Origin: Limosilactobacillus caccae
Lineage (GTDB): Bacteria; Bacillota; Bacilli; Lactobacillales; Lactobacillaceae
Direction of reading: 5' to 3'
DNA: 64,000 nt
Assembly (NCBI RefSeq): GCF_900156885.1
Contig: NZ_FTOY01000011.1
Coordinates: 124,001-188,000, forward strand
Shown here: positions 1-64,000 of the stretch, piece after piece
Layout of the letters: every line of letters starts with the position of its first letter
Numbering within the stretch: the stretch's first letter is position 1
Notes under the pieces: generated by a model
The model's database searches: none
What the model saw: only the letters and a program-made list of their open reading frames with translations
What the model was told of the DNA's origin: nothing
Made by a program: the position numbers and the translations under genes

Positions 1-1103
1 AAGACGGGGTTGACGTGATCAACCTCGGCCAGGGGAACCCAGATAAGCCAACGCCAGATTATATTGTCAAGAGCACCCAGAAGTGGGTCGCTGACCCGCG
101 GACGCATAAGTATTCACTTTTTCGCGGCCTGCCAGCATTTAAGCAGGCGGCCGCTGACTTTTACCAGGAAAAATACGGGGTAAGTGTTGACCCGGAAAAG
201 GAAGTCGCAATTCTCGGGGGATCCAAGATTGGCTTGGTTGAATTGCCCTGGGCGTTGATGAACCCTGGTGACACTTATTTACTGCCTGATCCGGGTTACC
301 CGGACTATTTCTCCGGGGCCGCCCTTGGGAAGGTCAAGTTTGCGACTGTCCCGTTGCTTGCGGAAAACAACTTTCTTCCCGACCTAAAAGCAATTCCTGC
401 CGACGTCGCAAAACAGGCAAAATTTTTCTATCTGAATTATCCGAATAACCCGACCGGAGCAGTTGCCACCCCTGAGTTTTACAAGGAGTTAGTGGCCTGG
501 GCAAAGAAGTACCAGGTGGGGATCATCAGCGATTTTGCCTATGGAGCCCTGGGCTTTGACGGTCAAGCGCCAGTTAGTTTTATGCAGACACCGGGCGCCA
601 AAGAGGTGGGGGTTGAATTTTATACGTTCTCCAAGACCTTTAACATGGCTGGCTGGCGGATTGCCTTTGCGGTCGGCAACCCGGATATCATCGGGGCGTT
701 GAACTTAATTCAAGACCACCTCTTCGTCAGTCTCTTCCCCGCATTGCAGTATGCGGCGATTGATGCCCTAAAGGCGCCACAGCGTGACCAAGAGATTGCC
801 AAGATCGTTGCCCGCTATGAGGAGCGCCGGAACGCGTTTGTTAAGGCAGCGGATAAGATCGGTTGGCATGCCTTTGTTCCACGGGGAACGTTTTATGCCT
901 GGATGCCGGTTCCTAAGGGGTATACGAGTGAAAGCTTTGCCAACCTCTTATTGGACCGCGCAGGAGTGGCCGTTGCCCCGGGAAATGGTTTTGGTGAACA
1001 TGGGGAAGGCTACGTGCGGATTGGTTTGCTGATTGAACCAGACCGGCTAGTTGAAGCAGTCGACCGGATTGCGAAGTTGCATTTGTTTGATAAGGAGGAT
1101 TAA
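1..1103 (+). CDS. PLP-dependent class I/II aminotransferase (5' truncated by window)
   Basis: The reading frame is open through the left window edge (in-frame codons precede the first possible start at 15), so the N-terminus lies outside; about 366 residues are visible and probably 25-30 are missing. Fold-type I aminotransferase: the N-terminal substrate motif NLGQGNPD, the YPNNPTG motif in the middle, and the PLP-lysine motif SKTFNMAGWR are all present. It transfers an amino group from an amino acid to a 2-oxo acid in the cytosol. It resembles the MtnE/PatA-type enzymes that act on methionine, aromatic or branched-chain amino acids; the exact substrate cannot be read from sequence. The stop codon is 4 bases before the next ATG, and the next gene's ribosome binding site lies inside its 3' end, so the two genes are translationally linked. 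Confidence 0.9.
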   Translation, partial: DGVDVINLGQGNPDKPTPDYIVKSTQKWVADPRTHKYSLFRGLPAFKQAAADFYQEKYGVSVDPEKEVAILGGSKIGLVELPWALMNPGDTYLLPDPGYPDYFSGAALGKVKFATVPLLAENNFLPDLKAIPADVAKQAKFFYLNYPNNPTGAVATPEFYKELVAWAKKYQVGIISDFAYGALGFDGQAPVSFMQTPGAKEVGVEFYTFSKTFNMAGWRIAFAVGNPDIIGALNLIQDHLFVSLFPALQYAAIDALKAPQRDQEIAKIVARYEERRNAFVKAADKIGWHAFVPRGTFYAWMPVPKGYTSESFANLLLDRAGVAVAPGNGFGEHGEGYVRIGLLIEPDRLVEAVDRIAKLHLFDKED

Positions 1104-1107
1104 AATT

Positions 1108-2073
1108 ATGGCTTTAAGTTATACAGTATTAGGTGCCGGGGCAATGGGCCTTCGTTTTGGGGTGTTGCTTCAGGAACTTGCTGGTGCCAAAGTTGACTTT
1201 GTCGATAACTGGGCACCGGAAGTAGAAACAATTAAACAACAGGGCGGGGTGTATGTTTCCCGGGATCATGAGAACCGTCACCTGGTGCCGATTAATATCT
1301 ATTCGCCAGAAGAATATGATGGGGACCCGGATGCTTTCATTGTTTTTGCTAAGCAGATGACACTGGCGGACTTGCTTGAGCGGAGCGCTCACTTCTTCCA
1401 CCCGGACCACCAGTATGTTTTCTCCGGGATGAACGGGATGGGACACATTGAAAAGATTAACCAATACTTCCCTAAAGAGCACGTCATTGCTGGTACCTGC
1501 TTGATTGGGACAGTGTTGAATAAGGCGGGGGATGTTGACTTTATCGGTAAGGCCGGTGCAGGTTCGATTAACCTGGCTCCCCAGGTCGGTGAACCCGACG
1601 AGCGAGTTAAGGAAATTGTTGCTGACTTTACAACGGCGAATATTAATCCGCACTTGAACGATAATTTCTACGGTACCCTGCTGACAAAGGTGGTCTTTAA
1701 TTCTGTTATCAATACCATCTGTACCTTATTTGAAATCCAAATGGGGCAGTTTATTGACTATGATGGTGCCGAAAAGCTGGGCAAGCAGCTAATTAATGAA
1801 GCCTTCGATGTCGCTGAACGGGCAGGAATTCAATTGCTGAGTACCCGGGAAGAGGAATGGCAAACGATTAAGTATGTCAGCGAGGTTACCAACCCCTTGC
1901 ACTACCCATCCATGTACCAGGACATGAGTAAAAACCGGCCAACAGAAGTTGACTATATCAATGGCTATATCTATGACCTAGGAAAGAAGTACAACTATGA
2001 AGCTTCAACCCATGACTTCTTGCGGAACCTGGTTCACTTGGCAGAAAACACCCGTAAGTTTCGGGAGGAATAA
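1108..2073 (+). CDS. panE: Ketopantoate reductase family (PanE/ApbA) 2-oxoacid dehydrogenase
   Basis: 321 residues. The start ATG at 1108 is chosen because AAGGAGG lies at 1092-1098 and the NAD(P)-binding Rossmann motif GAGAMG then falls at the expected extreme N-terminus (VLGAGAMGLRFG). The family reduces 2-oxo acids such as ketopantoate to D-2-hydroxy acids with NADPH. The C-terminal all-alpha domain carries the expected NPLHYPSM(Y)QD segment that closes the active site, and a Lys in the KVVFN motif. Pantothenate synthesis is usually incomplete in lactobacilli, and the partner gene is an aminotransferase, so a role in converting amino-acid-derived 2-oxo acids to hydroxy acids is as likely as pantothenate synthesis. 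Symbol is by family, not by proven substrate. Confidence 0.82.
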   Translation: MALSYTVLGAGAMGLRFGVLLQELAGAKVDFVDNWAPEVETIKQQGGVYVSRDHENRHLVPINIYSPEEYDGDPDAFIVFAKQMTLADLLERSAHFFHPDHQYVFSGMNGMGHIEKINQYFPKEHVIAGTCLIGTVLNKAGDVDFIGKAGAGSINLAPQVGEPDERVKEIVADFTTANINPHLNDNFYGTLLTKVVFNSVINTICTLFEIQMGQFIDYDGAEKLGKQLINEAFDVAERAGIQLLSTREEEWQTIKYVSEVTNPLHYPSMYQDMSKNRPTEVDYINGYIYDLGKKYNYEASTHDFLRNLVHLAENTRKFREE

Positions 2074-2076
2074 ATA

Positions 2077-2118
2077 AAAACTACTGGGCACGCCAAACGG
2101 CAGCTCAGTAGTTTTCTT
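2077..2118. terminator. Bidirectional intrinsic terminator
   Basis: AAAACTACTG...CAGTAGTTTT inverted repeat lies between the convergent panE-type gene and the SemiSWEET gene, with A/T tracts on both sides, so it can end transcription from either direction. Confidence 0.75.
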
Positions 2119-2122
2119 TTGG

Positions 2123-2404
2123 CTAGATGATTGCGGTAATGAAGGTGACGAGGCCAAAGATAATTCCCGGAAAATTGGCGATAATTACCGGCCAGTCCTT
2201 TTGGGGTTTAAGGGCCCCGTACACTACCCACAATGTTGCATTGATTGCGGCAAAAAACGGTTGGGTAGGTGAGACAGGGTGGCCGCTAAGGTTGGCAGCG
2301 ATTTGACCGAAATAAGAAAAATACATTAATAAACAGGCGATTGAAGCGGTGTTGCCGACTAAGCGCAACTTCTTGAGACGCTTCGTTAGGTCTTTAGTAT
2401 CCAT
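2123..2404 (-). CDS. SemiSWEET family small sugar transporter
   Basis: 93 residues with three hydrophobic helices (roughly residues 15-35, 47-64 and 73-92), the single triple-helix bundle typical of bacterial SemiSWEET proteins, which dimerise to form a sugar uniporter. The PQ-loop-like SPTQPF segment follows the first helix, and the NATLWVVYG stretch matches the conserved helix 2 motif. Start ATG is preceded by AGGAGG on the minus strand. It is monocistronic and convergent with panE. The substrate is unknown; SemiSWEETs characterised elsewhere carry mono- or disaccharides. Confidence 0.82.
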   Translation of the reverse strand: MDTKDLTKRLKKLRLVGNTASIACLLMYFSYFGQIAANLSGHPVSPTQPFFAAINATLWVVYGALKPQKDWPVIIANFPGIIFGLVTFITAII

Positions 2405-2490
2405 AGCTGGTAATTACCTCCTTTTTGCTAATCGTTTATCAATGTACTCTTTATTGAATAGTAAAACAATAGTTAAATTACGGGTAAACA

Positions 2491-2522
2491 AAAAAGTCAG
2501 CTGGTTAGACTGACTTTTTTTG
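2491..2522 (-). terminator. Intrinsic terminator of the ABC-F gene
   Basis: AAAAAGTCAG / CTGACTTTTTT hairpin with a 10-base loop, immediately 3' of the minus-strand ABC-F gene. Confidence 0.8.
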
Positions 2523-2524
2523 CG

Positions 2525-4456
2525 CTATTGATTTTCCTGGTCAAACTCTTCTAATTTTTCCGCGGCTTCGGTCCATGCTAACTCGATTTCATCGGACCGC
2601 TCCTTTGACTCGTCGAGTTGCTTTTGCAGGTCAGTCAGCTTACTGATGTCGGTTGCTACGTCAGGTTGGCTCATCTGCTCTTGAATCGCGGCCTGTTGTT
2701 CCTCCAGGGCGGACATTTGCTTTTCCAGGTCATCGACTTGCCGCTGGATCTTTCGGCGGGCCCGTTGCTGCTCCTTACTTTGCTGGTACGACTTCTTACC
2801 GGTCGGTGCTTGCTTTACTGTACTAGCAGTTGCCGTTGCCGGGGCCGCTTTAGCGAGGGCGGCAAGGTAGTCGTCATAGTTTCCTTCGTAATGCTTGATC
2901 CCATTCTTGTGCATTGCCAGGATATCCGTTGCTACCTGATTAATAAAGTACCGGTCGTGGGAAATGAACAGGACGGTGCCGTCAAACTCATTAATTGCAT
3001 TTTCAAGTACTTCCCGACTGTCGATGTCAAGGTGGTTCGTCGGTTCATCAAGGATTAAGAAGTTAATCGGCTTAAAGGATAGCTTGGTTAACTCCAGGCG
3101 GGCCTTTTCCCCCCCGGAAAGGTCGTGAACAACTTTGTAGACGTCATCGCCAACAAAAAGAAAGCTACCGAGTAGGGAGCGGATGTCTTTTTCCGGTACT
3201 TCTGGATGATCATCCCACACTTCTTCTAAGACGGTCTTGTCAGGGTGGAGCTGCTGTTGCTCCTGGTCGTAGTAACCAATCTCCAGGTTGGCCCCCAGCT
3301 TGACAGTCCCGCTAACAAGGGGGAGCTTGTGGAGAATTGACTTTAGTAAGGTTGACTTACCAATTCCGTTGGGGCCGATGATGCCGACCCGCTGGGGTTT
3401 GCGAACTGCAAATGAGAGGGGGCCGGCGAGGACTTGGTGATCGTAGCCGACCTTGGCTTGTTCTACGTCAAGGACTTCGTTCCCACTTGCCTTATCAGAA
3501 TGGAACTGGAAGTGGATGGACTTATCATCCGTTTCTGGACGCTCAATCTTGTCCATTTTCTCTAATTGCTTCCGCCGGGCCTGGGCACGCTTAGTCGTTG
3601 ATGCGCGGACAATGTTGCGGTTAACGAAGTCTTCTAGCTTAGCAATCTTCTTTTGCTGCTGGTCATAGTGCTTCCACTCAGCCTTCAGGCGTTCTTGCTT
3701 ATGTTCGACAAACTGGGTGTAGTTACCAGTGTAGTGGGTCAAAGTACGGTTGTCCAAATCGTAGACGTCTTTTACCACCCGGTCGAGGAAGTACCGGTCG
3801 TGGGAAACGACGAGGAGGGCGCCCTGGTAGCTCTTGAGGTAGTCTTCCAGCCAGGAGAGGACATTCATATCAAGGTGGTTCGTCGGTTCGTCAAGGATCA
3901 AGAGTCCGGGTGCTTGTAACAAAATCTTCGCCAGGGCGAGCTTGGTCTTTTGTCCTCCCGAAAGAGAATTGATAGGGGTGTCGTAGCTGTCCTCATCAAA
4001 ACCAAACCCATGCAAGATCCCCCGCATCCGCGAAGCATATTCAAAGCCGCCTTGCTTCTTGAAGGCAGTCTGTAAGTTGTCATAAGTTGAGAGAATCTGT
4101 TGGTAGTGGTCACTTTCGCTATCAAGGGTGGCCAGTTGTTCTTCCAAGTCGTGGATCTGTGCTTCCATCTTGTGAAGGGGGATAAAGACTGTGTCGAGCT
4201 CGGCCCAGATACTATTTTGACTGTCTAACCCCTGATCCTGGGCAAGGTAGCCAATCGTGAGGTCCCGAGCCTTACTGATTGTCCCTTCATCTGGTTCGGT
4301 GATCCCCGCAATCATCTTGAGGAGGGTTGTCTTCCCGGCACCATTGCGGCCGACAAGGGCAGTGCGGCCGTGTTCTTGGATTTGTAAGTTCATATTGTGA
4401 AATAAGACGTCGGCCCCAAAACGGCGGACGACATCGTTTGTTTGTAAAAGTAACAT
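2525..4456 (-). CDS. ydiF: ABC-F family ATPase (YdiF-like ribosome-associated)
   Basis: 643 residues, no membrane segments. Two ABC ATPase domains in tandem: first Walker A GRNGAGKTT with signature LSGGQKTK and Walker B LLILDEPTNHLD; second Walker A GPNGIGKST with signature LSGGEKAR and Walker B FLILDEPTNHLD. An ABC-F-type interdomain linker with many charged residues (about 230-320) and a long C-terminal coiled coil (about 560-640, KQQ/EEQ-rich) complete the YdiF architecture. ABC-F proteins bind the ribosomal E site and relieve stalled or antibiotic-blocked ribosomes; a housekeeping role is inferred rather than drug resistance because the gene stands in the conserved ydiF-rex-groESL neighbourhood. 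It is divergent from rex. Confidence 0.9.
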   Translation of the reverse strand: MLLLQTNDVVRRFGADVLFHNMNLQIQEHGRTALVGRNGAGKTTLLKMIAGITEPDEGTISKARDLTIGYLAQDQGLDSQNSIWAELDTVFIPLHKMEAQIHDLEEQLATLDSESDHYQQILSTYDNLQTAFKKQGGFEYASRMRGILHGFGFDEDSYDTPINSLSGGQKTKLALAKILLQAPGLLILDEPTNHLDMNVLSWLEDYLKSYQGALLVVSHDRYFLDRVVKDVYDLDNRTLTHYTGNYTQFVEHKQERLKAEWKHYDQQQKKIAKLEDFVNRNIVRASTTKRAQARRKQLEKMDKIERPETDDKSIHFQFHSDKASGNEVLDVEQAKVGYDHQVLAGPLSFAVRKPQRVGIIGPNGIGKSTLLKSILHKLPLVSGTVKLGANLEIGYYDQEQQQLHPDKTVLEEVWDDHPEVPEKDIRSLLGSFLFVGDDVYKVVHDLSGGEKARLELTKLSFKPINFLILDEPTNHLDIDSREVLENAINEFDGTVLFISHDRYFINQVATDILAMHKNGIKHYEGNYDDYLAALAKAAPATATASTVKQAPTGKKSYQQSKEQQRARRKIQRQVDDLEKQMSALEEQQAAIQEQMSQPDVATDISKLTDLQKQLDESKERSDEIELAWTEAAEKLEEFDQENQ

Positions 4457-4550
4457 TTTGCAACCTCATTTAAACCGTTGATTTCATACCATTTTATTTT
4501 AGCAGATTTTGGATTTAAAGAAAAAAGTTCAGAATATTTTTGTATTCTAG

Positions 4551-4579
4551 TTCACAAAAAATCATTTAATTGCTAGAAT
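4551..4579 (+). promoter_or_regulatory. Candidate sigma-A promoter of rex
   Basis: TTCACA, 17-base spacer, TAGAAT. Transcription from here would give a leader of about 105 bases before the rex start. Confidence 0.45.
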
Positions 4580-4692
4580 AGACACAGAATTAAATTTCAC
4601 AAAGTAAGCAAATTAGTGTGATGTTCGCCATTAAACCTAGCATACTGTTGGCGACTAGGCTGGGGGAAGCTAATTTTAGGAGGAATAATAGA

Positions 4693-5340
4693 ATGGCTAA
4701 TAAAAAGATTCCACGCGCAACTGCAAAACGGTTGCCGATTTATTTTCGATATTTAAATGTCTTAAAGGACGCAAATAAGCAACGGGTCTCCTCAACAGAG
4801 TTGTCAGAGGCCGTTCAGGTCGATTCCGCCACCATCCGGCGTGACTTCTCCTACTTCGGTGAGCTTGGTAAGCGGGGGTATGGTTATGACGTTGAGAGCT
4901 TACTAAAGTTTTTCAAGGGGATCTTGCACCAAGACGCCTTAGTTAGTGTTGCCCTTGTCGGGGTGGGGAGTTTAGGTCGCGCCTTATTAAACTTTAACTT
5001 TCACCAAGACACCAACCTGCGGATCAGTGCGGCGTTTGATACCAAGCCAGAATACGCCAATACGGTGATGAGTGGGATTCCGATTTATCCATCGGAAGAG
5101 ATGATCAAGCAGCTCAAGGAGCAGCAAATTGACGTGGTTATTTTGACTGTGCCAGGGATAAAGGCCCAGCACGTCGCTGACCAATTAGTCGAAGCTGGGG
5201 TCAAGGGGATCTTAAACTTTACCCCAGTACGCCTGTCAGTGCCAAAGAAGGTCCAGGTACAAAACATCGACTTAACAAATGAATTGCAGACGTTGATTTA
5301 CTTCATTAAAAATTATACTGACGACTCAATGGAAGGATAG
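4693..5340 (+). CDS. rex: Redox-sensing transcriptional repressor Rex
   Basis: 215 residues. The ATG at 4693 is chosen because AGGAGG sits at 4679-4684 and the protein then begins with the usual [15 protein letters not shown]; the longer open frame upstream has no ribosome site. An N-terminal winged-helix DNA-binding domain (residues about 1-80, including [20 protein letters not shown]) is followed by a Rossmann domain with the NADH-binding motif [10 protein letters not shown]. Rex senses the NADH/NAD ratio and represses fermentation and redox genes when NAD is high. It stands alone between the divergent ABC-F gene and groESL. Two partial half-sites resembling Rex operators lie upstream (near 4551 and 4594) but neither is a convincing palindrome. 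Confidence 0.95.
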
Positions 5341-5356
5341 GCCGGCGAGCCGGGAT

Positions 5357-5392
5357 AAAAAGGGATTGGCAATGTTCGCCAGTCCCTTTTTT
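5357..5392 (+). terminator. Intrinsic terminator of rex
   Basis: AAAAGGGATTGGC / GCCAGTCCCTTTTTT-type stem with a short loop and a T run. Confidence 0.85.
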
Positions 5393-5411
5393 GCATAATT
5401 TATTTGTTAAT

Positions 5412-5428
5412 GGTCAAAAAAAGTCAAA
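5412..5428 (+). promoter_or_regulatory. CtsR operator upstream of groESL
   Basis: GGTCAAA-AAA-AGTCAAA heptad direct repeat matches the CtsR consensus (A/GGTCAAA-N3-A/GGTCAAA). It lies just upstream of the groES promoter and the CIRCE element. An equivalent box is found at the clpP promoter at 50656. Confidence 0.85.
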
Positions 5429-5437
5429 TCTTTTATA

Positions 5438-5465
5438 TTGCATTTTGCAAAGAACATGTTATAGT
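5438..5465 (+). promoter_or_regulatory. Likely groESL promoter
   Basis: -10 TATAGT at 5460-5465, with a weak -35 TTGCAT at 5438-5443 (16-base spacer). This places the start of transcription at the left edge of the CIRCE element. Confidence 0.5.
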
Positions 5466-5476
5466 TAATTATGTTG

Positions 5477-5503
5477 TTAGCACTTAGCGATTGTGAGTGC
5501 TAA
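5477..5503 (+). promoter_or_regulatory. CIRCE element (HrcA operator)
   Basis: TTAGCACTT-N9-GAGTGCTAA: one mismatch to the canonical 9-9-9 inverted repeat. It lies at the expected transcription start of groESL, where HrcA binding blocks initiation until heat or misfolded protein titrates GroEL. Confidence 0.95.
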
Positions 5504-5540
5504 AATCTAAAAATAAAATTAACAAGATGGAGGGATTAAC

Positions 5541-5825
5541 GTGTTAAAACCATTAGGAGATCGCGTTGTTCTTAAAGCTGAAACTGAAGAAGAAAAGACG
5601 GTTGGTGGAATTGTCCTTGCTTCCAATGTGAAGGAAAAGCCAACTACTGGAAAGGTTATTGCCGTTGGAGAAGGTCGTGTCTTAGACAACGGTCAAAAGC
5701 TCACTCCAGCTGTTAAGGAAGGTGACCGCGTATTGTTTGACAAGTACGCTGGTAACGAAGTTGAATACGATGGTGAAAAGTACTTAGTCGTTCACGAAAA
5801 GGACTTAGTAGCAATCGTCGACTAA
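5541..5825 (+). CDS. groES: Co-chaperonin GroES
   Basis: 94 residues, starting with GTG at 5541 behind GGAGGG (5529-5534). [14 protein letters not shown] at the N-terminus, a mobile loop around [16 protein letters not shown] (about residues 22-37) and the C-terminal [12 protein letters not shown] are typical of the heptameric GroES lid that caps the GroEL chamber. First gene of the groESL operon, 71 bases before groEL. Codon choice is strongly biased to GGT, GCT and GAA, as expected for a very highly expressed gene. Confidence 0.97.
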
Positions 5826-5884
5826 TTATTAGACTGATAAGAAAAACAGATCATTAAATAAAAAGATTCAAAATAATTTTTTGA

Positions 5885-7522
<1,638 letters not shown>

Positions 7523-7544
7523 TTAGAAGTTAATTTAATCAAGA

Positions 7545-7581
7545 AGTGACGGTGGGAGATATACCCCATCGTCACTTTTTT
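7545..7581 (+). terminator. Intrinsic terminator of groESL
   Basis: GTGACGGTGGG / CCCATCGTCAC stem followed by TTTTTT. Confidence 0.9.
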
Positions 7582-7599
7582 GTTTTAGCTGAGAAAAAT

Positions 7600-7742
7600 G
7601 AAAAGCGGTATTCAAGCCAATTGCCGAACACAAGCAGCCGCTGGGGGACCACCCCAACGATAGTGCTAAGACGGTTGTTCTTGCGGTCACTGACATCCCC
7701 ACCTCATTAAAGAGCAACTGCAGCTTTGTGGTTGCTCTTTAA
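7600..7742 (+). ncRNA. Candidate structured leader RNA (possible ydaO-like element), no gene
   Basis: The 415-base gap between groEL and the next gene holds no convincing coding frame. It contains TTGCCGAAC at 7621, a GGGGGACC segment at 7643, CGGTCACTGACATCC at 7684 and, at 7707-7742, a perfect 12-base-pair stem (TTAAAGAGCAAC / GTTGCTCTTTAA) with a short T-poor tail. Order and spacing of the first three blocks loosely recall the ydaO/yuaA (c-di-AMP) riboswitch as I remember it, and a KimA (YdaO) homologue lies downstream, but several conserved positions differ. Treat it as a structured leader of unproven class. Confidence 0.3.
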
Positions 7743-7893
7743 TAATATGGGTAAGGGCGCCGGAGTGGTTGATTTTACCTTAGAAGAGCGTTTTTTGTGC
7801 TAACCCTACCGTTTAAAATGATCTGCCCCACTCAAACTGTGGTAAAGTTAAGGGTATGCATTTATTAGCAAATGTGATTTTAGCTTTAATACC

Positions 7894-7923
7894 AAAGAAG
7901 TTCGATTATTGACTTCTTTTACT
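7894..7923 (+). other. Hairpin just upstream of the permease ribosome site
   Basis: AAAGAAGT / ACTTCTTT with a 10-base loop followed by TTTT, ending 8 bases before GAGAGGA of the next gene. It could be a weak attenuator or affect translation start. Confidence 0.35.
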
Positions 7924-7937
7924 GAGAGGAACTAAGA

Positions 7938-9545
7938 ATGGAAAAATTAAAAATCCAGAAGATTAGTTTGTTTTCAGGAGTTATGTTGGCCCTTAATTCG
8001 TTGATTGGTTCTGGTTGGCTATTTGGTGCAGGAACTGCTGCCAAAGTCGCGGGGCCAGCGGCGATTATTTCATGGATCTTAGGGGCGGTCATTATTATTA
8101 GTATCGCCTTGACCTATGTTGAATTGGGGGCGATGTTTCCCGAAAGTGGAGGGATGAGCCGGTACGCGCAGTATAGCCACGGCCCGTTACTCGGCTTTGT
8201 GGCTGCCTGGGCGAATTGGATTTCACTGATCACCCTCGTGCCGATGGAAGCAGTGGCCTCGGTGCAATATATGAGTTCCTGGCCCTGGTCATGGGCAAAC
8301 TGGACCCATAACTTCATGAAGGATGGCAACATCACGACTCCTGGGTTAGGGGTTGTCTTTATCTTCATGCTCGTCTTCACCTTGATCAATTTTTGGTCAG
8401 TGAAATTAATGACGCGGTTTACAAACCTAATCTCTGTTTTCAAGATTGTCTTACCAACACTGACGATTGTGATGCTGATTATTTCTGGCTTTCACCCCGG
8501 CAACTTTGGGCACAGTGTTGGCACCTTTATGCCGTACGGCAGCCGGTCAGTCTTTGAGGCCGCGGCTGTTTCTGGGATCATCATGTCATATGATGCTTTC
8601 CAGACGGTGATCAATATGGGGGGCGAAATGGTGAACCCCCACAAAAATATTGTCCGGGGAGTTTTGATCTCAATGATCATCACCGCCGCAATCTACATCA
8701 TGCTCCAGGTTGCATTTATCGGGGCGATTAATCCCCAGCTTTTGGCACAAAAGGGTTGGCATGGGATTAACTATTCGTCACCCTTTGCTGACATCGCTAT
8801 TATCCTTGGAATGAACTGGTTAGCGATTCTCTTGTACATGGACGCCTTTGTTTCCCCGTTTGGGACGGGGGTTGCGTTTGTCGCCACTGCTTCCCGCGCC
8901 CTTGCGGCGATGACCCATACTGGGCACCTGCCACAGTGGTTGGGGCGCCTGGAACGGCGGTACATGATTCCCCGCTTTGCGATGGTCGTTGACCTTGGCT
9001 TGGCAGTAATCATGGTGAGTCTTTTTAGAAATTGGAGCTTGCTGGCGACCGTCATCACTGGGTCGACGCTGATTGCCTACCTGACTGGGCCAGTGACTGT
9101 AATTTCGTTGCGGAAGATGCGGCCAGATATGAAGCGGCCGTTTAATCCCCGCTATATGTCCTGGCTAGCACCATTTGCCTTTGTCCTTACAAGTCTGGCA
9201 ATCTACTGGACGATGTGGCCAACCACGATCCAAGTAATTGTGGTGATCCTGATTGGCTTGCCGATCTACCTATACTACGAAATCCGTTACCGCCATAAGA
9301 TGGGGATGAAGGATCTCCACAACTGTTACTGGATGCTCGCTTACCTGGTCTTTATCTCGGCAATCTCATATGCCGGTAGTGAAGGCTTCGGTGGGCAGGA
9401 CTGGATTAAATATCCATGGGACTTTGTTATTATCATTCTTTGTTCACTGGCCTTCTATCACTGGGCGGTGAAGAGCCGGCTCAAGGAAGTTGATCCGGTG
9501 GCCGAAGAGGTCAACGCGAAGGTCAAACTCCCCCAGGAGAATTAG
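7938..9545 (+). CDS. APC superfamily amino-acid permease
   Basis: 535 residues, about 12-14 membrane helices. The N-terminal helix motif LALNSLIGSGWLFGAGTAAKVAGPAA is characteristic of the APC superfamily, with the unwound GSGW substrate-binding turn in helix 1; helix 6 is around ADIAIILGMNWLA. Start ATG follows GAGAGGA. Substrate is not predictable beyond amino acids or related solutes. It is followed 90 bases later by a KimA-type transporter; co-transcription is possible since I see no clear terminator between them. The upstream gap contains structured RNA (7600-7742, 7894-7923) that may control it. Confidence 0.8.
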   Translation: MEKLKIQKISLFSGVMLALNSLIGSGWLFGAGTAAKVAGPAAIISWILGAVIIISIALTYVELGAMFPESGGMSRYAQYSHGPLLGFVAAWANWISLITLVPMEAVASVQYMSSWPWSWANWTHNFMKDGNITTPGLGVVFIFMLVFTLINFWSVKLMTRFTNLISVFKIVLPTLTIVMLIISGFHPGNFGHSVGTFMPYGSRSVFEAAAVSGIIMSYDAFQTVINMGGEMVNPHKNIVRGVLISMIITAAIYIMLQVAFIGAINPQLLAQKGWHGINYSSPFADIAIILGMNWLAILLYMDAFVSPFGTGVAFVATASRALAAMTHTGHLPQWLGRLERRYMIPRFAMVVDLGLAVIMVSLFRNWSLLATVITGSTLIAYLTGPVTVISLRKMRPDMKRPFNPRYMSWLAPFAFVLTSLAIYWTMWPTTIQVIVVILIGLPIYLYYEIRYRHKMGMKDLHNCYWMLAYLVFISAISYAGSEGFGGQDWIKYPWDFVIIILCSLAFYHWAVKSRLKEVDPVAEEVNAKVKLPQEN

Positions 9546-9635
9546 CTTCGCGTATTGCAAATCAGCGGAGAAAATTGTAACATTGTTTCCTAATCTTGAT
9601 GATTGTTTAATGCATAAGAGTCAAAGGAGAATAGT

Positions 9636-11474
9636 ATGTGGCGTTATCTTAAACGTGTTTTAATTGGGAAACCATTAAAAACCCTTGATGAAGGGCAATC
9701 ACATCTAACCAAGTTTAAAGCATTAGCGATGTTATCGTCTGATGCTATCTCGTCAGTGGCATATGGACCTGAACAGATCACGACCGTGTTGGTTACCTTA
9801 TCAGCAGCCGCCATCTGGTACTCGATTCCGATTGCTGCAATTGTTTTACTGTTGTTATTAGCAATTACACTTTCTTACCAGCAAATCATCCATGCTTATC
9901 CGAGCGGTGGTGGCGCCTATGTTGTTGCCACGACCAACTGGGGAAATAATGGTGGTTTGCTCGCCGGGGGGTCGCTACTGGTCGACTACATGCTGACCGT
10001 GGCGGTATCCACGACTTCCGGGGTCGAAGCGATTACTTCGGCGGTCCCGGCCTTGTATAAGTTTTCGATTCCCCTGGGGATTATCATTGTCCTGCTGATT
10101 ATGTTTATGAACCTGCGGGGGATGAGCGAAAGTGCTAATTTCTTGACGATTCCGGTTTACTTTTTCGTCATTATGATGATCGTGATGGTTATTTGGGGTG
10201 GCTATAACATTGCAACAGGTCACATCCACTACCATGCGGTCGTTGACTATGGGACGCCAGTTACTGGAATGTCCTTTGTCTTGTTGATCCGGGCATTCTC
10301 CGCTGGTTCATCATCCCTAACCGGGGTTGAGGCCGTAAGTAATGCGGTGCCTAACTTTAACAAGCCGAAGGAGAAGAATGCTTCGACGACCCTCGCAATA
10401 ATGAGTGCCATTTTGGCCTTCTTCTTTATTGCGGTGATCTTCTTTAGCTTTTATCTCGGGGTTGTTCCAAACTCCCGGACAACAATCCTTTCGCAAATGG
10501 CGGCCCAGATCTTTGGTGGACATGGTCTCGGCTTTTACTTATTACAGCTGGCAACGGCGATGATTTTAGCAGTTGCCGCTAATACAGGTTTCTCAGCCTT
10601 CCCCATCCTTGCCTTTAACATGGCTAAGGACAAGTACATGCCCCACGCCTTTATGGACCGGGGTGACCGGCTGGGTTATTCCAACGGGATCATTGCCCTG
10701 GCCATTGGAGCGATCATTTTAATCTTGATCTTCCACGGGCAGACGAACATGCTGATCCCACTTTACGCGGTCGGGGTGTTTGTGCCATTTACCCTTTCCC
10801 AATCCGGGATGATTATTCACTGGTTCAGGGAACGGGGCCGGTTGTGGCTCGGCAAGGCCTTCATTAACTTGGTCGGGGCGGTGATTTCCTTCGTCCTGGT
10901 CATCTGCCTTTTCTGGCAGCACTTTGCTAATGTGTGGCCGTACCTGATTATCATGCCGCTCTTGTTAGGGATTTTCCATGCTGTGCACAGTCACTATGTT
11001 AAGGTTGCGGCTCAGTTGCGGGTAGCCGAAAAGACAAAGGTGCAGCTGCATGACTACGACGGGGCAACGGTGATTGTCCTCGTCGGGAACGTTACCCGGG
11101 TTACCCGGGGCGCAATTAATTACGCCCGCTCAATCGGGGATTATGTCATCGCAATGCACGTTTCCTTTGATGAAAACCCGGGGAAGGAACACAAGACGGC
11201 GAATGAATTTAAGGCTGAGTATCCGGATGTCCGGTTTGTCGATATTCACTCGTCTTACCGGTCGATTGCCAAGCCAACGTTGCGCTTCGTCGACGTGATT
11301 GCGAAGCGGGCAGAGGCCAGAAACTATTCGACAACTGTGCTTGTGCCCCAGTTTATTCCTAAACATTCGTGGCAATTAGCCCTGCATAACCAGACAAGTG
11401 TCCGCTTACGGGCCCTGCTTAATTCCCGGCAAAATATTATCGTTGCTAGTTACAATTACCACCTCCATGAATAG
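9636..11474 (+). CDS. kimA: KimA-type high-affinity potassium importer (APC superfamily)
   Basis: 612 residues. The N-terminus (KRVLIGKPLKTLDEGQSHLTK then ALAMLSSDAISSVAYGPEQ) and overall length closely match Bacillus subtilis KimA, formerly YdaO, a proton-coupled potassium symporter with 12 helices and a C-terminal cytosolic domain. Here about 12 helices span residues 30-450 and a soluble domain covers about 470-612 (VIVLVGNVTRVTRGAINYAR onwards), the part that binds c-di-AMP in KimA. Closely related proteins are often labelled only as amino-acid permeases. Start ATG is preceded by AAAGGAG. The small gene after it follows at 18 bases and is probably co-transcribed. Confidence 0.82.
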   Translation: MWRYLKRVLIGKPLKTLDEGQSHLTKFKALAMLSSDAISSVAYGPEQITTVLVTLSAAAIWYSIPIAAIVLLLLLAITLSYQQIIHAYPSGGGAYVVATTNWGNNGGLLAGGSLLVDYMLTVAVSTTSGVEAITSAVPALYKFSIPLGIIIVLLIMFMNLRGMSESANFLTIPVYFFVIMMIVMVIWGGYNIATGHIHYHAVVDYGTPVTGMSFVLLIRAFSAGSSSLTGVEAVSNAVPNFNKPKEKNASTTLAIMSAILAFFFIAVIFFSFYLGVVPNSRTTILSQMAAQIFGGHGLGFYLLQLATAMILAVAANTGFSAFPILAFNMAKDKYMPHAFMDRGDRLGYSNGIIALAIGAIILILIFHGQTNMLIPLYAVGVFVPFTLSQSGMIIHWFRERGRLWLGKAFINLVGAVISFVLVICLFWQHFANVWPYLIIMPLLLGIFHAVHSHYVKVAAQLRVAEKTKVQLHDYDGATVIVLVGNVTRVTRGAINYARSIGDYVIAMHVSFDENPGKEHKTANEFKAEYPDVRFVDIHSSYRSIAKPTLRFVDVIAKRAEARNYSTTVLVPQFIPKHSWQLALHNQTSVRLRALLNSRQNIIVASYNYHLHE

Positions 11475-11492
11475 AGAAGGGGTTACTGATTG

Positions 11493-11753
11493 ATGAAGAA
11501 AAAGCAGGCCTTATGGGCATTGTTATTTGCCATCGGCTTATTTCTCGCAGCAAGCTACTCAATTGACAACCGTGGTTTCCATTCTGGGATATATGGAGTT
11601 AGCGGCTGCCTGCTGGTCTTAGGATCCTATGCCGGAATGAACTGGGCAAAGCTGCGGGCACGGGATAGGCGAACGACAAAGGTGCTCTTCACCCTTAGCG
11701 GGCTGTTAGGGTTGATCATCATCCTTGATATTGTTGAAGCGCTATTAAGTTAA
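11493..11753 (+). CDS. Small membrane protein, function unknown
   Basis: 86 residues: a lysine-rich start (MKKKQ), hydrophobic helices at about 6-20, 30-46 and 64-82, and a basic loop (KLRARDRRTTK) between the last two, giving three predicted helices. ATG at 11493 is preferred; an adjacent in-frame TTG at 11490 is possible. AGAAGGGG (11474-11481) is the ribosome site. It follows kimA directly and ends at a terminator, so it probably belongs to that transcript. I do not recognise the family. Confidence 0.65.
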   Translation: MKKKQALWALLFAIGLFLAASYSIDNRGFHSGIYGVSGCLLVLGSYAGMNWAKLRARDRRTTKVLFTLSGLLGLIIILDIVEALLS

Positions 11754-11763
11754 TAATTGACGG

Positions 11764-11798
11764 AGAACTCAGGAAAGAAGTTTCTTGGGTTCTTTTTG
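11764..11798 (+). terminator. Intrinsic terminator after the kimA unit
   Basis: AGAACTCAGGAAA / TTTCTTGGGTTCT stem (two wobble pairs) and TTTTT. Confidence 0.8.
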
Positions 11799-11824
11799 TT
11801 AAGGACGGTTTCTAAAAGCGCGTT

Positions 11825-11833
11825 TGTTATAAT
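11825..11833 (+). promoter_or_regulatory. Extended -10 promoter element
   Basis: TGTTATAAT: a perfect -10 hexamer with an extended TGn motif, no good -35; upstream of the Crp-family regulator operon. Confidence 0.45.
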
Positions 11834-11891
11834 GAAAAGGTGAGTTGAGGACAAATGTCCCCAAATATTAGTTAAAAGTCGCACAAAATAC

Positions 11892-11905
11892 TGTAAGCGA
11901 TTCCA
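11892..11905 (+). promoter_or_regulatory. Candidate cre site (CcpA)
   Basis: TGTAAGCGATTCCA matches the cre consensus TGWAANCGNTNWCA at all but one constrained position. Lying about 60 bases downstream of the -10 element and 75 bases before the gene, it would act as a roadblock. Confidence 0.4.
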
Positions 11906-11979
11906 AATTAAGGACGGCTGACATAGTTAATTCAACCGTATGTGGAGTAAGATAAAAACATCAAGAGGAGCAACTGGTA

Positions 11980-12642
11980 ATGATTGATAAGGTACTTGAA
12001 GCAATTTCGTCAAATGGACAGGTTTACGAGCTAGTAAAGACCGCTCCCTTACAAACCCTGGAGCAGATGACTGTCGAGCAGCAAGAAACTGGCGAGTTTC
12101 AGCTCTTTCAGGGCCAACATTATCACTCAACCTATATCCTGGTGAAGGGCCGGGTGAAAGTCTACCTGAATGGTCATAACGGCAAGTCGGTGGTGCTTGA
12201 TATCTACGGCCCTGGGATGTTCTTGGGCGAACAGGAGGCGATCATTCATGAAGCTTATAGTGCCTCCATCATCAACATTACCCCAGTGACCCTCTTAAAA
12301 TTACCTAATGATGCCTTTCGTGAATGGACGAGCCGGGACCACCGGTTTGCAAATGACTTGATCAGCAACCTGTCGACCCAGATCTTTCAGCTGACAAAAC
12401 GGGTGGAGCGGTATAGCTTGTACTCCGCCTTGCAACAGATTGGGTTGATTCTAATGCAGGCAAGTCAAGAGCATAAGTTACTGACCCGTGAGCAACTAAC
12501 GTATGAAGTTGATACCTCTTACCGAAATATCAACCGGGTGTTGAAACAGCTGACGGATCTCGGGGCGGTTGAAGTTCAGCGAAGCGTCATTAAGGTAATT
12601 GATTCGGTAAAGCTGCAGACGATTATAAAAAGCGAGGGATAA
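11980..12642 (+). CDS. Crp/Fnr-family transcriptional regulator
   Basis: 220 residues. An N-terminal cyclic-nucleotide-binding-like beta-barrel (about residues 25-120; FQGQHYHSTYILVKGRVKVY and YGPGMFLGEQEA) is followed by a long dimer helix (about 120-155) and a C-terminal winged helix (about 165-215; LTREQLTYEVDTSYRNINRVLKQL). No FNR-type iron-sulphur cysteine cluster is present. The ligand is not predictable; the canonical cAMP contacts are not evident. It is the first gene of a three-gene unit with nucleoside phosphorylase and PnuC (2-base gap to the next gene), which suggests it senses a nucleoside/NAD-related signal and controls its own operon. Ribosome site GAGGAG at 11965. Confidence 0.82.
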   Translation: MIDKVLEAISSNGQVYELVKTAPLQTLEQMTVEQQETGEFQLFQGQHYHSTYILVKGRVKVYLNGHNGKSVVLDIYGPGMFLGEQEAIIHEAYSASIINITPVTLLKLPNDAFREWTSRDHRFANDLISNLSTQIFQLTKRVERYSLYSALQQIGLILMQASQEHKLLTREQLTYEVDTSYRNINRVLKQLTDLGAVEVQRSVIKVIDSVKLQTIIKSEG

Positions 12643-12644
12643 AG

Positions 12645-13379
12645 ATGACAGAAGAATTACAACCACACACCCAGCTAACAACGGCGATCAAGACTGACCG
12701 GGCAGTAATTGTTGGTGATCCTGCCCGGGTCGATAAAGCTGCGAAACTCTTGGATAATGTTCAAGAATGGGCATTTAACCGTGAATATAAGTCCGTCATC
12801 GGTGAATACAAGGGTCAGCGAATCCTAGTAATGTCAACCGGAATTGGTGCACCGTCTGCGGCAATTGGGGTCGAAGAACTTCATAATGTTAAGGTTGATA
12901 AAGTAATCCGGGTTGGTTCAGCTGGCGCGATGCAAAGCGGAATTGGCCTTGGTAAGCTGATCATCGGTGAAGGGACGGTTCGTGATGATGGCCTGACAAA
13001 ACAGTATGTTCCGGCAGAATACCCGGCAGTGCCTGACTACCAGTTAATGGCGCTGGCTCATAAGTATGCTCCTGATGCGGTTTACGGGATTATTCGCTCG
13101 CACGATGGCTTCTACATGGATAATAATGCGGAAGTTGAAAAGTTTTGGTCAGAAAAGGGGATTGTTGGTGCCGACATGGAGTCTGGCGCGATGATGATCG
13201 TTGGTCGTCAACGGGGGATGAAGACTTTGTCAATCCTTAACAACGTGGTCCTATACGAAGGTGACCTCGCTGCCGGCGTTAATGACCTGGTAAGCGGCGA
13301 TGACTTGATGGCCGCGGGGGAGAAAGCCTCGTTAAAACTAGCATTTGACATCTTAAGTGATCAAGGATTGGGGGATTAG
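12645..13379 (+). CDS. Nucleoside phosphorylase (NP-I family, uridine-phosphorylase-like)
   Basis: 244 residues, the trimer/hexamer-type NP-I fold. Motifs seen: phosphate-binding GDPARV near the N-terminus (residue ~25), STGIGAPSAAIGVEEL (about 65-80), RVGSAGAMQ (about 91-99) and the nucleoside-binding GADMESGAMM near 178. It cleaves a nucleoside with phosphate to a base and (deoxy)ribose-1-phosphate. It lies between a Crp-family regulator and PnuC, so nicotinamide riboside is a plausible substrate, although uridine is the annotation default. Confidence 0.85.
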   Translation: MTEELQPHTQLTTAIKTDRAVIVGDPARVDKAAKLLDNVQEWAFNREYKSVIGEYKGQRILVMSTGIGAPSAAIGVEELHNVKVDKVIRVGSAGAMQSGIGLGKLIIGEGTVRDDGLTKQYVPAEYPAVPDYQLMALAHKYAPDAVYGIIRSHDGFYMDNNAEVEKFWSEKGIVGADMESGAMMIVGRQRGMKTLSILNNVVLYEGDLAAGVNDLVSGDDLMAAGEKASLKLAFDILSDQGLGD

Positions 13380-13382
13380 AAA

Positions 13383-14102
13383 ATGACAAATACACAACAT
13401 GGCTGGCTATTTAACCAGCTGTTCACCAAATGGAAGAAGTTTGAAGTTATCTATGTAACTATCTTGCTATTGCTGCAGATTGGGGTATACCTAATCGCGC
13501 CGGATAGCTGGGTTGGAATGTTATCAGGGGTCTTTGGCACCCTCGCCCTCGTCTATGGGATGAAGGGCCGGCGGATTACCTTCATCTTTGGCTTTATCCA
13601 GTGTGTGGCGATGACTTACGTTGCCTGGCAGAGTCACGCTTGGGGAACATTTGTGATGGATATTATCTATGTTATTTCCCAACCGATCGGCTGGTTCATG
13701 TGGGGAAATGACGACGCAACCAAGCGGTTCAGTCCCCAGATGCGGAAGTATGTATTCGCTGGAGTTGTCGTGGCTTACTTTGTTGGTTGGTACGTAATTG
13801 GCTTGTTCAATGGTCAGTTGCCATACTTTGACTCTTTCAACCTGGTTGTTAGTTTCATTGCCCAGTTACTCTATGTTTTGAAGTACCAGGAAAACTGGTC
13901 ACTGTGGATCTGGGTCAACACGGCCAACATCATCTACTGGATCATTCTAGCGGTTCGTTACACGATGGGGGTCCACATTGGAACATTCGGCGGTGACCTT
14001 TCACAGGTTGCCCTCCAAGCCGCCCTGCTATTTAACTCCCTATACGCAACAAAGGTATGGGCAAGCGGGGAAGCCGATAATGAAGGTGGAACGAGTAAAT
14101 AA
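13383..14102 (+). CDS. pnuC: PnuC-family nicotinamide riboside transporter
   Basis: 239 residues with about seven membrane helices from residue 20 to 225. The family motif around ENWSLWIWVNTANIIYW (helix 6 region, WxxWxxxN) and the earlier VMDIIYVISQPIGWFMW stretch identify PnuC, a facilitator of nicotinamide riboside entry; trapping comes from intracellular metabolism. It starts 4 bases after the phosphorylase gene, and the trio ends at a bidirectional terminator. There is no NadR-like kinase in view, so the phosphorylase may supply the metabolic step. Confidence 0.88.
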   Translation: MTNTQHGWLFNQLFTKWKKFEVIYVTILLLLQIGVYLIAPDSWVGMLSGVFGTLALVYGMKGRRITFIFGFIQCVAMTYVAWQSHAWGTFVMDIIYVISQPIGWFMWGNDDATKRFSPQMRKYVFAGVVVAYFVGWYVIGLFNGQLPYFDSFNLVVSFIAQLLYVLKYQENWSLWIWVNTANIIYWIILAVRYTMGVHIGTFGGDLSQVALQAALLFNSLYATKVWASGEADNEGGTSK

Positions 14103-14111
14103 AAACAAGCT

Positions 14112-14189
14112 TTTTTCCGCGATTACTATGTAATATTCGGAGATAAAACTAGGGGCTAGGAAGAAACATGGTTTCTTCCTAGCCCTAGT
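14112..14189 (+). repeat. Dispersed intergenic repeat, short copy (inverted relative to 38656-38735)
   Basis: About 75 bases here (CCGCGATTACTATGTAATATT core, then GGAGATAAAACT and the terminator stem) are nearly identical to the reverse complement of 38656-38732. The flanking AAAAACAAGC at 14101-14110 also matches the reverse complement of the far end of the long copy (38851-38862), so this copy looks like the long one with its central hairpin removed. Confidence 0.85.
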
Positions 14190-14195
14190 TTTTTA
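14145..14195. terminator. Bidirectional terminator within the repeat
   Basis: AAAACTAGGGGCTAGGAAGAAA paired with the complement ending CCTAGCCCTAGTTTTTT, about 20 base pairs, between convergent pnuC and yigZ. Confidence 0.92.
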
Positions 14196-14831
14196 TGCTT
14201 CGTATGGGATTTCATTATAACGGTGGTCACCTTCTTCAATTTGCAGTTGGTCATTGAAGCGGTTGACCAGGTCTTCCTTAACGTTGGTTAATGTAGCTTC
14301 GTCAACGTAAATGCTTGTGACGACATTGACCCCGTATTCTTCACCGGCAACTTCTAGCCCTTGTTCTTTGAGATAGTACAGTAGGGAATCATGTTGTGGG
14401 TAGCTGACGGTGATCTTGAGGGTCGCTTGTTTGACCCGCTGAATTAGGCCAACTTCGTGGATTGCTTCCGTGGTCGTGTTACTGTATGCCCGGATAAGGC
14501 CACCGGCACCGAGCTTGATTCCCCCAAAGTAGCGGGTTACCACGGCGACAACATTGTGGACCTTTGCCATCTTCAATGATTCAAGGATGGGGATTCCAGC
14601 GGTTCCACTTGGCTCGCCATTATCGCTTTCGCGTTGAATTTGATCTTTCTCACCGATCATGTAGGCAAAGCAATTATGCGTGGCCTTGCGATTTTCGGTT
14701 TGAATTTTACTGATAAATGCCTGGGCCTCTTCTTCAGATGATGCCCGGGCAATCGAGCAGATGAAGCGGGACTTTTTAATTACCTTTTCATAGGTGGTCG
14801 AGTTAGCAATCGTAAGATATGGTTCAGTCAT
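14193..14831 (-). CDS. yigZ: YigZ/IMPACT family protein
   Basis: 212 residues. The N-terminal UPF0029/IMPACT domain (KKSRFICSIARASSEEEAQAF; later THNCFAYMIG, SDNGEPSGTAGIPILE and VTRYFGGIKLGAGGLIRAYS) covers about residues 15-125, and the C-terminal ferredoxin-like domain about 130-205. Homologues act in translation-related or proline-peptidase-like roles that remain unclear. Divergent from comFA, which starts 62 bases away, an arrangement shared with other Firmicutes. Confidence 0.9.
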   Translation of the reverse strand: MTEPYLTIANSTTYEKVIKKSRFICSIARASSEEEAQAFISKIQTENRKATHNCFAYMIGEKDQIQRESDNGEPSGTAGIPILESLKMAKVHNVVAVVTRYFGGIKLGAGGLIRAYSNTTTEAIHEVGLIQRVKQATLKITVSYPQHDSLLYYLKEQGLEVAGEEYGVNVVTSIYVDEATLTNVKEDLVNRFNDQLQIEEGDHRYNEIPYEA

Positions 14832-14892
14832 TTTAAACTTCCTTCGTGCAATTTTTGTTTTTTTACGTATATAAATAATAGGGGGGTTAAAG

Positions 14893-16236
14893 ATGAATTT
14901 GAATGATTATTATGGACGACGGCTTTTAGTAGGGCGAGATGACACGTCGCGGGACCACTTTCCGGCCCTGCAGGTCTTGCCGACGATTGAGGTTGGGCCG
15001 GCGATGATCCGTTGCTTGCGGTGTAACCACCAGACCCCGAAGACAGTCGCGGCCCTCCCACGTGGCGAATACTACTGTCCGCACTGCATAAACCTCGGAC
15101 GGGTATCAACATTAACTAAATTTTATCATGTTCCCGAACCAAATCAATTTTCACCGGTCAAGCCAGTGCTGACCTGGCAAGGGACCCTGTCGCCATTTCA
15201 GCAACGGGCTGCCGAAGCGGTTAAGGAGGGAATGAAAAGGCATTGTCACCAGCTACTATGGGCGGTAACCGGCGCAGGGAAGACCGAGATGATGTTTGCA
15301 GGGATTGCGGCAGCCCTTGAACGGGGCGAGCGGGTGGCAATTGCTTCACCCCGGGTTGATGTATGCGGCGAATTATACCCACGTTTGCAAGCGGCCTTTG
15401 CGAATTGTCAGGTTGTACTATTGCATGGCCACCAGCCGACCCCGTACCGCTATGCCCAGTTGACAATTTGTACCACCCACCAATTACTGCGCTTTTACCG
15501 GGCATTTGACAACTTAATCATCGACGAGGTGGATGCCTTTCCCTATGCGGCCAATCCGGCACTATTGTTTGCGACCCGCCAGGCGCTAAAAAAAGATGGT
15601 GGCTGCTTATACTTGACGGCGACTCCCGGCGAAACTTTGCTAAGGGAAGTACGCCGTCACCGGCTAACGGTCAACTACCTCCCGTTGCGTTATCATGGTG
15701 AGTTATTACCAACAATCAAGCTCCGATTGGCGATCAACTGGCGTAAGCAGGTGAAAAGACAGCGGATTAGCCAAGGAATTATCCGCCAACTACGGACAAG
15801 CCTATTGCAGGGCCACCGTTTCTTACTCTTCGTGCCCCACGTCGCCGACCTCGCCCCGGCAGAAAAAGCCCTTCGCAAGAACTTTACTGCAGAAAAGTTC
15901 ACGACCGTTCACGCCACGGACCCGGACCGGATGACCAAGGTTCAGCAGATGCGTGATGGGCAGTATGATTTTCTTATCACCAGTACAATTTTAGAGCGGG
16001 GGGTGACCTTTGCGGGGATTGATGTCTATGTCCTTGGCGCAGATGATGAGGTCTTTTCCTCGTCAGCCCTTGTTCAGATTGCGGGGCGAGCGGGCCGGTC
16101 ACCACAGCGACCGACGGGGAATGTCGTCTTTTGGATCGCAGGTAATTGTCGTAATGTCCGTCAGGCAGTTGCACAAATCCGCTTGATGAATAGGAAGGGG
16201 CGAAAACTTAAAAGTGAACTGTCTTCTTTGCAATAA
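14893..16236 (+). CDS. comFA: ComFA-like competence DNA helicase/translocase
   Basis: 447 residues, superfamily 2 ATPase. A zinc motif near the N-terminus (CLRC at ~41 and CPHC at ~62) precedes Walker A AVTGAGKTEM (~118-127), DEAH-box-like IIDEVDAFPY, TATPG (motif III), and helicase C motifs ITSTILERGVTF and QIAGRAGR (motif VI). ComFA helps drive single-stranded DNA through ComEC during transformation. It overlaps comFC by 23 bases, so the pair is translationally coupled. Presence alone does not show the strain is competent. Confidence 0.92.
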   Translation: MNLNDYYGRRLLVGRDDTSRDHFPALQVLPTIEVGPAMIRCLRCNHQTPKTVAALPRGEYYCPHCINLGRVSTLTKFYHVPEPNQFSPVKPVLTWQGTLSPFQQRAAEAVKEGMKRHCHQLLWAVTGAGKTEMMFAGIAAALERGERVAIASPRVDVCGELYPRLQAAFANCQVVLLHGHQPTPYRYAQLTICTTHQLLRFYRAFDNLIIDEVDAFPYAANPALLFATRQALKKDGGCLYLTATPGETLLREVRRHRLTVNYLPLRYHGELLPTIKLRLAINWRKQVKRQRISQGIIRQLRTSLLQGHRFLLFVPHVADLAPAEKALRKNFTAEKFTTVHATDPDRMTKVQQMRDGQYDFLITSTILERGVTFAGIDVYVLGADDEVFSSSALVQIAGRAGRSPQRPTGNVVFWIAGNCRNVRQAVAQIRLMNRKGRKLKSELSSLQ

Positions 16237-16885
16237 GTCAACGCACGCGCCACTGACGCTGAAAGATATCTTTTGGCCGGGAGAAATCTGCCAGCAGGCG
16301 GTATGTACAGAATGCCGGCAGCGTTTTCGCCCCTGTGCCAGTCCGCGCTGCCCCGGTTGCAGTCGTACCGGAAAAGCTGAGTTGTGTATAGAGTGCCAGC
16401 AGTGGCAGCAACAGTATGGTTGGCACCTCCGTCACTATGCCTTGTATGAGTATAACGAGATGATGAAAGATTACATGCACCGCTATAAGTTCCTGGGTGA
16501 TTACCGTCTGCGGTTAGTCTTTCAGGCAGAACTTAGTAAACTAGTCCGTGCGCGGGCAGGGGACCTTGTTGTACCAATCCCAATAACCGCACGTGCCTGG
16601 CAAGAACGGGGGTTTAACCAGGTAACGGGGCTATTAGTACCGGGGACTTATCAAGAGGTACTGGACGCAAAGGAAAAGGACAAACCGGCGCAGTCAAGCA
16701 AGACCCGGCGTGAACGGTTGCGGACACCACAGCCATTTTGTTTGCCAGCCAACCTGGATGTTGTGGGGAAGCGGGTGCTATTAGTCGATGATGTCTATAC
16801 CACCGGACGGACGCTCTACCATGCTGCCAGCCTTTTTAAACAAGCGGGCTGCAGCAGGGTTGGAAGCGTTTCACTTGCACGTTAA
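16214..16885 (+). CDS. comFC: ComFC-like phosphoribosyltransferase-fold protein
   Basis: 223 residues from GTG at 16214, with AAGGGG at 16195 inside comFA. A double zinc-finger N-terminus (CLLC, CTEC, CPGC and CIEC pairs within residues 3-60) precedes a type I phosphoribosyltransferase domain whose PRPP loop reads VLLVDDVYTTGRTL (about residues 190-205). In Gram-positive bacteria it works with ComFA in DNA uptake; the transferase activity is unproven. Cysteines and the PRPP motif are intact, so the gene looks functional. Confidence 0.92.
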   Translation: MNCLLCNKSTHAPLTLKDIFWPGEICQQAVCTECRQRFRPCASPRCPGCSRTGKAELCIECQQWQQQYGWHLRHYALYEYNEMMKDYMHRYKFLGDYRLRLVFQAELSKLVRARAGDLVVPIPITARAWQERGFNQVTGLLVPGTYQEVLDAKEKDKPAQSSKTRRERLRTPQPFCLPANLDVVGKRVLLVDDVYTTGRTLYHAASLFKQAGCSRVGSVSLAR

Positions 16886-16912
16886 AATCTTATTAAGAAG
16901 TACTAATAAAGT

Positions 16913-16941
16913 TTGTTTATTAGACAGAAGTACTCTATAAT
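16913..16941 (+). promoter_or_regulatory. Promoter of hpf
   Basis: TTGTTT, 17-base spacer, perfect TATAAT; ends 76 bases before the hpf start. Confidence 0.7.
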
Positions 16942-17017
16942 GAATATAGGATATGAGAAGAGTGGTCCTTCTGATATCAGATCAAGCAGCTTGCTTGGCT
17001 GAAAGGAGAGAAGTACA

Positions 17018-17563
17018 ATGTTAAAGTTCAATATTCGTGGTGAAAATGTCGAAGTTACTGAATCAATCCGTGACTATGTGGTAAAGCGGATCAGTAAGCT
17101 TCAAAAGTTCTTTGAAGATAGCGTTGAAGCTACCGCCCACGTGAACTTAAAAGTTTATCCAAACCGGACGTACAAGGTGGAAGTAACCATTCCTTTACCA
17201 TACTTGACGTTACGGGCTGAAGAGACTTCCAATGATATGTACGGAAGTATCGACTTGGTAACTGACAAGCTTGAACGGCAAATCCGCAAGTACAAGACCA
17301 AGGTTAACCGTAAGTCACGTGAAAAGGGCTTAAAGAACCTTGAATTCGTACCATCTGACGATGATTCAGCAGAGAGTGTTGAAGAGTTAAAGATCGTGCG
17401 GACAAAGCAAGTTTCATTGAAGCCAATGGACCCTGAAGAGGCTGTTCTTCAAATGGACATGCTGGGACATGACTTCTTCGTCTTCCAAGACGCTGAAACT
17501 GACGGGACAAGCATTGTTTACCGTCGTAACGACGGCCGTTACGGTTTAATCGAAGCGGAATAA
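17018..17563 (+). CDS. hpf: Ribosome hibernation promoting factor, long form
   Basis: 181 residues: an N-terminal S30AE/YfiA domain (about 1-100, MLKFNIRGENVEVTESIRDYV) that occupies the decoding centre, a linker, and a C-terminal dimerisation domain (about 122-180; EEAVLQMDMLGHDFFVF and NDGRYGLIE) which brings two 70S particles together into 100S dimers in stationary phase. AAAGGAGAG is the ribosome site. It has its own promoter and a terminator, between com genes and secA as in most Lactobacillales. Confidence 0.95.
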   Translation: MLKFNIRGENVEVTESIRDYVVKRISKLQKFFEDSVEATAHVNLKVYPNRTYKVEVTIPLPYLTLRAEETSNDMYGSIDLVTDKLERQIRKYKTKVNRKSREKGLKNLEFVPSDDDSAESVEELKIVRTKQVSLKPMDPEEAVLQMDMLGHDFFVFQDAETDGTSIVYRRNDGRYGLIEAE

Positions 17564-17586
17564 TTCAGGATAAATAGCTAACTAAG

Positions 17587-17618
17587 AAGCGCGGATGAGA
17601 GATCATTGGCGCTTTTTA
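17587..17618 (+). terminator. Intrinsic terminator of hpf
   Basis: AAGCGC / GCGCTT stem, long loop, TTTTT. Confidence 0.6.
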
Positions 17619-17787
17619 TCTGCTGATTAATAAGAATGACCACTATTCTGAAAAAAATTAGTACATCATTTTAATTTATTGAGCTAACGTGTTAAAATAT
17701 TACAGTTAGAATTAAAAATATAATTGGCTTGAGTAGTACTTTTTTATTGATTTTGGACTTAAGCCAGAAAGTAGGAAGGACGCTTTT

Positions 17788-20151
17788 ATGGCCAATATTC
17801 TTAAAAAATGGATTGAAAGCGATCGTCGTGAATTACGGCGTATTAATAAATTAGCTAATAAAGTTGAGAGCTATGCAAAAACAATGGATGCATTGTCTGA
17901 TGAACAACTTCAAGCAAAGACTGACGAATTTCGGGATCGTTACAAGAAGGGTGAATCATTAGACGACATGCTTCCAGAAGCGTTTGCTGTTTCACGTGAA
18001 GCGGCAAAACGGGTATTGGGGTTATACCCATTCCACGTGCAAATCATGGGGGGAATTGTGCTTCACGAAGGTAACATCGCCGAGATGCGGACTGGTGAAG
18101 GGAAGACCTTGACGGCCACGATGCCAGTATACTTAAACGCCATCTCCGGGAAGGGTGTTCACGTTATTACCGTTAACGAATACCTTTCAAAGCGTGATGC
18201 CACTGAAATGGGGCAGTTATACAACTGGCTTGGCTGTTCTGTCGGGGTCAACAACTCGGAGATGAGTCCAGACCAAAAGCGGGAAGCTTACAAGGCTGAT
18301 ATTATGTACTCGACCAACAGTGAAATCGGGTTTGACTATCTCCGTGACAACATGGCCGTTTACAAGGAAGACCAGGTACAACGAGGTTTGAACTACGCCT
18401 TAGTCGATGAGGTGGACTCCATTTTAATCGACGAAGCGCGGACACCACTGATCATTTCTGGCCCTGGTACTGGGACGTCAAAGCTTTACAAGCAGACAGA
18501 CCGGTTCGTTAAGCAACTGAAAAAAGAGGTTGACTACAAGATCGACCTTGAATCGAAGACGGTCTCACTGACTGATGAAGGGATCAAGAAAGCAGAAAAG
18601 TACTTCAACTTAAAGAACCTTTATGACCCAGAAAACACCGCCTTGACTCACCACTTGGACCAGGCTCTGCGGGCTAACTACATCATGTTGCTCGATAAGG
18701 ACTACGTTGTCCAAGACGGCGAAGTCCTGATTGTTGACTCCTTTACCGGACGGGTAATGGAAGGTCGGCGGTTCTCTGATGGCCTTCACCAAGCAATCGA
18801 AGCCAAGGAAGGCGTTGAGATTCAAGAAGAAAACAAGACGATGGCCAACATCACCTACCAGAACTTATTCCGGATGTACAATAAGCTTTCCGGGATGACT
18901 GGGACGGCCAAGACGGAACAAGAAGAATTCCGTGAAATCTACAACATGGAGACCATCACTATCCCAACCAACCGGCCAGTTCAACGGAAGGACGAACCAG
19001 ACTTGCTTTACCCAACTCTGGAGAGCAAGTTTAAGGCGGTTGTTGAACGGATCAAGAAGTTACACGCCAAGGGGCAACCAATCCTGGTCGGGACCGTGGC
19101 GGTTGAAACCTCTGAATACCTGTCAGAGTTGCTTGACAAGGAACACATTCCGCACGTTGTCTTAAACGCCAAGAACCACGCGAAGGAAGCCGAGATTGTT
19201 AAGAACGCTGGGCAGCGTGGTGCCGTAACGATCGCCACTAACATGGCCGGACGTGGGACTGATATCAAGTTAGGACCTGGTGTGCGTGAAATCGGTGGCC
19301 TAGCAGTGCTAGGAACGGAACGGCACGAATCACGGCGGATTGATAACCAGCTTCGTGGGCGTTCTGGCCGGCAGGGGGACCCGGGCCTTTCCCAGTTCTA
19401 CCTTTCACTTGAAGACGACCTGATGAAGCGGTTCGGTGGTGACCGGATCAAGTCCTTCTTGGAACGGATGAAGGTTAACGATGATGATGCAGTGATCAAG
19501 AGTCGTTTCTTGACCCACCAAGTTGAGTCTGCTCAAAAGCGGGTTGAAGGTAACAACTATGACTCCCGGAAGAACGTTTTGCAATACGATGACGTTATGC
19601 GTGAACAGCGGGAAATCATCTATAAGGAACGGCAAGAGATCATCACTGAGGACAAGTCTCTCAAGTGGGTACTGATGCCAATGTTCAAGCGGACGATCCA
19701 ACGGGAAGTCGACCAACACACCCTTGGTGAAAAGAAGGACTGGGATTTGCAAGGAATTGTTGACTTTGCTGAAGAAGTCATCGTTAAGCCAGATACCCTG
19801 ACCGTTAAGGACCTGGAAGGCAAGACCCCTGAAGAGATGGTCAACTACCTGATGACGTTTGCTAAGCAAATTTACAAGGAAAAGGAAAAGCAACTTTACG
19901 ATCCAGCACAAATGCTTGAGTTTGAAAAGGTTGTTATCTTGCGGGTTGTTGACTCGCACTGGACGGACCACATTGATGTGATGGACCAGTTCCGGCAGTC
20001 TGTTGGTCTGCGGGGTTATGGGCAGTTAAACCCACTGGTTGAATACCAGACCGCGGGGTACCACATGTTTGAACAAATGGTTGCCGATATTGAATATGAG
20101 ACGACACGACTTTTCATGAAGTCCCAGATTCGGCAAAATGTAACACGATAA
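17788..20151 (+). CDS. secA: Preprotein translocase ATPase SecA
   Basis: 787 residues. DEAD motor with Walker [12 protein letters not shown] (about residues 98-108), Walker [21 protein letters not shown], motif [15 protein letters not shown], and helical scaffold/wing domains to the end. It powers export through SecYEG; SecG is encoded at 59874. The C-terminal zinc-binding SecB-interaction tail is absent, as is common in lactobacilli: the protein ends SQIRQNVTR. Codons are strongly optimised. Ribosome site AGGAAGGA at 17773. Confidence 0.97.
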
Positions 20152-20233
20152 CGATTAAAATTACTACTAGGTACGGCAGTAAGGTAACCCATGGCGGTAC
20201 CGCTGCCGTATTGTTGTATATGGAGGATTGACT

Positions 20234-21350
20234 GTGGAATTAAGCGAAGCAAAGAAACAAGTAGAAGCAATGCAACAAGAAGTTGCCCGCTTCGGGAGGT
20301 CTCTTTGACCTTGATGCTTTAGATGAGCGGATTGCGGAAAACGAGCAAAGAATGGCGCAACCGGACTTTTGGAATGATAACGAACAAGCCCAAAAAGTCA
20401 TTGCAGCGAACAATGAACTGAAGGATAAGCGGGACACCTACGTTGATCTCCGCGACCAGATTGGTGACCTTCAGGCGTCGATTGAGTTGCTTGAAATGGA
20501 AGCCGATGATGACTTGCAGTCAGAATTTACTACTTCATTTGCGGCAACCAAGAAGGCCCTGGAACAGTACCGGCTTAACCAGCTATTGGACGGAGACTAC
20601 GATGCGAAAAATGCGATCCTGGAAATCCACCCTGGTGCCGGGGGAACTGAAGCCCAGGACTGGGGCGAGATGCTTTTGCGGATGTATGTCCGTTGGGGTG
20701 AACAGCACGGCTTTAGCGTCGAGACTGCTAGTTACGAGGCTGGTGATGAGGCCGGGATTAAGAGCGTGACCCTTTTAATTAAGGGGCACAATGCCTTTGG
20801 CTACCTCCGCAGTGAGAAAGGGGTTCACCGGTTAGTACGGATTTCCCCGTTTGACGCTGCTGGACGGCGACACACCTCCTTTGCCTCCGTTGATGTGATG
20901 CCTGAACTTGACGATAGTGTACAGGTTGATATTGACCCGTCTGACTTGCGGGTTGATACTTTCCGGTCCAGTGGGGCTGGTGGGCAGCACATCAACAAGA
21001 CCGAATCAGCAGTGCGGATTACCCATATTCCAACGGGGATCGTTACGTCGTCGCAGGCAGAACGTTCCCAGTTGCAAAACCGGGTAACAGCAATGAACAT
21101 GCTGAAGTCAAAACTGTATGAACTAGAAGAAGAGAAGAAGGCAAAGAAGCGGGCAGAAATTGAAGGAGAACAGCTTGATATTGGCTGGGGATCCCAGATT
21201 CGCTCGTATGTCTTCCACCCATACACGATGGTTAAGGATAACCGAAGTGGCTATGAGACTCACAACGGGCAAGCGGTAATGGATGGGGACCTCGACCCGT
21301 TCATTAACGCATTCTTACAATGGAAGCTTAGCCAAAAGAATCCGCAGTAG
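20234..21350 (+). CDS. prfB: Peptide chain release factor 2, programmed +1 frameshift
   Basis: Recognises UGA and UAA stops and triggers peptide release. Translation starts at GTG 20234 behind GGAGG (20223), reads 24 codons to CTT-TGA (TGA at 20306-20308), then shifts +1 into the main frame (GAC at 20307) to give about 371 residues. The slippery CTT TGA C and an internal GGGAGG three bases upstream match the classical RF2 autoregulatory site. Key motif SSGAGGQHINKTESAVR (GGQ, peptidyl-tRNA hydrolysis) is present; the specificity loop is SPF-type (RISPFDAAGRRHTSF). Annotating only the long frame would miss the first 24 residues. Confidence 0.96.
20294..20309 (+). promoter_or_regulatory. Programmed +1 frameshift site of prfB
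   Basis: GGGAGGT-CT-CTT-TGA-C: internal Shine-Dalgarno-like stimulator, slippery Leu codon and in-frame UGA. Low RF2 lengthens the pause at UGA and favours the shift. Confidence 0.95.
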
Positions 21351-21372
21351 CGTTAGAAAGGAAGTGGCAGTA

Positions 21373-21708
21373 ATGCGTGAGAGTCAGCATAAGAAATTGA
21401 CCCGGTCGGCAAGTGACCGAATGGTTGCTGGAGTATTTGGGGGAATTGGCACTTATTTCCGAATTCCCGCCAACGTCTTACGGGTCCTCTATGTATTGTT
21501 AACAATCTTCACTGGTTTTGTCCCGGGGATTATCATCTACTTTATCCTCATGATAATCATGCCTGCTGATCCACAAAAACCAGACTTATTAGGAATACTG
21601 AAGTCCTTTAGTGAATCACAAAAGAAAGCCCAACGTCCGGCAGAACAGTCACGGCGGACGTTAACGGATGTTGAGGAAAAAGACATAAAAAGAAATGGAA
21701 GATCATAA
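21373..21708 (+). CDS. PspC domain membrane protein
   Basis: 111 residues starting at ATG 21373 (AAAGGAAG at 21357). A PspC domain covers about residues 8-65: KKLTRSASDRMVAGVFGGIG, then one long hydrophobic helix (VLRVLYVLLTIFTGFVPGIIIYFILMIIMP). A charged cytosolic tail follows. PspC-type proteins sense or protect against membrane stress. It is followed directly (stop-to-start, no gap) by a YvlD-like gene, a pairing also seen in Bacillus (yvlC-yvlD). Confidence 0.85.
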   Translation: MRESQHKKLTRSASDRMVAGVFGGIGTYFRIPANVLRVLYVLLTIFTGFVPGIIIYFILMIIMPADPQKPDLLGILKSFSESQKKAQRPAEQSRRTLTDVEEKDIKRNGRS

Positions 21709-22065
21709 ATGGAATTTTGGAAACGAGTACTAATAGATACAATCCTCTTTATTGCCCTTGCCGGCCTGTTTGCCGGGACGGGGATGTTTTATCTCACCAG
21801 TGCCTGGATTGCATTACTAGCGAGCTTTGTTTTAGCGATCCTCAATGTTTTGGTCAAGCCCATCTTGGTGCTATTGTCCCTGCCAATTAATATTTTGACC
21901 CTGGGACTATTTAGTGTTGTAATTAATGGGATAATGTTACAACTGACGTCCTTTCTGGTTGGTTCGGCCAACTTCCATTTTTCATCATTATGGTCAGCAA
22001 TCCTGATTGCGATCATCATGGGAATCTGTAATACCATTATCACGAGCCACGAGGAAAGAATGTAA
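21709..22065 (+). CDS. YvlD-like four-helix membrane protein (phage-holin-family DUF)
   Basis: 118 residues with four hydrophobic helices and the family motif LNVLVKPILVLLSLPINILTLGLF across helices 2-3. Database labels call this the 4-TMS phage holin family, but this is not evidence of phage origin: it sits in the core operon pspC-yvlD-hprK-lgt. Probably involved in envelope stress with PspC. Starts immediately after the pspC stop. Confidence 0.85.
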   Translation: MEFWKRVLIDTILFIALAGLFAGTGMFYLTSAWIALLASFVLAILNVLVKPILVLLSLPINILTLGLFSVVINGIMLQLTSFLVGSANFHFSSLWSAILIAIIMGICNTIITSHEERM

Positions 22066-22079
22066 AGGAGTGGATAAAA

Positions 22080-23045
22080 GTGTCAGAGAATGTTACTGTC
22101 CAAGAATTAGTTGATAAGGTCCGCTTGAAGGTTCTCCAGGGAAAAGAGTACCTGCAGCGGACGATTGTTACCAGTGATATTTCCCGCCCAGCCCTTGAAT
22201 TTGCGGGGTATTTCAAACACTATCCGGCAGTACGGATTCAATTGCTAGGGATTACGGAAACCTCTTTTGCAAAGGATTTGACGCATGAGCAACGGGAAGA
22301 ATACATGACGAAGATGTGTACTCCCCAGACGCCGTGCTTTGTGATCTCAACTAACCTTCCTGTTCCTGCTGAGTTAAAGAAGGCCGCGGCAGATGCGAAG
22401 ATTCCAATCCTCGGCACCCACTTAACGTCTTCCCAGATTCTTAGTAACATGACTTCCTACCTCCTGGAACGGCTCGCCCCACGGAAGTCGCTCCACGGGG
22501 TCTTGATTGATATCAGTGGTGTCGGTGTTTTGATTACTGGTGATTCGGGAGTTGGTAAGAGTGAAACGGCCCTTGAATTAGTTCGGCGGGGGCACCGGCT
22601 AGTTGCGGATGACCGGGTTGAGGTTTATGCCCGAGACGAACAGACCCTTGTCGGGACCGCGCCGCAGATCCTTAAGCACCTGATGGAGATCCGGGGGATT
22701 GGGATTATCGACGTTTCCACCCTGTATGGAACCGGGGCGATCATGCCAAGTGACAACATTGACTTGATCGTTCACCTCGAGACTTGGACGCCAGACGTGC
22801 AATTTGACCGGCTAGGTGACCGGGGTGATACGCAAACAATTCAGGGTGTAATCGTGCCGAAAGTGTCAGTCCCTGTTAAGACCGGCCGGAACCTGGCGAT
22901 TATCATCGAGTCAGCAGCGATGAACTACCGGGCAGAGACAATGGGTTATGATGCGACGGAGACATTTGACCGCAACCTTAAACAGTTGATTAAGCAAAAT
23001 TCGGCTCACGATTCTCAGAAAAATGACCAGGGGTCGGCGAAGTAG
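22080..23045 (+). CDS. hprK: HPr kinase/phosphorylase
   Basis: 321 residues from GTG 22080 behind AAGGAGTGG. N-terminal regulatory domain (about 1-130), catalytic domain with P-loop GDSGVGKSETALE (~154-166) and the HPrK signature MEIRGIGIIDV (~203). It phosphorylates HPr on Ser46 when fructose-1,6-bisphosphate is high and dephosphorylates it when phosphate is high, feeding CcpA catabolite repression. It stops one base before lgt starts. Confidence 0.96.
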   Translation: MSENVTVQELVDKVRLKVLQGKEYLQRTIVTSDISRPALEFAGYFKHYPAVRIQLLGITETSFAKDLTHEQREEYMTKMCTPQTPCFVISTNLPVPAELKKAAADAKIPILGTHLTSSQILSNMTSYLLERLAPRKSLHGVLIDISGVGVLITGDSGVGKSETALELVRRGHRLVADDRVEVYARDEQTLVGTAPQILKHLMEIRGIGIIDVSTLYGTGAIMPSDNIDLIVHLETWTPDVQFDRLGDRGDTQTIQGVIVPKVSVPVKTGRNLAIIIESAAMNYRAETMGYDATETFDRNLKQLIKQNSAHDSQKNDQGSAK

Positions 23046-23879
23046 ATGGCGGCTGGATCAATAATCGCGGCGCTCAACCCGATTGCCTTTCAAGGTGGCC
23101 CGTTCACCATTCATTGGTACGGGGTTATCATTGCATCCGGGGTGGTATTGGCCCTGATCCTGTCAGTTGTAGAAGGAAAACGCCGGGGGATTGCGGAGGA
23201 TTACTTTTATGACTACCTCTTATGGGCATTGCCGATTGCGATCATCTGTGCCCGGCTCTACTATGTAACCTTCCAGTGGCCGTATTACCTTGCCCACCCG
23301 GATGAAATTATTGCAATCTGGGATGGGGGGATTGCAATTTACGGGGCGATCATCGGTGGCTTTGTAACCCTGCTGATCTTTTGCCACTACCGTCACTTGT
23401 CAGCATGGCTGATGATGGACGTGATTGCACCGACCTTAATCATGGCCCAGGGGATTGGCCGCTGGGGTAACTTTATGAACCAGGAAGCTTTTGGAAAAAT
23501 TACGACCCGGGCAAGCCTGCTAGCCCAGCATCTTCCTGACTGGATCATTAATCAGATGTATATCGGTGGTCATTACCGGGTTCCAACATTTCTTTATGAA
23601 TCACTATGGGACTTGGCCGGTTTTGCTTTGTTGATGATTTTTCGTCACCGTCACCACCTCTTTAAGCAGGGGGAAGTTTTTCTTGCCTACTTGATGTGGT
23701 ATTCGGTGGGCCGGTTTGTAATCGAAGGGCTGCGAACGGATAGCCTCATGCTGGGGAGTACAATCCGGATATCACAATTATTATCAGTAGTCTTTTTCTG
23801 TGGTGCGTTAGTTATCTGGATCGTCCGCCGCTATCATAAAAACGTTCCGTGGTATATGATAGATAGTGAAAATAAATAA
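23046..23879 (+). CDS. lgt: Prolipoprotein diacylglyceryl transferase
   Basis: 277 residues, about seven membrane helices. Lgt signature around GRWGNFMNQEAFG (about residues 138-150) with the essential Arg/Asn/Glu residues, plus HWYGVIIASG near the N-terminus (the conserved His of the first periplasmic-facing loop). It moves diacylglycerol from phosphatidylglycerol to the lipobox cysteine. In the hprK-lgt-gpsA-galU order that is typical of Lactobacillales. Confidence 0.95.
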   Translation: MAAGSIIAALNPIAFQGGPFTIHWYGVIIASGVVLALILSVVEGKRRGIAEDYFYDYLLWALPIAIICARLYYVTFQWPYYLAHPDEIIAIWDGGIAIYGAIIGGFVTLLIFCHYRHLSAWLMMDVIAPTLIMAQGIGRWGNFMNQEAFGKITTRASLLAQHLPDWIINQMYIGGHYRVPTFLYESLWDLAGFALLMIFRHRHHLFKQGEVFLAYLMWYSVGRFVIEGLRTDSLMLGSTIRISQLLSVVFFCGALVIWIVRRYHKNVPWYMIDSENK

Positions 23880-23894
23880 TTAAGGAGAATAATT

Positions 23895-24911
23895 ATGGCT
23901 GAAAAAATAGCTGTTTTGGGTGCTGGTTCTTGGGGAAGCACGTTAGCAAACATGCTTGTCGAAAACGGACATGATGTAACGTTGTGGTCCCGCAATGAAG
24001 AACAGGTTAAGCAATTAAACGAAGAACATGTCAACCCCCGTTACATGAAGCATCTGATTTACTCTGATGCACTGAAAGCAACGACCAATATGAAGGCAGC
24101 AGTGACTGATGCCAAGGTAATCTTGATCGTCATCCCAACTAAGGGCCTCCGGGAAGTGGCAAAGAAGTTGAATGGCTACCTCGCTGAATTACAGCAAAAG
24201 CCATTAATTATCCATGCAACAAAGGGGCTTGAGCAGGATACGTATAAGCGTCCTTCGGAAATGATTGCGGAAGAAATTGCGCCGGCAAACCGGGGAGCAA
24301 TCGTCGTCCTCTCCGGTCCAAGCCATGCCGAAGATGTTGCAGTTAAGGATATGACTGCCGTTACCGCCGCCTGTGAAGATGTTAATGGTGCACGGAAGGC
24401 CCAGGAATTGTTTAGCAATCCTTACTTCCGGGTATACACCAATAGTGACGTAATTGGGGCGGAATTTGGCGCAGCGTTAAAGAACATTATTGCAATTGGT
24501 GCCGGGGCCATCCAGGGACTGGGCTACCATGATAATGCCCGGGCGGCCTTGATCACCCGGGGACTTGCCGAAATCCGCCGTCTCGGCGTTGCCTTTGGGG
24601 CCAACCCAATGACCTTTATTGGCCTATCTGGTGTTGGGGACCTGGTCGTTACCGCTACCAGTAAGAATTCACGGAACTGGCGTGCGGGTTACCAACTTGG
24701 TGAAGGCAAGAAGCTTGAAGATGTAATTGACCACATGGGAATGGTAATCGAAGGGGTCTACACGACTAAAGCCGCTTATGAGCTAAGTCGGAAGCGGCAG
24801 GTCAAGATGCCAATCACCGAGGCGCTTTACCATGTCTTATACGAGGGTGAAGACGTGAAAACGGCAATTTCTCAACTGATGAGCCGAGATCTTACTTCAG
24901 AAAATGAATAA
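23895..24911 (+). CDS. gpsA: Glycerol-3-phosphate dehydrogenase [NAD(P)+]
   Basis: 338 residues. Rossmann motif VLGAGSWGSTLANML at the start (GxGxxG variant of GpsA), catalytic Lys in GAALKNIIAIGAGAIQGLGYHDNARAALITRG (about 195-225). It reduces dihydroxyacetone phosphate to sn-glycerol-3-phosphate for phospholipid synthesis. Ribosome site AAGGAGAAT; 15 bases after lgt. Confidence 0.96.
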   Translation: MAEKIAVLGAGSWGSTLANMLVENGHDVTLWSRNEEQVKQLNEEHVNPRYMKHLIYSDALKATTNMKAAVTDAKVILIVIPTKGLREVAKKLNGYLAELQQKPLIIHATKGLEQDTYKRPSEMIAEEIAPANRGAIVVLSGPSHAEDVAVKDMTAVTAACEDVNGARKAQELFSNPYFRVYTNSDVIGAEFGAALKNIIAIGAGAIQGLGYHDNARAALITRGLAEIRRLGVAFGANPMTFIGLSGVGDLVVTATSKNSRNWRAGYQLGEGKKLEDVIDHMGMVIEGVYTTKAAYELSRKRQVKMPITEALYHVLYEGEDVKTAISQLMSRDLTSENE

Positions 24912-24976
24912 ATATGGTAAAATGCTATAGGATGGATATTGAGAGAAATTGAAGACATGGAAAGGGTTTTACAATT

Positions 24977-25888
24977 ATGAAACGTGTTAGAAAAGCCATT
25001 ATTCCTGCTGCGGGATTAGGAACTCGTTTCCTCCCTGCAACTAAGGCTTTGGCTAAGGAAATGTTACCAATCGTTGATAAGCCAACGATTCAGTTTATTG
25101 TTGAAGAAGCGCGGAAGTCCGGCATCGAAGATATCGTTGTCGTTGATGGGAAGAACAAGCGCTCAATCGAGGACCACTTTGATTCCAACCCTGAATTGGA
25201 AGACAACCTTCGTTCGAAGCACAAGGACGAAATGTTAAAGATGGTTGAAGAAACAACTGACGTTAACATTTACTTTATTCGTCAATCACACCCACGCGGT
25301 TTAGGGGATGCTGTTTTGACCGCGCGCGACTTCATTGGCGACGAACCATTTGTTGTAATGCTTGGTGACGACCTCAACAACATCAACAACAAGGGTGAAG
25401 CTTTGACTAAGCAATTAATCGAAAGTTACGACCAGACAGGTGCTTCAACCCTTGCAGTTATGCGGGTTCCACACGAAGATACTGCCAAATACGGGGTTAT
25501 CAACCCAAGTAAGGAAGTTACCCCAGGCCTCTACAACGTGACGAGCTTTGTTGAAAAGCCAGCACCTAAGGACGCACCGAGTGACTTAGCGATTATCGGT
25601 CGTTACGTCTTTACCCCAGAGATCTTTGACGTATTAGCAAAGACCAAGCCTGGTAAGGGCGGCGAGATCCAATTGACTGACGCCATTGATACCTTAAACC
25701 AAACGCAACGTGTCTTTGCCCGTGAATACACTGGCGACCGTTATGATGTTGGTAACAAGTTTGGCTGGGTTAAGACAAACATTGAATACGGTCTTGAACA
25801 CCCACAAGTTAAAGACGAATTACGTGAATACATCAAGGAATTAGGGGCAAAGTTATCTGCCGAAGATAAGAAGGCTTCTAAGAAATAG
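24977..25888 (+). CDS. galU: UTP-glucose-1-phosphate uridylyltransferase
   Basis: 303 residues. Nucleotidyltransferase signature [21 protein letters not shown] at 10-30 and VEKP (about 194) are intact. It makes UDP-glucose for glycolipid, exopolysaccharide and galactose metabolism. Last gene of the prfB-to-galU block, closed by a strong terminator. Confidence 0.96.
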
Positions 25889-25921
25889 GCAAGTGGCTGG
25901 GAAAAGATCCTAGCTGAAAAC

Positions 25922-25963
25922 AAAAAGCCGGACGATGAGCTATTTTCATCGTCCGGCTTTTTG
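25922..25963 (+). terminator. Strong intrinsic terminator of galU
   Basis: AAAAAGCCGGACGATGA / TCATCGTCCGGCTTTTT, 17 perfect pairs with an 8-base loop. Confidence 0.95.
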
Positions 25964-26020
25964 TGTCCACAAGGAAGTTAGCATCACTGACTAGTGGTTG
26001 ATAAAAAGTAAGCAAAATAA

Positions 26021-26049
26021 TTGTCATAGAAATTCAATTTTGCTAAACT
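26021..26049 (+). promoter_or_regulatory. Promoter of the OhrR-like gene
   Basis: TTGTCA, 17-base spacer, TGC-TAAACT (extended -10). An imperfect AT-rich inverted repeat follows at 26053-26083 and may be the autoregulatory operator. Confidence 0.65.
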
Positions 26050-26093
26050 GGTTGTAATCAATCGGTTGAACAAAATTGATTTAAGGAGGGCAA

Positions 26094-26573
26094 ATGACAC
26101 AGACAGATAAGAAAGGTGAGCTGTTCCATGAACAGGATTCATCGCTACTTTTAGAACATAACCTTTGTTTTTATTTATATGTATCTTCGCGCGAGTTTAT
26201 TAACCGATACACGCCTTTACTGGCGGAGATTGGCCTGACCTACACCCAGTACGTGGTCATGATGGTGCTGTGGGAAGAACACACCATTGTTACGAGGGAG
26301 CTGCGCGACAAGGTGTTCCTCGATAGTGGGACCCTGACACCAGTATTAAAGAAACTAGTCGAAAAGGGTTTCATTACGAAAGAGCGCTCACAGGCAGATG
26401 CCCGGGACCTGATTGTCACCCTTACGCCAAAGGGTGCGGATTTGCGGCAAGATGCGTTAGCTGTCCGCACTGCCCTTGCCAAGGACTTTAAGGGGAGCAC
26501 TGATAATAGCAGGCTTTTAAAGCTACTCCGGGAAATGGTGGACACGTTCCGGCAAGAACGGAAGGAAAAATAA
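26094..26573 (+). CDS. MarR-family regulator, OhrR-like peroxide sensor
   Basis: 159 residues with a central winged helix (about 50-110). Sequence LEHNLCFYLYVSSREF carries a cysteine near residue 23-25 at the position of the peroxide-sensing Cys of OhrR, followed by GLTYTQYVVMMVLWEE and FLDSGTLTPVLKKL(V) in the recognition-helix region, both diagnostic for OhrR. Oxidation of the cysteine by organic hydroperoxide releases DNA. No ohr gene is in view; the next gene is a flavin disulfide reductase that may be its target. AAGGAGG ribosome site at 26081. Confidence 0.82.
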   Translation: MTQTDKKGELFHEQDSSLLLEHNLCFYLYVSSREFINRYTPLLAEIGLTYTQYVVMMVLWEEHTIVTRELRDKVFLDSGTLTPVLKKLVEKGFITKERSQADARDLIVTLTPKGADLRQDALAVRTALAKDFKGSTDNSRLLKLLREMVDTFRQERKEK

Positions 26574-26737
26574 GCCGTGCTGGTGCACTACATTTAATCC
26601 TGGCGGCGAAAGTATATTAGTATTAGGCATTAAGAGGTGGCGGAGACTTGCCGTACGGCGAAGGAAAAATCCAAACGACTTGCAAGCAATTGTCGTAGCT
26701 GACAGACGGTGACTTAAAGAAATGTGAGGAAATAAGA

Positions 26738-28087
26738 ATGGACTATGATGTAATTTTTATCGGCAGTGGTCACGCTGCCAACCATGGGGCCGGTTTGTTG
26801 GCCGCAGCGGGGAAAAAGGTTGCCATGATCGAAGCAGATAAGCTTGGCGGCGTTTGCACCAATTATGGTTGTGATGCCAAGATTTTGCTAGACGGCCCCT
26901 TTGAATATTTGGATGGCCTGAATAATTACCAAGACCTGGGGTTACAGGCAGATGTGCAAATTGATTGGTCTAAATTAATGGACCATAAGCGGAAGACCCT
27001 GGCTGGCTTCCAAACGGTATTTGAACCCTTGTTCCAAAAGATGGGGGTTGACATTATCCACGGACGGGGCACGATTATCGATGCCCATACTGTCGCAGTC
27101 GGTGACCAGCATTATTCGGCTGACAATATCGTCATTGCGACTGGGGCCCGCAATTCTAAGCTTGATATCCCTGGCAAAGATTTGATGCAGGGTAGTACCG
27201 AATTCTTAGACTTGGATACTTTACCAGAGCATATGATTGTGGTCGGTGCCGGAATTATCGGGATGGAATTTGCGTCAATGGCCCTATTAGCAGGCAAGAA
27301 AGTGACCTTCTTTGAATATGGTGACCGCCCACTGAAGGCTTATCCTGCAAAATACGTCAATAAAATTGTGGCAAAATTTGTGGATCAAGGCGCCGTTTTC
27401 CACTTTGGGCAAGCCGTTGCGAAAGTGGAAGAAACGGTGGACGGTTTCCGGGTATCGACGCAAGCAGGAGTCGAAGCCACTGGTGACTTTGTGTTGGATT
27501 CAACGGGGCGGGTCGCCAATGTTGAAAACCTTGGCCTAGAAACGCTGGGGATTGAAGCAAGCCCGCGGGGAATCAAGGTCGACGAACACATGCGGACCGC
27601 GGTGCCAAGCATCTATGCTTCAGGGGATGTTGTCGACAAGACCATTCCAAAATTGACACCAACCGCTGAGTTTGAATCGAACTATATCGCCCGTGACATT
27701 TTAACTCCTGATGGACCGGCGATTACTTACCCGGTTATTCCGAACCTCGTCTTTACCTTGCCACGGATTGGGCAAGTGGGGGTTACCATTGACGAAGCCC
27801 AAGCTAATCCAGCGCAGTATAAATTAGTGGAAATTCCATGGGGAAAGCAACATGACTGGGTCAATAATCACGAGCAAGACGCTGAATTGACGTTGATCTT
27901 TGACAAGGAAGGTTACCTGGTAGGTGCCGCCGCCATCTCAAGCCAAGTTGGTACCTGGTTAGACTGGTTAACCCCAATCATTGAGAAGAAGATGACCGCC
28001 CGTGACCTTAGCGCGATGATTATGTCCTTCCCAACGCAAACCTACGTGCTGTGGTCAACGTTGCGGCCCCTTTTGAAGGCACAATAA
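26738..28087 (+). CDS. FAD/NAD(P) disulfide reductase family protein, atypical active site
   Basis: 449 residues, class I pyridine-nucleotide disulfide oxidoreductase fold: FAD motif FIGSGHAANHGAG, redox pair C40/C45 in GGVCTNYGCDAK, NAD(P) motif VVGAGIIGMEFAS (about 169-181), second FAD motif YASGDV (about 292). The C-terminal dimer domain normally supplies the catalytic His in a HxHPT motif; here the sequence is SFPTQTY, with Phe (about residue 431) at that place. The enzyme may therefore use a different substrate or mechanism from glutathione or lipoamide reductases. It has its own leader and terminator, downstream of the OhrR-like gene. Confidence 0.82.
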   Translation: MDYDVIFIGSGHAANHGAGLLAAAGKKVAMIEADKLGGVCTNYGCDAKILLDGPFEYLDGLNNYQDLGLQADVQIDWSKLMDHKRKTLAGFQTVFEPLFQKMGVDIIHGRGTIIDAHTVAVGDQHYSADNIVIATGARNSKLDIPGKDLMQGSTEFLDLDTLPEHMIVVGAGIIGMEFASMALLAGKKVTFFEYGDRPLKAYPAKYVNKIVAKFVDQGAVFHFGQAVAKVEETVDGFRVSTQAGVEATGDFVLDSTGRVANVENLGLETLGIEASPRGIKVDEHMRTAVPSIYASGDVVDKTIPKLTPTAEFESNYIARDILTPDGPAITYPVIPNLVFTLPRIGQVGVTIDEAQANPAQYKLVEIPWGKQHDWVNNHEQDAELTLIFDKEGYLVGAAAISSQVGTWLDWLTPIIEKKMTARDLSAMIMSFPTQTYVLWSTLRPLLKAQ

Positions 28088-28098
28088 GCATGTAAAAC

Positions 28099-28132
28099 AA
28101 AAACAGGATTGCCAGATCGCAATCCTGTTTTT
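28099..28132. terminator. Bidirectional intrinsic terminator
   Basis: AAAAACAGGATTGC / GCAATCCTGTTTTT with a 6-base loop between the reductase and lutC. Confidence 0.92.
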
Positions 28133-28144
28133 GGTTAATATGCG

Positions 28145-28879
28145 CTACATATCTTCAACAACAACGTATTCCATATCAAGGGGACCGTGGACACCGACAA
28201 TTAAGACCATTTCAATATCCCCGGAATTAGATGGGCCGGTGATGAAGTTAATGTTTGATGTCGCCAGGTTACCTGCTTGGATTTCCTTTTCGTAGTAGTC
28301 CATTGCTTGCCGGGAACGCGGAAGAATCTTACTCTTTGGAATAATTGCGAGATAATGCGTTGGCAAGAAGTGGAACGACCGGCCCTGTTCAGGGTAGGTG
28401 GCGATCGTAATCGTGCCGGATTCTGCTAGCAGGAAGTCAGCAAAGCCAATTGCGGCATCACTCTTGTTAGCGTTGGTGATGTTTTCCCGGCCGAGTTCTG
28501 GTTTCCAGTAGTAGACGGGGTCAATCGCCAGCCCCTGGTGCCACATGTTAAGGGAATAATCAGTCCATTTTTCTTCCGCAAATGATGGGAGCATCAGACT
28601 GTTAACATCTTTTTCACTAATAAATTCGTCGAGGGTTGTCCCCAGGTCCGCCTTCTTGACCACTTTAAAGTTAACATGGACAGCTTCACTATTCTTCTTG
28701 GCGATTTCCAGCAACTCATCTTGACTCTTGCCCGCCAGGGTTGTTTCCGGCAGTTCATTGACCGGTTCCAGTGGGTTATCGGCGAGTGCATGACGCGGGC
28801 GGTTTGCTGCTTTTGCAATTCGGTTCAAAAAGTCTTCTTGATTTTGGGCTGTGTCAGCTTCTTTTAGAAAATCAGTCAT
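28145..28879 (-). CDS. lutC: Lactate utilisation protein C
   Basis: 244 residues, LUD (DUF162) domain: DAAIGFADFLLAESGTI around 140-156 and FITGPSNSGDIEMVLIVGVHGP near the C-terminus are the family signatures. LutC is a soluble subunit of the LutABC complex that oxidises L-lactate to pyruvate in cells lacking classical lactate dehydrogenase oxidation. Its start overlaps the lutB stop by 8 bases. Last gene of the operon. Confidence 0.93.
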   Translation of the reverse strand: MTDFLKEADTAQNQEDFLNRIAKAANRPRHALADNPLEPVNELPETTLAGKSQDELLEIAKKNSEAVHVNFKVVKKADLGTTLDEFISEKDVNSLMLPSFAEEKWTDYSLNMWHQGLAIDPVYYWKPELGRENITNANKSDAAIGFADFLLAESGTITIATYPEQGRSFHFLPTHYLAIIPKSKILPRSRQAMDYYEKEIQAGNLATSNINFITGPSNSGDIEMVLIVGVHGPLDMEYVVVEDM

Positions 28880-30365
28880 TCTTTTGTTCCTCCTCTGTTA
28901 ACTGCTGGTTTTTCTTATACCAGTGACGGAAGTTTTCGCGGTACTTTGGCGCTACCGCCAGGTCTCTGACATCTACCCACCCGTGAACCAATTTAGGTGC
29001 AATTGCGGGTAGGTGGTTGACCTTGCCTTCAGGGAAGAGGTTCTTGATATCCTTTTCGGTCGTCTTCTTCCCAAAGGTTTTAAGGCCAATGTGGGCACCG
29101 CGCATGGCATCAGCAAACAAGGCTGGTGATGCGGTTCCCTTCCCGACCGTCTTTAAGAGGGCATTGGTCATGCTGTGGTCAAGGTGCAGTTGGTCCATTT
29201 CGACGTAGCGGTGCTTCCGGATGAGGTCGTGGAGTGGGATCTTGACTGGGCATGTCTCCGTACATGCAGCACACAGGCTACATGCGTATGGCAAGTCCCT
29301 AAATTGCTGATAGCCGCCAAGGATTGGGGAAAGGACATCCCCCATTGGGCCAGGGTAGATCGAACCATACCCCTTCCCACCGATTTGCCGGTAAACTGGG
29401 CAAACGTTCAAGCATGAGCCACAACGAATACATTGCAGCATTGGTTCAAATTCGCTATTGAGCATCTTCGATCGACCATTATCGACAATTACCACGTAAA
29501 AGTCATCAGGGCCATCAGCCTCGCCAACCTTCTTTGCCGACGAGAAGGAACAGTAACTGGTCAATTTCTGGCCGACGGCACTCCGGCTGAGGATATTATC
29601 AAGGGTTTCCGCTTCTTTGAGGCTTGGCACGATCCGTTCCATCCCCATGACAACCACCTGGGTCTTGGGGATAGCCATTGTTAAATCGGCATTCCCTTCA
29701 TTAGTAACGAGGTTAATCATTCCGTTATTTGCTACTGCAAAGTTACAGCCGGTAATTCCAAAGTCGGCCTTCATGAAGTAGTTCCGGAGATATTGCCGGA
29801 CAAATTTTGCCATATGTTCTGGAACATTATCTCCAGTGTAGCCGATCTTTTGAAAGACCTTTTGAATTTGGTCACGGTTCTTGTGGAGGGTTGGGAAGAC
29901 GATGTGGGTCGGTTCATCCCAGTTGTCTTCCTGGAGAATAAATTCCGCCAAGTCCGTTTCCATCAGGGCTAGACCAGGAATGCTGAGCAGGGTCTTGTCG
30001 AGGTCGATTTCAGTCGTGACCATTGACTTTGACTTGACGACATTTTTCGCGTGCTTCTTAATTGCCAGTTCCTTGATAAAGCCGCTCGCTTCCTTGTCGT
30101 CCTTAGCAAAGAAGACGTGGCCTCCATTCTTTTTGACGTTGTCACTGAATTCTTCAAGGTAGTCGGGCAAGTACTTGATGGTGTGCTGGCGAATTTGTGC
30201 GGAAAGGTCACGCCAGCCTTCCCAATTACCTAGTTCCCGACGGGCAGCGGTCCGTTTGTCAAACTGGGCGTCTTGTGACTTCGCGACGGAAGCGCGCATA
30301 AAGTTATCGGCTTCAGCCTCTTTTACCCGTTCGTCGAATGGCTTATTACTTGTTGCAATTCCCAT
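28872..30365 (-). CDS. lutB: Lactate utilisation iron-sulphur protein B
   Basis: 497 residues. An N-terminal LUD domain (about 70-300; FAVANNGMINLVTNEGNADL) is followed by two 4Fe-4S ferredoxin motifs CIRCGSCLNVCPVY (about 312-325) and CSLCAACTETCPVK (about 363-376) and a C-terminal LutB-specific tail. Electron-transfer subunit of LutABC. Start ATG follows directly on lutA. Confidence 0.95.
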   Translation of the reverse strand: MGIATSNKPFDERVKEAEADNFMRASVAKSQDAQFDKRTAARRELGNWEGWRDLSAQIRQHTIKYLPDYLEEFSDNVKKNGGHVFFAKDDKEASGFIKELAIKKHAKNVVKSKSMVTTEIDLDKTLLSIPGLALMETDLAEFILQEDNWDEPTHIVFPTLHKNRDQIQKVFQKIGYTGDNVPEHMAKFVRQYLRNYFMKADFGITGCNFAVANNGMINLVTNEGNADLTMAIPKTQVVVMGMERIVPSLKEAETLDNILSRSAVGQKLTSYCSFSSAKKVGEADGPDDFYVVIVDNGRSKMLNSEFEPMLQCIRCGSCLNVCPVYRQIGGKGYGSIYPGPMGDVLSPILGGYQQFRDLPYACSLCAACTETCPVKIPLHDLIRKHRYVEMDQLHLDHSMTNALLKTVGKGTASPALFADAMRGAHIGLKTFGKKTTEKDIKNLFPEGKVNHLPAIAPKLVHGWVDVRDLAVAPKYRENFRHWYKKNQQLTEEEQKND

Positions 30366-31169
30366 CTAAAACACCCCATTTCCGTTTGCTGGCACCATTA
30401 CGTGATCAGTATCCTTAACGTAGGTAATACGACTAGGATCGACATTGTGGTTAAGAACTTCGGCAATGTGCATGATCTTAATGTGTTCGCCTTCCTGCCG
30501 GCGGTTAATCCGGCCACCGATATTCATCAAACAGGATTGTTCACAGGCAATTAAGATGTGCGCCTTGGTCTTTAAGACATTGTCGGCCTTATCATCGACC
30601 ATTGCCCGTGATAAAAGTGGTTCTTTAGCGGAGAAGGTTCCCCCAAAGCCACAGCAGAGCTGGATATTATGAAGGGGGATCATCTTGAGCCCTTTTACGT
30701 GGTCAAGCAGGACAAATGGGGCTGTCCGCTCACCGAGTAACCGGGTCATGTGACATGAGCGGTGGAAGGTTGCTGTATCATCAAGTTCAGCACCGCAGTC
30801 AAGAATCCCGAGTACCCGATAAATGAATTCTGTTAATTCATAAGATTTGTCGTAAAGAACTTGGGCCTTTTCAGCGTATTCAGGGTCATCCTTGAAAATA
30901 TCCTTGTATTCGTGAAGCATAGCGACACAGGAGCCCGATGGACCGACGATGTAGTCAGCATCAATGCTCAGCAGGGCATCAATTTGGTTCTTGAATGTTG
31001 CCATTGATTCCCGGTCGTAGCCACTATTAAATGTCGGTTGACCACAACAAATCTGCTTGCTAGGGACGACGGTTTCACAGCCGAAACGTTGCAAGAGTTC
31101 GACGGTTGCCTTACCGACATTGGGGTAGAGTAAGTCAACGATACAAGTAGAAAAAATACAAACTTTCAT
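30366..31169 (-). CDS. lutA: Lactate utilisation protein A (CCG-domain iron-sulphur)
   Basis: 267 residues. Two CCG domains: ICCGQPTFNSGY (about 39-50) and later CCGFGGTFS (about 205-213). The ATG at 31169 gives MKVCIFSTCIVDLL, the family start; a GTG at 31196 gives nine extra residues and sits only 4 bases from AAGGAGG (31201-31207 on the minus strand). A 7-bp hairpin lies between the ribosome site and the ATG (see separate entry). LutA transfers electrons in the LutABC lactate oxidising complex. First gene of the operon, divergent from trxB. Confidence 0.9.
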   Translation of the reverse strand: MKVCIFSTCIVDLLYPNVGKATVELLQRFGCETVVPSKQICCGQPTFNSGYDRESMATFKNQIDALLSIDADYIVGPSGSCVAMLHEYKDIFKDDPEYAEKAQVLYDKSYELTEFIYRVLGILDCGAELDDTATFHRSCHMTRLLGERTAPFVLLDHVKGLKMIPLHNIQLCCGFGGTFSAKEPLLSRAMVDDKADNVLKTKAHILIACEQSCLMNIGGRINRRQEGEHIKIMHIAEVLNHNVDPSRITYVKDTDHVMVPANGNGVF

Positions 31170-31175
31170 ATATAC

Positions 31176-31196
31176 GTGCATTCGCGGTAAATGCAC
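31176..31196 (-). promoter_or_regulatory. Hairpin between ribosome site and start of lutA
   Basis: GTGCATT-TACCGCG-AATGCAC, a perfect 7-bp stem with a 7-base loop. If it folds, it brings AAGGAGG to about 10 bases from the ATG at 31169. Confidence 0.5.
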
Positions 31197-31253
31197 TTCG
31201 CCTCCTTAATAAAATTTGGGAAAAAGTTAATGTCTTAGCTACTTATTAGTCAT

Positions 31254-31297
31254 ATTATAACTCAAACAGTTTGATTTGAGGGCTGTTACCGCTTACT
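31254..31297 (-). promoter_or_regulatory. lutABC promoter region: -10, palindrome and candidate cre
   Basis: On the minus strand a perfect TATAAT (31254-31259) has no recognisable -35 at normal spacing. A perfect palindrome TCAAAC-A-GTTTGA (31262-31274) and AGTAAGCGGTAACA (31284-31297; one mismatch to the cre consensus) lie immediately upstream, consistent with a regulated promoter and CcpA control. Confidence 0.5.
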
Positions 31298-31441
31298 TTG
31301 TTTTTATTTGCTATATAATATAATAATATCGGTTATAATTATTTTGGAATATAAGAGCAATGAAGCGAGCACGGTGTTAGACAAAGCACTGCAAAGTCGG
31401 TATGATATGGATAATTAAACGAACTTCGAGGAGGAAGAAAA

Positions 31442-32377
31442 ATGGCTGAAAAGAAGCAATACGATGTTGTTGTAGTTGGTGCGGGCCCAGGTGGAATGAC
31501 CGCAGCAATGTATGCCTCCCGGGCAAACTTATCAGTGTTGATGCTCGACCGTGGAATTTACGGAGGGAACCTTAATAACACTGCCGAAATTGAAAATTAT
31601 ACCGGTTTTAAGAGTATTAAGGGGCCGGACCTCGCCAAGGAAATGTATGATGGCGCCACCCAGTTTGGTGCTGAATATGCCTACGGAACAGTTAAGCAGA
31701 TCGAATTAGAAGGGCAGCTGAAGAAGGTCACAACTGACATGGATGAGACCTTCTTAGCAAAGGCGGTCGTTATTGCAACTGGTTCAGACCAACGGCACTT
31801 AAATGTCCCTGGTGAAGAGGAATTCAGTGGTCGCGGGGTTTCATACTGTGCCGTATGTGACGGGGCCTTCTTTAAGGGAAAGAACCTAATTGTTGTCGGC
31901 GGTGGGGACGCTGCCGTTGAAGAAGGAGAGTACCTGACCCAGTTAGCAGCAAAGGTAACGGTGCTCGTCCGCCGCGACGAATTACGGGCAGAACCAATTA
32001 TCCAGGCATCTGCTATGAAGAATGACAAGATGGAATTTGTCTACAATACCAGCGTAACGGAAATCCTCGGTGACGACGTGAAGGTTAACGGGGTCAAGAC
32101 CCGTAATAACCAGACTGGTGAGACCGGTGAGTTGGCCGCTGACGGCGTCTTCATCTACGTTGGAAATGTTCCAATGACCAAGGCCTTCACTAACCTTGAT
32201 ATCCTTGACGAACAAGGCTGGATTAAGACTGATGAGCGGATGCAGACGGCGGTTCCCGGGATCTACGCGATTGGGGATGTACGGGAGACACCGTTGCGGC
32301 AGGTTGCAACGGCCGTTGGTGATGGTGCCATTGCCGGGCAGCAGGTTTACCAATACATTAAGTCAATGGCTAACTAA
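31442..32377 (+). CDS. trxB: Thioredoxin reductase (NADPH, FAD)
   Basis: 311 residues. FAD motif VVGAGPGGMTAAMYASRA, redox-active CAVCDG (about residues 137-142), NADPH motif VVGGGDAAVEEG and the C-terminal FAD motif IYAIGDVRETPLRQVATAVGDGA are intact. It reduces thioredoxin in the cytosol. Ribosome site GAGGAGG at 31428. Several TATAAT-like hexamers (31314-31339) lie upstream; the true promoter cannot be picked. Confidence 0.96.
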   Translation: MAEKKQYDVVVVGAGPGGMTAAMYASRANLSVLMLDRGIYGGNLNNTAEIENYTGFKSIKGPDLAKEMYDGATQFGAEYAYGTVKQIELEGQLKKVTTDMDETFLAKAVVIATGSDQRHLNVPGEEEFSGRGVSYCAVCDGAFFKGKNLIVVGGGDAAVEEGEYLTQLAAKVTVLVRRDELRAEPIIQASAMKNDKMEFVYNTSVTEILGDDVKVNGVKTRNNQTGETGELAADGVFIYVGNVPMTKAFTNLDILDEQGWIKTDERMQTAVPGIYAIGDVRETPLRQVATAVGDGAIAGQQVYQYIKSMAN

Positions 32378-32581
32378 GCTCGCCATTTAACGGATGATTT
32401 TTACAAGTTCGTGTGGTGGAAAATAAATAATTTTACCGCACAATGAGCCCTGGGCGGCTGATCGTGGATAAAGCTTGCCGTGCTTTGACATCGCGGCTGT
32501 CTGCGCTTAGCTAACTGGGGTTCTTTTCTTTTACCATCCTTATGCTTTCTGATAAAAGTTTAGTAAAACATTAAGTAAAAA

Positions 32582-32610
32582 CAGACATGGCAAATTTTCT
32601 GCGGTATACT
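32582..32610 (+). promoter_or_regulatory. Candidate promoter of pgm
   Basis: CAGACA, 17-base spacer, TATACT; 35 bases before the GTG start. The rest of the 267-base gap after trxB holds no recognisable feature. Confidence 0.45.
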
Positions 32611-32644
32611 ATAGGGCAGAGTATGACATAAAGGAGACATTATT

Positions 32645-34372
32645 GTGAGCTGGAAAGATACTTATAAGGTTTGGCAAGAACGGACAGATCTTGACCCAGA
32701 TTTAAAGCAAGAATTAGCTGCGATGAATGATGACAAGGAAATTGAAGATGCCTTCTATGGTCCAATGTCATTTGGTACTGCAGGGATGCGGGGCTTGATG
32801 GGTCCAGGGACTAACCGGATGAATGTCTATACGGTCCGTCAAGCAACAGAAGGATTAGCTACTTTGATGGATTCACTCGGTGATGATATTAAAAAGCGGG
32901 GAGTTGCGATCGGTTACGACTCACGGCACAACTCTTACAAGTTTGCTCATGATTCCGCTAAGGTCTTAGGGGCCCACGGTATTAAGGTCTACATTTATGA
33001 CAATGTGCGGCCAACACCAGAGCTATCATTTGCGGTGCGCCACATGGGGACTTATGCCGGGATTATGATTACTGCTAGCCACAACCCAAAGGAATACAAC
33101 GGTTACAAGATTTACGGTGAAGACGGTGGTCAGATGCCACCAAAGGAATCCGACATGATGACCGGCTACATCCGGAAGATTGCTGACATCTTTGACATTA
33201 AGTTGGCTGATGAACAAGCAATGATCAACAGCGGCTTAGAAACAGTGATGGGTGAAGACGTCGACCACGCTTACCTCCAACTTGCCAAGGGGGTAACGGT
33301 TAACCCTGAATTGGCGAAGGAATACGGGAAGGACATGAAGTTTGTCTTTACCCCATTATGTGGGACCGGGCGGATGCTTGGTGAACGGGCACTGCGGCAG
33401 GCAGGGTTCACTAATTTCACCATTGAGCCAACCGAAGCGCAACCAAACGGGGACTTCCCTGGCTTGGAACACCCTAATCCAGAATTCCCCGAAGCCTTTG
33501 TGCGGTCAATTAAGTTGGGAAAAGAAATTGATGCTGATGTCTTGATCGCCACGGACCCAGACGCGGACCGGCTTGGCTGTGCTGTTCGGCAACCTGATGG
33601 TGAATACCAATTGTTGACTGGTAACCAAATTGCTTCCATCATGCTTGCTTACATCCTTGAAGCTCACAAGCAAGCAGGCACTTTGCCGAAGAATGCGGCA
33701 GCAGTGAAGTCAATTGTTTCAACTAACTTTGCCGGAAAGATTGCCGAAAGTTACGGGGTTGAAATGATTAACGTCTTAACTGGATTTAAGTGGATCGCTG
33801 ACCAAATCCACCAATACGAGACTGGTAAGGCTGACCATACCTTTATGTTTGGTTTTGAAGAGAGCTATGGCTACCTGATTAAGCCATTTGTCCGGGACAA
33901 GGATGCCATTCAGTCATTGACCTTATTGGCCGAAGTTGCGGCATACTACCGGAGTCGGAACATGACCTTGTACGATGGCTTACAAGAATTGTTCAAGAAG
34001 TACGGGTACTTCCGTGAAAAGACGATTGCCAACACTTATGCTGGGGTTGACGGTCCGGCAAAGATTAAGGGCTTGATGAAGAAGTTCCGCGAAGAAGCGC
34101 CAACGCACTTTGCTGGTCACCAAGTGGTTGTTACCGAAGACTTTACCAAGGGGACAAAGACGACTGCTGATGGCAAGGTCAGCGAACTGGGAATTCCAGC
34201 ATCAAACGTATTGCGCTACGTACTGGATGATGAGACCTGGATTGCAATTCGCCCATCAGGGACTGAACCAAAGCTGAAGTTCTACATTGGGACAAGCGCA
34301 GACAGTCTTACCAAGGCGAATGATAAACTAGCTGACTTTGAAAAGGCACTACAAGAATTTGCTGAAGAATAA
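32645..34372 (+). CDS. pgm: Phosphoglucomutase / phospho-sugar mutase
   Basis: 575 residues, GTG start behind AAGGAG. Alpha-D-phosphohexomutase family: active-site phosphoserine motif TASHNPKEYNGYK (about 138-150), metal loop ATDPDADRLG (about 301-310), substrate loop GFEESYGYL (about 403) and phosphate-binding RPSGTEPKLKFY (about 536). The length matches PgcA-type enzymes that interconvert glucose-1- and glucose-6-phosphate, supplying GalU. Confidence 0.95.
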   Translation: MSWKDTYKVWQERTDLDPDLKQELAAMNDDKEIEDAFYGPMSFGTAGMRGLMGPGTNRMNVYTVRQATEGLATLMDSLGDDIKKRGVAIGYDSRHNSYKFAHDSAKVLGAHGIKVYIYDNVRPTPELSFAVRHMGTYAGIMITASHNPKEYNGYKIYGEDGGQMPPKESDMMTGYIRKIADIFDIKLADEQAMINSGLETVMGEDVDHAYLQLAKGVTVNPELAKEYGKDMKFVFTPLCGTGRMLGERALRQAGFTNFTIEPTEAQPNGDFPGLEHPNPEFPEAFVRSIKLGKEIDADVLIATDPDADRLGCAVRQPDGEYQLLTGNQIASIMLAYILEAHKQAGTLPKNAAAVKSIVSTNFAGKIAESYGVEMINVLTGFKWIADQIHQYETGKADHTFMFGFEESYGYLIKPFVRDKDAIQSLTLLAEVAAYYRSRNMTLYDGLQELFKKYGYFREKTIANTYAGVDGPAKIKGLMKKFREEAPTHFAGHQVVVTEDFTKGTKTTADGKVSELGIPASNVLRYVLDDETWIAIRPSGTEPKLKFYIGTSADSLTKANDKLADFEKALQEFAEE

Positions 34373-34408
34373 GGATTAAATTAAGCAGTAACTGCTTTTA
34401 ATCCCGCT

Positions 34409-34445
34409 AAGAGGTAGGGGAGTGATCTCCTTGCCTCTTTTTTTG
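34409..34445 (+). terminator. Intrinsic terminator of pgm
   Basis: AAGAGGTAGGGGAG / CTCCTTGCCTCTTTTTTT with wobble pairs. Confidence 0.85.
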
Positions 34446-34529
34446 CATCTCCTTGCTGATCGCTTGATAACGATATCATACATTGACAATAAAACAATTT
34501 TTTGTCATGATTTAAAGCAATAAGCCATT

Positions 34530-34558
34530 TTGCAATAGTTAACTTGTTATCTTACTAT
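34530..34558 (+). promoter_or_regulatory. Promoter of the telA operon
   Basis: TTGCAA, 17-base spacer, TACTAT, 22 bases before the start codon. A second possible promoter, TTGACA with an extended -10 (TGTCATGAT), lies at 34483-34511. Confidence 0.55.
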
Positions 34559-34580
34559 AACCATCACTTGGAGGAAAAAG

Positions 34581-35711
34581 ATGAACGAAGAAAAACAAGT
34601 TCAACCAGTAAAAAATGAGCTGCCGGTTCTGAAAGAAAAGTTATCACCAGCGCAATTGACAAAGGCGCAGGAATTAGCAAGGCAGCTAGAAGACGGTAAG
34701 ACTAATACCGTGCTTAATTACGGGAAGGACGTTCAAGAACAGATGTCAAGCTTTACTGACACCGTCCTTGTAAACGTCCGGAATAAAGACACCGGTGAAG
34801 TTGGTGACAGCCTTCGTTCATTGGTCGCCAATTTAAACGAGGCCAACCCAGAGAAATTAAAGGGCCAACGGGGCGGGATTCTGCGATTCTTTGGTAAAAT
34901 CAAGACCTCGGTGTTTGAGATGACCGCAAAATACCAAGAAGTTAGTGTGCAGATTGAAAAGGTTTCGCAAAACTTGGCGAGCCAGGAAACAAAACTCCTT
35001 CATGACAATGACGTTCTGGACGAAATGTACCAGGCTAATATGGATTACTATGATTCATTAAATATCCTGTTGGCTGGTGGGCAGATGCGGTTAGAGGCAT
35101 TGGACAAAGAAATTACTGACCTGCAGGCCAAAGTCAATGAGGTCGACGCTAACCAGATGGAAATCCAAGCGCTGCAAGACAAGCAGGCTAATCGGGAGCG
35201 ACTGGCCCAACGGTTAAATGACTTGATGTTAACCCGGGAAATAACGATCCAGCAGGCCCCACAAATTCGGCTGATCCAAAACGCCAATTCGATTTTAAGT
35301 GAAAAGATCCAGTCGTCAATCACGACGGCAATTCCCCTGTGGAAAAACCAGGTGGCAATTGCCATCTCCATTCTCCGGCAAAAAGATGCGGTTAACGCCC
35401 AAAATGCTGTTGCCGATGCGACAAATGACCTCTTGAAAAAGAACAGCCAGATGCTCCGCCAATCAAGTGTGGAAGTTGCACAGGCAGTTCAACGGGGAGT
35501 CGTTGATGTCGATACCCTCAAGGAGACCCAGGCCAATTTAATTGCGACGATTAAAGATGTGATGGACGTGCAAGCCGCCGGGGAAGCTAAGCGGCGCAAT
35601 GTCCAAAACGAACTGGCCAGCTTAGATAATAACCTTAAAGCAACGCTAACAACAATCCAAAGTAAGCAACCGCTCAATGGTCCTGAAACGGAAGGTCAGC
35701 AGGATGAATAA
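34581..35711 (+). CDS. telA: TelA/toxic anion resistance family protein
   Basis: 376 residues, mostly alpha-helical and charged, without membrane segments. GQRGGILRFFGKIKTSVFEM (about 95-115), LNILLAGGQMRL (about 160) and QIRLIQNANSILSEKIQSSITTAIPLWKNQVAIAI (about 230-265) are the conserved TelA core. The family is named for tellurite resistance but chromosomal copies in Firmicutes are linked to cell-envelope stress, antimicrobial tolerance and co-occur with xpaC. First gene of a tight four-gene operon with xpaC last; its stop overlaps the next start by 8 bases. Confidence 0.88.
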   Translation: MNEEKQVQPVKNELPVLKEKLSPAQLTKAQELARQLEDGKTNTVLNYGKDVQEQMSSFTDTVLVNVRNKDTGEVGDSLRSLVANLNEANPEKLKGQRGGILRFFGKIKTSVFEMTAKYQEVSVQIEKVSQNLASQETKLLHDNDVLDEMYQANMDYYDSLNILLAGGQMRLEALDKEITDLQAKVNEVDANQMEIQALQDKQANRERLAQRLNDLMLTREITIQQAPQIRLIQNANSILSEKIQSSITTAIPLWKNQVAIAISILRQKDAVNAQNAVADATNDLLKKNSQMLRQSSVEVAQAVQRGVVDVDTLKETQANLIATIKDVMDVQAAGEAKRRNVQNELASLDNNLKATLTTIQSKQPLNGPETEGQQDE

Positions 35712-36858
35712 GCAGTATTTAAATGCTATCCACTATACGCCACGTGTTGGCTGTAAAAAACGTGAGTTATTCAGTTTTCTCTTTAACCTGAGTAAGATTA
35801 GTTTCTTGGTCAGTATTATTGTTTTCCCCGTGTTTCTTACCGGAAAGCGGAACGTCTTTTTAGTCGGCCTGCTAATCGGGCTTATCGCAACGGGGATAGA
35901 TAGTTTTTACAACCTTTACTTGACGAAGACCAAGGGGATAATGATGGCAATCGATGGGCACCAGATGGGGCTATGGGCCTATTCGCGGCGTCACCACCGG
36001 ATGTTGTATATTCCATTTAAGCAAATTGATGGGGTTAAAATTCGTGACCAGCATTTGATCTTGCAGTACCAGCAGAGTTTTATCATCAACGAGCAGCGGG
36101 GTCCTAAGATTGCAGGAACGGGGAAGCTAATGTACCCCCTGTGGATCTTTTCCGCCAAGGAAGCAGATGAATTTGTTAAAACGTATAACAAGATGGTTCC
36201 CAAGGGGGATGAAACATCAATTAACCTTCGCCAGTTGAAGGAAGTTGACCATTATAAGTTACCAAAGATGATCTACTTTGCCTTTGTCCTTTTCATTGTG
36301 TCTGCGGGGACCATACCGCAGACGTCATCCTTGATGAAGGGATCGTCAGGGCAAAATTCAAAGAAAGTTGCTAGCAATATCCATCATAAGGACTTTAAGT
36401 TAAATAAGACTTATGAGTCGAGTGACTACCGTTTTAAATTCCTAAAAGCGTACCGGGCAAAGACAAATTACGGTAACCCGGTGGGGATTGTTCAAGTACA
36501 GCTTACCGCTAAACGGTCGCAGGACTTTACTAATTTGCCGTCAGTTGATTTTGACTCTTTTAAGAGTGCGACTAGTGAGGGCCGCTTTAGCAGTGAAGAT
36601 GACCAACCATCGTCCCTTGTTGACTATGTTGTCCTAAATGATGGCCGCGGGGTTGTTAACCAGCTGCATGATAGTAATCACTTGCGGCAGGCGCAACGGG
36701 TCGTTTTCAACATTGTTTTTGAATTGCCGTCGAATAAAAACAAACCAAGTTACCTGGCTTATCAGCCCTTCTCTTTTGATTCTGGGCCGGATGAGTATGA
36801 TGATTCAACGGCAATTATTTGGAAGATTAAGCCGTCAGAGCTGGAGGAACTAAAATGA
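35704..36858 (+). CDS. Membrane protein of telA-xpaC operon, function unknown
   Basis: 384 residues from ATG 35704, overlapping the telA stop. Two close hydrophobic helices (about 30-75) near the N-terminus, a cytosolic-type basic region, a third helix (about 195-212), then an extracellular-type domain (215-384) rich in Ser, Asp and Tyr with KLNKTYESSDYRF and DEYDDSTAIIWKI. I do not recognise the family. Placement between telA and a secreted-type protein suggests a membrane-anchored partner in the same process. It overlaps the next start (ATGA). Confidence 0.75.
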   Translation: MNKQYLNAIHYTPRVGCKKRELFSFLFNLSKISFLVSIIVFPVFLTGKRNVFLVGLLIGLIATGIDSFYNLYLTKTKGIMMAIDGHQMGLWAYSRRHHRMLYIPFKQIDGVKIRDQHLILQYQQSFIINEQRGPKIAGTGKLMYPLWIFSAKEADEFVKTYNKMVPKGDETSINLRQLKEVDHYKLPKMIYFAFVLFIVSAGTIPQTSSLMKGSSGQNSKKVASNIHHKDFKLNKTYESSDYRFKFLKAYRAKTNYGNPVGIVQVQLTAKRSQDFTNLPSVDFDSFKSATSEGRFSSEDDQPSSLVDYVVLNDGRGVVNQLHDSNHLRQAQRVVFNIVFELPSNKNKPSYLAYQPFSFDSGPDEYDDSTAIIWKIKPSELEELK

Positions 36859-37391
36859 AAAAAAGGTGGTTACTAGTTTTACTAACGGCAGTGCTTGTTG
36901 TCGCAATGCCGCTGCAGGTACTTGCGAAGCCAACCACGATTAAGTTTGATGGTTACCGAATAAGTTACAAGATAGTTCGGGACAAGCGGGCCATCCACAC
37001 TGCCTATTCTGATGATGATAAAGATGGCAACAAGGTTAATAATGCTGGCTACTTAATTTTAGATGTTGAACAAGCAGCGGATGAGTATTCCGCGGGGGAC
37101 GAGCTTAACGACTATGGCTTTTCTGTTTACGATGGGGAAGTAGAGGTATCACACCTTGACAAAGACGACTTCCGAAAAAGTATTATTAAGAAATATCACC
37201 CGACGCTAAAGATGCCCAAGCTTCATAAGGGAATTTATAGCAAAGCGCGGTTAATGTACCAAATTTCACCAAGCGATAAAATAACAATTAAACCGCGGGA
37301 AGGCGATGAGGTTGTTATCCAAGAAGCCCAGTCTAGTGATGGAATCTTTACAGACGAGCCAGTTGTGGCAAAGGAGGATCTGGATGAGTAG
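36855..37391 (+). CDS. Exported protein of telA-xpaC operon, function unknown
   Basis: 178 residues. A classical Sec signal peptide: KKR, hydrophobic core WLLVLLTAVLVVAMPLQ, cleavage after VLA (about residue 24); no lipobox Cys and no cell-wall anchor motif. The mature part is charged and shares an all-beta-looking composition with the extracellular half of the preceding protein (an IHTAYSDDDKDGNK stretch, YGFSVYDGEVEVSHL). No family recognised. Four-base overlap with the upstream gene; the xpaC ribosome site lies inside its 3' end. Confidence 0.75.
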   Translation: MKKRWLLVLLTAVLVVAMPLQVLAKPTTIKFDGYRISYKIVRDKRAIHTAYSDDDKDGNKVNNAGYLILDVEQAADEYSAGDELNDYGFSVYDGEVEVSHLDKDDFRKSIIKKYHPTLKMPKLHKGIYSKARLMYQISPSDKITIKPREGDEVVIQEAQSSDGIFTDEPVVAKEDLDE

Positions 37392-38169
37392 GTTACTTAG
37401 TTATTATTCCTGGTCATTTCAGCTGGTGCTGATACCGGTGATTATGGTGTTGACATTCTTTGGCTGGGATTCGTTGCCAATCTATTACCTGCTGGGGATT
37501 GCTGCTAGTCAACTGTTGACTGGGTACCTTGCCTGGGGCGTGGTGGCCCCGATATTGCTATGGGTGTACTTGTTAATCAGCTATACGCTCAACAATTCAT
37601 TGACCGCGGCCAAGGTTTGGCCAACCTTTTCGATTTTGCTGTTAATGATCTTCCTGGGGATTGGCAAATTGATCATGAACATGGTCAACCACCGGCGGTT
37701 GACAAAATATGCGAAGGACCTTAGCCCCTTGTCTGATACCCAGATCTTCTTTAGCGAGGAACTGATGAAAAAGTCCGGTTTGACGGATGATGAAATTAAG
37801 TTCTTCAAGTCTGATGTCAATAAGCGTTACCGGAACTACTTATATTTACGGTCAGTTGCGGGCCAGATGGCAGAGATTGTGCCCAACTATGGTCGGTCAA
37901 TTGAGCTAATCCAGGGAATTTTCCGCGAATTGGCCGAAACGCCGCAATTGATGCTTGAGATGGATGACTTCTTGTATAAGCACCTGGACGAATATACCCA
38001 GATAACGCAGCAAATTGTGAACTTGCAGGATAACCTGATTAAGGAAGATGAAGACCAGCAGCTGATTGACCGGGCCGGGGGAAAACTGGTCGCAATGGAA
38101 GCAGATTTTGTTGCTGACTACCAGCAAGTAACAGAAAACGAACGGGAAGCACTGCGAAAGTTAAATTAG
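37384..38169 (+). CDS. xpaC: XpaC-like membrane protein
   Basis: 261 residues from ATG 37384 (AAAGGAGG at 37370), 8-base overlap with the previous gene. Four hydrophobic helices in the first ~105 residues and a helical cytosolic domain (LKYAKDLSPLSDTQIFFSEELMKKSGL-type start, then LRSVAGQMAEIVPNYG). XpaC (5-bromo-4-chloroindolyl-phosphate hydrolysis family) is the usual genomic partner of TelA. The biochemical role is unknown; the name comes from an indicator-dye phenotype. Last gene of the operon, followed by a strong terminator. Confidence 0.82.
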   Translation: MSRLLSYYSWSFQLVLIPVIMVLTFFGWDSLPIYYLLGIAASQLLTGYLAWGVVAPILLWVYLLISYTLNNSLTAAKVWPTFSILLLMIFLGIGKLIMNMVNHRRLTKYAKDLSPLSDTQIFFSEELMKKSGLTDDEIKFFKSDVNKRYRNYLYLRSVAGQMAEIVPNYGRSIELIQGIFRELAETPQLMLEMDDFLYKHLDEYTQITQQIVNLQDNLIKEDEDQQLIDRAGGKLVAMEADFVADYQQVTENEREALRKLN

Positions 38170-38173
38170 ATTA

Positions 38174-38223
38174 AGCGTCCGCCAATCGTTAGCCGAAAGC
38201 TAATGGTTGGTGGGCGTTTTACT
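38174..38223 (+). terminator. Intrinsic terminator of telA operon
   Basis: AAGCGTCCGCCAATCGTTAGC folds on GCTAATGGTTGGTGGGCGTTTT; about 18 pairs with a CGAAA loop. Confidence 0.92.
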
Positions 38224-38353
38224 TTGCGGTGGTAGTTATTATCGTGAAAAACAGAGCAATTCAACTCTTTTTTAAATATGGTTGCTTTTTTGTAACCGCT
38301 TTCCTACAATGGAAGTAGGAAGAAAAGATATGGCTCAAAGGAGGGCGACTAAG

Positions 38354-38611
38354 ATGTTTAACGGTGCATTTGCTATCCTCGTATTATGGTTGTTAGTTGA
38401 TCTGTTTTGGTTCCTATGCCGGCCACGCGACATTGTGATGCGGCGAATTTGTGCATGGCTTAACGTGTTTGCAATCATTGGCGGCTTTTGGATTTTCTAC
38501 GGCGTTGAACACCTTGGTGGGGGAATTGCCCCCTGGTTTATCACTTTGAACTGGATAAATGTCATCATCGCGGGACTACAGTTCTACTATGGTTACCAGC
38601 GGCGTTATTAG
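38354..38611 (+). CDS. Small membrane protein, function unknown
   Basis: 85 residues from ATG 38354, 8 bases after AAAGGAGGG (38337). Three hydrophobic helices (FNGAFAILVLWLLVDLFWFL, VFAIIGGFWIFYGV, INVIIAGLQFY) joined by short basic loops. Monocistronic, between two terminators. The family is not recognised. Confidence 0.65.
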   Translation: MFNGAFAILVLWLLVDLFWFLCRPRDIVMRRICAWLNVFAIIGGFWIFYGVEHLGGGIAPWFITLNWINVIIAGLQFYYGYQRRY

Positions 38612-38655
38612 TTGGCGACCTGGGTGCGGTGGTGAATACATATCTACTGAATGAA

Positions 38656-38696
38656 GGGGCTGGGAAGAAACTATGTTTCTTCCCAGCCCCAGTTTT
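38656..38696 (+). terminator. Perfect 15-bp terminator stem within the repeat
   Basis: GGGGCTGGGAAGAAA / TTTCTTCCCAGCCCC with a 5-base loop and AGTTTT. Confidence 0.85.
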
Positions 38697-38755
38697 ATCT
38701 CCGAATATTACATAATAATCGCGGGAACCCAATAGGCTAGCTCCGCGTCGAAAGC

Positions 38756-38834
38756 GAGCCCCTCAAGGGTAACTACGGACAAACGTCGGCCCGTGCCGTG
38801 CCAACGTCCGTCCTAGGTTACCCCACCGGGGCTC
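38756..38834. other. Long imperfect hairpin (79 bases)
   Basis: GAGCCCC pairs with GGGGCTC at the ends; inside, GGGTAACTACGGAC faces GTCCGTCCTAGGTTACCC and ACGTCGGC faces GCCAACGT around a CCGTGCCGT-type centre. Confidence 0.8.
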
Positions 38835-38876
38835 CGAGAAGCTTTTTTCCCAGCTTGTTTTTCGTGCGCAAATGGA

Positions 38877-38905
38877 TAGACGAATGCATGTTTGGGTGAT
38901 AAACT
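38877..38905 (+). promoter_or_regulatory. uvrBA promoter with LexA-like box
   Basis: TAGACG, 17-base spacer, TAAACT. The spacer contains CGAATGCATGTTTG (38881-38894), two symmetrical mismatches from the Gram-positive SOS box CGAAC-N4-GTTCG. Confidence 0.55.
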
Positions 38906-39006
38906 TAAAACGGTATGAATAGAAGTTGATGAGTGGGACGTAAAAGCCATAACGACTGGCGGTTCCGCTTTGTTTAATTACTCACGTGGATAAGGGAGGA
39001 ATAGGT

Positions 39007-41049
39007 GTGATTTACCGACAACCGGATAAGAAGTTTGACCTTGTTTCTGACTATCAGCCGACAGGGGACCAGCCACAGGCGATTGACCAGTTGACACAGG
39101 GAATTGAAGATGGCGAAAAAGCCCAGATTTTGCTCGGGGCGACGGGGACCGGGAAAACTTTTACAATTTCAAACGTCATTGCCAACGTCAATAAGCCGAC
39201 GTTGATCTTATCCCACAATAAGACACTGGCCGGTCAGCTCTATGGTGAGATGAAGAAGTTTTTTCCCCACAATGCGGTTGAATATTTTGTGTCTTACTAT
39301 GACTACTACCAACCAGAAGCCTACGTGCCCTCTAGTGACACATATATCGAAAAAGATGCCTCAATTAATGATGAGATTGATAAGCTCCGTCACTCTGCAA
39401 CGACCTCGTTGCTTGAGCGGAATGATGTCATTGTTGTGGCCTCTGTTTCCAGTATCTTTGGTTTAGGGGACCCGCGGGAATACCAAAATAGCGTGCTATC
39501 CCTACGTGTTGGCCAGGAGATTGAACGCGACCGCTTATTGCGCAACCTGGTAAATATCCAGTTTGACCGCAATGACATTGACTTCCAGCGTGGCCGCTTC
39601 CGGGTTCATGGGGATGTCGTTGAGATTTTCCCCGCTTCACGTGACGAGCGCGCCCTGCGGATTGAATTCTTCGGTGATGAGATTGACCGGATCCGGGAGG
39701 TGGATGCCCTAACGGGAGAAGTAATCGGAGACAGTGACCATGTTTCGATTTTCCCGGCGACCCACTTTATGACGAGTGAAGAAGTGATGGACCGGGCATT
39801 GCCACAGATTGAAGCAGACATGAAAAAGCAGGTCAAAAAGTTTACTGCTGCCGGAAAGCTCCTGGAAGCAGAGCGGATCCAGCAACGGACGACGTATGAT
39901 ATTGAGATGATGCGGGAGATGGGCTACACCAACGGGATTGAAAACTATTCGCGTTACATGGATGGTCGTCAGCCTGGTGAACCGCCATTTACCCTGCTGG
40001 ACTTCTTCCCCAAAGATTTCTTACTCGTTGTTGATGAGTCCCACCAGACGATGCCGCAGGTGCGGGGGATGTACAATGGCGACCGTGCCCGGAAACAGAT
40101 GCTAATCGACTATGGTTTTCGCTTGCCGAGTGCCCTTGATAACCGGCCACTAAAATTACCGGAATTTGAGCAACGGGTTAACCAAGTGGTCTACATGTCA
40201 GCTACTCCTGGCCCTTATGAGCTAGCGCAGACGGACCATGTTGCCCAGCAGATTATTCGGCCGACCGGGCTGCTTGACCCGACAATTGAAGTACGCCCAG
40301 TAATGGGGCAAATTGATGACCTTGTTGGGGAGATCAACAAGCGCATCGAACGCAATGAACGGGTCTTTGTGACGACGTTGACGAAGAAGATGTCAGAAGA
40401 CTTGACTGACTACCTAAAGGATATGGGGTTAAAGGTTAAGTACCTACACAGTGATATTAAGACCCTCGAACGGACCCAGATCATCCGTGACCTGCGTCTT
40501 GGTAAGTTTGATGTTCTTGTCGGGATTAACCTTCTGCGGGAAGGGTTAGATGTTCCAGAAGTCTCGCTTGTCGCAATCCTTGATGCTGATAAGGAAGGCT
40601 TCCTCCGTAATGAACGCTCATTAATTCAAACGATTGGCCGGGCGGCGCGGAACGAGCACGGGGCGGTTATTATGTACGCTGATACCGTGACGGATTCGAT
40701 GCAAAAGGCAATTGATGAGACGAAGCGGCGGCGGTCAATCCAGATGAAGTACAATGAAGAACACCACATTACGCCAAAGACGATCATTAAACCAATCCAG
40801 GATGTTATCTCGGCAACCAAGAAGGCCGAAGATAGTGGTGAGCAGGTTGACCAGACTGAGTTTACGGAGAAGGACTTCGCTAAGTTAAGCAAGGCCGACC
40901 AAAGCAAGATGCTTGATGAACTGACGGAGCAAATGCGGTCGGCAGCCAAGCGGCTAGACTTTGAACAGGCGGCCACCTTACGTGATACAATAATGGAATT
41001 AACGGCCCAGACGACGGGCAAAAAGACAAAAAGCGGCAGTAAGAAATAG
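39007..41049 (+). CDS. uvrB: Excinuclease ABC subunit B
   Basis: 680 residues. GTG 39007 is preferred over the in-frame GTG at 38986 because GGGAGGA (38994-39000) is correctly placed. Walker [17 protein letters not shown], beta-hairpin [60 protein letters not shown] and the C-terminal UVR domain (about 630-665) are present. It verifies DNA damage with UvrA and loads UvrC. Linked to uvrA 12 bases away. Confidence 0.97.
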
Positions 41050-41061
41050 GAGGGGTAGTTT

Positions 41062-43923
41062 GTGGCAAACGATAAGATCGTAATCCATGGGGCACGTGCT
41101 CACAACTTAAAGAATATTGATGTAACAATTCCCAAAAACAAATTAGTGGTTGTCACGGGACTTTCGGGGTCCGGAAAGAGTTCGCTGGCATTTGATACCC
41201 TCTATGCGGAGGGACAGCGGCGGTATGTTGAGAGTCTATCCGCGTATGCCCGGCAGTTTTTGGGGCAGATGGATAAGCCGGATGTCGACTCAATTGATGG
41301 CCTGTCACCGGCAATCTCAATTGACCAGAAGACCACTTCCCATAATCCCCGGTCGACGGTCGGGACGGTAACGGAAATCAATGACTTTCTCCGCCTCCTC
41401 TGGGCACGGGTCGGCACCCCGATTTGTCCCAATGACCATATTCCAATTACCAGTCAGTCAGCAGAACAGATGGTTGACCGGGTCCTAGAATTACCAGCAC
41501 GGACGCGGCTACAAATCTTGTCACCAATTGTCCGGGGCAAGAAGGGGACGCAAAAGAAAGTCTTTGCGACAATCAAACGCGAAGGATTTGTCCGGGTGCA
41601 AGTCGATGGCGAGACCTATGACCTTGATGAGGTGCCCACGTTAGACAAAAATAAGCAGCATACGGTTAACGTGGTAATTGACCGGATAATTGTGAAGGAT
41701 GGGATTCGCTCCCGGCTATTTGACTCCTTTGAAGCGGCCTTGCGGTTAAGTAATGGTTATGCGATTGCCGACGTCATTGGTGGCGACCCGATTCCCTTTT
41801 CAGAGCAATATGCCTGTCCGATCTGTGGCTTTACGGTTGGTGAACTAGAACCTCGCTTGTTCTCGTTCAATGCTCCTCTGGGGGCCTGCCCTGCCTGCGA
41901 AGGGCTTGGCCTAAAATTAGAAGTTGATATCGACCTGGTTGTGCCTGACCGGACAAAGACCCTTCGTGACGGGGCGATGGCACCGTGGAACCCAATCTCG
42001 TCCCAATACTACCCGCAACTGCTTGAACAATTCTGTAAGTCGGCGGGGATTGATATGGATACCCCCTTTAACAAGCTACCGAAGAAACAGCAACAGCAAG
42101 TTCTTTATGGTAATGGGGAGAAGACTTTCCACTTCCACTATGAGAACGACTTTGGGGGTGTCCGTGACGTGGATGTTCCATTCGAAGGGGTAATCAACAA
42201 CATTAGCCGCCGCTACAAGGAGACCAACTCTGACTTCACCAGGGAACAAATGCGCAAATACATGACCGAGTTACCTTGTCCAGTCTGCCACGGTTACCGC
42301 TTAAACGAACGGGCGCTGGCAGTTAAGATTGACGGCAAAAATATCGGGGAAGTTTCCGAGTTGCCGATTAGTAAGTCACTGCAATTCTTTAGCGACCTCC
42401 AGTTGGCAGAGCAAAAATTACAGATTGCCAAGCCAATTTTAAAAGAAATTATTGACCGGCTGACCTTTATGAAGAACGTGGGGGTCGAGTACCTGACCCT
42501 CAGTCGTTCAGCGAGAACTCTTTCCGGGGGTGAAGCCCAGCGGATCCGGCTGGCAACCCAGATTGGGTCCAACTTGTCCGGGGTGATGTATGTCCTTGAT
42601 GAACCATCAATTGGGCTTCACCAGCGGGATAATGACCGCTTGATTTCTTCGCTTAAGGCGATGCGGGACCTTGGTAATACCCTGATCGTTGTCGAACACG
42701 ATGAGGATACGATGCGGTCAGCGGATTATATCATTGATATTGGCCCTGGCGCCGGGGAAAACGGTGGTCAGGTAATGGCAGCAGGGACGCCAAAGCAGAT
42801 AATGCGGTCGCGAAAGTCCCTAACTGGGCAGTACCTGTCTGGTAAGAAGTTTATCCAGGTGCCTGCAGAACGGCGAGCAGGCAATGGTAAACACATCGTT
42901 GTCAAGGGCGCTGCAGCAAATAACCTAAAGAATATCGACGTTGATTTTCCACTAGGCAAGTTTATCTGTGTAACCGGGGTCTCCGGTTCTGGGAAGTCAA
43001 CCCTTGTTAATCTAATCTTAAAGCGGATCCTTGCCCAAAAGTTAAACCGTAATTCTGCTAAGCCAGGGAAGTACAAGTCGATTAGTGGGGTCAAGAATAT
43101 CGAAAAGGTAATTGATATTGACCAGTCGCCGATTGGCCGGACCCCGCGGAGTAACCCCGCAACGTATACTGGCGTCTTTGATGATATCCGTGAACTCTTT
43201 GCCCAGACTAATCAGGCGAAGATGCGCGGTTATACCAAGGGCCGGTTTAGTTTTAACGTTAAGGGCGGCCGTTGTGAGGCCTGCCATGGGGATGGGATCA
43301 TTAAGATTGAGATGAACTTCCTTCCTGATGTCTATGTCCCCTGTGAGGTTTGCCACGGCACCCGTTACAACTCCGAAACGTTGGAAGTTGAATATAAGGG
43401 GAAAAACATCGCCCAGGTCTTAAACATGACTGTTTCTGAAGCGCTTGACTTCTTTAGCGCGATTCCGAAGATTAAGCGGAAGTTGCAAACGATCCAGGAT
43501 GTCGGCCTCGGCTATGTCCACCTTGGTCAGCCAGCAACCACCTTGTCTGGTGGGGAAGCCCAGCGGATGAAGTTGGCGGCCGAATTACACCGGCAATCCC
43601 ATGGCAAGAGTTTCTATATCCTTGATGAACCAACGACGGGGCTGCACATGGATGACATTAACCGCCTGCTAGCGGTCTTACAACGGCTGGTCGATGCAGG
43701 AAACACGGTCTTAGTGATTGAACATGACTTAGATGTTGTGAAGTCAGCAGACTGGTTGATTGACCTCGGCCCAGAAGGTGGTGAAGGCGGTGGGAACATC
43801 GTCGCGACCGGGACACCGGAAGAGGTGGCAGAAGTCAAGGAGAGTTATACTGGCCGCTACTTAAAGCAGATGCTCGCGCGGGATGCAAAATGGGCTGCTG
43901 AACGGACGGCGAAAAAGAAGTAA
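41062..43923 (+). CDS. uvrA: Excinuclease ABC subunit A
   Basis: 953 residues from GTG 41062 behind AGGAGGGG. Two ABC ATPase halves with [14 protein letters not shown] and [12 protein letters not shown] (Walker A), [16 protein letters not shown] and [15 protein letters not shown] (signatures), and zinc modules CPICGF/CPACEG and [16 protein letters not shown]. It forms the damage-sensing UvrA2-UvrB complex of nucleotide excision repair. Second gene of uvrBA. No terminator follows at once; the next promoter begins 8 bases after the stop. Confidence 0.98.
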
Positions 43924-43930
43924 AAAAGTG

Positions 43931-43959
43931 TTGCATTATTAATCTTCTAATGGTATTCT
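43931..43959 (+). promoter_or_regulatory. Promoter of the steT-like leader
   Basis: TTGCAT, 17-base spacer, TATTCT; predicted start about 43966, giving a leader of about 220 bases before the permease. Confidence 0.65.
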
Positions 43960-43997
43960 AATTAAAAATTAAATGTACACGGAAAGAGGGACAACTG

Positions 43998-44066
43998 ATG
44001 AACACAATGAATAATCATCTTCAACAAGTTTCCTCCTCAGCCTCTAGTTCTACGATGGCTGAGTGA
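43998..44066 (+). CDS. Ser-rich leader peptide ORF (22 codons)
   Basis: ATG 43998 follows AAAGAGGG (43983-43990) and TGA is at 44064. Six of the seven codons 12-18 are serine (TCC TCC TCA, GCC, TCT AGT TCT), so the peptide contains VSSSASSST. Three tRNA-Ser boxes would be sampled. It is too short for an enzyme and precedes a terminator and a Ser/Thr-type permease, as in a ribosome-controlled attenuator. Inside the ORF CTCAGCC (44036) can pair with GGCTGAG (44057). Confidence 0.5.
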   Translation: MNTMNNHLQQVSSSASSSTMAE

Positions 44067-44094
44067 TTTTGGTGTACCCATTACTAGGTTAGTT

Positions 44095-44155
44095 AACCCG
44101 GGCCGGCTTTAATCATTTGGTGAGACCATAATGATACGAGTGGGGCCCGGTTTTT
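44095..44155 (+). terminator. Compound terminator/attenuator before the permease
   Basis: AACCCGGGCC (44095-44104) pairs, with one bulge, with GGCCCGGTT (44144-44152); inside, ATCATTTGG pairs with CCATAATGAT. TTTTT-A-TTT follows. It ends 31 bases before the permease start. Confidence 0.75.
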
Positions 44156-44186
44156 ATTTGGCCTAATTGAGAATGGAGGAATGATA

Positions 44187-45524
44187 ATGGATAATCAACA
44201 ACCAACGGAAGAACTAAAACGGTCGCTTGGGTTCTGGTCAGCAATTTCAATTGTCGTCGGGACAATCATTGGGTCCGGAATCTTTTTCAAGCAGGGTTCA
44301 GTGCTTGATAGCGCTGGAAGTTCGACTTTGGCAATTGCTGCCTGGGTCTTCGGGGGGATTATTACCCTGACCGGGGGCCTGACGGTTGCGGAAATCGGGT
44401 CGCAGATGCCATATACCGGGGGCCTTTATGTTTACATTGAAAACATTTATGGCCGGATCCTTGGTTTCTTGGCGGGGTGGATGCAGGTAATTGTGTATGG
44501 CCCAGCAATCATCGCCTCAGTTGCCGGCTTTATGAGTATCCTGATGGCAAACTTCTTTGGCCTCGGGGCACAATGGCGGATCCCCCTTGCGGTAATTACC
44601 GTTTTAGCGATTGGGATTATGAATCTTTTGGAAAATAAGGTGGGGGCGATTTTTGCCATCATCACCACTGCCGGAAAGATGATCCCGATTGCCGCAATTA
44701 TTATCTTTGGTTTGTTTTGGGGTAACCAGCATGCCTTTGGTCAGACAGTGACCGAAATTAACCACGCAACGGGTGGCTTTGGGGTTGCCGTTTTAGCGAC
44801 CTTGTTTGGTTATGATGGCTGGATCCTAATCGCCAACCTTGGTGGGGAAATGAAGAACCCGCAAAAGTTGTTGCCCAAAGCAATTATTCTTGGAATTACC
44901 GCTGTGCTGGTGATCTACACGTTAATTACAATTGGGATTCTTAAATTCCTCCCCGCTAATACAATTCACCGCTTGGGAGAAAACGCAACTGCCTACCTGG
45001 CAGTGAAGGCCTTTGGACAAATCGGCGGGAAGCTCCTCTCTGCCGGGATCATCGTTTCAATGATGGGGACGTTAAACGGGAAGATGATTACCTTCCCACG
45101 GATTGTTTATGCAATGGCCCGGCGGCGGGACCTGCCGTTTTCCCGTTACTTGTCATACGTCACGCCAAAGGGGAAGTCACCAGTAGTTGCCACCATGTTC
45201 ATTGTGATTTTAGCAACCCTGATGATGTGCTTCTTTGACCCGGACCACTTATCAGACCTCTGTGTCTTTACCGTTTACTGCTTCTACTTACTGGCATTCT
45301 TTGGGATCTTTATTTTGCGGCGGCGGAATAAGGAGGGGGAGCGGCCATTCAGCACGCCACTCTACCCCCTTGTGCCGATCATTGCGATTGCCGGTGGAAT
45401 TTTTGTCTTAGTCAGTGAAGTGTTTAACGATCCGGCAGGGGTGCTCCTCTTTATCGGTATCGTGATTGTTGGTTTGCCGATTTTATACTTTGTCAAGCGG
45501 ATGGACCAACGGCGGATGCATTAA
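44187..45524 (+). CDS. SteT-like serine/threonine exchanger (APC family)
   Basis: 445 residues from ATG 44187 (GGAGG at 44175; an ATG at 44181 is too close). Twelve helices. The helix 1 motif SIVVGTIIGSGIFFKQG and the LAT-family features GGLYVYIENIYGRILGFLAGW and NLGGEMKNPQKLLPKAI place it with bacterial SteT, a Ser/Thr exchanger related to mammalian LAT light chains. Exact substrate is unproven; the Ser-rich leader supports serine. No co-transcribed metabolic genes. Confidence 0.82.
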   Translation: MDNQQPTEELKRSLGFWSAISIVVGTIIGSGIFFKQGSVLDSAGSSTLAIAAWVFGGIITLTGGLTVAEIGSQMPYTGGLYVYIENIYGRILGFLAGWMQVIVYGPAIIASVAGFMSILMANFFGLGAQWRIPLAVITVLAIGIMNLLENKVGAIFAIITTAGKMIPIAAIIIFGLFWGNQHAFGQTVTEINHATGGFGVAVLATLFGYDGWILIANLGGEMKNPQKLLPKAIILGITAVLVIYTLITIGILKFLPANTIHRLGENATAYLAVKAFGQIGGKLLSAGIIVSMMGTLNGKMITFPRIVYAMARRRDLPFSRYLSYVTPKGKSPVVATMFIVILATLMMCFFDPDHLSDLCVFTVYCFYLLAFFGIFILRRRNKEGERPFSTPLYPLVPIIAIAGGIFVLVSEVFNDPAGVLLFIGIVIVGLPILYFVKRMDQRRMH

Positions 45525-45534
45525 AATTAATTCA

Positions 45535-45577
45535 AGAAGTCTAGCGAAAGCTATTTCGCCGGGCTTCTTTTCTTTTC
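45535..45577 (+). terminator. Intrinsic terminator of the permease gene
   Basis: GAAGTCTAGCGAAA / TTTCGCCGGGCTTC, then TTTTCTTTT. Confidence 0.8.
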
Positions 45578-45733
45578 CGGCAAGCAAAAACTGTCGGCAG
45601 AATCTTTGTGAAATAATTTCTTGGTCAGTGCTTACGAGAAATCGGCGTCGTTTAGTAGACCATTTTGTTGGTAATGCCTTTAAAATCTTATTTATCAACG
45701 GAAACTTATCACAAACCACTTCAATGAGGGCGG

Positions 45734-45762
45734 TTACATTTGATAAGGATATCCTGTATAAT
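45734..45762 (+). promoter_or_regulatory. lrgAB promoter flanked by repeated TTGTGAAATAA
   Basis: Perfect -10 TATAAT at 45757 with a poor -35 (TTACAT). TTGTGAAATAA occurs at 45606-45616 and again at 45766-45776, on either side. Confidence 0.45.
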
Positions 45763-45804
45763 ATTTTGTGAAATAAATTATCCAAACACTAGGAGGACGC
45801 TTAT

Positions 45805-46224
45805 ATGCCAAGAAAAGATAAGCCGCGTAAAGGGGCGCCGATTCTTGTCCAACTTGCTATTTTTGCGGGAATTCTCTGGATTTCAAGTATTATTTCTGCT
45901 TTTTTCCCCGCAAACTTTGTCGTACCAACGCCCGTGATTGGTTTGGTATTGCTCTACTTACTGTTAACCTTCAAGGTAATTAAACTCGAATGGGTTGAGG
46001 GGATGGGGATGTTTCTCATTAGCATCCTGGGATTCTTGTTTGTTCCCTCGGGGATTCAGATCGCTAATGACCTGAATATCCTTAAGGACGAGGGACTCCA
46101 GGTGATCTTTGTCATTTTTGTTACGACGGTTTCCCTGGTAGTCATCACAACCTGGGTGACCCGCTTTATCATTGCAATCCATCAAAAGTTAGTAGGGGGT
46201 GGAAACAATGACCGCGTTGACTAA
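45805..46224 (+). CDS. lrgA: CidA/LrgA family membrane protein
   Basis: 139 residues, four hydrophobic helices after a basic start (MPRKDKPRKGAP). PTPVIGLVLLYLLL and FLFVPSGIQIANDL are family signatures. LrgA and LrgB are holin/antiholin-like proteins linked to autolysis and, in some Firmicutes, pyruvate uptake. TAGGAGGA ribosome site. Overlaps lrgB by 17 bases. Confidence 0.92.
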   Translation: MPRKDKPRKGAPILVQLAIFAGILWISSIISAFFPANFVVPTPVIGLVLLYLLLTFKVIKLEWVEGMGMFLISILGFLFVPSGIQIANDLNILKDEGLQVIFVIFVTTVSLVVITTWVTRFIIAIHQKLVGGGNNDRVD

Positions 46225-46939
46225 CAACTTAGCGTTACCATTTACCGGGATCTTTATGACCCTTGTTGTCTTCTTAACCGGTCAGTGGTTATTCAAGAAG
46301 ACGAACGGCTTTTTCCTTTTCCAGCCACTTTTCTTCGGAATGGTTGTCGGTATTATTATTTTAATTATCTGGGGAAAAGTCCAGGGGCGGCCCACGGCTT
46401 ATATCTACCAGCACTTCTACAAACCGGGGGCTGACATTGTCTTTTGGTTTGTTAATCCAGCAACGATTGCCTTTGCTATTCCGCTATACAAACGGAATGA
46501 TGTTTTGAAAAAGTACTGGTTTGACATCATCTTAGCCCTTGTGGTTTCGAGCGTTATCTGCCTGTTTATTACGCTCGGGACGGCTAAGTTAGTGGGGCTC
46601 TCCCATTCTTCGGCAGCTGGGTTGCTTCCCGAAGCTGCAACGACCGCGATTGCGATGCCAGTAGCCGAAGCAATCGGTGGCAATTCAGCGATTACGGCAA
46701 TGGCCTGCATTGTCAAGGCAGTCATCCTGTATGTCTTGGCCGATATCCTGATCAAGACCTTCCGCTTACAACGCTCAAAGATTGGGCTAGGATTAGGACT
46801 TGGTACTGGGGGAACGATTGGTTCTGCCAAGGCACTTGAATATGGAATGTTAGAAGGAGCGATGGCGTCAGTATGTGTCGTTATTATCGGGATCGTCGTT
46901 GACTTAGTCGTTATCCCCTTCGCGCATCTCTTTATGTAA
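46208..46939 (+). CDS. lrgB: LrgB/CidB family membrane protein
   Basis: 243 residues from ATG 46208 (AGGGGGT at 46194), inside the lrgA 3' end. About eight helices; LLPEAATTAIAMPVAEAIGG is the LrgB signature. It operates with LrgA. A longer start (GTG 46199) overlaps the ribosome site and is less likely. Confidence 0.93.
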   Translation: MTALTNNLALPFTGIFMTLVVFLTGQWLFKKTNGFFLFQPLFFGMVVGIIILIIWGKVQGRPTAYIYQHFYKPGADIVFWFVNPATIAFAIPLYKRNDVLKKYWFDIILALVVSSVICLFITLGTAKLVGLSHSSAAGLLPEAATTAIAMPVAEAIGGNSAITAMACIVKAVILYVLADILIKTFRLQRSKIGLGLGLGTGGTIGSAKALEYGMLEGAMASVCVVIIGIVVDLVVIPFAHLFM

Positions 46940-46943
46940 CTGG

Positions 46944-46966
46944 AAAGTCGCTACGGCGGCTTTTTA
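46944..46966 (+). terminator. Intrinsic terminator of lrgAB
   Basis: AAGTCGC-TACG-GCGGCTT hairpin followed by TTTTT. Confidence 0.8.
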
Positions 46967-47044
46967 TTTTACCCTTTAATTAGGACACGCCCGGCCGTGT
47001 GTGTTAAAATGATTTGGTAGCTGTAAGGAAGAAGGGGATTATTA

Positions 47045-47914
47045 ATGGCGGATAAATTAAAAGTAGTAATTATCACGGGGATGAGCGGGGCTGGTAAGAC
47101 AGTCGCTGTTCACAGTTTGGAAGACTTGGGCTACTTTGTAATTGATAACATGCTGCCGAGCTTGGCTGGGCGGTTTGTCGATGTGATTAAGGAATCGGGT
47201 GAATTTGGGAAGATCGCGATGGTGATGGATTTACGGTCACGCGGTTTTTACGATGAAGTGTTACCCAACCTTGCCAAGTTAAAGGCCCGGGAGGACATCG
47301 CAGTTAAACTACTCTTCCTGGATGCCAATGATGTCACCTTGATTTCACGGTACAAGGAATCGCGGCGGTCACATCCTTTATCACCCCATGGGCGGATTTT
47401 AGATGGTGTCGAACTTGAACGAAAGCTGTCGGCCGACCTAAAGAGCCAGGCGGATGTCATTATTGATACGACCAACGTTACCCCCCGTAACCTCAAGCTA
47501 CGGCTTAATAAGCTGTTTGGTCATGGGGAGGGCAGTAACTTTTATGTTGAAGTGATGTCTTTTGGCTTTAAGTATGGCTTACCGCTCGACGCGGATATTG
47601 TGATGGACGTGCGCTTCTTGCCAAACCCATTTTACATTCCAGAACTTAAACACCAGACCGGTAACGACCAGGCGGTTCAAGAATACGTGATGAAGAGTCC
47701 GCTCGCGCAGGACTTTTACCAGCACTTGAAATCATTACTACAGATTGCTTTACCAGGATACATCCGCGAGGGAAAGAGCAGCTTGACAGTTGCAATTGGC
47801 TGCACTGGTGGTCAGCACCGGTCCGTTACAATCGCCAATAAGCTGGCGGCGGATTTAAACCACGGTGGCTACAATGTTAATACTTACCATCGTGATGTTG
47901 ATAAGGCAAAATAA
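47045..47914 (+). CDS. rapZ: RapZ/YvcJ P-loop nucleotide-binding protein
   Basis: 289 residues. P-loop ITGMSGAGKTVAVHSLEDLGYFVIDN at the N-terminus and SFGFKYG, DVRFLPNPFY, and IGCTGGQHRSV in the C-terminal half. In Gram-negatives RapZ is an RNA adaptor; the Gram-positive orthologue YvcJ is a GTPase-like protein linked to competence. First gene of rapZ-yvcK-whiA. Confidence 0.95.
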   Translation: MADKLKVVIITGMSGAGKTVAVHSLEDLGYFVIDNMLPSLAGRFVDVIKESGEFGKIAMVMDLRSRGFYDEVLPNLAKLKAREDIAVKLLFLDANDVTLISRYKESRRSHPLSPHGRILDGVELERKLSADLKSQADVIIDTTNVTPRNLKLRLNKLFGHGEGSNFYVEVMSFGFKYGLPLDADIVMDVRFLPNPFYIPELKHQTGNDQAVQEYVMKSPLAQDFYQHLKSLLQIALPGYIREGKSSLTVAIGCTGGQHRSVTIANKLAADLNHGGYNVNTYHRDVDKAK

Positions 47915-47929
47915 AGAGGAGTTTTAGTT

Positions 47930-48916
47930 ATGTTGCATAAACCAAAGATTGTCGTAATCGGCGGGGGAACAGGATTGCCCGTTGTGTTACGGGGATTACG
48001 TGACCAGGATGCGGACGTTACCGCGGTTGTTACTGTCGCAGATGATGGCGGGTCTTCTGGGATTTTGAGAAACTATATTAATGTTGTGCCACCTGGTGAT
48101 ATTCGAAACGTGTTAGTAGCGTTATCAGAATTGCCAGACCTTGAACTTAATATATTCCAGTACCGTTTTAAGAGTAGCGATCAGTTCTTTGCCGGTCACG
48201 CCATTGGGAATCTCATCATCTCCGCACTTTCGGAGATGAAGGGGGGAATCTTTTCAGCGGTTCAGGAATTATCAGCGATGATGAAGATCAATGGCCACGT
48301 ATACCCCGTTGCCAATGAGCCGTTAACGTTAAATGCTGAGTTCACTGACGGGACAATTCTGCGTGGTGAATCAGAAATTACGAAGGCCCATAAACAGGTG
48401 AAGCGGGTCTGGGTGACCCCGGCTGCTGATAGTGATGGTCACGTTGCCCAACCGGTTGCCGAGGTGATCTCGGCGATTAAAGAAGCAGACCAGATTGTCC
48501 TTGGCCCGGGGAGCCTGTTTACCAGTATCTTGCCTAACCTGATGATTAAAGAAGTTGGCGAGGCTGTTTGTGAGAGTAAAGCTGAGGTTGTTTATATCTG
48601 TAATATCATGACGCAAAAGGGTGAAACGGATCACTTCACTGATGCCGACCACGTTCGCGTCTTAAACCACCACCTCGGCAAGAATTTTATTGATACTGTC
48701 TTGGTTAATATTCAGCCAGTACCAGAAAACTACCTTGATTTTCAAGAATGGAATGAGATTTCCCAACCAGTTGGTCATGACTTCCAGGGGCTCCGCGAAC
48801 AGGGGTGCCGGGTGATTAGTTCCAACTTCCTTCGCTTGAAGGATAACGGGGCGTTTCATGACCGGGATAAAGTAGTTGCGGAACTGATGAATCGATTACA
48901 CCAGGTCCATGATTAA
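47930..48916 (+). CDS. yvcK: YvcK/gluconeogenesis factor family protein
   Basis: 328 residues. [18 protein letters not shown] at the start and [24 protein letters not shown] are CofD/YvcK features. YvcK binds UDP-GlcNAc and is needed for cell shape on gluconeogenic carbon. 16 bases after rapZ, 21 before whiA. Confidence 0.94.
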
Positions 48917-48936
48917 AAAAAGGAGGCCGATGCCGC

Positions 48937-49878
48937 GTGTCATATGCGAGTGATGTTAAAAAAGAATTAACGGGGATTGAAGTCCACCGCGATAATGCTA
49001 AAGCAGAGCTAATGGCATTGATCCGGATGAATGGATCAATCGGTCTAGCAAATCGAAGTTTAATTCTTAATATTCAAACTGAAAATCCGGCGATTGCCCG
49101 GCGAATTTATTCGTTACTTAAGCAATTTTATAAGGTTGAGAGTGAAATCGTCGTCCGCCGGAAGATGAAACTGAAGAAAAATAACCAATATATTGTCCGT
49201 TTACGGTATTCCGCGCAACGGGTCCTTGATGACCTGGGAATCCTGCAAAATTTCCAAATCAAGGAGCAAGTACCATTGGAACTGCTCAAGGACGAGTGGA
49301 TGGTGCGGTCATACCTGCGGGGAGCCTTTCTGGCAGGAGGGTCGGTTAATAACCCAGAAACCTCCCGCTACCATTTAGAGATTTACTCCCTTTACGAGGA
49401 ACACAATGAAATGATTGCGGAGATGATGAATAAGTTTGGCTTAAACGCCCAAACAACCGCCCGGCGTAGTGGCTTTATTGTCTACCTCAAGGAAGCAGAA
49501 AAAATTGCGAACTTTATGTCGCTGATTGGGGCGACAAACTCGATGCTGCAATTTGAAAACTTCCGGATTGTTCGCGATATGCGTAATTCGGTCAACCGGT
49601 TAGTTAACTGCGAAAATGCCAACCTAAATAAGATTGCCAATGCGTCAACGAAGCAGATTAAAAACATTGAATTTATTGACTCACGGGTGGGGCTGGGGAG
49701 CCTCCCTGATAAGTTGCGGGAAATTGCCGAGACGCGGCTTGCCCACCAGGAGGTTAGCTTAAAGGAACTAGGAGAGCTGGTGCCTGGTGGTCCAATCTCA
49801 AAGTCCGGTGTTAACCACCGCTTGCGGAAGTTAAACGCATACGCTGATGAATTACGGGCATCACAAAAAATTGGTTAA
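48937..49878 (+). CDS. whiA: WhiA-type DNA-binding protein
   Basis: 313 residues from GTG 48937 behind AAAGGAGG. An N-terminal LAGLIDADG-homing-endonuclease-like fold (about 1-200; [27 protein letters not shown]) is joined to a C-terminal helix-turn-helix (about 225-310; [25 protein letters not shown]). Involved in division and chromosome organisation in Firmicutes. Confidence 0.95.
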
Positions 49879-49881
49879 AAG

Positions 49882-49946
49882 AAAAAAGCCTCGCGTAGCT
49901 AACCGTGGACAGATATTGCTGTCCATGGTTGCTCGCGAGGCTTTTT
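49882..49946. terminator. Large bidirectional terminator of rapZ-yvcK-whiA
   Basis: AAAAAGCCTCGCG / CGCGAGGCTTTTT as outer stem with an inner AACCGTGGACAG / CTGTCCATGGTT stem. Confidence 0.9.
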
Positions 49947-49952
49947 CTAATA

Positions 49953-49986
49953 TAAAAGAGCTACAAAAATTTGCAGCTCTTTTAAT
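49953..49986 (-). terminator. Intrinsic terminator of clpP
   Basis: TAAAAGAGCT / AGCTCTTTTA stem with a 12-base loop, four bases after the clpP stop. Confidence 0.85.
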
Positions 49987-49989
49987 CAT

Positions 49990-50583
49990 TTATTTTAACT
50001 TGGAATTATTTTCCATAATTCCGTCAAGCAGGCCGTAATCAACCGCTTCTTGAGCTGACAAGTAGTGGTCACGCTCAGTATCGTGGTTAATCTTTTCGAT
50101 TGACTGTCCTGAATTTTCAGCCAAGATGCCATTAATCATCTTCCGGGTCTTCAAAATTTCAGTAGCAGCAATTTCGATTTCCGTCTGTTGACCTTGGGCA
50201 CCACCAGATGGTTGGTGAATCAATACTTGAGAGTGTGGTAAACCGAACCGCTTACCCTTTGCACCTGAAGATACTAATACACTTGCCATTGATGCTGCCA
50301 TCCCGATAACGATGGTTTGAACATCAGCCTTGATGAAGTTCATCGTATCGTAGATTGCCATCCCAGAGGTAACAACACCACCAGGAGAGTTGATGTATAA
50401 GTAAATGTCTTTAGTTGAATCTTGCGCGTCTAAGAACAAGAGTTGCGCAACAATTGAGTTTGCCATTTCGTCTTCGATTGGGCCAGAAAGCATAATGATC
50501 CGGTCCTTCAGAAGCCGTGAGTAAATGTCATAAGCACGTTCACCGCGTGATGATTGCTCAATGACAGTTGGAACTAAGTTCAT
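49990..50583 (-). CDS. clpP: ATP-dependent Clp protease proteolytic subunit
   Basis: 197 residues. Catalytic triad Ser in [14 protein letters not shown] (about 98), His in [14 protein letters not shown] (about 123) and Asp at about 172. Serine protease core working with ClpX/C/E for protein turnover and stress. AAGGAGG upstream. The promoter carries a CtsR box and a degenerate CIRCE. Confidence 0.97.
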
Positions 50584-50604
50584 AGTGTGGCCTCCTTAAT
50601 TTAA

Positions 50605-50631
50605 TTAGCACTCGTCAGCGTCAGATGCTAA
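50605..50631 (-). promoter_or_regulatory. CIRCE-like element before clpP
   Basis: TTAGCACTC-N9-AGATGCTAA (plus-strand reading): left half perfect, right half 6 of 9, at the expected transcription start. See finding. Confidence 0.55.
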
Positions 50632-50642
50632 CGGATAATATT

Positions 50643-50671
50643 ACTATACTCGATTGGTCAAAAAAGGTCAA
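50643..50671 (-). promoter_or_regulatory. Promoter of clpP
   Basis: On the minus strand TTGACC (50671-50666), 17-base spacer, TATAGT (50648-50643). Confidence 0.85.
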
Positions 50672-50672
50672 A
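50656..50672 (-). promoter_or_regulatory. CtsR operator of clpP
   Basis: GGTCAAA-AAA-GGTCAAA (plus-strand reading), a perfect consensus; it covers the -35 box. Confidence 0.95.
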
Positions 50673-50733
50673 TATTTAACAAGCAAATCCTAAAATAATT
50701 TAACCAATCGGCGTAACAATGTAAGTAAAGCAC

Positions 50734-50771
50734 AAAAAAACGACGCTGTCGACAATTACGTCCCAGCGCCG
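50734..50771 (-). terminator. Intrinsic terminator of the 38-residue peptide gene
   Basis: On the minus strand CGGCGCTG / CAGCGTCG with a 15-base loop followed by TTTTTTT. Confidence 0.75.
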
Positions 50772-50794
50772 GTTCCCCCAAGATAATCTGATGA

Positions 50795-50911
50795 TTACTT
50801 TTGATTAAGGCTTTCGCTTACTAAGGCTAATTCAGCGGCAGCACATTCTTGGTCTAATTCTTTCCAATTAGTTGTAACATTAAAGATGTTTAATGCGTTT
50901 GTCTTCATCAT
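50795..50911 (-). CDS. 38-residue peptide, function unknown
   Basis: MMKTNALNIFNVTTNWKELD at the start, one Cys at residue 23, and an acidic alanine-rich end (AAAELALVSESLNQK). GGAGG (50921-50917) is 5 bases from the ATG; a second ATG follows at 50908. A good minus-strand promoter (TTGCAA-N16-TATTAT at 50994-50967) and a terminator bracket it, so it looks like a real gene. The reading frame stays open upstream to an ATG at 50953, but that lacks a strong ribosome site. No signal peptide or membrane helix. It could be a small regulatory protein or a signalling/precursor peptide; unrecognised. Confidence 0.6.
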   Translation of the reverse strand: MMKTNALNIFNVTTNWKELDQECAAAELALVSESLNQK

Positions 50912-50966
50912 AAATTCCTCCACGAGCATCTTGCTCATAACTTTATATCTCATAACTTCACCTTGT

Positions 50967-50994
50967 ATAATACTATAATTGGTATGATTTGCAA
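50967..50994 (-). promoter_or_regulatory. Promoter of the 38-residue peptide gene
   Basis: TTGCAA, 16-base spacer, TATTAT on the minus strand. Confidence 0.65.
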
Positions 50995-51132
50995 GCCTTT
51001 ATTTAATGGGATTTATAAAAACTAACGATAAATTGGTCTAGTCTTATTGGTGGAGGAATTGTCATGGCGGGGAAGATAATCGTTTATCAAAATGGCAAAT
51101 AATTTCGCAAAAAAGTGAAATTATTGAAGGAC

Positions 51133-51161
51133 TTGCTTTTTATTGCATGGACCGGTATAAT
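51133..51161 (+). promoter_or_regulatory. Promoter of the 43-residue basic protein
   Basis: TTGCTT, 17-base spacer, perfect TATAAT. Confidence 0.75.
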
Positions 51162-51208
51162 CGAAACGTTAATTAATTTACGTTTAATAATAAAGGAGGC
51201 ATATTCAC

Positions 51209-51340
51209 ATGCGTAAAGCACACCCATACGGCGTTCAAGGTCGTCGTCCAATCGCTCCTAAGTACAAGCGAGCATTAAAAGAAAAGAAGATTGAAGCTAT
51301 TCGTAAGTGGGCAAAGGAAAAGCCAGCTGAAGAAAAGTAA
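51209..51340 (+). CDS. 43-residue basic protein, function unknown
   Basis: Strong AAAGGAGG at 51192, ATG 51209. Very Lys/Arg-rich: RKAHPYGVQGRRPIAPKYKR then a helix ALKEKKIEAIRKWAKEKPAEEK. Codon choice (CGT, GCA, AAG, GAA) resembles ribosomal-protein genes, so it is probably abundant. Bracketed by its own promoter and terminator. Composition suggests nucleic-acid or ribosome binding; no family recognised. Confidence 0.75.
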   Translation: MRKAHPYGVQGRRPIAPKYKRALKEKKIEAIRKWAKEKPAEEK

Positions 51341-51352
51341 TTTAAAAATCAT

Positions 51353-51380
51353 AAAGGGTCAGGCATATCCTGGCCTTTTT
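51353..51380 (+). terminator. Intrinsic terminator of the 43-residue protein
   Basis: AAAGGGTCAGG / CCTGGCCTTTTT. Confidence 0.85.
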
Positions 51381-51446
51381 ATTTTTAAATAATACTTGCA
51401 CACTTGGTTATTGATTGATGTGTGTTCATCGGCCTTGTGACAGTAA

Positions 51447-51581
51447 ATGAACATTTTAATGCTGGTTGCCTACGGGGCCCCGACGACCTTAATTGAACTT
51501 CCGGGACTAGCACTGTTTTTGAGTTTTAACCTGGCAGGAATTGTCATGATGCTGCCGAATACCAGCTTTAGCCAGAAATAA
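51447..51581 (+). pseudogene. Possible remnant of a membrane protein gene
   Basis: A 44-codon open frame with one hydrophobic stretch (LIELPGLALFLSFNLAGIVMML) but no ribosome site, stops just upstream, and a strong terminator after it. It reads like the C-terminal remainder of a lost membrane-protein gene. Weak call. Confidence 0.3.
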
Positions 51582-51591
51582 CATTCTATAG

Positions 51592-51625
51592 AAAAAGCAC
51601 CGCCCAAAATTGAGCGGTGCTTTTT
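51592..51625. terminator. Bidirectional terminator
   Basis: AAAAAGCACCGC / GCGGTGCTTTTT, 12 perfect pairs. Confidence 0.9.
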
Positions 51626-51646
51626 CATGCCATTATTGCAAAAACA

Positions 51647-51676
51647 AAAACGACCGAGAATTAACTCGGTCGTTTT
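51647..51676 (-). terminator. Terminator of tRNA-Arg
   Basis: AAAACGACCGAG / CTCGGTCGTTTT with a 6-base loop, 7 bases after the tRNA. Confidence 0.9.
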
Positions 51677-51682
51677 CTAGGA

Positions 51683-51754
51683 TGCGCCCCCCGGGAGTCG
51701 AACCCGGATCTCGAGAACCGGAATCTCACGTGCGATCCATTACACTAAGGGCGC
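51683..51754 (-). tRNA. tRNA-Arg, anticodon CCG
   Basis: 72 bases on the minus strand, starting GCGCCCTTAGTG. Acceptor GCGCCCT pairs with GGGGCGC, anticodon stem TGAGA/TCTCG encloses loop TTCCGGT (anticodon CCG), and the T arm contains GGTTCGACTCC. The CCA end is not encoded. It reads CGG, which the genes of this window use heavily for arginine. Confidence 0.95.
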
Positions 51755-51940
51755 GTCAACAAATATTATATTATCTTACTCTAAAATGAATTGCAAGCAT
51801 TATTTGAAAAAATTAATCAAAAAACCGCTTACATCAGAAATTTGCTATGTTTGAATAGACAATTCACTTTAAGATGAGTATTATTAAGGTCGTAGGGTAT
51901 GTACGATGTTTAGACCTTACCACTGCGTCACTTACAATGG

Positions 51941-51974
51941 TTGACCTTGCGATGCTGATGTAATGTGATAAACT
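51941..51974 (+). promoter_or_regulatory. Candidate gap promoter region
   Basis: TTGACC at 51941 and TTGCGA-N16-TAAACT (51947-51974). No cggR gene or obvious CggR operator precedes gap. The rest of 51755-51940 is AT-rich with no feature I can support. Confidence 0.4.
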
Positions 51975-52020
51975 AAACAGGTACATTAATTATGTTTTTC
52001 CTAAAGGAGGAATTTGCAGT

Positions 52021-53034
52021 ATGACTGTAAAAATTGGTATTAACGGTTTTGGCCGTATTGGTCGTTTAGCATTCCGTCGGATTCATGAACTTCACACTGA
52101 TGACATTGAAGTTGTTGCAATTAACGATTTGACTACGCCATCAATGTTGGCTTACTTACTCAAGTATGACTCAACTCATGGTAAGTTCCCTGGTGAAGTT
52201 TCAGCTACTGATACTGGTATTGTTGTTGATGGTAAGGAATACCCTGTATACGCTGAACGTGACGCACGTAACATTCCTTGGGTAAAGAACGATGGTGTTG
52301 ACTTTGTCCTTGAATGTACTGGTTTCTACACTTCTGCTGAAAAGTCACAAGCACACTTGGACGCTGGCGCAAAGCGTGTATTGATTTCAGCACCTGCTGG
52401 TAACATCCCAACTGTTGTTCCTGGCGTTAACTTGGATACTTTGAAGGCTGAAGACAAGATCGTTTCAGCTGGTTCATGTACTACTTCATGCCTTGCACCA
52501 ATGGCTTACTTCCTTAACAAGGAATTTGGTATCAAGGTTGGTACGATGACTACTATCCACGCATTTACTGCTACTCAAGCTATCCTTGATGGCCCTCGTG
52601 GTAAGAAGATGCGTAACAACCGTACTGCAAGTGTAAACACTATTCCTCACTCAAGTGGTGCTGCTAAGGCTATCGGTTTAGTTATTCCTGAATTAAACGG
52701 TAAGCTTTCAGGTCACGCACAACGTGTTGGTGTTGTTGACGGTTCATTAACTGAACTTGTTTCAATCTTGGACAAGAAGGTTACTGTTGACCAAGTTAAC
52801 GACTTGATGAAGAAGGCTACTGAAGGTAACGACGCTTACGGTTACACTGAAGACCCAATTGTATCAACTGATATCATTGGTTCAACTTACGGTTCTGTCT
52901 TCGATCCTTCCCAAACTGAAATCATGGAAGGTGACGACGGTTCACAATTAGTTAAGACTGTTGCTTGGTACGACAACGAATACGGTTTCACCAGCAACAT
53001 GATCCGGACTTTGCTTCACTTCGCTACTCTCTAA
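52021..53034 (+). CDS. gap: Glyceraldehyde-3-phosphate dehydrogenase, type I
   Basis: 337 residues. NAD motif [15 protein letters not shown], catalytic Cys in [12 protein letters not shown] (about 156), and His in TIHAFTATQ. Oxidises GAP to 1,3-bisphosphoglycerate with NAD in the lower half of glycolysis/phosphoketolase metabolism. Extreme codon bias toward GGT, GCT, CGT. Followed by pgk after an attenuating terminator. Confidence 0.98.
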
Positions 53035-53059
53035 TCGAGTAAGTCTGGATTAATTGATT

Positions 53060-53095
53060 AAGGTGGGAGGAGGTATACTCCGCTCACCTTTTTTC
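53060..53095 (+). terminator. Terminator-like hairpin between gap and pgk
   Basis: AAGGTGGGAGGAG / CTCCGCTCACCTTTTTT; probably partial, giving extra gap transcript. Confidence 0.8.
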
Positions 53096-53118
53096 ATCAA
53101 GAAGGAGGAAACAAACAT

Positions 53119-54324
53119 ATGGCTAAATTAACTGTAGAAGACCTTCCTTTAGAAGGTAAAAAAGTTTTAATGCGGGTCGACTTTAATGTTCCAATTAAGG
53201 ACGGCGTTGTTGGTGATGACAACCGGATCGTCGCTGCATTACCAACCATTAAGTACGTTATCGACCATGGCGGCCGGGCAGTATTATTCTCCCACCTTGG
53301 TCGGATTAAGAAGGAAGAAGACAAGCCAGGCCTTTCAATGCGCCCAGTTGCTGAACGTCTTTCTAACTTAATCAATAAGCCAGTAACTTTTGTGCCAGTT
53401 ACTGAAGGCAAGCAATTAGAAGACGCAATTGACAACATGAAGAACGGTGAAATTTTGCTTGTTCAAAACACCCGTTACGAAGATGTTAAGGATGGCGAAT
53501 ACGTAAAGCGTGAATCTGGTAACGACCCTGAATTAGGGAAGTACTGGGCTTCACTCGGTGACGTATTTGTAAATGATGCTTTTGGTACTGCTCACCGGAA
53601 GCACGCTTCAAACGTTGGAATTGCTACTAACATGCCTGGCAAGGCTGCTGCCGGTTACTTGATGGAAAAGGAAATCAAGTTCTTGGGTGACGCAGTTGAT
53701 AACCCAGAACGGCCATTTGTTGCCATCTTAGGTGGTGCGAAGGTTTCTGACAAGATTGGTGTTATCGACAACCTTCTTGAAAAGGCTGATAAGATTATCA
53801 TCGGTGGTGGGATGGCTTACACCTTCTACGCTGCTAAGGGTATCAAGATCGGTAATTCCCTTGTCGAAAAGGACAAGATCGACGTTGCTAAGCAAATCCT
53901 TGACAAGGCTGGCGACAAGTTAGTATTGCCAATTGACAACGTCGTAGCTGACAAGTTCAACAACGATGCTGACAGCAAGGTTGTTGAAGGCGACATTGAC
54001 GATGGCTGGATGGCCTTAGACATCGGTCCAAAGACAGTTAAGTTATACGAGGATGTTTTAAAGGATGCCAAGACGGTTGTTTGGAATGGCCCAATGGGTG
54101 TATTTGAAATGCCAAACTTCGCTAAGGGAACCCTTGAAATTGGTAAGTTCCTTGGTACTTTGACTGATGCGACGACAATCGTTGGTGGTGGTGACTCAAC
54201 TGCCGCTGTTAAGGAATTGGGTGTTGCTGACAAGCTTACCCACATTTCAACTGGTGGTGGTGCTTCATTGACTTACCTTGAAGGCCAAGAATTACCAGGA
54301 ATTGCAGCAATTTCTGAAAAGTAA
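53119..54324 (+). CDS. pgk: Phosphoglycerate kinase
   Basis: 401 residues. Conserved [13 protein letters not shown] near the start, NDAFGTAHR and the C-terminal GGGDSTAA nucleotide loop (about 355). Transfers phosphate from 1,3-bisphosphoglycerate to ADP. GAAGGAGG ribosome site. Highly biased codons. Confidence 0.98.
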
Positions 54325-54333
54325 ATTAATTAA

Positions 54334-54370
54334 ACGCGGGACAAGCCTTTAGGCAAGTTCCGCTTTTTTT
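54334..54370 (+). terminator. Terminator-like hairpin between pgk and tpiA
   Basis: GCGGGAC / GTTCCGC with an inner AAGCCTTTAGGC part, then TTTTTTT. Confidence 0.8.
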
Positions 54371-54394
54371 GAATCATTAAGAGGGTGAACAAAA

Positions 54395-56558
<2,164 letters not shown>

Positions 56559-56584
56559 TCAGCAGACAACACGCTGTTGATTGT

Positions 56585-56617
56585 AAAAAGAAGCTGGATT
56601 TTCTCCGGCTTCTTTTT
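56585..56617 (+). terminator. Intrinsic terminator of eno
   Basis: AAAAAGAAGC / GGCTTCTTTTT with inner GG/CC pairs. Confidence 0.85.
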
Positions 56618-56676
56618 CGTTTTAAACGCTAAAAAAATAAAATCAAACAACATTAAAAAGTAATGAGAAAAGATGT

Positions 56677-56704
56677 TTGCATTTGGTAAAAAATATAATA
56701 TAAT
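56677..56704 (+). promoter_or_regulatory. Promoter of the AAT-family permease
   Basis: TTGCAT, 16-base spacer, TATAAT. Confidence 0.65.
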
Positions 56705-56742
56705 CTTAAAGAGTTTAACTTGACGAAAAGGACATGATAAAA

Positions 56743-58128
56743 ATGAAAAAATCGGCACCGGAGCTCAAACGGTCGATGACTGCCGGCCAGATGGAAATGA
56801 TTTCTCTCGGTGGGGCAATCGGGGTTGGGCTCTTTATGGGGTCTACTTCGACGATTAAGTGGACAGGGCCGTCCGTCTTATTAGCATATGCATTTGTCGG
56901 TCTTATCCTCTATATTGTAATGCGGGCCCTGGGTGAAATGATCTACATCAATCCTGGAACGGGTTCCTTTGCGGACTACGCGACAGAATATGTGCACCCG
57001 CTGGCGGGATATTTAGCTAAGTGGGCGAACGTCTTTGAATACATTGTCGTGGGGATGTCTGAGGTGGTCGCCGCGACGGAGTACCTGAAATATTGGTGGC
57101 CGCATATGCATACCTGGATTGCCGGGGTGGTAATCATCGTCTTCCTTGTACTAGCCAACCTTGCTAGTGCGAAGGCCTACGGGTCACTTGAATTTTGGTT
57201 TGCAATGATTAAGGTAATTACAATTATCTTTATGATCCTCCTCGGCTTCATGGTCATCTTCTTTGGTTTTGGTAATGGTGGGCACCCGACTGGCTTTAGT
57301 AATCTCTGGGCGCACGGTGGCTTCTTTACCGGCGGCCTAAGTGGCTTCTTCTTCTCAATGTCGATCATTGTTGGTTCGTATGAAGGAATTGAGTTATTGG
57401 GAATCTCGGCCGGTGAGGTTGCTAACCCCCAAGAAGCAATTGTTAAGTCTGTTAAGTCGGTATTATTTCGAATCTTGATTTTCTACGTGGGAGCAATCTT
57501 TGTGATCGTGACGATCTACCCATGGAACCAGTTGAGCAGTGTGGGGTCACCATTTGTTTCGACGTTTGCAAAAGTCGGAATTACGGCAGCGGCGTCGATC
57601 ATTAACTTCGTTGTTTTGACCGCAGCTTTATCCGGGGCAAACTCTGGGATTTATAGTTCCAGCCGGATGCTGTTCAAACTTTCTCATGAAGGAGATGCAC
57701 CAAAGATTTTCGGGCGCTTATCCAAACGGGTAGTTCCAGATGCCGCCATTCTTGGCATCTCTGGGGGAATTTTGATCGGCTTTATTATCGATATGATTTC
57801 TTCAATTTATAGCAAGTCAACGTCTGATATGTTCGTGGTGGTCTTTAGTTCGTCGGTGCTTCCGGGAATGATTCCGTGGTTTGTGATCCTGCTGGCAGAA
57901 TTACGCTTCCGGCATAACAACCACGACTTGATGACTGACCACCCGTTTAAGCTGCCACTTTACCCTTTTTCAAATTACTTTGCTTTTATAATGTTGATTG
58001 TGATCGTTGTCTTTATGTTCATTAATCCGGACACCCGGATTTCGGTGATTGTCGGGGCACTAGTCCTGATCATTGCTACGGTCGTTTACATTGCTCGGCA
58101 CGGCTTAAAGCGCCAGCGAGTTGAATAG
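56743..58128 (+). CDS. AAT-family amino-acid permease
   Basis: 461 residues, 12 helices. SMTAGQMEMISLGGAIGVGLFMGSTSTIKWTGPS is the family helix 1 motif (first block shown in parts), with IINFVVLTAALSGANSGIYSSSRML in the middle. Proton-driven uptake of amino acids; substrate (for example Gly/Ala/Ser, Pro or Phe types) cannot be fixed. ATG 56743 has AAAAGGA 10 bases upstream; ATG 56734 is alternative. Own promoter and terminator. Confidence 0.85.
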   Translation: MKKSAPELKRSMTAGQMEMISLGGAIGVGLFMGSTSTIKWTGPSVLLAYAFVGLILYIVMRALGEMIYINPGTGSFADYATEYVHPLAGYLAKWANVFEYIVVGMSEVVAATEYLKYWWPHMHTWIAGVVIIVFLVLANLASAKAYGSLEFWFAMIKVITIIFMILLGFMVIFFGFGNGGHPTGFSNLWAHGGFFTGGLSGFFFSMSIIVGSYEGIELLGISAGEVANPQEAIVKSVKSVLFRILIFYVGAIFVIVTIYPWNQLSSVGSPFVSTFAKVGITAAASIINFVVLTAALSGANSGIYSSSRMLFKLSHEGDAPKIFGRLSKRVVPDAAILGISGGILIGFIIDMISSIYSKSTSDMFVVVFSSSVLPGMIPWFVILLAELRFRHNNHDLMTDHPFKLPLYPFSNYFAFIMLIVIVVFMFINPDTRISVIVGALVLIIATVVYIARHGLKRQRVE

Positions 58129-58137
58129 GATTTCATT

Positions 58138-58166
58138 GGCTGTGGAATTTATCCACGGCTTTTTTG
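58138..58166 (+). terminator. Intrinsic terminator of the permease gene
   Basis: GCTGTGGA / TCCACGGC with TTTTTT. Confidence 0.8.
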
Positions 58167-58260
58167 TTTAATTACTGAATTTTTTAGGATCTTCGTTGGC
58201 AACGGTTGGGGAGACTGTAGTAAAATGACAATTAGACTTTTTAACGAATGAGGGAAAAAG

Positions 58261-59808
58261 ATGCATAGTAAAGGAGAAACAATTCGCCAGCAAAATCAGT
58301 TAAGCCAGTTAGTGCGGGCAATTATCATCGGAATGTTGACCGGCCTAGTCGTAAGTCTCTTCCGGTTAATCATTCAGCACTTTTTACAATTTGTTCAAGC
58401 GAGTTTTCACTACTTTCACGGTCACCCCTGGGGGTTAGTCCCGTGGACAGTTGGGTCGGTGATCCTAGCACTTCTCCTTGGGTGGATGGCCCAGCGCAAT
58501 CCAAACATTAAGGGGTCCGGGATTCCCCAGGTTGAGGGGCAGCTGACCAACCAGTTTGATGAAAAATGGTGGCCGGTTTTATGGCAGAAGTTTCTCGGTG
58601 GAATCTTTGCGATTGGCTCTGGCCTATTCCTTGGCCGCGAGGGACCATCAATCCAGCTAGGGGCAACGATTGGTCAGGGGGTTGAAGAGCGGTCAAAAGC
58701 GGGCAAGCTGAACCGACAAATCGGGATTGCGAGTGGGGCGGCCGCCGGGCTTTCCGCGGCCTTTAATGCCCCAATTGCCGCCACAATCTTTATCCTGGAA
58801 GAGGTTTATCATAACTTCTCACCATTAATCTGGCTGGCGACGTTTGTGAGTGCCCTTTGCTCTAACATGGTGTCGATGCAGTTCTTTGGCTTAAAACCGG
58901 TGCTCAATGTTCCGTATAATTATATGCTGCCGAATAGTTTGTACTGGCACCTACTAGTTCTCGGAATTTTACTTGGGGTTCTCGGCCGCTTTTACCAGGT
59001 GGTCATCTTACGGCTAAACGGTTGGCTGGCGAAAATTAAGTTTTTGCCGCCAGTGGCTTACCCGGTAGTGCCGTTCTTACTGGTGATCCCGATTGCATGG
59101 TACCTTCCCTTGACGCTCGGTGGGGGAAATGAACTGATTATTAAGCTGCGTTTCTTACCGATTTCCCTTGCCTTGTTTGTCGGGCTTTTCGTCCTGCGCT
59201 TTGTCTTTTCAATGATTAGTTATGGTTCCCAGCTTCCTGGGGGAATTTTTTTACCGATCTTGACCCTGGGGGCAATCCTGGGGGCGGCGTACTGCGCCTT
59301 GATGGTCCAGTTGGGGCTGATTCCTGCTAGGTATATGCCAAATTTCATTATCTATGCGATGGCTGGGTACTTTGCCTGTATCAGTAAGGCCCCGTTCACG
59401 GCGATCTTATTGATTACGGAGATGGTTGGCTCGTTAACCCACCTGATGCCGCTGGCCATTGTTGCCGTTGTTGCTTACCTGGTGGTTGACGCCCTGCATG
59501 GCGAGCCGGTCTATACGGCAATGTTTAATGCCTTTATTGGCAATAACCCGGAGCAGCAGCGGAAAGAAGATGTCACAATGTCGGTGACAATCTATGCGGG
59601 GGCCCGCCTAGACGGGTGCAAGGTGATGAACTTTCACTGGCCGAGTGACTGTATCGTGATGGTTGTCTACCGGGGGGAAGAAAAAATAATTCCGAACGGC
59701 CAAACGAAACTGCAGGCTGGAGATACTTTGCTGCTACGGGCTAATTCATCGATGACGAAGCAGGTTTACCATGAGATAACCACTGCTGCTCATTATGCGC
59801 AAGGATAG
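58261..59808 (+). CDS. ClC-family proton/chloride exchanger with TrkA-C domain
   Basis: 515 residues. ClC motifs GSGIPQVEG (about 81-89), GREGPSIQLGATIG (about 122-135, external gating Glu) and GGIFLPILTLG (about 325) in a membrane domain of about 430 residues; a TrkA-C (RCK-C) domain of about 75 residues forms the C-terminus (VTIYAGARLDGCKVMN, GEEKIIPNG, AGDTLLLRA). Exchanges chloride for protons; used in acid resistance. No cre or operator seen. Confidence 0.9.
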   Translation: MHSKGETIRQQNQLSQLVRAIIIGMLTGLVVSLFRLIIQHFLQFVQASFHYFHGHPWGLVPWTVGSVILALLLGWMAQRNPNIKGSGIPQVEGQLTNQFDEKWWPVLWQKFLGGIFAIGSGLFLGREGPSIQLGATIGQGVEERSKAGKLNRQIGIASGAAAGLSAAFNAPIAATIFILEEVYHNFSPLIWLATFVSALCSNMVSMQFFGLKPVLNVPYNYMLPNSLYWHLLVLGILLGVLGRFYQVVILRLNGWLAKIKFLPPVAYPVVPFLLVIPIAWYLPLTLGGGNELIIKLRFLPISLALFVGLFVLRFVFSMISYGSQLPGGIFLPILTLGAILGAAYCALMVQLGLIPARYMPNFIIYAMAGYFACISKAPFTAILLITEMVGSLTHLMPLAIVAVVAYLVVDALHGEPVYTAMFNAFIGNNPEQQRKEDVTMSVTIYAGARLDGCKVMNFHWPSDCIVMVVYRGEEKIIPNGQTKLQAGDTLLLRANSSMTKQVYHEITTAAHYAQG

Positions 59809-59873
59809 CAATGGCCAGGTAAGTATGGTATTATTATTAAGATATAGCGTGAAAGTATTAGGAGGAAAAATCC

Positions 59874-60113
59874 TTGTATAACACATTAATGTTTTTATTC
59901 TTAATTGATTGCGTTGTTCTGATCGCGTGTGTGATGATGCAACCAGCAAAGAACAATAATGATGCAATGTCAGCGTTAACCGGTGGTGCAGGTGACTTGT
60001 TCTCACGGCGCAAGGCCCGGGGGTTTGAAGCGGTTATGCAGATTGTTACGACAATTTGCGGGGCGTTATTCTTCATCCTGGCATTGGCAATGATTTATGT
60101 TTCGTCACATTAA
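59874..60113 (+). CDS. secG: Protein translocase subunit SecG
   Basis: 79 residues from TTG 59874 behind AGGAGG, an uncommon start codon. Two hydrophobic helices (LFLIDCVVLIACVMMQPAK and the last 25 residues) with the conserved central GGAGDLFSRRKARGFEAVM loop. Auxiliary subunit of SecYEG. First gene of secG-est-rnr-smpB. Confidence 0.93.
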   Translation: MYNTLMFLFLIDCVVLIACVMMQPAKNNNDAMSALTGGAGDLFSRRKARGFEAVMQIVTTICGALFFILALAMIYVSSH

Positions 60114-60117
60114 ACTT

Positions 60118-60159
60118 AAAGTACCTCCTGCAGTTTTTAATTTCAGGGGGTACTTTTTT
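60118..60159 (+). terminator. Intrinsic terminator after secG
   Basis: AAAGTACCTCCTG / CAGGGGGTACTTTTTT. It probably reduces, not abolishes, readthrough into est. Confidence 0.85.
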
Positions 60160-60189
60160 ATCATAAGGAAGCGGTAAGGGGATGTTGTA

Positions 60190-60969
60190 ATGAAGACTTA
60201 TACCGGTGAGTCCTTTTTCTTCCCCCATAGTGGGAAACGTGGTGTAATCTTGCTCCATGCTTACACCGGCAATACTAACGATGTTCGGATGCTTGCGCGC
60301 CATCTAAACTGGTGCGGTTATACTGTCTTTGCGCCGCTCTTTAGTGGGCATGGCGGTGATCCCAAGAAGATCTTAGATTCGCGCGGGCCCGCGGACTGGT
60401 GGGATGATACCCGGATGGCAATCTTTCGCCTTCGTGACGTTGGGGTTGACCAGATTGCAATCTTTGGCTTATCACTCGGCGGCCTTTTGGCGACTAAGGC
60501 TCTGGAAAATGATCCGCGGCTTGTGGGCGGGGGTGTCTTTGCCTCGCCAATCACCAGTTGGGGGCAGTCTAATGTTCCGGAGTACTTTCCCAAACTGGCG
60601 GCTAACTATTACCGGCAGCAAAAGATGTCACCAGCGCTAATTGAGGAAAAGGTTGCAAAACTGGAAAAACGATTACCCTCCCAGCTAACGGCAATTCAGG
60701 AGATGGCCCACCAGATTAGTGATGACCTGGGAAAAATTCACCAGCCATTTTTTATTGGCCAGGGCGGGCAGGATGAAATGATCGATTCACAATCGGGCGC
60801 CCAGCTAAAAGAAGCGCTGACGGCAAACCAAACACCGGTGGACTACCATTATTACCCAGACGCAAGCCACTTATTGACTATTAATACTGCGCATCGCCAG
60901 TTATTTAGCGATGTTGAAAAATATCTACAAAATTTATTCGAGGTATCACTTAATGACAACAAACAATAA
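60190..60969 (+). CDS. est: Carboxylesterase (alpha/beta hydrolase, Est30-like)
   Basis: 259 residues. GVILLHAYTGNTNDVRML (oxyanion His-Ala, about 20), nucleophile Ser in IFGLSLGGLLA (about 96), acid Asp in GGQDEMID (about 195-200), and His in DASHLLTIN (about 226). Small-molecule ester hydrolase. Conserved between secG and rnr in Lactobacillales; the link is not understood. Overlaps rnr by 17 bases. Confidence 0.92.
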   Translation: MKTYTGESFFFPHSGKRGVILLHAYTGNTNDVRMLARHLNWCGYTVFAPLFSGHGGDPKKILDSRGPADWWDDTRMAIFRLRDVGVDQIAIFGLSLGGLLATKALENDPRLVGGGVFASPITSWGQSNVPEYFPKLAANYYRQQKMSPALIEEKVAKLEKRLPSQLTAIQEMAHQISDDLGKIHQPFFIGQGGQDEMIDSQSGAQLKEALTANQTPVDYHYYPDASHLLTINTAHRQLFSDVEKYLQNLFEVSLNDNKQ

Positions 60970-63358
60970 CCTAAAGGAAAAAATTCTGGCCCATTTAACT
61001 GCCAATGCGGGGATGAGCTTTTCGGCTGAACGGATTGCCCACCACTTGGGGATGACTGATGCTGATCAATTTACACCAATCATTCAAGAATTAGCGCAAT
61101 TAGAGCGGGAAAAGAAAGTTCAGGTTACTGACCAGGGAGAATTTCAGGCAGTGATTAAACAACAACCACTGACCGGGGTCTTCCACGGTAATGACAAGGG
61201 CTTTGGCTTTGTCGATTATGATCCGGACCTAGATGATATGTACATCAACCCGGACCACACCCTGCACGCGCTAAACGGTGACACAGTTGAGGTCAAGGTA
61301 CTGCGGACTGCCAAGCCGGGGAGTGACCAGGGCCCAGAAGGACAGGTCACCCGGATTGTTGAGCACAATTACGAGCAAATGGTCGGTGAATTCAAGCAGG
61401 AGACCGTGGGTAATTACATCGGTGAGATTCTGCTTAAAGATAAGAAGCTTTCCCAGTTCCGTTTCTTTGTGACTGCCAAGGGGTTGAAGCCCCTTGATGG
61501 GCAGATCGTCACTGCAACGATTGAGACTTACCCAAGCGATGAATCACCACAAGTCTTGACCGGGGCCGTCACGGAAGTCATCGGGGATAAGGATGAACCC
61601 GGAATTGATATCATGTCGGTCATCTATGCCCATGATGTGCCACATGAATTCCCCCAGGAGGTCATGGACCAGGCCAATAGTATTCCGCTTCATGTTCTGC
61701 CAGAAGAAAAGAAGGGGCGGCGGGATATTACTAAGCAGCCGTTAGTGACGATTGACGCGATTGAATCGAAAGACTTGGATGACGCGGTAGTCGCTTGGAA
61801 GATGGATAATGGTCACTATCACTTAGGGGTTCATATTGCGGATGTTAGCCACTATGTTCAGCCGGGGACGCCGCTTGACCGGGAAGCCTTTAAGCGAGGA
61901 ACCTCCGTTTACCTAACTGACCGGGTAGTGCCAATGCTGCCAAAGCGCCTTTCTAACGGGATCTGTTCCCTAAACCCTGGTGAAGAGCGGTTAGCGATGA
62001 GCTGTGAGATGGAAATTGATGAGCAAGGGCGGATTGTTAAGCATGATATCTTCCAAAGTGTGATGAAGTCGCATGCGCGGATGACTTATAAAGCGGTCAA
62101 CCGGATCTTGGAGGCTCATGATGCGAAGACCATTAAGCAGTACCAGGAATTAGTTCCAATGTTTGAAACGATGGGGGAATTACACAAGATCTTGCTCAAG
62201 AGCCGGAAGCGGCGAGGGGCAATTGATTTTGAAGCCCCAGAAGCAAAGATCATTGTTGATGATAAGGGGCACCCGATTGACATCCAGCTTCGCGAGCGGG
62301 GCTTGGCGGAACGGATGATTGAGTCATTTATGCTTGCTGCTAACGAAACGGTGGCGGAACACTACTTCAAAGAACATGTGCCGTTCCTTTACCGGATCCA
62401 CGAAACACCTGATACTGACCGGGTTAAGTCTTTCATCGACTTCCTTAGTGTCTTCGGGATTAATGTCCACGGGGATATTAACAATATCAAGCCCAAGATG
62501 TTACAACAGGTCTTAAAGGACGTTGCCGGCAAGCCGGAAGAACAGATGGTTCAGGTGATGATGTTGCGGAGTATGCAACAGGCAAAGTACGCGGATGAAG
62601 AGTTGGGTCACTTTGGACTCGGTGCAAAGTATTACACCCACTTCACCTCACCAATTCGGCGGTACCCTGATGATACCGTTCACCGCTTAATCAAGTGGTA
62701 TGACCAACACGGCAAGGATGAGAGTGCTAAGGCCCACTGGCGGGAGAAATTGCCAGAGATTGCGGAACATACGTCAGTGACAGAGCGGCGGGGGATTGAT
62801 ACCGAACGTGATGTCGATAGTATGAAGAAGGCTGAATACATGGAAGATCACGTTGGTGAGACCTTTGATGCCGTTGTCAGTTCAGTAATGAAGTTTGGCC
62901 TGTTCGTTGAGCTTGAAAACACGGTTGAAGGGTTGATCCACATTAGCGTTATGAAGGACGACTTCTATGAGTATTCAGAGAAGCACTTGGCGTTAATCGG
63001 CCGGCGCTCCCACCGGATTTTCCAGATTGGGCAGCCGGTTAAAGTTAAGCTGTTGCGGGCAGATAAGGATCTCCGGGAAGTTGACTTTGAGTTGATCAAT
63101 CCGGAAACTGCCCCGAAGACCAAGATTCGGATTCCACATAATGATGACCGGCGTGGTGGTCGCGGCCGTGGTCGTGGTTGGCGTAATAATAATGGCGAGC
63201 ACCGCGGTCATTACCGTAATACACAGGGTAAGTGGCGCCACAGCAATGAAGAGAATGGTCACCAAAACAACCGGCAAATCAACCGTGGACAGACCCGTCA
63301 CCACAATAATTCACGTGACCACGAAGGTAATAATAACCGTCGTCGTCGCCGTCATTAA
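60953..63358 (+). CDS. rnr: Ribonuclease R
   Basis: 801 residues from ATG 60953 (GAGGT at 60940). Order: winged-helix start (about 1-70), cold-shock domains ([13 protein letters not shown]), RNB catalytic domain ([11 protein letters not shown], then [11 protein letters not shown] about 300), S1 domain (about 630-720), and a basic low-complexity tail (GGRGRGRG, then N, H and R runs; about 735-801). 3'-5' exoribonuclease for structured RNA that works with tmRNA-SmpB. 17 bases before smpB. Confidence 0.96.
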
Positions 63359-63375
63359 AAACGGGGAGGGATAAC

Positions 63376-63849
63376 ATGGCTAAGAAATCCCAGCAAGAAA
63401 ATAACCGGAACTTAGTTGCTCAAAATAAAAAGGCCCGTCACGATTACTTTGTGACGGACACATTTGAAGCCGGCTTAGTTCTGACGGGGACAGAGATTAA
63501 GTCTGTCCGGGCACACCGGGTTAACTTGAAGGACGGTTTTGCCCAGGTGCGCAACGGCGAAGCATGGTTAATGAATGTTCATATTAGCGAATATGATAAT
63601 GGAACCTACTTCAACCAGGACCCGTTGCGCAATCGAAAGCTGCTTTTGCATAAGAAAGAAATCAATAAACTTACTGGTGCGTTGCAGGATAAGGGGGTTA
63701 CCCTTATTCCACTTAAAATGTACATTAAGCATGGCTATGCAAAGGTCTTGCTTGGCTTGGCGAAGGGTAAACACCAGTATGATAAGCGTGAAGCAATCAA
63801 GCGGCGCGAACAAAACCGAGAAATTGAACGGGTAATGAAACACTATTAG
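63376..63849 (+). CDS. smpB: SsrA-binding protein SmpB
   Basis: 157 residues. [42 protein letters not shown] and the C-terminal [23 protein letters not shown] tail (shown in parts) are standard. It binds tmRNA to rescue stalled ribosomes. The tmRNA gene itself was not seen in this window. Last gene of the cluster. Confidence 0.97.
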
Positions 63850-63862
63850 TGTCTTCTAGACG

Positions 63863-63912
63863 TTAAAAGGTAAGAGACCAGGGAAATGGCTCCCTGGTCT
63901 CTTACCTTTTAA
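63863..63912. terminator. Perfect 22-bp bidirectional terminator
   Basis: TTAAAAGGTAAGAGACCAGG with its exact complement around AATGGC, ending CCTTTTAA. Confidence 0.95.
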
Positions 63913-63926
63913 ATTTATTAACTGGG

Positions 63927-64000
63927 TTATTTAACTGATTGCTGATTGAAAATGACATGCTGGTTCCCCAGGTGGGATTGCACTTGCGTAAGCGGGCCAG
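63927..64000 (-). CDS. Possible 3' end of a convergent gene
   Basis: A minus-strand frame from the right edge gives GPLTQVQSHLGNQHVIFN before a TAA at 63927. The bidirectional terminator supports a convergent gene, but the frame is not certain; another ends at 63932. Confidence 0.3.
   Translation of the reverse strand, partial: GPLTQVQSHLGNQHVIFNQQSVK

Follow-up and report, generated by a model that had tools for sequence, protein, structure and literature searches.

The leader between uvrA and the permease gene

In the window (the whole stretch of 64,000 nucleotides that was analysed), a leader of 263 nt lies between uvrA, which ends at 43923, and a gene for an APC-superfamily permease at 44187-45524. 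The features read from it are the following, the helix arms being numbered as regions 1 to 4.

43931-43959, forward strand: promoter with TTGCAT (43931-43936), a 17-nt spacer and TATTCT (43954-43959), with TG before the -10; read from the sequence and kept upstream of the leader in the genus alignment
43975-43980, forward strand: GTACAC, the 5' strand of an outer helix around the leader ORF, which pairs with 44072-44077; from the MFE fold
43986-43990, forward strand: SD-like GAGGG of the leader ORF; from the sequence
43998-44066, forward strand: leader peptide ORF MNTMNNHLQQVSSSASSSTMAE of 22 codons with stop TGA at 44064-44066; from the sequence and a codon comparison among relatives
44031-44051, forward strand: putative regulatory codons 12-18, TCC TCC TCA GCC TCT AGT TCT (S S S A S S S); from the sequence and the codon columns of 44 leaders
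44036-44042, forward strand: region 1, CTCAGCC, the 5' arm of a protector hairpin within the Ser codons; from folding and a shuffle test
44057-44068, forward strand: region 2, GGCTGAGTGATT, the 3' arm of that hairpin (GGCTGAG, 44057-44063) plus the stop codon; can pair with region 1 or region 3
44072-44077, forward strand: 3' strand (GTGTAC) of the outer helix; from the MFE fold and a duplex-versus-shuffle test
44098-44150, forward strand: intrinsic terminator hairpin (region 3:4), about -27 kcal/mol; from a terminator search by sequence
44111-44121, forward strand: region 3, AATCATTTGGT, the inner part of the terminator 5' arm and antiterminator partner of region 2; from duplex tests
44151-44155, forward strand: T tract (T5) of the terminator, 31 nt before the permease ATG at 44187; from the sequence
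44187-45524, forward strand: APC-superfamily (LAT-type) amino-acid permease P0001, the putative regulated gene; Pfam AA_permease_2, 4.5e-60, with SD GGAGG at 44175-44179

These elements agree with a sequence-only reading of the same DNA, whose promoter, SD, 22-codon ORF and six serines in codons 12-18 are correct base for base, and both the CTCAGCC/GGCTGAG hairpin that it placed inside the ORF and its terminator ending in TTTTT 31 nt before the permease were confirmed. The promoter is not listed in a consensus promoter scan, and the terminator is not listed by a terminator scan whose model is a plain stem with a loop of 3-8 only. The MFE of the 198-nt leader is -63.5 kcal/mol (z = -3.2 against shuffles, with 1 of 200 shuffles equally good). 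No T-box (Rfam RF00230) was found in the leader, either at the gathering score or at E<=10, and the Rfam 15 covariance models assigned it to no family, the only match being a 13.8-bit snoRNA on the other strand (gathering score 100). A T-box or other Rfam element was rejected on this ground.

An alternative ATG of the permease at 44181 is too near the SD. All NCBIfam matches of the permease are below cutoff, including that to the L-type transporter (200 bits; cutoff 702), and the label 'SteT-like' proposed earlier is plausible, SteT itself not having been compared. The nearest PDB sequence (6f2g/6f2w, 291 bits) is deposited as a putative amino acid/polyamine transport protein and is taken by us to be BasC, an Ala-Ser-Cys exchanger. 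BasC is described as an alanine-serine-cysteine exchanger in the available part of its report (PMC6472337). Serine may be a substrate of this permease, but this rests on the nearest relative by sequence, without a transport assay.

Distribution of serine leaders

The permease is present in 48 of the 50 same-genus genomes at E<=1e-120, while BLAST matched the leader DNA in 24 of the 50. Forty-seven of the 48 upstream regions were read, the remaining one (in G014) beginning at a contig end, and the Ser mini-ORF is intact in 35 of these, frameshifted in one (L011) and absent in 11. Twelve of the 35 intact leaders are too diverged for the leader BLAST and still keep the peptide, e.g. MLQLNLTHFNLSSSSTSSSLIVVG, MIQHYFKINQSSSSASI, MIPYQFNISSSSSSTSALVG and MNNTNQINLFMLNTSSSSSSLT. 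Judged from the alignments, conservation of a mini-ORF with a Ser run at this frequency is beyond chance, and the absence of a conserved Ser run or start among relatives, which would have refuted the idea of a serine attenuator, was not found. The leader precedes the permease in two neighbourhoods, beside uvrA and on the rplJ/rplL side.

A covariance model built on the Ser leaders (R1; alignment without L006 and L011) matched 37 of the 50 genus genomes and 8 of 201 family genomes, the latter in 2 of 40 genera. An exact-pattern search over the family found only 4 of the 201 genomes and missed the window itself. Outside the genus 74 homologous places were listed, and of the 40 upstreams read among them a single one (L055) has a Ser leader. 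A scan of named genomes gave 53 loci, of which one (L134) was dropped for want of upstream sequence. By our count, 29 of the remaining 52 have the leader, 28 found by script and one (L119, with the degraded run SPSSVSNN) by eye; a script match at L146 was judged not to be a Ser leader. It is present, for instance, in Limosilactobacillus reuteri, balticus, frumenti, vaginalis, panis and ingluviei, as well as in Lactobacillus johnsonii ATCC 33200, L. corticis and L. hamsteri. Among the 23 named loci without a Ser leader, L146 included, Limosilactobacillus is represented by gorillae, pontis, kribbianus and timonensis; the loci of Furfurilactobacillus, Levilactobacillus, Weissella, Periweissella, Dellaglioa and Ligilactobacillus saerimneri belong here too. 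As the named-genome loci often come from the same assemblies as the genus set, the two counts are not additive.

Some loci have other arrangements. The permease of L032 (G034) directly follows uvrA with zero gap and no leader, so that the attenuator has been lost in a close relative, and about 1 kb separates promoter and leader at L011/L025 (G036), where the ORF is frameshifted and may be a decaying copy. Two leaders, L051 and L052 (G039 and G024), are hybrids of the form TSSSTTT(T)S before a LAT-type permease and may sense Ser and Thr together. In L133 of Ligilactobacillus saerimneri the permease lies just 3' of a gene with an aminoacyl-tRNA synthetase-like end (by eye only), without a leader peptide. 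In genus g26, T-box-like elements precede the permease homologues of L095-L099, with two copies in L096 and L098. The top-scoring element per locus reaches 50-58 bits in these five (gathering score 93); as a tRNA specifier cannot be assigned, the elements were not drawn on as evidence. The upstreams of G074 and G165 were added for the T-box question, beyond the 40 read outside the genus.

Mutually exclusive helices and the proposed mechanism

The sequence-only reading found no convincing antiterminator by eye; nevertheless, duplex computation reveals one between 44058-44068 (GCTGAGTGATT) and 44111-44121 (region 3), with 11 uninterrupted bp, four of them wobbles. Region 2 doubles as the 3' arm of the Ser hairpin, and region 3 lies within the 5' arm of the terminator, so that the 1:2, 2:3 and 3:4 helices are mutually exclusive. 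On the predicted pairings, this is the layout of trp-type attenuators. The UGA stop codon of the window leader (44064-44066) falls inside region 2. By our own reading, 39 of the 44 Ser leaders have their stop within region 2; four (L036, L037, L038 and L053) have it at the 5' edge of that region or immediately before, and L131 has it immediately after the region. A terminator was found in all 36 intact leaders first tested and in all 8 added later (by sequence; no transcript ends were mapped), and all 36 have at least 4 of the 6 letters of AGGAGG before the start codon, a score that the same script also used to pick the start among candidates.

Folding with the ribosome as a mask gave, over 36 leaders, a mean 2:3 contact of 14.8 nt when the ribosome is stalled on the Ser codons versus 0.3 nt when it is on the stop codon, and in 35 of the 36 the contact is greater by at least 4 nt in the stalled state. 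The A site +13 nt of the footprint model is a convention, and since the mask takes region 2 away by construction at the stop, part of the contrast is inherent in the model. With the RNA 5' of the ribosome omitted, the antiterminator of the window has -18.5 kcal/mol for a stall at codon 12, 13, 14 or 16, -15.6 at codon 17 and -11.5 (6 bp left) at codon 18, and is not formed with the ribosome on the stop codon. With upstream RNA free to pair, the stalled 2:3 contact of the window is 4.7 nt, the second lowest of the 36 after L055 (4.0). Without a ribosome, the mean contacts are 7.2 nt for 1:2 and 5.9 nt for 2:3. Four leaders (L024, L040, L041 and L053) depart from this: even with no ribosome present they make 14.5-20.5 nt of 2:3 contact and almost no 1:2 contact, so that termination by default in the absence of translation is not predicted for them.

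The 2:3 duplex was also compared with duplexes of shuffled regions 3 and of regions 3 taken from other clades. The mean energy is -17.5 kcal/mol for the own partner, -11.7 for shuffled and -14.8 for swapped ones (14 clades; own < shuffled, p = 6e-5; own < swapped, p = 9e-4). These p values are descriptive and no proof, as the clades were defined by eye and, like the region windows, only once the pairing was already known. Three of the 14 clades (A, which includes the window, B and D) do no better than swapped partners, and the window duplex is among the weaker ones (-15.9 for its own partner, 9% of shuffles equally good, mean of swapped partners -17.6). With the 8 leaders added, 43 of the 44 Ser leaders have a 2:3 duplex below its shuffle mean; 29 reach p<=0.05 and 15 do not. 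For the 1:2 duplex, the counts below the mean and at p<=0.05 are 43 and 36 of 44. The frameshifted L011 was excluded from the pairing tests.

The DNA of several clades has diverged widely, but these clades all retain the Ser codons, the terminator and, through compensatory changes, the 2:3 pairing. Clades of unlike sequence keep the 2:3 pairing, for instance GGCTGAGTGATT/AATCATTTGGC, GGTTGAGTGA/TCACTTAACC, AAGCAGTTGAG/CTTAACTGCTT and TAACTGGTT/AACCAGTTA. The outer helix changes in pairs as well (e.g. GTACAC/GTGTAC, ATGCCAA/TTGGCAT and AAGCACG/CGTGTGCTT); its duplex, tested in the Ser set only, is below the shuffle mean in 36 of 44 leaders and at p<=0.05 in 21. By inference, the outer helix may help the leader to refold after departure of the ribosome. 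A pairing of the SD with the Ser codons was considered as a further conserved feature and is not claimed for the Ser leaders (below the shuffle mean in 29 of 44, p<=0.05 in 5).

The relatives thus share a conserved ORF, its Ser codons, the hairpin, the terminator and a 2:3 complementarity that co-varies. We regard it as very likely that the leader controls the permease by ribosome-mediated transcription attenuation, with charged tRNA-Ser as the signal, although stalling, termination and the response to serine are inferred and there are no expression data. With ample serine, a ribosome would cross the Ser codons and reach the UGA within region 2; with region 2 covered, region 3 would pair with region 4 and transcription would end at 44151-44155. 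When charged tRNA-Ser is scarce, the ribosome would stall on codons 12-18 and cover region 1, leaving region 2 to pair with region 3 (44058-44068 with 44111-44121), so that no terminator forms and transcription proceeds into the permease gene. In the absence of translation, the window leader is expected to form the 1:2 hairpin, with termination as the default. The serine attenuator proposed in the sequence-only reading is thereby supported by the conserved Ser frame, the terminators, the competing antiterminator and a Thr counterpart on a ThrP-like permease (see below); the antiterminator, the outer helix and the Thr-rich counterpart elsewhere in the same genome were absent from that reading. 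Counted against the attenuator are the genus upstreams in which the leader is absent or frameshifted, and the g26 homologue with a T-box-like element.

It seems improbable that translation of the leader reports general translation speed, another amino acid or a drug instead of serine. Such a signal could account for the two leaders that mix Ser and Thr (MQHVTVQYHQTSSSTTTSLVVE and its relative), and a LAT-type permease may carry several neutral amino acids; against this, Ser outnumbers Thr in 35 of the Ser set's 37 distinct peptides (the exceptions are those TSSSTTT hybrids), and the N-terminal half of the peptide varies between clades. Arrest peptides are not known for such variation.

A still slighter chance is left for the conserved element being an RNA structure alone, i.e. 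a protein- or ligand-binding attenuator in which the Ser codons are a by-product of CCTCC/CTCAGCC. The nucleotides of TCCTCCTCAG are indeed more conserved than Ser coding alone requires, and the outer helix does enclose the ORF, but in the ORF frame the codon differences are synonymous in 36% of comparisons and Ser/Thr is preserved in 48%, whereas the other two frames give 12% and 10% for the former and 1% and 3% for the latter. In the codon table (34 distinct codon strings of the 44 Ser leaders, anchored on a common in-frame TCA that is invariant by choice of the anchor), Ser is preserved through synonymous codons with both AGY and TCN in use; column +2, for example, has Ser encoded by TCT, TCC, TCA, AGT and AGC, besides one Thr and one Pro codon. 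Moreover, the SD, start and frame persist while the ORF length and stop position change, the stop shifting between clades from GAG-TGA to GGC-TGA with the Ser frame preserved. The lack of an Rfam match and the existence of a second attenuator with a like hairpin but Thr codons also speak against an RNA structure alone.

A functional small protein, or a chance ORF with the terminator of some unrelated short transcript behind it, can practically be dismissed, for although the ORF has its own promoter and terminator, it precedes the permease in both neighbourhoods, and the 2:3 complementarity and co-variation would have no role.

Threonine-rich leaders and known attenuators

R1 also flagged a second locus in many genomes of the genus, though for the window's own genome the match was weak (G000:C4:466987-467103, E = 0.058). 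Its counterpart to the serine attenuator lies outside the window:

G000:C4:466978-467112 (locus L153): Thr-rich leader attenuator with the run MQIYIRDIIHHLTSTSTTTTSTVVGHL, before a ThrP-like permease

Nineteen such loci were read; they have the promoter type, SD and hairpin layout of the Ser leaders with a Thr run, and a different permease lies downstream. Fifteen of the 19 are in genomes that also possess a Ser leader, frameshifted in one case. The best NCBIfam match of the permease (window's genome only) is ThrP, 'bifunctional threonine/serine APC transporter', at 554 bits (cutoff 850), closely followed by PRK10746 at 548 bits (cutoff 799), both thus below the curated cutoffs.

A covariance model of the Thr leaders (R2) matched 43 of the 50 genus genomes, with both leader types counted, and, across the family, 17 of 201 genomes from 6 of 40 genera; of an order-wide sample of 295 genomes, four match at E<=0.01, all within the family of the window. 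Among 20 further R2 loci read, 17 have a Thr leader and a permease of the same N-terminal sequence type, and three (L175, L176 and L179) are plain terminators without Thr leader or permease and were left out of the Thr set. The Thr-type matches in the genus were read in part (30 loci, 19 + 11). Thr leaders were read in genera g1, g5, g13, g18 and g22; those of g5 and g18 score weakly with the model (E 0.01-0.05) and were accepted on the strength of the leader and permease that were read.

Pairing in the Thr set is similarly tested. The 2:3 duplex is below the shuffle mean in 35 of 35 leaders (p<=0.05 in 29; L189, whose terminator was missed by the script, was left out); for the 1:2 hairpin the corresponding counts are 33 and 24 of 36. 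Pairing of the SD with the regulatory codons is stronger than in the Ser set, being below the mean in 36 of 36 and at p<=0.05 in 19. The stop codon stands before, in or after region 2. Thr outnumbers Ser in all 34 distinct peptides of the Thr set; five Thr leaders without the anchor codon are omitted from the codon table. In a few clades the hairpin core CCTCAACC is common to Ser and Thr leaders while the surrounding codons differ. As far as aligned leaders can tell, this shared core with exchanged codons, together with the Ser/Thr tallies, is the best evidence that the codons are the sensor, and the Thr attenuator presumably works likewise for threonine.

We think it probable that these leaders form a Lactobacillaceae family of permease attenuators, in which one RNA switch has Ser and Thr codons exchanged in its first arm and the amino acid sensed follows the one transported. 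Ser leaders would precede LAT/BasC-like permeases, Thr leaders ThrP-like ones, and hybrids would carry both kinds of codon. If this is true, a translated Ser sensor and a matched Thr sensor are added in common gut and food lactobacilli, the leader codons predict the substrates of two permeases, and there is a ready test of how attenuators change specificity, with like RNA switches and different codons read by the ribosome. Another possible use of the leader is as a serine-responsive element for gene expression in commensal lactobacilli.

Ribosome-mediated transcription attenuators of the trp/his/thr type are known from Proteobacteria, and in Firmicutes control by amino acids is commonly attributed to T-boxes, CodY and riboswitches. 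The leader studied here resembles the trp/his/thr type in its ORF with an SD, the run of regulatory codons, the exclusive 1:2, 2:3 and 3:4 helices, the stop codon at region 2 and the terminator before the gene. It differs in that it would sense serine and target a permease, in its lactobacillus host and in the outer helix around the ORF. Leader-peptide attenuation in Firmicutes is represented by the Leu-rich peptide of the Staphylococcus aureus ilv-leu operon (PMC5794164) and the His leader peptides before hisZ/hisS* of bacilli (PMC2965389), which, in the accessible portions of these papers, concern other amino acids and biosynthetic or tRNA-synthetase-like genes. The ilvB uORF of Corynebacterium and other uORF candidates (PMC8632094, PMC11109978) are likewise uORF attenuators from comparative genomics, as far as the texts at hand go. 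The words 'serine', 'Lactobacill' and 'permease' are absent from the main text of both of these papers, and 'serine' from that of PMC2965389. Among the matches listed in our literature searches, from which supplements, preprints and most subscription papers were outside, there is no Ser or Thr leader attenuator and no leader-peptide attenuation in a lactobacillus. Within the reach of these searches, the novelty lies in the amino acid sensed, the target and the lineage, the mechanism itself being of a known kind; such control appears to have been seldom described in gut lactobacilli.

Control of an APC permease by amino-acid supply has another form in the Bacillus cereus group, where the orthologue (ykbA/SteT) of the Ser/Thr exchanger SteT is under a Thr T-box (PMC2494555). 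According to the part of that paper available, this is a tRNA-binding riboswitch without a leader peptide, whereas the window leader has no T-box. For hisS, amino-acid control recurs by different sensors (PMC2965389), and by analogy this type of permease, too, may repeatedly have come under the control of amino acids through different sensors.
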